Below are positions 1 to 6,484 of a stretch of DNA of 6,484 nt, in pieces. Under the pieces are notes generated by a model. That model worked only from the letters and a program-made list of their open reading frames with translations, searched no databases and was not told the origin of the DNA. The translations under genes and the position numbers were made by a program. The DNA is taken from positions 1-6,484 of the forward strand of contig MNUO01000100.1 of the NCBI GenBank assembly GCA_001871015.1, given 5' to 3'. The number at the start of each line of letters is the position of its first letter. Position 1 is the first letter of the stretch. The stretch is from Candidatus Desantisbacteria bacterium CG1_02_38_46. GTDB lineage: Bacteria; Desantisbacteria; UBA1551; UBA1559.

Positions 1-197
1 AGAATTAAGGGTTTCTTTCTTTCTCTTCCCTTTATTTTATATATTCTATTTACTGCCCGAGAATTGAAAGCACTTGCTCCAATCCCATAAACCGTATCTG
101 TTGGAAATATAATTACCCCGCCTTTTCTTACTATTGCTGCGGCATCTTCAATTTTTTTCCGCTCCGGCTTTTTAGAATTTATCTTTATGATTTTCAT
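1..197 (-). CDS. tsaC: Threonylcarbamoyl-AMP synthase (TsaC/Sua5/YrdC family), N-terminal part, cut by window edge
   Basis: The visible 65 codons start at ATG 197-195 and stay open to the left edge. The family joins L-threonine, bicarbonate and ATP into threonylcarbamoyl-AMP, the precursor of t6A at position 37 of ANN-decoding tRNAs, in the cytoplasm. Seen directly: an N-terminal helix with a following GGVIIFPTDTVYGIG segment (residues about 26-40), which is the YrdC signature, and KGRERKKPLI (about 56-65), the family's KxR...KPL nucleotide-binding stretch. The gene begins 20 nt after the rsmI stop with no promoter visible between, so the two are probably co-transcribed. The upstream ribosome binding site is weak (GGAT or CGGG). 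Because the C-terminus is missing, I cannot tell single-domain TsaC from two-domain Sua5. The family call is secure; the symbol is a choice between the two. Confidence 0.9.
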   Translation of the reverse strand, partial: MKIIKINSKKPERKKIEDAAAIVRKGGVIIFPTDTVYGIGASAFNSRAVNRIYKIKGRERKKPLI

Positions 198-217
198 TTA
201 CCCGATTATCCAATTAT

Positions 218-901
218 CTAAATCTTTTTTCCATCCACTACCAGAGTAAATTCACCCAGAGGTTTTGTATTCTTGAAATGCTCAATTGCCTGATTGATGC
301 TGACAGGGATAACCTCTTCAAACTTTTTGGTCAATTCGCGACAAACAACTATGTTCCTGTCACCCAACATTAAAAACATTTCTTTCAATGTTCTTAATAG
401 TCTATGAGGAGATTCATAAAATACAATTGTCCCCTCTTCAGTGCTAAGGTTTTTTAAAAGTCTTCTTAACTTTCCAGGCTTTCTGGGAAGAAACCCTTCA
501 AACACAAATCTGCCTGTCGGCAATCCTGAAACTACCAATGCTGTTATTAACGCTGTAGGTCCTGGAATTGGTATAACTGTAATTCCATTTTTTATTGCTT
601 CTTTTACCAGATGAACCCCTGCATCAGAAATTCCTGGCATTCCCCTGTCACAGGTAACACCTACGGACTTACCGCTCTTTAATATATTTAATAAATGTTG
701 GGCAGACTTTATTTTATTATATTCATTGTATGAAGTAAGGGGAATTTTTATGTCATAATGATTTAACAGTTTAAGTGTTTCCCTCGTATCCTCACAGGCA
801 ATAAGTCTAACCGACTTCAAAATTCTCAGCGCCCGTAAAGTAATGTCTTCGAGGTTGCCAATTGGCGTTCCTATAAGATAAAGGATGCCATTATTAGTCA
901 A
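218..901 (-). CDS. rsmI: 16S rRNA (cytidine(1402)-2'-O)-methyltransferase RsmI, short form
   Basis: RsmI transfers a methyl group from S-adenosylmethionine to the 2'-OH of C1402 in 16S rRNA, in the ribosomal P-site region. The 227-residue product shows the tetrapyrrole-methylase-like fold motifs in order: LYLIGTPIGNLEDIT (7-21), ACEDTR (35-40), LTSYNEYN (55-62), GMPGISDAG (87-95), the PGPTALITALVVSGLP segment from about 113, then ESPHRL and CRELTKKFEE, ending at GEFTLVVDG. The start is TTG at 901-899; GGAGGG at 911-906 sits 4 nt before it and no better start exists upstream. Oddities: the protein stops right after the last core strand and lacks the roughly 50-60 residue C-terminal tail of E. 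coli RsmI (286 aa), and the usual DAGTPGISDPG loop reads DRGMPGISDAG (85-95). The end falls at a domain boundary, so this looks like a natural short form rather than a broken gene. It has its own promoter and leads the rsmI-tsaC pair. Confidence 0.95.
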   Translation of the reverse strand: MTNNGILYLIGTPIGNLEDITLRALRILKSVRLIACEDTRETLKLLNHYDIKIPLTSYNEYNKIKSAQHLLNILKSGKSVGVTCDRGMPGISDAGVHLVKEAIKNGITVIPIPGPTALITALVVSGLPTGRFVFEGFLPRKPGKLRRLLKNLSTEEGTIVFYESPHRLLRTLKEMFLMLGDRNIVVCRELTKKFEEVIPVSINQAIEHFKNTKPLGEFTLVVDGKKI

Positions 902-905
902 AAAA

Positions 906-911
906 CCCTCC
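906..911 (-). promoter_or_regulatory. Ribosome binding site that fixes the rsmI TTG start
   Basis: The minus strand reads GGAGGG at 911-906, followed by TTTT and then the TTG start codon at 901. This near-perfect Shine-Dalgarno match is the main reason for accepting TTG, because there is no ATG or GTG nearby that keeps the conserved YLIGTPIGN N-terminus. Confidence 0.8.
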
Positions 912-931
912 GTTGTAAGTGTTACCGTAAT

Positions 932-960
932 ATATTATCATATTTCTGTATAAAAGTCAA
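932..960 (-). promoter_or_regulatory. Sigma70-type promoter for rsmI-tsaC
   Basis: On the minus strand, TTGACT (960-955) matches the -35 consensus at five of six positions. It is followed by exactly 17 nt and then TAATAT (937-932), a -10-like hexamer. Transcription would start near 925, giving a leader of roughly 24 nt that contains the GGAGGG ribosome binding site. The site lies in the 80-nt gap after the addB stop, and no intrinsic terminator is visible in that gap, so addAB read-through may also contribute. An overlapping alternative -10 (GATAAT, 15-nt spacer) is less well spaced. AT-rich gaps give chance matches, but the exact spacing, the position and the short leader all agree. Confidence 0.65.
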
Positions 961-981
961 GTTTATTAAAAGTTGGGAAAC

Positions 982-3633
982 CTACAGGCAGAAGGTAAAA
1001 TATGGACAGAATTGGCAGGAATGTTCATCCTCATCGTCTTTTTCGAAGTTTACTGCAGGATTGAAAATTTCGCCAATGAGGTTTTTAAGCGAAGGCAGAA
1101 ATATTTCTTCCATCCTTAAAGAATTGTCATCTTTTTCTGAAAATAAAAACTCTTCTTTACCATTTCTGATTATGGAAAAACCAGCATTAATGTCGTTCCA
1201 GGACAATTCTGGATTTTTTTCCCTGTAAAGATAAACATAGACAGGTAACTGGAAAGACCTTATCTTGCTTTTCATATCTCTCCTGTCTGTAAAAGGAATG
1301 GAAAGTTTTTTGATTGGTTTCTTAGAGTCGCCTGTCTTATAATCTATTATGTATATTTTTTTCTCTCTCTGGTCTATGCGGTCTATCCTGCCTTTCAGGG
1401 ATATGGAATGATTTATGCCTGGAATGTTATTAATAGCTATCCCATTAAAATTTTCCTCAGTACCGATAATCCTATAGCCTTCTATTTTCTTTTCATTCTC
1501 AAAAAAATTCGACAGGCGAAATTTCGTGATTTTATTCAAAAGATAATTCTCTCCACGCAACTCCCCGAATTTTTCTTTGAGTACAGTATCAATAATCTGT
1601 TCAAGTCTTTCGCGGTCTTTTTCAGTTAATATTATATCACTGCCCTTCAGTGGTTCATAGAATTTATACAAAATTTCATGAATAAAGCTTCCTATTTTAC
1701 CCAAATCCGGTTCCCGTTCTACACTTTCTTTTTCTTCTAATTTAAGAACAGAAGAAAAATAGAATTGTGCTGGACAATTTAAATATGCATCTATACTGGT
1801 TGGAGAGAGAATCATCTGGTTTAAAATCTCCATAGTTTTTTCATCTTTCTTTATAGAAAATGGCTTTCTTGTTATTGATTCAACCCTGAAATTAACAGGT
1901 GTAACTATATCTTTTGGCGCCACTTCTCCTGCTGCCTGTTCTTTTTCCCAGATAATTTCTTCTATGAATCTCGAGCGCGATTCCTTCCCGTATTCCCTGT
2001 AAATAAGATGGACCTCGGCTGCAGTGTTCACGAGGTTCATAAAATGATGTCTGAAAATCTTTTCGCGCTGCCTGTAAGTAGGCAATTCAAGAAATCTGCG
2101 CACGCTGGTTGGAAGAATGGGGTCATATTTATCTTCGTTTGGAATAACACCTTCCTGAACATCTAAAACAATCACCTTTTCAAAAAAAAGATTTCTTGTC
2201 TCTAACATTCCTAAAATCTGCAATCCGCTCAAAGGAATTCCGCTGAAAGGAACGCGCACAGTATTCACATAATATCGGAAAAGGTCAAAAATGTCCTCCT
2301 TTTCCATTTCTTCATTTCCAAGCATAGAATCCTGCATATCTCTGAAGATTGCAAAGAAATTCTTGAAAAATTCACCGGAAAATGGATAAAACTGAGCAGG
2401 TGACCTTGCAAGCAGAAATGAAAAAATATCTTCAAAGCACTTGCCAAGTTGTGAAAAAGTTCGCACATCTTTTAGGTTTCTGATAAGATTAATATGCACT
2501 TCTTTAATTTGCACGAACTCTTTTTCTACTTCTTCGAGATGAATAAACGCTCTGCCAACTCTATCGGAAAGTTTTTCCTCTATCTTATGAATAAGTGTGC
2601 GCGTATCTTCACTGGAAGTGCCAAGTGAAAGATTTTTTACATAGGGATGAAGCAGAATGGACAGATAATCTTTTGCATAATATTCGTCTCCAACTCTTGC
2701 CTCCTGAAAATGCATAATCTGCTCAAGAAGAGTAAACGGCGAGGCTCTTTCCAGGGGGTAACCCATCGAAATATTATATTCCTGATTCAACCCGCTTACC
2801 ACCATTGAAAGTAACGGTATAAGAACATCTGCCTGCGGTAGCACAATTGCTGTTTTTGCAGGGTTAAACCCTTTTTCTAAAATCTCCCCTGCCCTTTTAA
2901 TTTCAGAATGCACATCAAAACCGCTGTGTAGATGAATATTCTCAAAATTCCACTTATCCCATTTATCTTGCACAAAATGAATATTTTTATCCATCGCGTT
3001 TAGATATTTTAAAATTTTTTCTTCAAGGCGCGTTGGAGCAAAAAATCCTCCCGTATAAATAAAACTGAAATCTGGAATAATTCCACTGTCAAGATTTGAG
3101 GCTACGGCTGCATAATCCATTCCCCTCGTGGTGAGTTTGTTGTTCTTCAGCTCTGTGTAAAAATTCTTTTTCACCTCTCCAAGACAGGAGATAATATTTC
3201 TTATCTCCTCTGGAAGAGTGCCAAAAGGTAGATTTTTTAGTTTCTTTTCATCAACCTCTTCAAGTTCCAGTTCGTCAATTATATCGGCTATTTTCAAACC
3301 CCAGGTAAAAAAATGATGAAAACTGTAGTTTGAAAAAAGGTCCATCTCTCTTGCAGCTTTGAAAAGAACCCAGACTTTATTCAAGCCCTCAGCCCGACGC
3401 ATTCCAGGATTCACCTTCAATGAAAAATACTTTATAAATTCATCTATGGAAAAAATCTGTGGTGGGAAAAATGGCGAATTTAATTTTTCCTGAAGCTCTT
3501 TTATGATATAAAAAGAAGGGCGTTTATTGGGAATTAAAATCAGGATATCGGAGAAATCTTTCCCCTTTTTTCTTTCAAGCATATCTTCAACTATTCTTAA
3601 AGGCAAATTATCACTAAATTCAGTCTTTTCCAT
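982..3633 (-). CDS. addB: AddB-like subunit: inactive helicase-like domain plus PD-(D/E)XK nuclease with Fe-S clasp
   Basis: This is the second subunit of an AddAB-type helicase-nuclease that resects double-strand breaks; in the family AddB cuts the 5'-ended strand, and its helicase-like part is known in Bacillus to read Chi. The 883-aa product starts at ATG 3633: GAAGG (3644-3640) lies 6 nt upstream, whereas the in-frame TTG at 3639 would abut that site. The N-terminus has the strand ILILIPNKR (about 30-38) but no GxxGxGKT before it, so ATP binding is not expected. LQILGMLETRNL begins near 471 and leads to VIVLDVQEGVIP, the family's conserved helicase-like core. The nuclease domain holds H652, D751 (GRIDR), D764 and K766 (IDYKTG), and Q795/Y799 (QLPVY). 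Cys620 plus C873, C876 and C882 (CxxC-x5-C at the very C-terminus) match the four ligands of the AddB 4Fe-4S cluster. It follows addA by 201 nt. The protein is shorter than Bacillus AddB (about 1,160 aa) and resembles the Bacteroidota-type subfamily. Confidence 0.9.
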   Translation of the reverse strand: MEKTEFSDNLPLRIVEDMLERKKGKDFSDILILIPNKRPSFYIIKELQEKLNSPFFPPQIFSIDEFIKYFSLKVNPGMRRAEGLNKVWVLFKAAREMDLFSNYSFHHFFTWGLKIADIIDELELEEVDEKKLKNLPFGTLPEEIRNIISCLGEVKKNFYTELKNNKLTTRGMDYAAVASNLDSGIIPDFSFIYTGGFFAPTRLEEKILKYLNAMDKNIHFVQDKWDKWNFENIHLHSGFDVHSEIKRAGEILEKGFNPAKTAIVLPQADVLIPLLSMVVSGLNQEYNISMGYPLERASPFTLLEQIMHFQEARVGDEYYAKDYLSILLHPYVKNLSLGTSSEDTRTLIHKIEEKLSDRVGRAFIHLEEVEKEFVQIKEVHINLIRNLKDVRTFSQLGKCFEDIFSFLLARSPAQFYPFSGEFFKNFFAIFRDMQDSMLGNEEMEKEDIFDLFRYYVNTVRVPFSGIPLSGLQILGMLETRNLFFEKVIVLDVQEGVIPNEDKYDPILPTSVRRFLELPTYRQREKIFRHHFMNLVNTAAEVHLIYREYGKESRSRFIEEIIWEKEQAAGEVAPKDIVTPVNFRVESITRKPFSIKKDEKTMEILNQMILSPTSIDAYLNCPAQFYFSSVLKLEEKESVEREPDLGKIGSFIHEILYKFYEPLKGSDIILTEKDRERLEQIIDTVLKEKFGELRGENYLLNKITKFRLSNFFENEKKIEGYRIIGTEENFNGIAINNIPGINHSISLKGRIDRIDQREKKIYIIDYKTGDSKKPIKKLSIPFTDRRDMKSKIRSFQLPVYVYLYREKNPELSWNDINAGFSIIRNGKEEFLFSEKDDNSLRMEEIFLPSLKNLIGEIFNPAVNFEKDDEDEHSCQFCPYFTFCL

Positions 3634-3639
3634 ATACAA

Positions 3640-3644
3640 CCTTC
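3640..3644 (-). promoter_or_regulatory. Ribosome binding site that selects the addB ATG start
   Basis: The minus strand reads GAAGG at 3644-3640. Its distance to ATG 3633 is 6 nt, which is workable, while the in-frame TTG at 3639-3637 touches it directly and could not be served by it. The addB start is therefore placed at ATG, two codons inside the longest open frame. Confidence 0.6.
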
Positions 3645-3679
3645 AGCCACAGATTTAATTTAATTCAAACCTCAAATTG

Positions 3680-3827
3680 CAAAAGTCAAAGGCAACTCAA
3701 ACCTTTTCGAAGAGTCCGATTGAAATAATATCAGGACTAAAGTCCTGAGTTACATATCAGGACTAAAGTCCTGAGTTACATATCAGGACTAAAGTCCTGA
3801 GTTACAAACCCTTAGCTTTGACTTTTG
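3680..3827. repeat. Exact 12-bp inverted repeat enclosing the tandem repeats
   Basis: CAAAAGTCAAAG at 3680-3691 is the exact reverse complement of CTTTGACTTTTG at 3816-3827. The arms bracket the three 26-bp units in the addA-addB gap. The right arm is itself part of a short direct repeat (TTTGACTTTTGACTTT up to 3832), so pairing could shift by one register. In a transcript running from addA into addB, the arms could close a multibranch structure holding three hairpins, with the addB ribosome binding site about 36 nt beyond. This might instead be the edge of a small intergenic element. The symmetry is seen directly; the role is not known. Confidence 0.7.
3728..3805. repeat. Three perfect tandem copies of a 26-bp palindromic unit
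   Basis: The units at 3728-3753, 3754-3779 and 3780-3805 are identical base for base. Each contains TCAGGACTAAAGTCCTGA, an 8-bp perfect inverted repeat around AA (or 7 bp with a TAAA loop), followed by GTTACATA-type linker sequence. They lie wholly in the addA-addB gap, 94 nt before the addB ATG and 29 nt after the addA stop. In RNA each unit would form a short stable hairpin. None is followed by a U tract on either strand, so they are not classical intrinsic terminators; transcript processing, stabilisation or attenuation between the two genes is possible. There are no spacers, so this is not a CRISPR array. Confidence 0.95.
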
Positions 3828-3834
3828 ACTTTAT

Positions 3835-6484
3835 CTACACTTTTATTACTTTCATTTCATCCACATAAAGCAGATACCCCTCTATTTTTTTCTCAGGATA
3901 TATTTCTCTCACTGTATTTATATAGTTTGAAACCTGTTTCAGGTGCTCTTCTCGCCGCAGAGAGTCGCATGTGGCGACTTTCGGTGTTGATATCTGGCCT
4001 GAATATTCTTCTCCTGTCTTGTATTCAATAATATAAATCTTATCAGGGGTCATAATGAAACGGTCTATTCTCATAAGATTGGTCTGCCCCCCCCCTGCTT
4101 TCTTGCCGAAAGTAGGCTCTCTGGAAGAGCGAAAGCAAGAGGGGGGGTTGCCCACAACTTCCTTTTCATTGACTCCATCAAAAGAAAACCATTCCCTGAC
4201 TTCATCAATTGAAAAAATCCGGTGCAGGAGTTCTTTTATTTCTCCTGTATCGCCGTTAAACCCTTTTTCCTCTTTAGAAAAATCAACTTTTTCATCTATG
4301 AGATTTCCCACATCTCCCTCAACTTTGTTAATCACAGAAAGAATATAGTGGATAAAATTACCCCTTTCTATCATTTTTCTTCTTTTTGAATCAATAAAAG
4401 TGCCGGTATCTATTTTTTCTCTGCAGATTTTTTCACTCCAGTGAGGAAATGCAAGCGCAACCTGAAAGGAAACAGGAACTTCTTCAACGCGGGGAGCCGG
4501 CACCTGAACAGTTTCTTCTGCGATAACAAATGATTTTTTACCAACTTTTTCTGCCACCTCAGGAAGTTTGCCTGTTTCTTCTTCCTCCTCTTCTTCCTCT
4601 TCTTCTTCGAACAAACCTGCAAAATCACTATCAGAAGGCATAAAAATAAACATCTCGTCTTCAACCCGTGTCAGTGCGACATAAAGGGAATTCAGGTCAT
4701 CCAGTATACCCAATTTCTCCTCAGTATCATAAATCTTTTCAAGCCTTGGAGAAAATGGATAATTACCTGTTTTTGTTATATGCTTGAGCATAAGTTTCCT
4801 GTCTTTTTCAGTAATAAACCAGTTAATATTTTTCTCCCTTGTAATAAAAGCAACAAGCACAACCGCAAAACTCAAGCCCTTTGCCTTGTGGACAGTAGAA
4901 ACTTTGATTGCGTTTATGTGCTCGGGTAGAACGAGCTGGAATGCTTCGCTCTCTCCTTCATTCCAGAAATCCAGAAAACTCTGCAGGGAATTTTCGCCTT
5001 CGTCTTCCCTTTCTTTTATTATTTCAAGAAGCCGCATGAAAAATGCCTCGTTTTCTGGAAACTTTTCAATTAAACTATAAACCTTAAATATTTCAAATAC
5101 CAGATCATACAATGGAAGAAAGCCTACTTTTTTGAAAAATGGCTCTATATACTCTATCCAGAGTTTTTCATATTTATCCCTGAATATTATGTAAAGCAGA
5201 GTTTTCCTTTCGCGGTTGTCCTGAAGGAAAGAAAACATTTCCTTTCTGTCAAATCCACTTGCCCTGGCAAATATTTCCCCGGAAATAAAAGAAGAAAAAG
5301 AAAGGTTATCAGCAGGAAAATTCAGAAATCGCAGAAAACTTACTATTTCATTTATAAACGAATTTTTTCTGAGGTCCATTGTTACTTCTGAAGCAACTGG
5401 ATAATTTTTTTCTGTAAGCCAGTGCGTGACATTTCTTACATCTTCCTGGTGTTTCACAAGAACTGCTATGTCTTCGTAATTATGCCTCGAGATAATGTTT
5501 TCTAAATTAGACAGCATCTCATTTCTCAGGTTTTCAAGTTTTTCGTCCAGATTTTCTCCTTCAATCTTTTTAACTCTGACAAAACCACCTTCCGGATTTC
5601 TCATCCGGGAAACTTCCTGTCTGCTGTTTTTGTAAACATTGATTGCTTTTTCATCAAGACCACTTATTTTTTTAAGGTTTTCTGGATTAAAAATTTTGTT
5701 GTTGAACTTGACGATATTCCTGCGGCTGCGGAAATTATTGTTTAGTGTGTCGGGTTCTTTTGGACCTTTTACCGAGAGAAAATCATCCTTTACTTTATCA
5801 AAAAGACTGACATCTCCTCCCCTGAAGCGGTAAAGCGCCTGTTTTTTATCCCCGACATAAAATAAAGAACCACCCTGCGAAAGACTATTTTCTACTAGCG
5901 GCTTGAGATTATCCCACTGGATTTTATTTGTATCCTGAAATTCATCAATGAGGTAATGATAGATAATGTCTCCTAACATAAAATAAATTTCAGGCACAAC
6001 GCCTTCCCTTTCAATGAATTCATCTAGCCTCAGACTCAATTCATCCATAAAAATAATTCTTTTTCTTCTCTTTATTTCCTCAAGTTCAGACCTCACTCTG
6101 TCTAGGATTGCAATATAAGAATTAAATTTCAAAGAAGCAATATTATAAAAATATTCCTCAATTTTTCTCTGTGTCGCGTGACTGAGCTTGCCAATCCAGC
6201 TCTTCATTTTTTCCAGTTCGCCTGTCTGGACAGTATTGTCGATTGCTTTGAGCATCCTCTTATCTGTCACGCCCTGTTTTTCTTTTTCGAAAATTTTGAG
6301 GATTTCTTCTTTTCCTTCAATCCCTGAATGAAATTCTGCAAATTTCAATCCATGTATACTCTCTTCTTTTCTCAAATTGTTTACATTTTCCTGGATAATT
6401 TTCTTTGGCTGCCAGCTCCTGCGTGCCTCCAGACTCAAGAAAGAATCCAGAAACCTGTCAAAAAGTTTTGTCTCCTCTGTTCCT
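3835..6484 (-). CDS. addA: AddA-like helicase-nuclease subunit, 5' end outside the window
   Basis: This is the motor and nuclease subunit of an AddAB/RecB-type complex: a UvrD-family (SF1A) 3'-5' helicase with a C-terminal nuclease that, in the family, cuts the 3'-ended strand. The visible part is 882 residues and the frame is open to the right edge; a TTG at 6438 is internal, since in-frame codons without a stop continue upstream to 6484. Walker A (motif I) is therefore outside. Seen in order: motif II IDEFQDT (5949-5929), motif III GDKKQALYRFRGGD (5853-5812), NNNFRSRRNIV (about 5740-5710), motif V VSTVHKAKGLSF (about 4905-4870) and motif VI YVALTR (4683-4666). A run of 11 glutamates (4608-4576) links to the nuclease domain, which has GNFIHYIL, Asp in RIDR (4065-4063), EYKTG (4026-4012) and LKQVSNY. 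The nuclease domain carries two in-frame palindromic insertions. No Fe-S cysteine set is present, as expected for AddA. No promoter is visible here. It is followed by addB after a repeat-filled gap. Confidence 0.92.
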   Translation of the reverse strand, partial: GTEETKLFDRFLDSFLSLEARRSWQPKKIIQENVNNLRKEESIHGLKFAEFHSGIEGKEEILKIFEKEKQGVTDKRMLKAIDNTVQTGELEKMKSWIGKLSHATQRKIEEYFYNIASLKFNSYIAILDRVRSELEEIKRRKRIIFMDELSLRLDEFIEREGVVPEIYFMLGDIIYHYLIDEFQDTNKIQWDNLKPLVENSLSQGGSLFYVGDKKQALYRFRGGDVSLFDKVKDDFLSVKGPKEPDTLNNNFRSRRNIVKFNNKIFNPENLKKISGLDEKAINVYKNSRQEVSRMRNPEGGFVRVKKIEGENLDEKLENLRNEMLSNLENIISRHNYEDIAVLVKHQEDVRNVTHWLTEKNYPVASEVTMDLRKNSFINEIVSFLRFLNFPADNLSFSSFISGEIFARASGFDRKEMFSFLQDNRERKTLLYIIFRDKYEKLWIEYIEPFFKKVGFLPLYDLVFEIFKVYSLIEKFPENEAFFMRLLEIIKEREDEGENSLQSFLDFWNEGESEAFQLVLPEHINAIKVSTVHKAKGLSFAVVLVAFITREKNINWFITEKDRKLMLKHITKTGNYPFSPRLEKIYDTEEKLGILDDLNSLYVALTRVEDEMFIFMPSDSDFAGLFEEEEEEEEEEETGKLPEVAEKVGKKSFVIAEETVQVPAPRVEEVPVSFQVALAFPHWSEKICREKIDTGTFIDSKRRKMIERGNFIHYILSVINKVEGDVGNLIDEKVDFSKEEKGFNGDTGEIKELLHRIFSIDEVREWFSFDGVNEKEVVGNPPSCFRSSREPTFGKKAGGGQTNLMRIDRFIMTPDKIYIIEYKTGEEYSGQISTPKVATCDSLRREEHLKQVSNYINTVREIYPEKKIEGYLLYVDEMKVIKV
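3952..4002 (-). repeat. In-frame palindromic insertion in addA between the catalytic YKTG and the QxxxY helix (element 2)
   Basis: The segment encodes SGQISTPKVATCDSLRR. Removing it joins EYKTGEEY to EEHLKQVSNY, which gives the usual close spacing between the catalytic YKTG and the QxxxY helix in this nuclease family, so these 51 nt look added and keep the frame. The DNA holds a hairpin: AGTCGC (3963-3968), loop ATGTG, GCGACT (3974-3979), extended outward to 3960 and 3982 with one G-T pair. On the minus strand it contains CCGAAAGT (3984-3977) and CTCTCTG (3964-3958), both also found in the second insertion of this gene. The exact ends are estimated from protein spacing. Confidence 0.6.
4075..4152 (-). 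repeat. In-frame palindromic GC-rich insertion in addA just before the catalytic RIDR strand (element 1)
   Basis: About 26 codons between EVV and MRIDRF encode a Pro/Gly/Ser/Lys-rich stretch unlike the rest of the domain. The DNA is strongly palindromic: nine C (4087-4095) and TGCTTTC (4096-4102) face GAAAGCA (4131-4137) and seven G (4141-4147), giving a 14-bp stem with a 3-nt bulge and a 28-nt loop. An alternative pairing of TCTTGC (4101-4106) with GCAAGA (4135-4140) is possible. The loop contains CCGAAAGT (4106-4113) and CTCTCTG (4117-4123) on the plus strand, blocks shared with the other insertion, which carries them on the minus strand. The base composition differs sharply from the AT-rich surroundings. 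The limits are set from protein spacing and are approximate. Confidence 0.65.
4576..4608 (-). repeat. Run of 11 Glu codons forming the helicase-nuclease linker of addA
   Basis: Eleven consecutive GAA/GAG codons follow AGLF and precede TGKLPE, between helicase motif VI and the nuclease domain. The mix of GAA and GAG (eight and three) makes simple slippage less likely than for a pure repeat. The position suits a flexible, strongly acidic tether between the two domains, where length and sequence are normally free to vary. Any DNA-mimic or regulatory role would be speculation. Confidence 0.8.

Follow-up and report, generated by a model that had tools for sequence, protein, structure and literature searches.

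REP-like 24-nt hairpins, probably mobile and self-nesting, in addA and other genes of Candidatus Desantisbacteria bacterium CG1_02_38_46

The nuclease domain of AddA in Candidatus Desantisbacteria bacterium CG1_02_38_46 carries a copy of a dispersed 24-nt hairpin unit (consensus CCRAAAGTAGGCNCTCTGGAAGNG), inserted in frame and enclosed by another hairpin, in whose loop it sits. Dozens of further copies, many of them in frame in other genes, are found in the genome, and we regard the unit as a new self-nesting family of REP-like elements, probably moved by a Y1 HUH transposase. The window, i.e. the whole stretch of 6,484 nt that was analysed, lies at one end of contig C45; the genome is a draft of 1.73 Mb (133 contigs, 88% complete).

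The window and the two segments in AddA

In addition to the 3' part of addA, which extends past the high end of the window and of the contig, the window contains two genes that we take to be rsmI and addB (Table 1). Residues 75-882 of AddA match the NCBIfam models for RecB-like helicase (2.4e-57) and addA_alphas (4.2e-37). At about residue 625 (about 4580-4620), between the helicase and nuclease domains, the protein has about eleven consecutive glutamates (LFEEEEEEEEEEETGK). Between addA and addB (3728..3806, minus strand) a further REP-like hairpin of 26 nt is repeated three times in tandem (GTAACTCAGGACTTTAGTCCTGATAT and GTAACTCAGGACTTTAGTCCTGA, both read on the minus strand), and similar copies of it occur elsewhere in the genome (L012).

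Table 1. Features of the window, with the evidence for each.
Feature	Position	Strand	Evidence
rsmI (presumed)	218-901	minus	
addB (presumed)	982-3639	minus	
addA 3' part, helicase and RecB-like nuclease domains	3835..6483	minus	NCBIfam and homologues
Probable derived 24-mer, CCGAAAGT-(12)-CTCTCTG-(CGGCGA)-GAAGAG	3946..3984	minus	local alignment score
Segment 1 (GQISTPKVATCDSLRRE), 16-17 codons inserted in frame	3949..3999	minus	alignment gap
Palindrome AGTCGCATGTGGCGACT, different hairpin family	3963..3979	+	genome matches
Segment 2, composite in-frame insert	4087..4147	+	absent in homologues; empty outer hairpin elsewhere
24-nt unit CCGAAAGTAGGCTCTCTGGAAGAG	4106..4129	+	copies, covariation, insertion register
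GTAG, immediately upstream of the stem	4112..4115	+	sequence; REP hallmark (PMC3733652, PMC8266576)

The original prediction described two related palindromic elements on either side of the RIDR and EYKTG motifs of AddA and ascribed them to a mobile palindrome family that had hit the gene twice. Alignment of the homologues confirmed that the segments flank these motifs and that both peptides are missing from every AddA homologue found, including the closest one (same order, 40% identity). The two sequence blocks were recovered as CCGAAAGT-N3-CTCTCTG at 4106-4123 of the plus strand and as CCGAAAGT-N12-CTCTCTG at 3984-3958 of the minus strand, and the exact block pattern has 9 matches in the genome, compared with 0 for the reversed control. 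Neither of the two outcomes that would have refuted the prediction was obtained, namely homologues that share the segments or a genome lacking further copies of the blocks.

Segment 2 is situated between EKEVV and the catalytic RIDR and encodes, on the minus strand, PPSCFRSSREPTFGKKAGGG, a peptide of about 20 residues (..NPPSCFRSSREPTFGKKAGGGQ..). It consists of two nested elements and not, as had been proposed, of one palindrome: an outer hairpin with arms at 4087-4105 and 4130-4147 (C9-TGCTTTCTTG ... CGAAAGCAAGA-G7) holds the 24-mer in its loop, at the insertion point CCCCCCTGCTTTCTTG^CGAAAGCAAGA..GGGGGG. Both parts recur in the genome with precise empty sites, and the outer hairpin is found without insert (GCTTTCTTGCGAAAGCAA) at four other sites. 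The 24-nt unit itself is composed of the leader CCGAAA, a GTAG foot and the hairpin GCTCT-CTGGA-AGAGC, the closing C being contributed by the flank. A single-sequence AlphaFold model of the AddA nuclease region had a mean pLDDT of 34.6 and was unusable.

Segment 1 is located after EYKTG and before the helix EHLKQV, at a site where a few distant AddA homologues also vary in length. Its blocks CCGAAAGT, CTCTCTG and GAAGAG keep the order of the 24-mer, and its local alignment score against the 24-mer was equalled by 1 of 58,944 random genome windows. An additional 6 nt (CGGCGA), not present in the 24-mer, falls precisely at CTCTG^GAAG, the loop position that nested units occupy in other copies. 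The reported difference in block interval, 3 versus 12 nt, is real; its cause is AGTCGCATGTGGCGACT, which stands in segment 1 where the 24-mer has AGTAGGCT. The only identical copy of this 17-mer lies in trpD, also in frame, and variants occur at three other sites. Judged from its sequence, segment 1 probably derives from a 24-mer that a second palindrome has split, a reading that we hold with moderate confidence.

It is very improbable that the segments are ordinary lineage-specific protein insertions with a chance likeness of their DNA blocks. Segment 1 taken alone is short, and GAAGAGC may, as the original prediction warned, overlap codons for the ancestral EEH, but further copies of this DNA are found in either orientation, in more than one reading frame and between genes, and the homologues are without the segments; for segment 2 chance is refuted. 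A hit by this family is firm for segment 2, whereas for segment 1 both the hit and the relationship to the 24-mer are probable. The original observation was real and the conclusion drawn from it largely right.

The 24-nt unit, its target loops and its nests

With up to one mismatch, CCGAAAGTAGGC occurs at 59 sites of the genome, compared with 6 for the reversed control, and a BLAST search delivers 58 matches. About 40 distinct hairpin copies were recognized (41 contexts scored). The variable stem pair is complementary in 41/41 contexts (25 A-T, 12 T-A, 4 C-G, 0 broken), and because these N positions pair without exception the hairpin is conserved as such. GTAG directly precedes the stem GCNCT..AGNGC; a few copies have TTAG instead.

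The boundaries of the unit were taken from the intersection of sites for which an empty form is seen, either elsewhere in the genome or within the copy, namely CTCTG^GAAG, GTAGTGG^CAGAG, TTG^CGAAAG and TGA^CGAAAG. On our reading, a single register fits all of them, with CC at the start, G at the end and no target duplication, so that insertion consistently follows [G/A]^CC.., usually after G. A MITE, which has terminal inverted repeats and makes a target-site duplication, was rejected as a candidate because filled sites are longer than empty ones by exactly 24 nt and show no such duplication. Shorter cousins have the leader CCRA..GTAGG in common with the 24-mer and carry other hairpins; they are 21 nt (CCGAAGTAGGCTCTGTAAGAG), 17 nt (CCGAGTAGGTCTTGCGA, in tandem arrays), 22 nt and 23 nt long.

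Exact copies outside the order were not found among 84,980 species genomes, a set from which the own and very near genomes were perhaps excluded. A pattern scan of viral contigs gave no match to the family, and a search of Rfam yielded just two sub-threshold chance matches. A diverged nested 48-nt pair lies in frame in contig C19 of another genome of the same order, G001 (L098 1305-1622), in a gene that presumably encodes a RelE-like toxin.

The 24-mer occupies the loops of the GTAGTGG|CAGAG REP, of the GCTTTCTTG|CGAAAGC hairpin and, at CTCTG|GAAG, of its own kind. The first of these REPs, GTAGTGGCAGAGTTTACTCTGC, is present at many places in the genome. The pattern TAGTGG-N{0,30}-CAGAGTTTACTCTG has 95 matches, most with a gap of 0 and about 14 with a gap of 24 (CCRAAAGTAGGCACTCTGGAAGTG), while the remaining ones bridge two adjacent REPs. 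Some of the filled GTAGTGG sites may go back to a single composite that spread as a whole, and not to independent insertions. For GCTTTCTTG-N-CGAAAGCAA the gaps are 0 (4 sites), 17 (3, filled by a 17-mer), 21 (2) and 24 (1), the last being the addA gene of the window, the only place where a 24-mer fills the GCTTTCTTG^CGAAAGCAA hairpin. At C89:7220, in a gene that we read as alanine racemase, the order of nesting seems to be reversed, the outer hairpin sitting within a diverged 24-mer. In contigs C71 and C95 (L112, L117) the GCTTTCTTG^CGAAAGCAA hairpin hosts the 21-nt hairpin GTCCCC ACAA GGGGGAC, a further loop-inserting family.

At seven loci the opener CCRAAAGTAGGCNCTCTG occurs two to five times in succession and is followed by an equal number of closers GAAGNG, forming nests of 48 to 120 nt. 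The mobA nest has five levels, 120 nt plus an outer hairpin, and is in frame. In aroA and the Ca2+-ATPase gene, which are unlinked, the arms mirror each other, opening A,C and closing G,T; in contig C75 they open T,A and close T,A. Duplication of one unit would not give such mirrored unlike arms, which therefore point to a foreign copy inserted into the loop. On the evidence of these arms, the 24-mer is taken to insert into its own loop and so to build nests.

Replication slippage or template switching at hairpins, acting locally and without transposition, is an improbable source of the nests. Tandem 17-nt and 24-nt arrays are present (cca gene, C78, C97) and the units of the five-deep mobA nest are nearly identical, as slippage would have it, but the copies occupy dozens of unlinked sites with precise empty forms, and inner arms that differ from the outer ones yet complement each other (AC/GT, TA/TA) cannot derive from the outer unit. 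As a route of dispersal slippage is largely refuted, and pure slippage was rejected because of the mirrored unlike arms; it could have added extra copies within nests. In the cca gene (C89, L063 16100-16210) two tandem 24-mers form the centre of a CATTGCGAG..GCGAAGCAATC repeat, in frame.

Copies within genes

Copies of the 24-mer family lie in frame at 14 gene loci. Hosts named by NCBIfam are aroA-cmk, etfA, pnp, mobA, uvrA, a member of the larA family, an acyl-CoA dehydratase activase, LL-diaminopimelate aminotransferase (dapL), CCA tRNA nucleotidyltransferase (cca), a TIGR03960/TIGR03936 radical SAM protein and a mannose-1-P guanylyltransferase/phosphoglucosamine mutase fusion (manC/glmM-like); a Ca2+-ATPase, a 1653-aa secreted-type protein and addA are further in-frame hosts. 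Alignments to PDB entries break at the insert in UvrA (residues 150 to 188), the Ca2+-ATPase (454-497) and the aminotransferase DapL, and the alignment of AroA ends at the insert.

Elements were called coding if they lay in an open reading frame of at least 200 aa with at least 15 codons on either side. This holds for 17/42 of the 24- and 21-mers versus 0/17 of the 17-, 22- and 23-mers (Fisher p 0.001 when elements are counted, 0.01 when loci are counted), and elements that do not make up whole codons were found only outside genes. This dependence on length is most readily explained by purifying selection on the reading frame. The 24-nt unit equals 8 codons and is without stop in 5/6 frames, and would therefore be tolerable where a protein has a flexible loop. 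Coding coincidence was rejected as an explanation of the copies because they occur in several frames and outside genes.

Probable mobility and relation to known repeats

With moderate confidence we regard the family as non-autonomous mobile hairpins of the REP kind. The genome shows the anatomy and the dispersal of the unit; as to its movement, we infer that a Y1 HUH transposase (TnpA_REP/RAYT or IS200-like) would recognize GTAG plus the hairpin, carry the unit as single-stranded DNA and place it in hairpin loops. Insertions follow a purine, in most cases G, leave no visible target duplication and often fall within the loop of a different hairpin. The inserts would reside in exposed protein loops and would bring the host no benefit, as selfish and near-neutral elements.

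GTAG is the recognition tag of TnpA_REP, the cleavage chemistry of which has been characterized (PMC8266576). In this genome GTAG or GTAGG stands directly before the stem in several unrelated hairpin families (GTAG-GCNCT.., GTAG-GTC TTGC GAC and GTAG-TG-GCAGAG TTTA CTCTGC). Against movement by a RAYT count the register [G/A]^CC.., which differs from the C|T cleavage of characterized TnpA_REP, and the position of GTAG 6 nt inside the unit, not terminal as in described REPs.

The genome has an intact RAYT-type gene at C109:6925 and another, with a stop, at C60:8541; contig C53 ends in an IS200-like fragment. None of the RAYT-type genes in this 88% complete genome is flanked by the 24-mer family; those of C109 and C60 bear other terminal sequences (AGAAACGTCCCC.. 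and AGGGTCAGACCTC..), and the flanks of the Y1 transposases of G001 are without GTAG hairpins of the family. RAYTs flanked by TIRs that carry different ends are known (PMC3733652), and the literature on GTAG REPs allows for loss of the REPtron. The C109 RAYT-like transposase (L043 1465-2442) carries a DnaA-type DNA-binding domain (NCBIfam DnaA 7.9e-16) fused to its C-terminus, and its gene is flanked by AGGGTCAGACCTCAACATCT inverted ends; a further copy of this end lies at the start of the activase gene in C74 (L062). The end AGAAACGTCCCCTTTTTT of the RAYT-like gene at C60:8541 (L042) is repeated inside the start of the adjacent XerC-like recombinase frame.

The elements could instead be selfish palindromes analogous to Rickettsia palindromic elements (RPEs), spread by machinery unrelated to RAYT/HUH and with a merely coincidental GTAG at the foot, an account that we consider rather unlikely. 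It would fit the in-frame residence in many housekeeping genes, which resembles that of RPEs (PMC3767692), the lack of a cognate transposase among the genes found in the genome and the departure of the register from C|T. Placement of GTAG or GTAGG before the stem is, however, common to the unrelated hairpin families named above, one of which, GTAG-TG-GCAGAG TTTA CTCTGC, is arranged like the Marinomonas REPtron Mb, with GTAG, 2 nt, a short perfect stem and a TTTA loop (PMC8266576).

Like the RPE-1 to RPE-8 and the Wolbachia WPE, the 24-mer is a palindrome tolerated in frame in many conserved genes, inserted into pre-existing ORFs (14 loci), and one RPE has been found in an exonuclease gene of the recB family (PMC3767692). 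With a length of about 100-150 bp, RPEs are specific to Rickettsiales and of other sequence (ATGAC motif in RPE-4, -6 and -7), whereas the unit described here has 24 nt and an unrelated sequence; RPE-4/6 are CGTC-type REPs (PMC3733652). Self-nesting is not mentioned for RPE or WPE in the literature examined.

With the GTAG REPs and REPINs that accompany RAYTs (PMC3733652, PMC8266576) the family shares short dispersed hairpins, an unpaired GTAG at one stem foot, complementary stem variants, several families per genome and occasional in-frame intragenic copies. It is a palindrome within the range of 20-40 bp and of high copy number (24 nt, 41 contexts, 59 leader sites), and shows a similar preference for repair genes, there uvrA and the recB family, here uvrA and addA. 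In contrast to GTAG REPs, it has the leader CCRAAA inside the mobile unit, 5' of a GTAG that is thus not at the repeat terminus, inserts in the register [G/A]^CC and not C|T, systematically enters hairpin loops including its own, and has no cognate RAYT located in the genome. Because CCRAAA precedes GTAG inside the unit, we call the family REP-like and not a full member.

REPs within larger palindromes are also known from T. roseum GTAG-23 and A. variabilis GTAG-15, with empty target palindromes for GTAG-23, but insertion into the same element or coding in-frame nests are not described there (PMC3733652). A paper of 2013 already described REPs that sit in frame within genes and favour uvrA and recB (PMC3733652), and RPEs within genes were described still earlier. 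Intragenic repeats are thus known elsewhere, and self-nesting is the new twist; no description of REP recursion into its own loop was found in the open-access literature, by which novelty is not proven.

Dispersal of REPs has been inferred and is poorly understood. The exact 24-nt difference between filled and empty sites, together with the loop targets, defines a fixed register of insertion and a rule for targets that one enzyme would suffice to test, and the nested copies record the order of insertion. On a more tentative reading, a 24-nt mobile unit that prefers single-stranded hairpin loops, its own included, would build recursive nests and would be a standing source of 8-residue modules in housekeeping proteins of an isolated bacterial order. 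More than a dozen conserved enzymes contain 8 to over 35 foreign residues from one repeat family; the in-frame inserts form a natural experiment in loop tolerance, in which proteins gain small additional loops from hairpin repeats.
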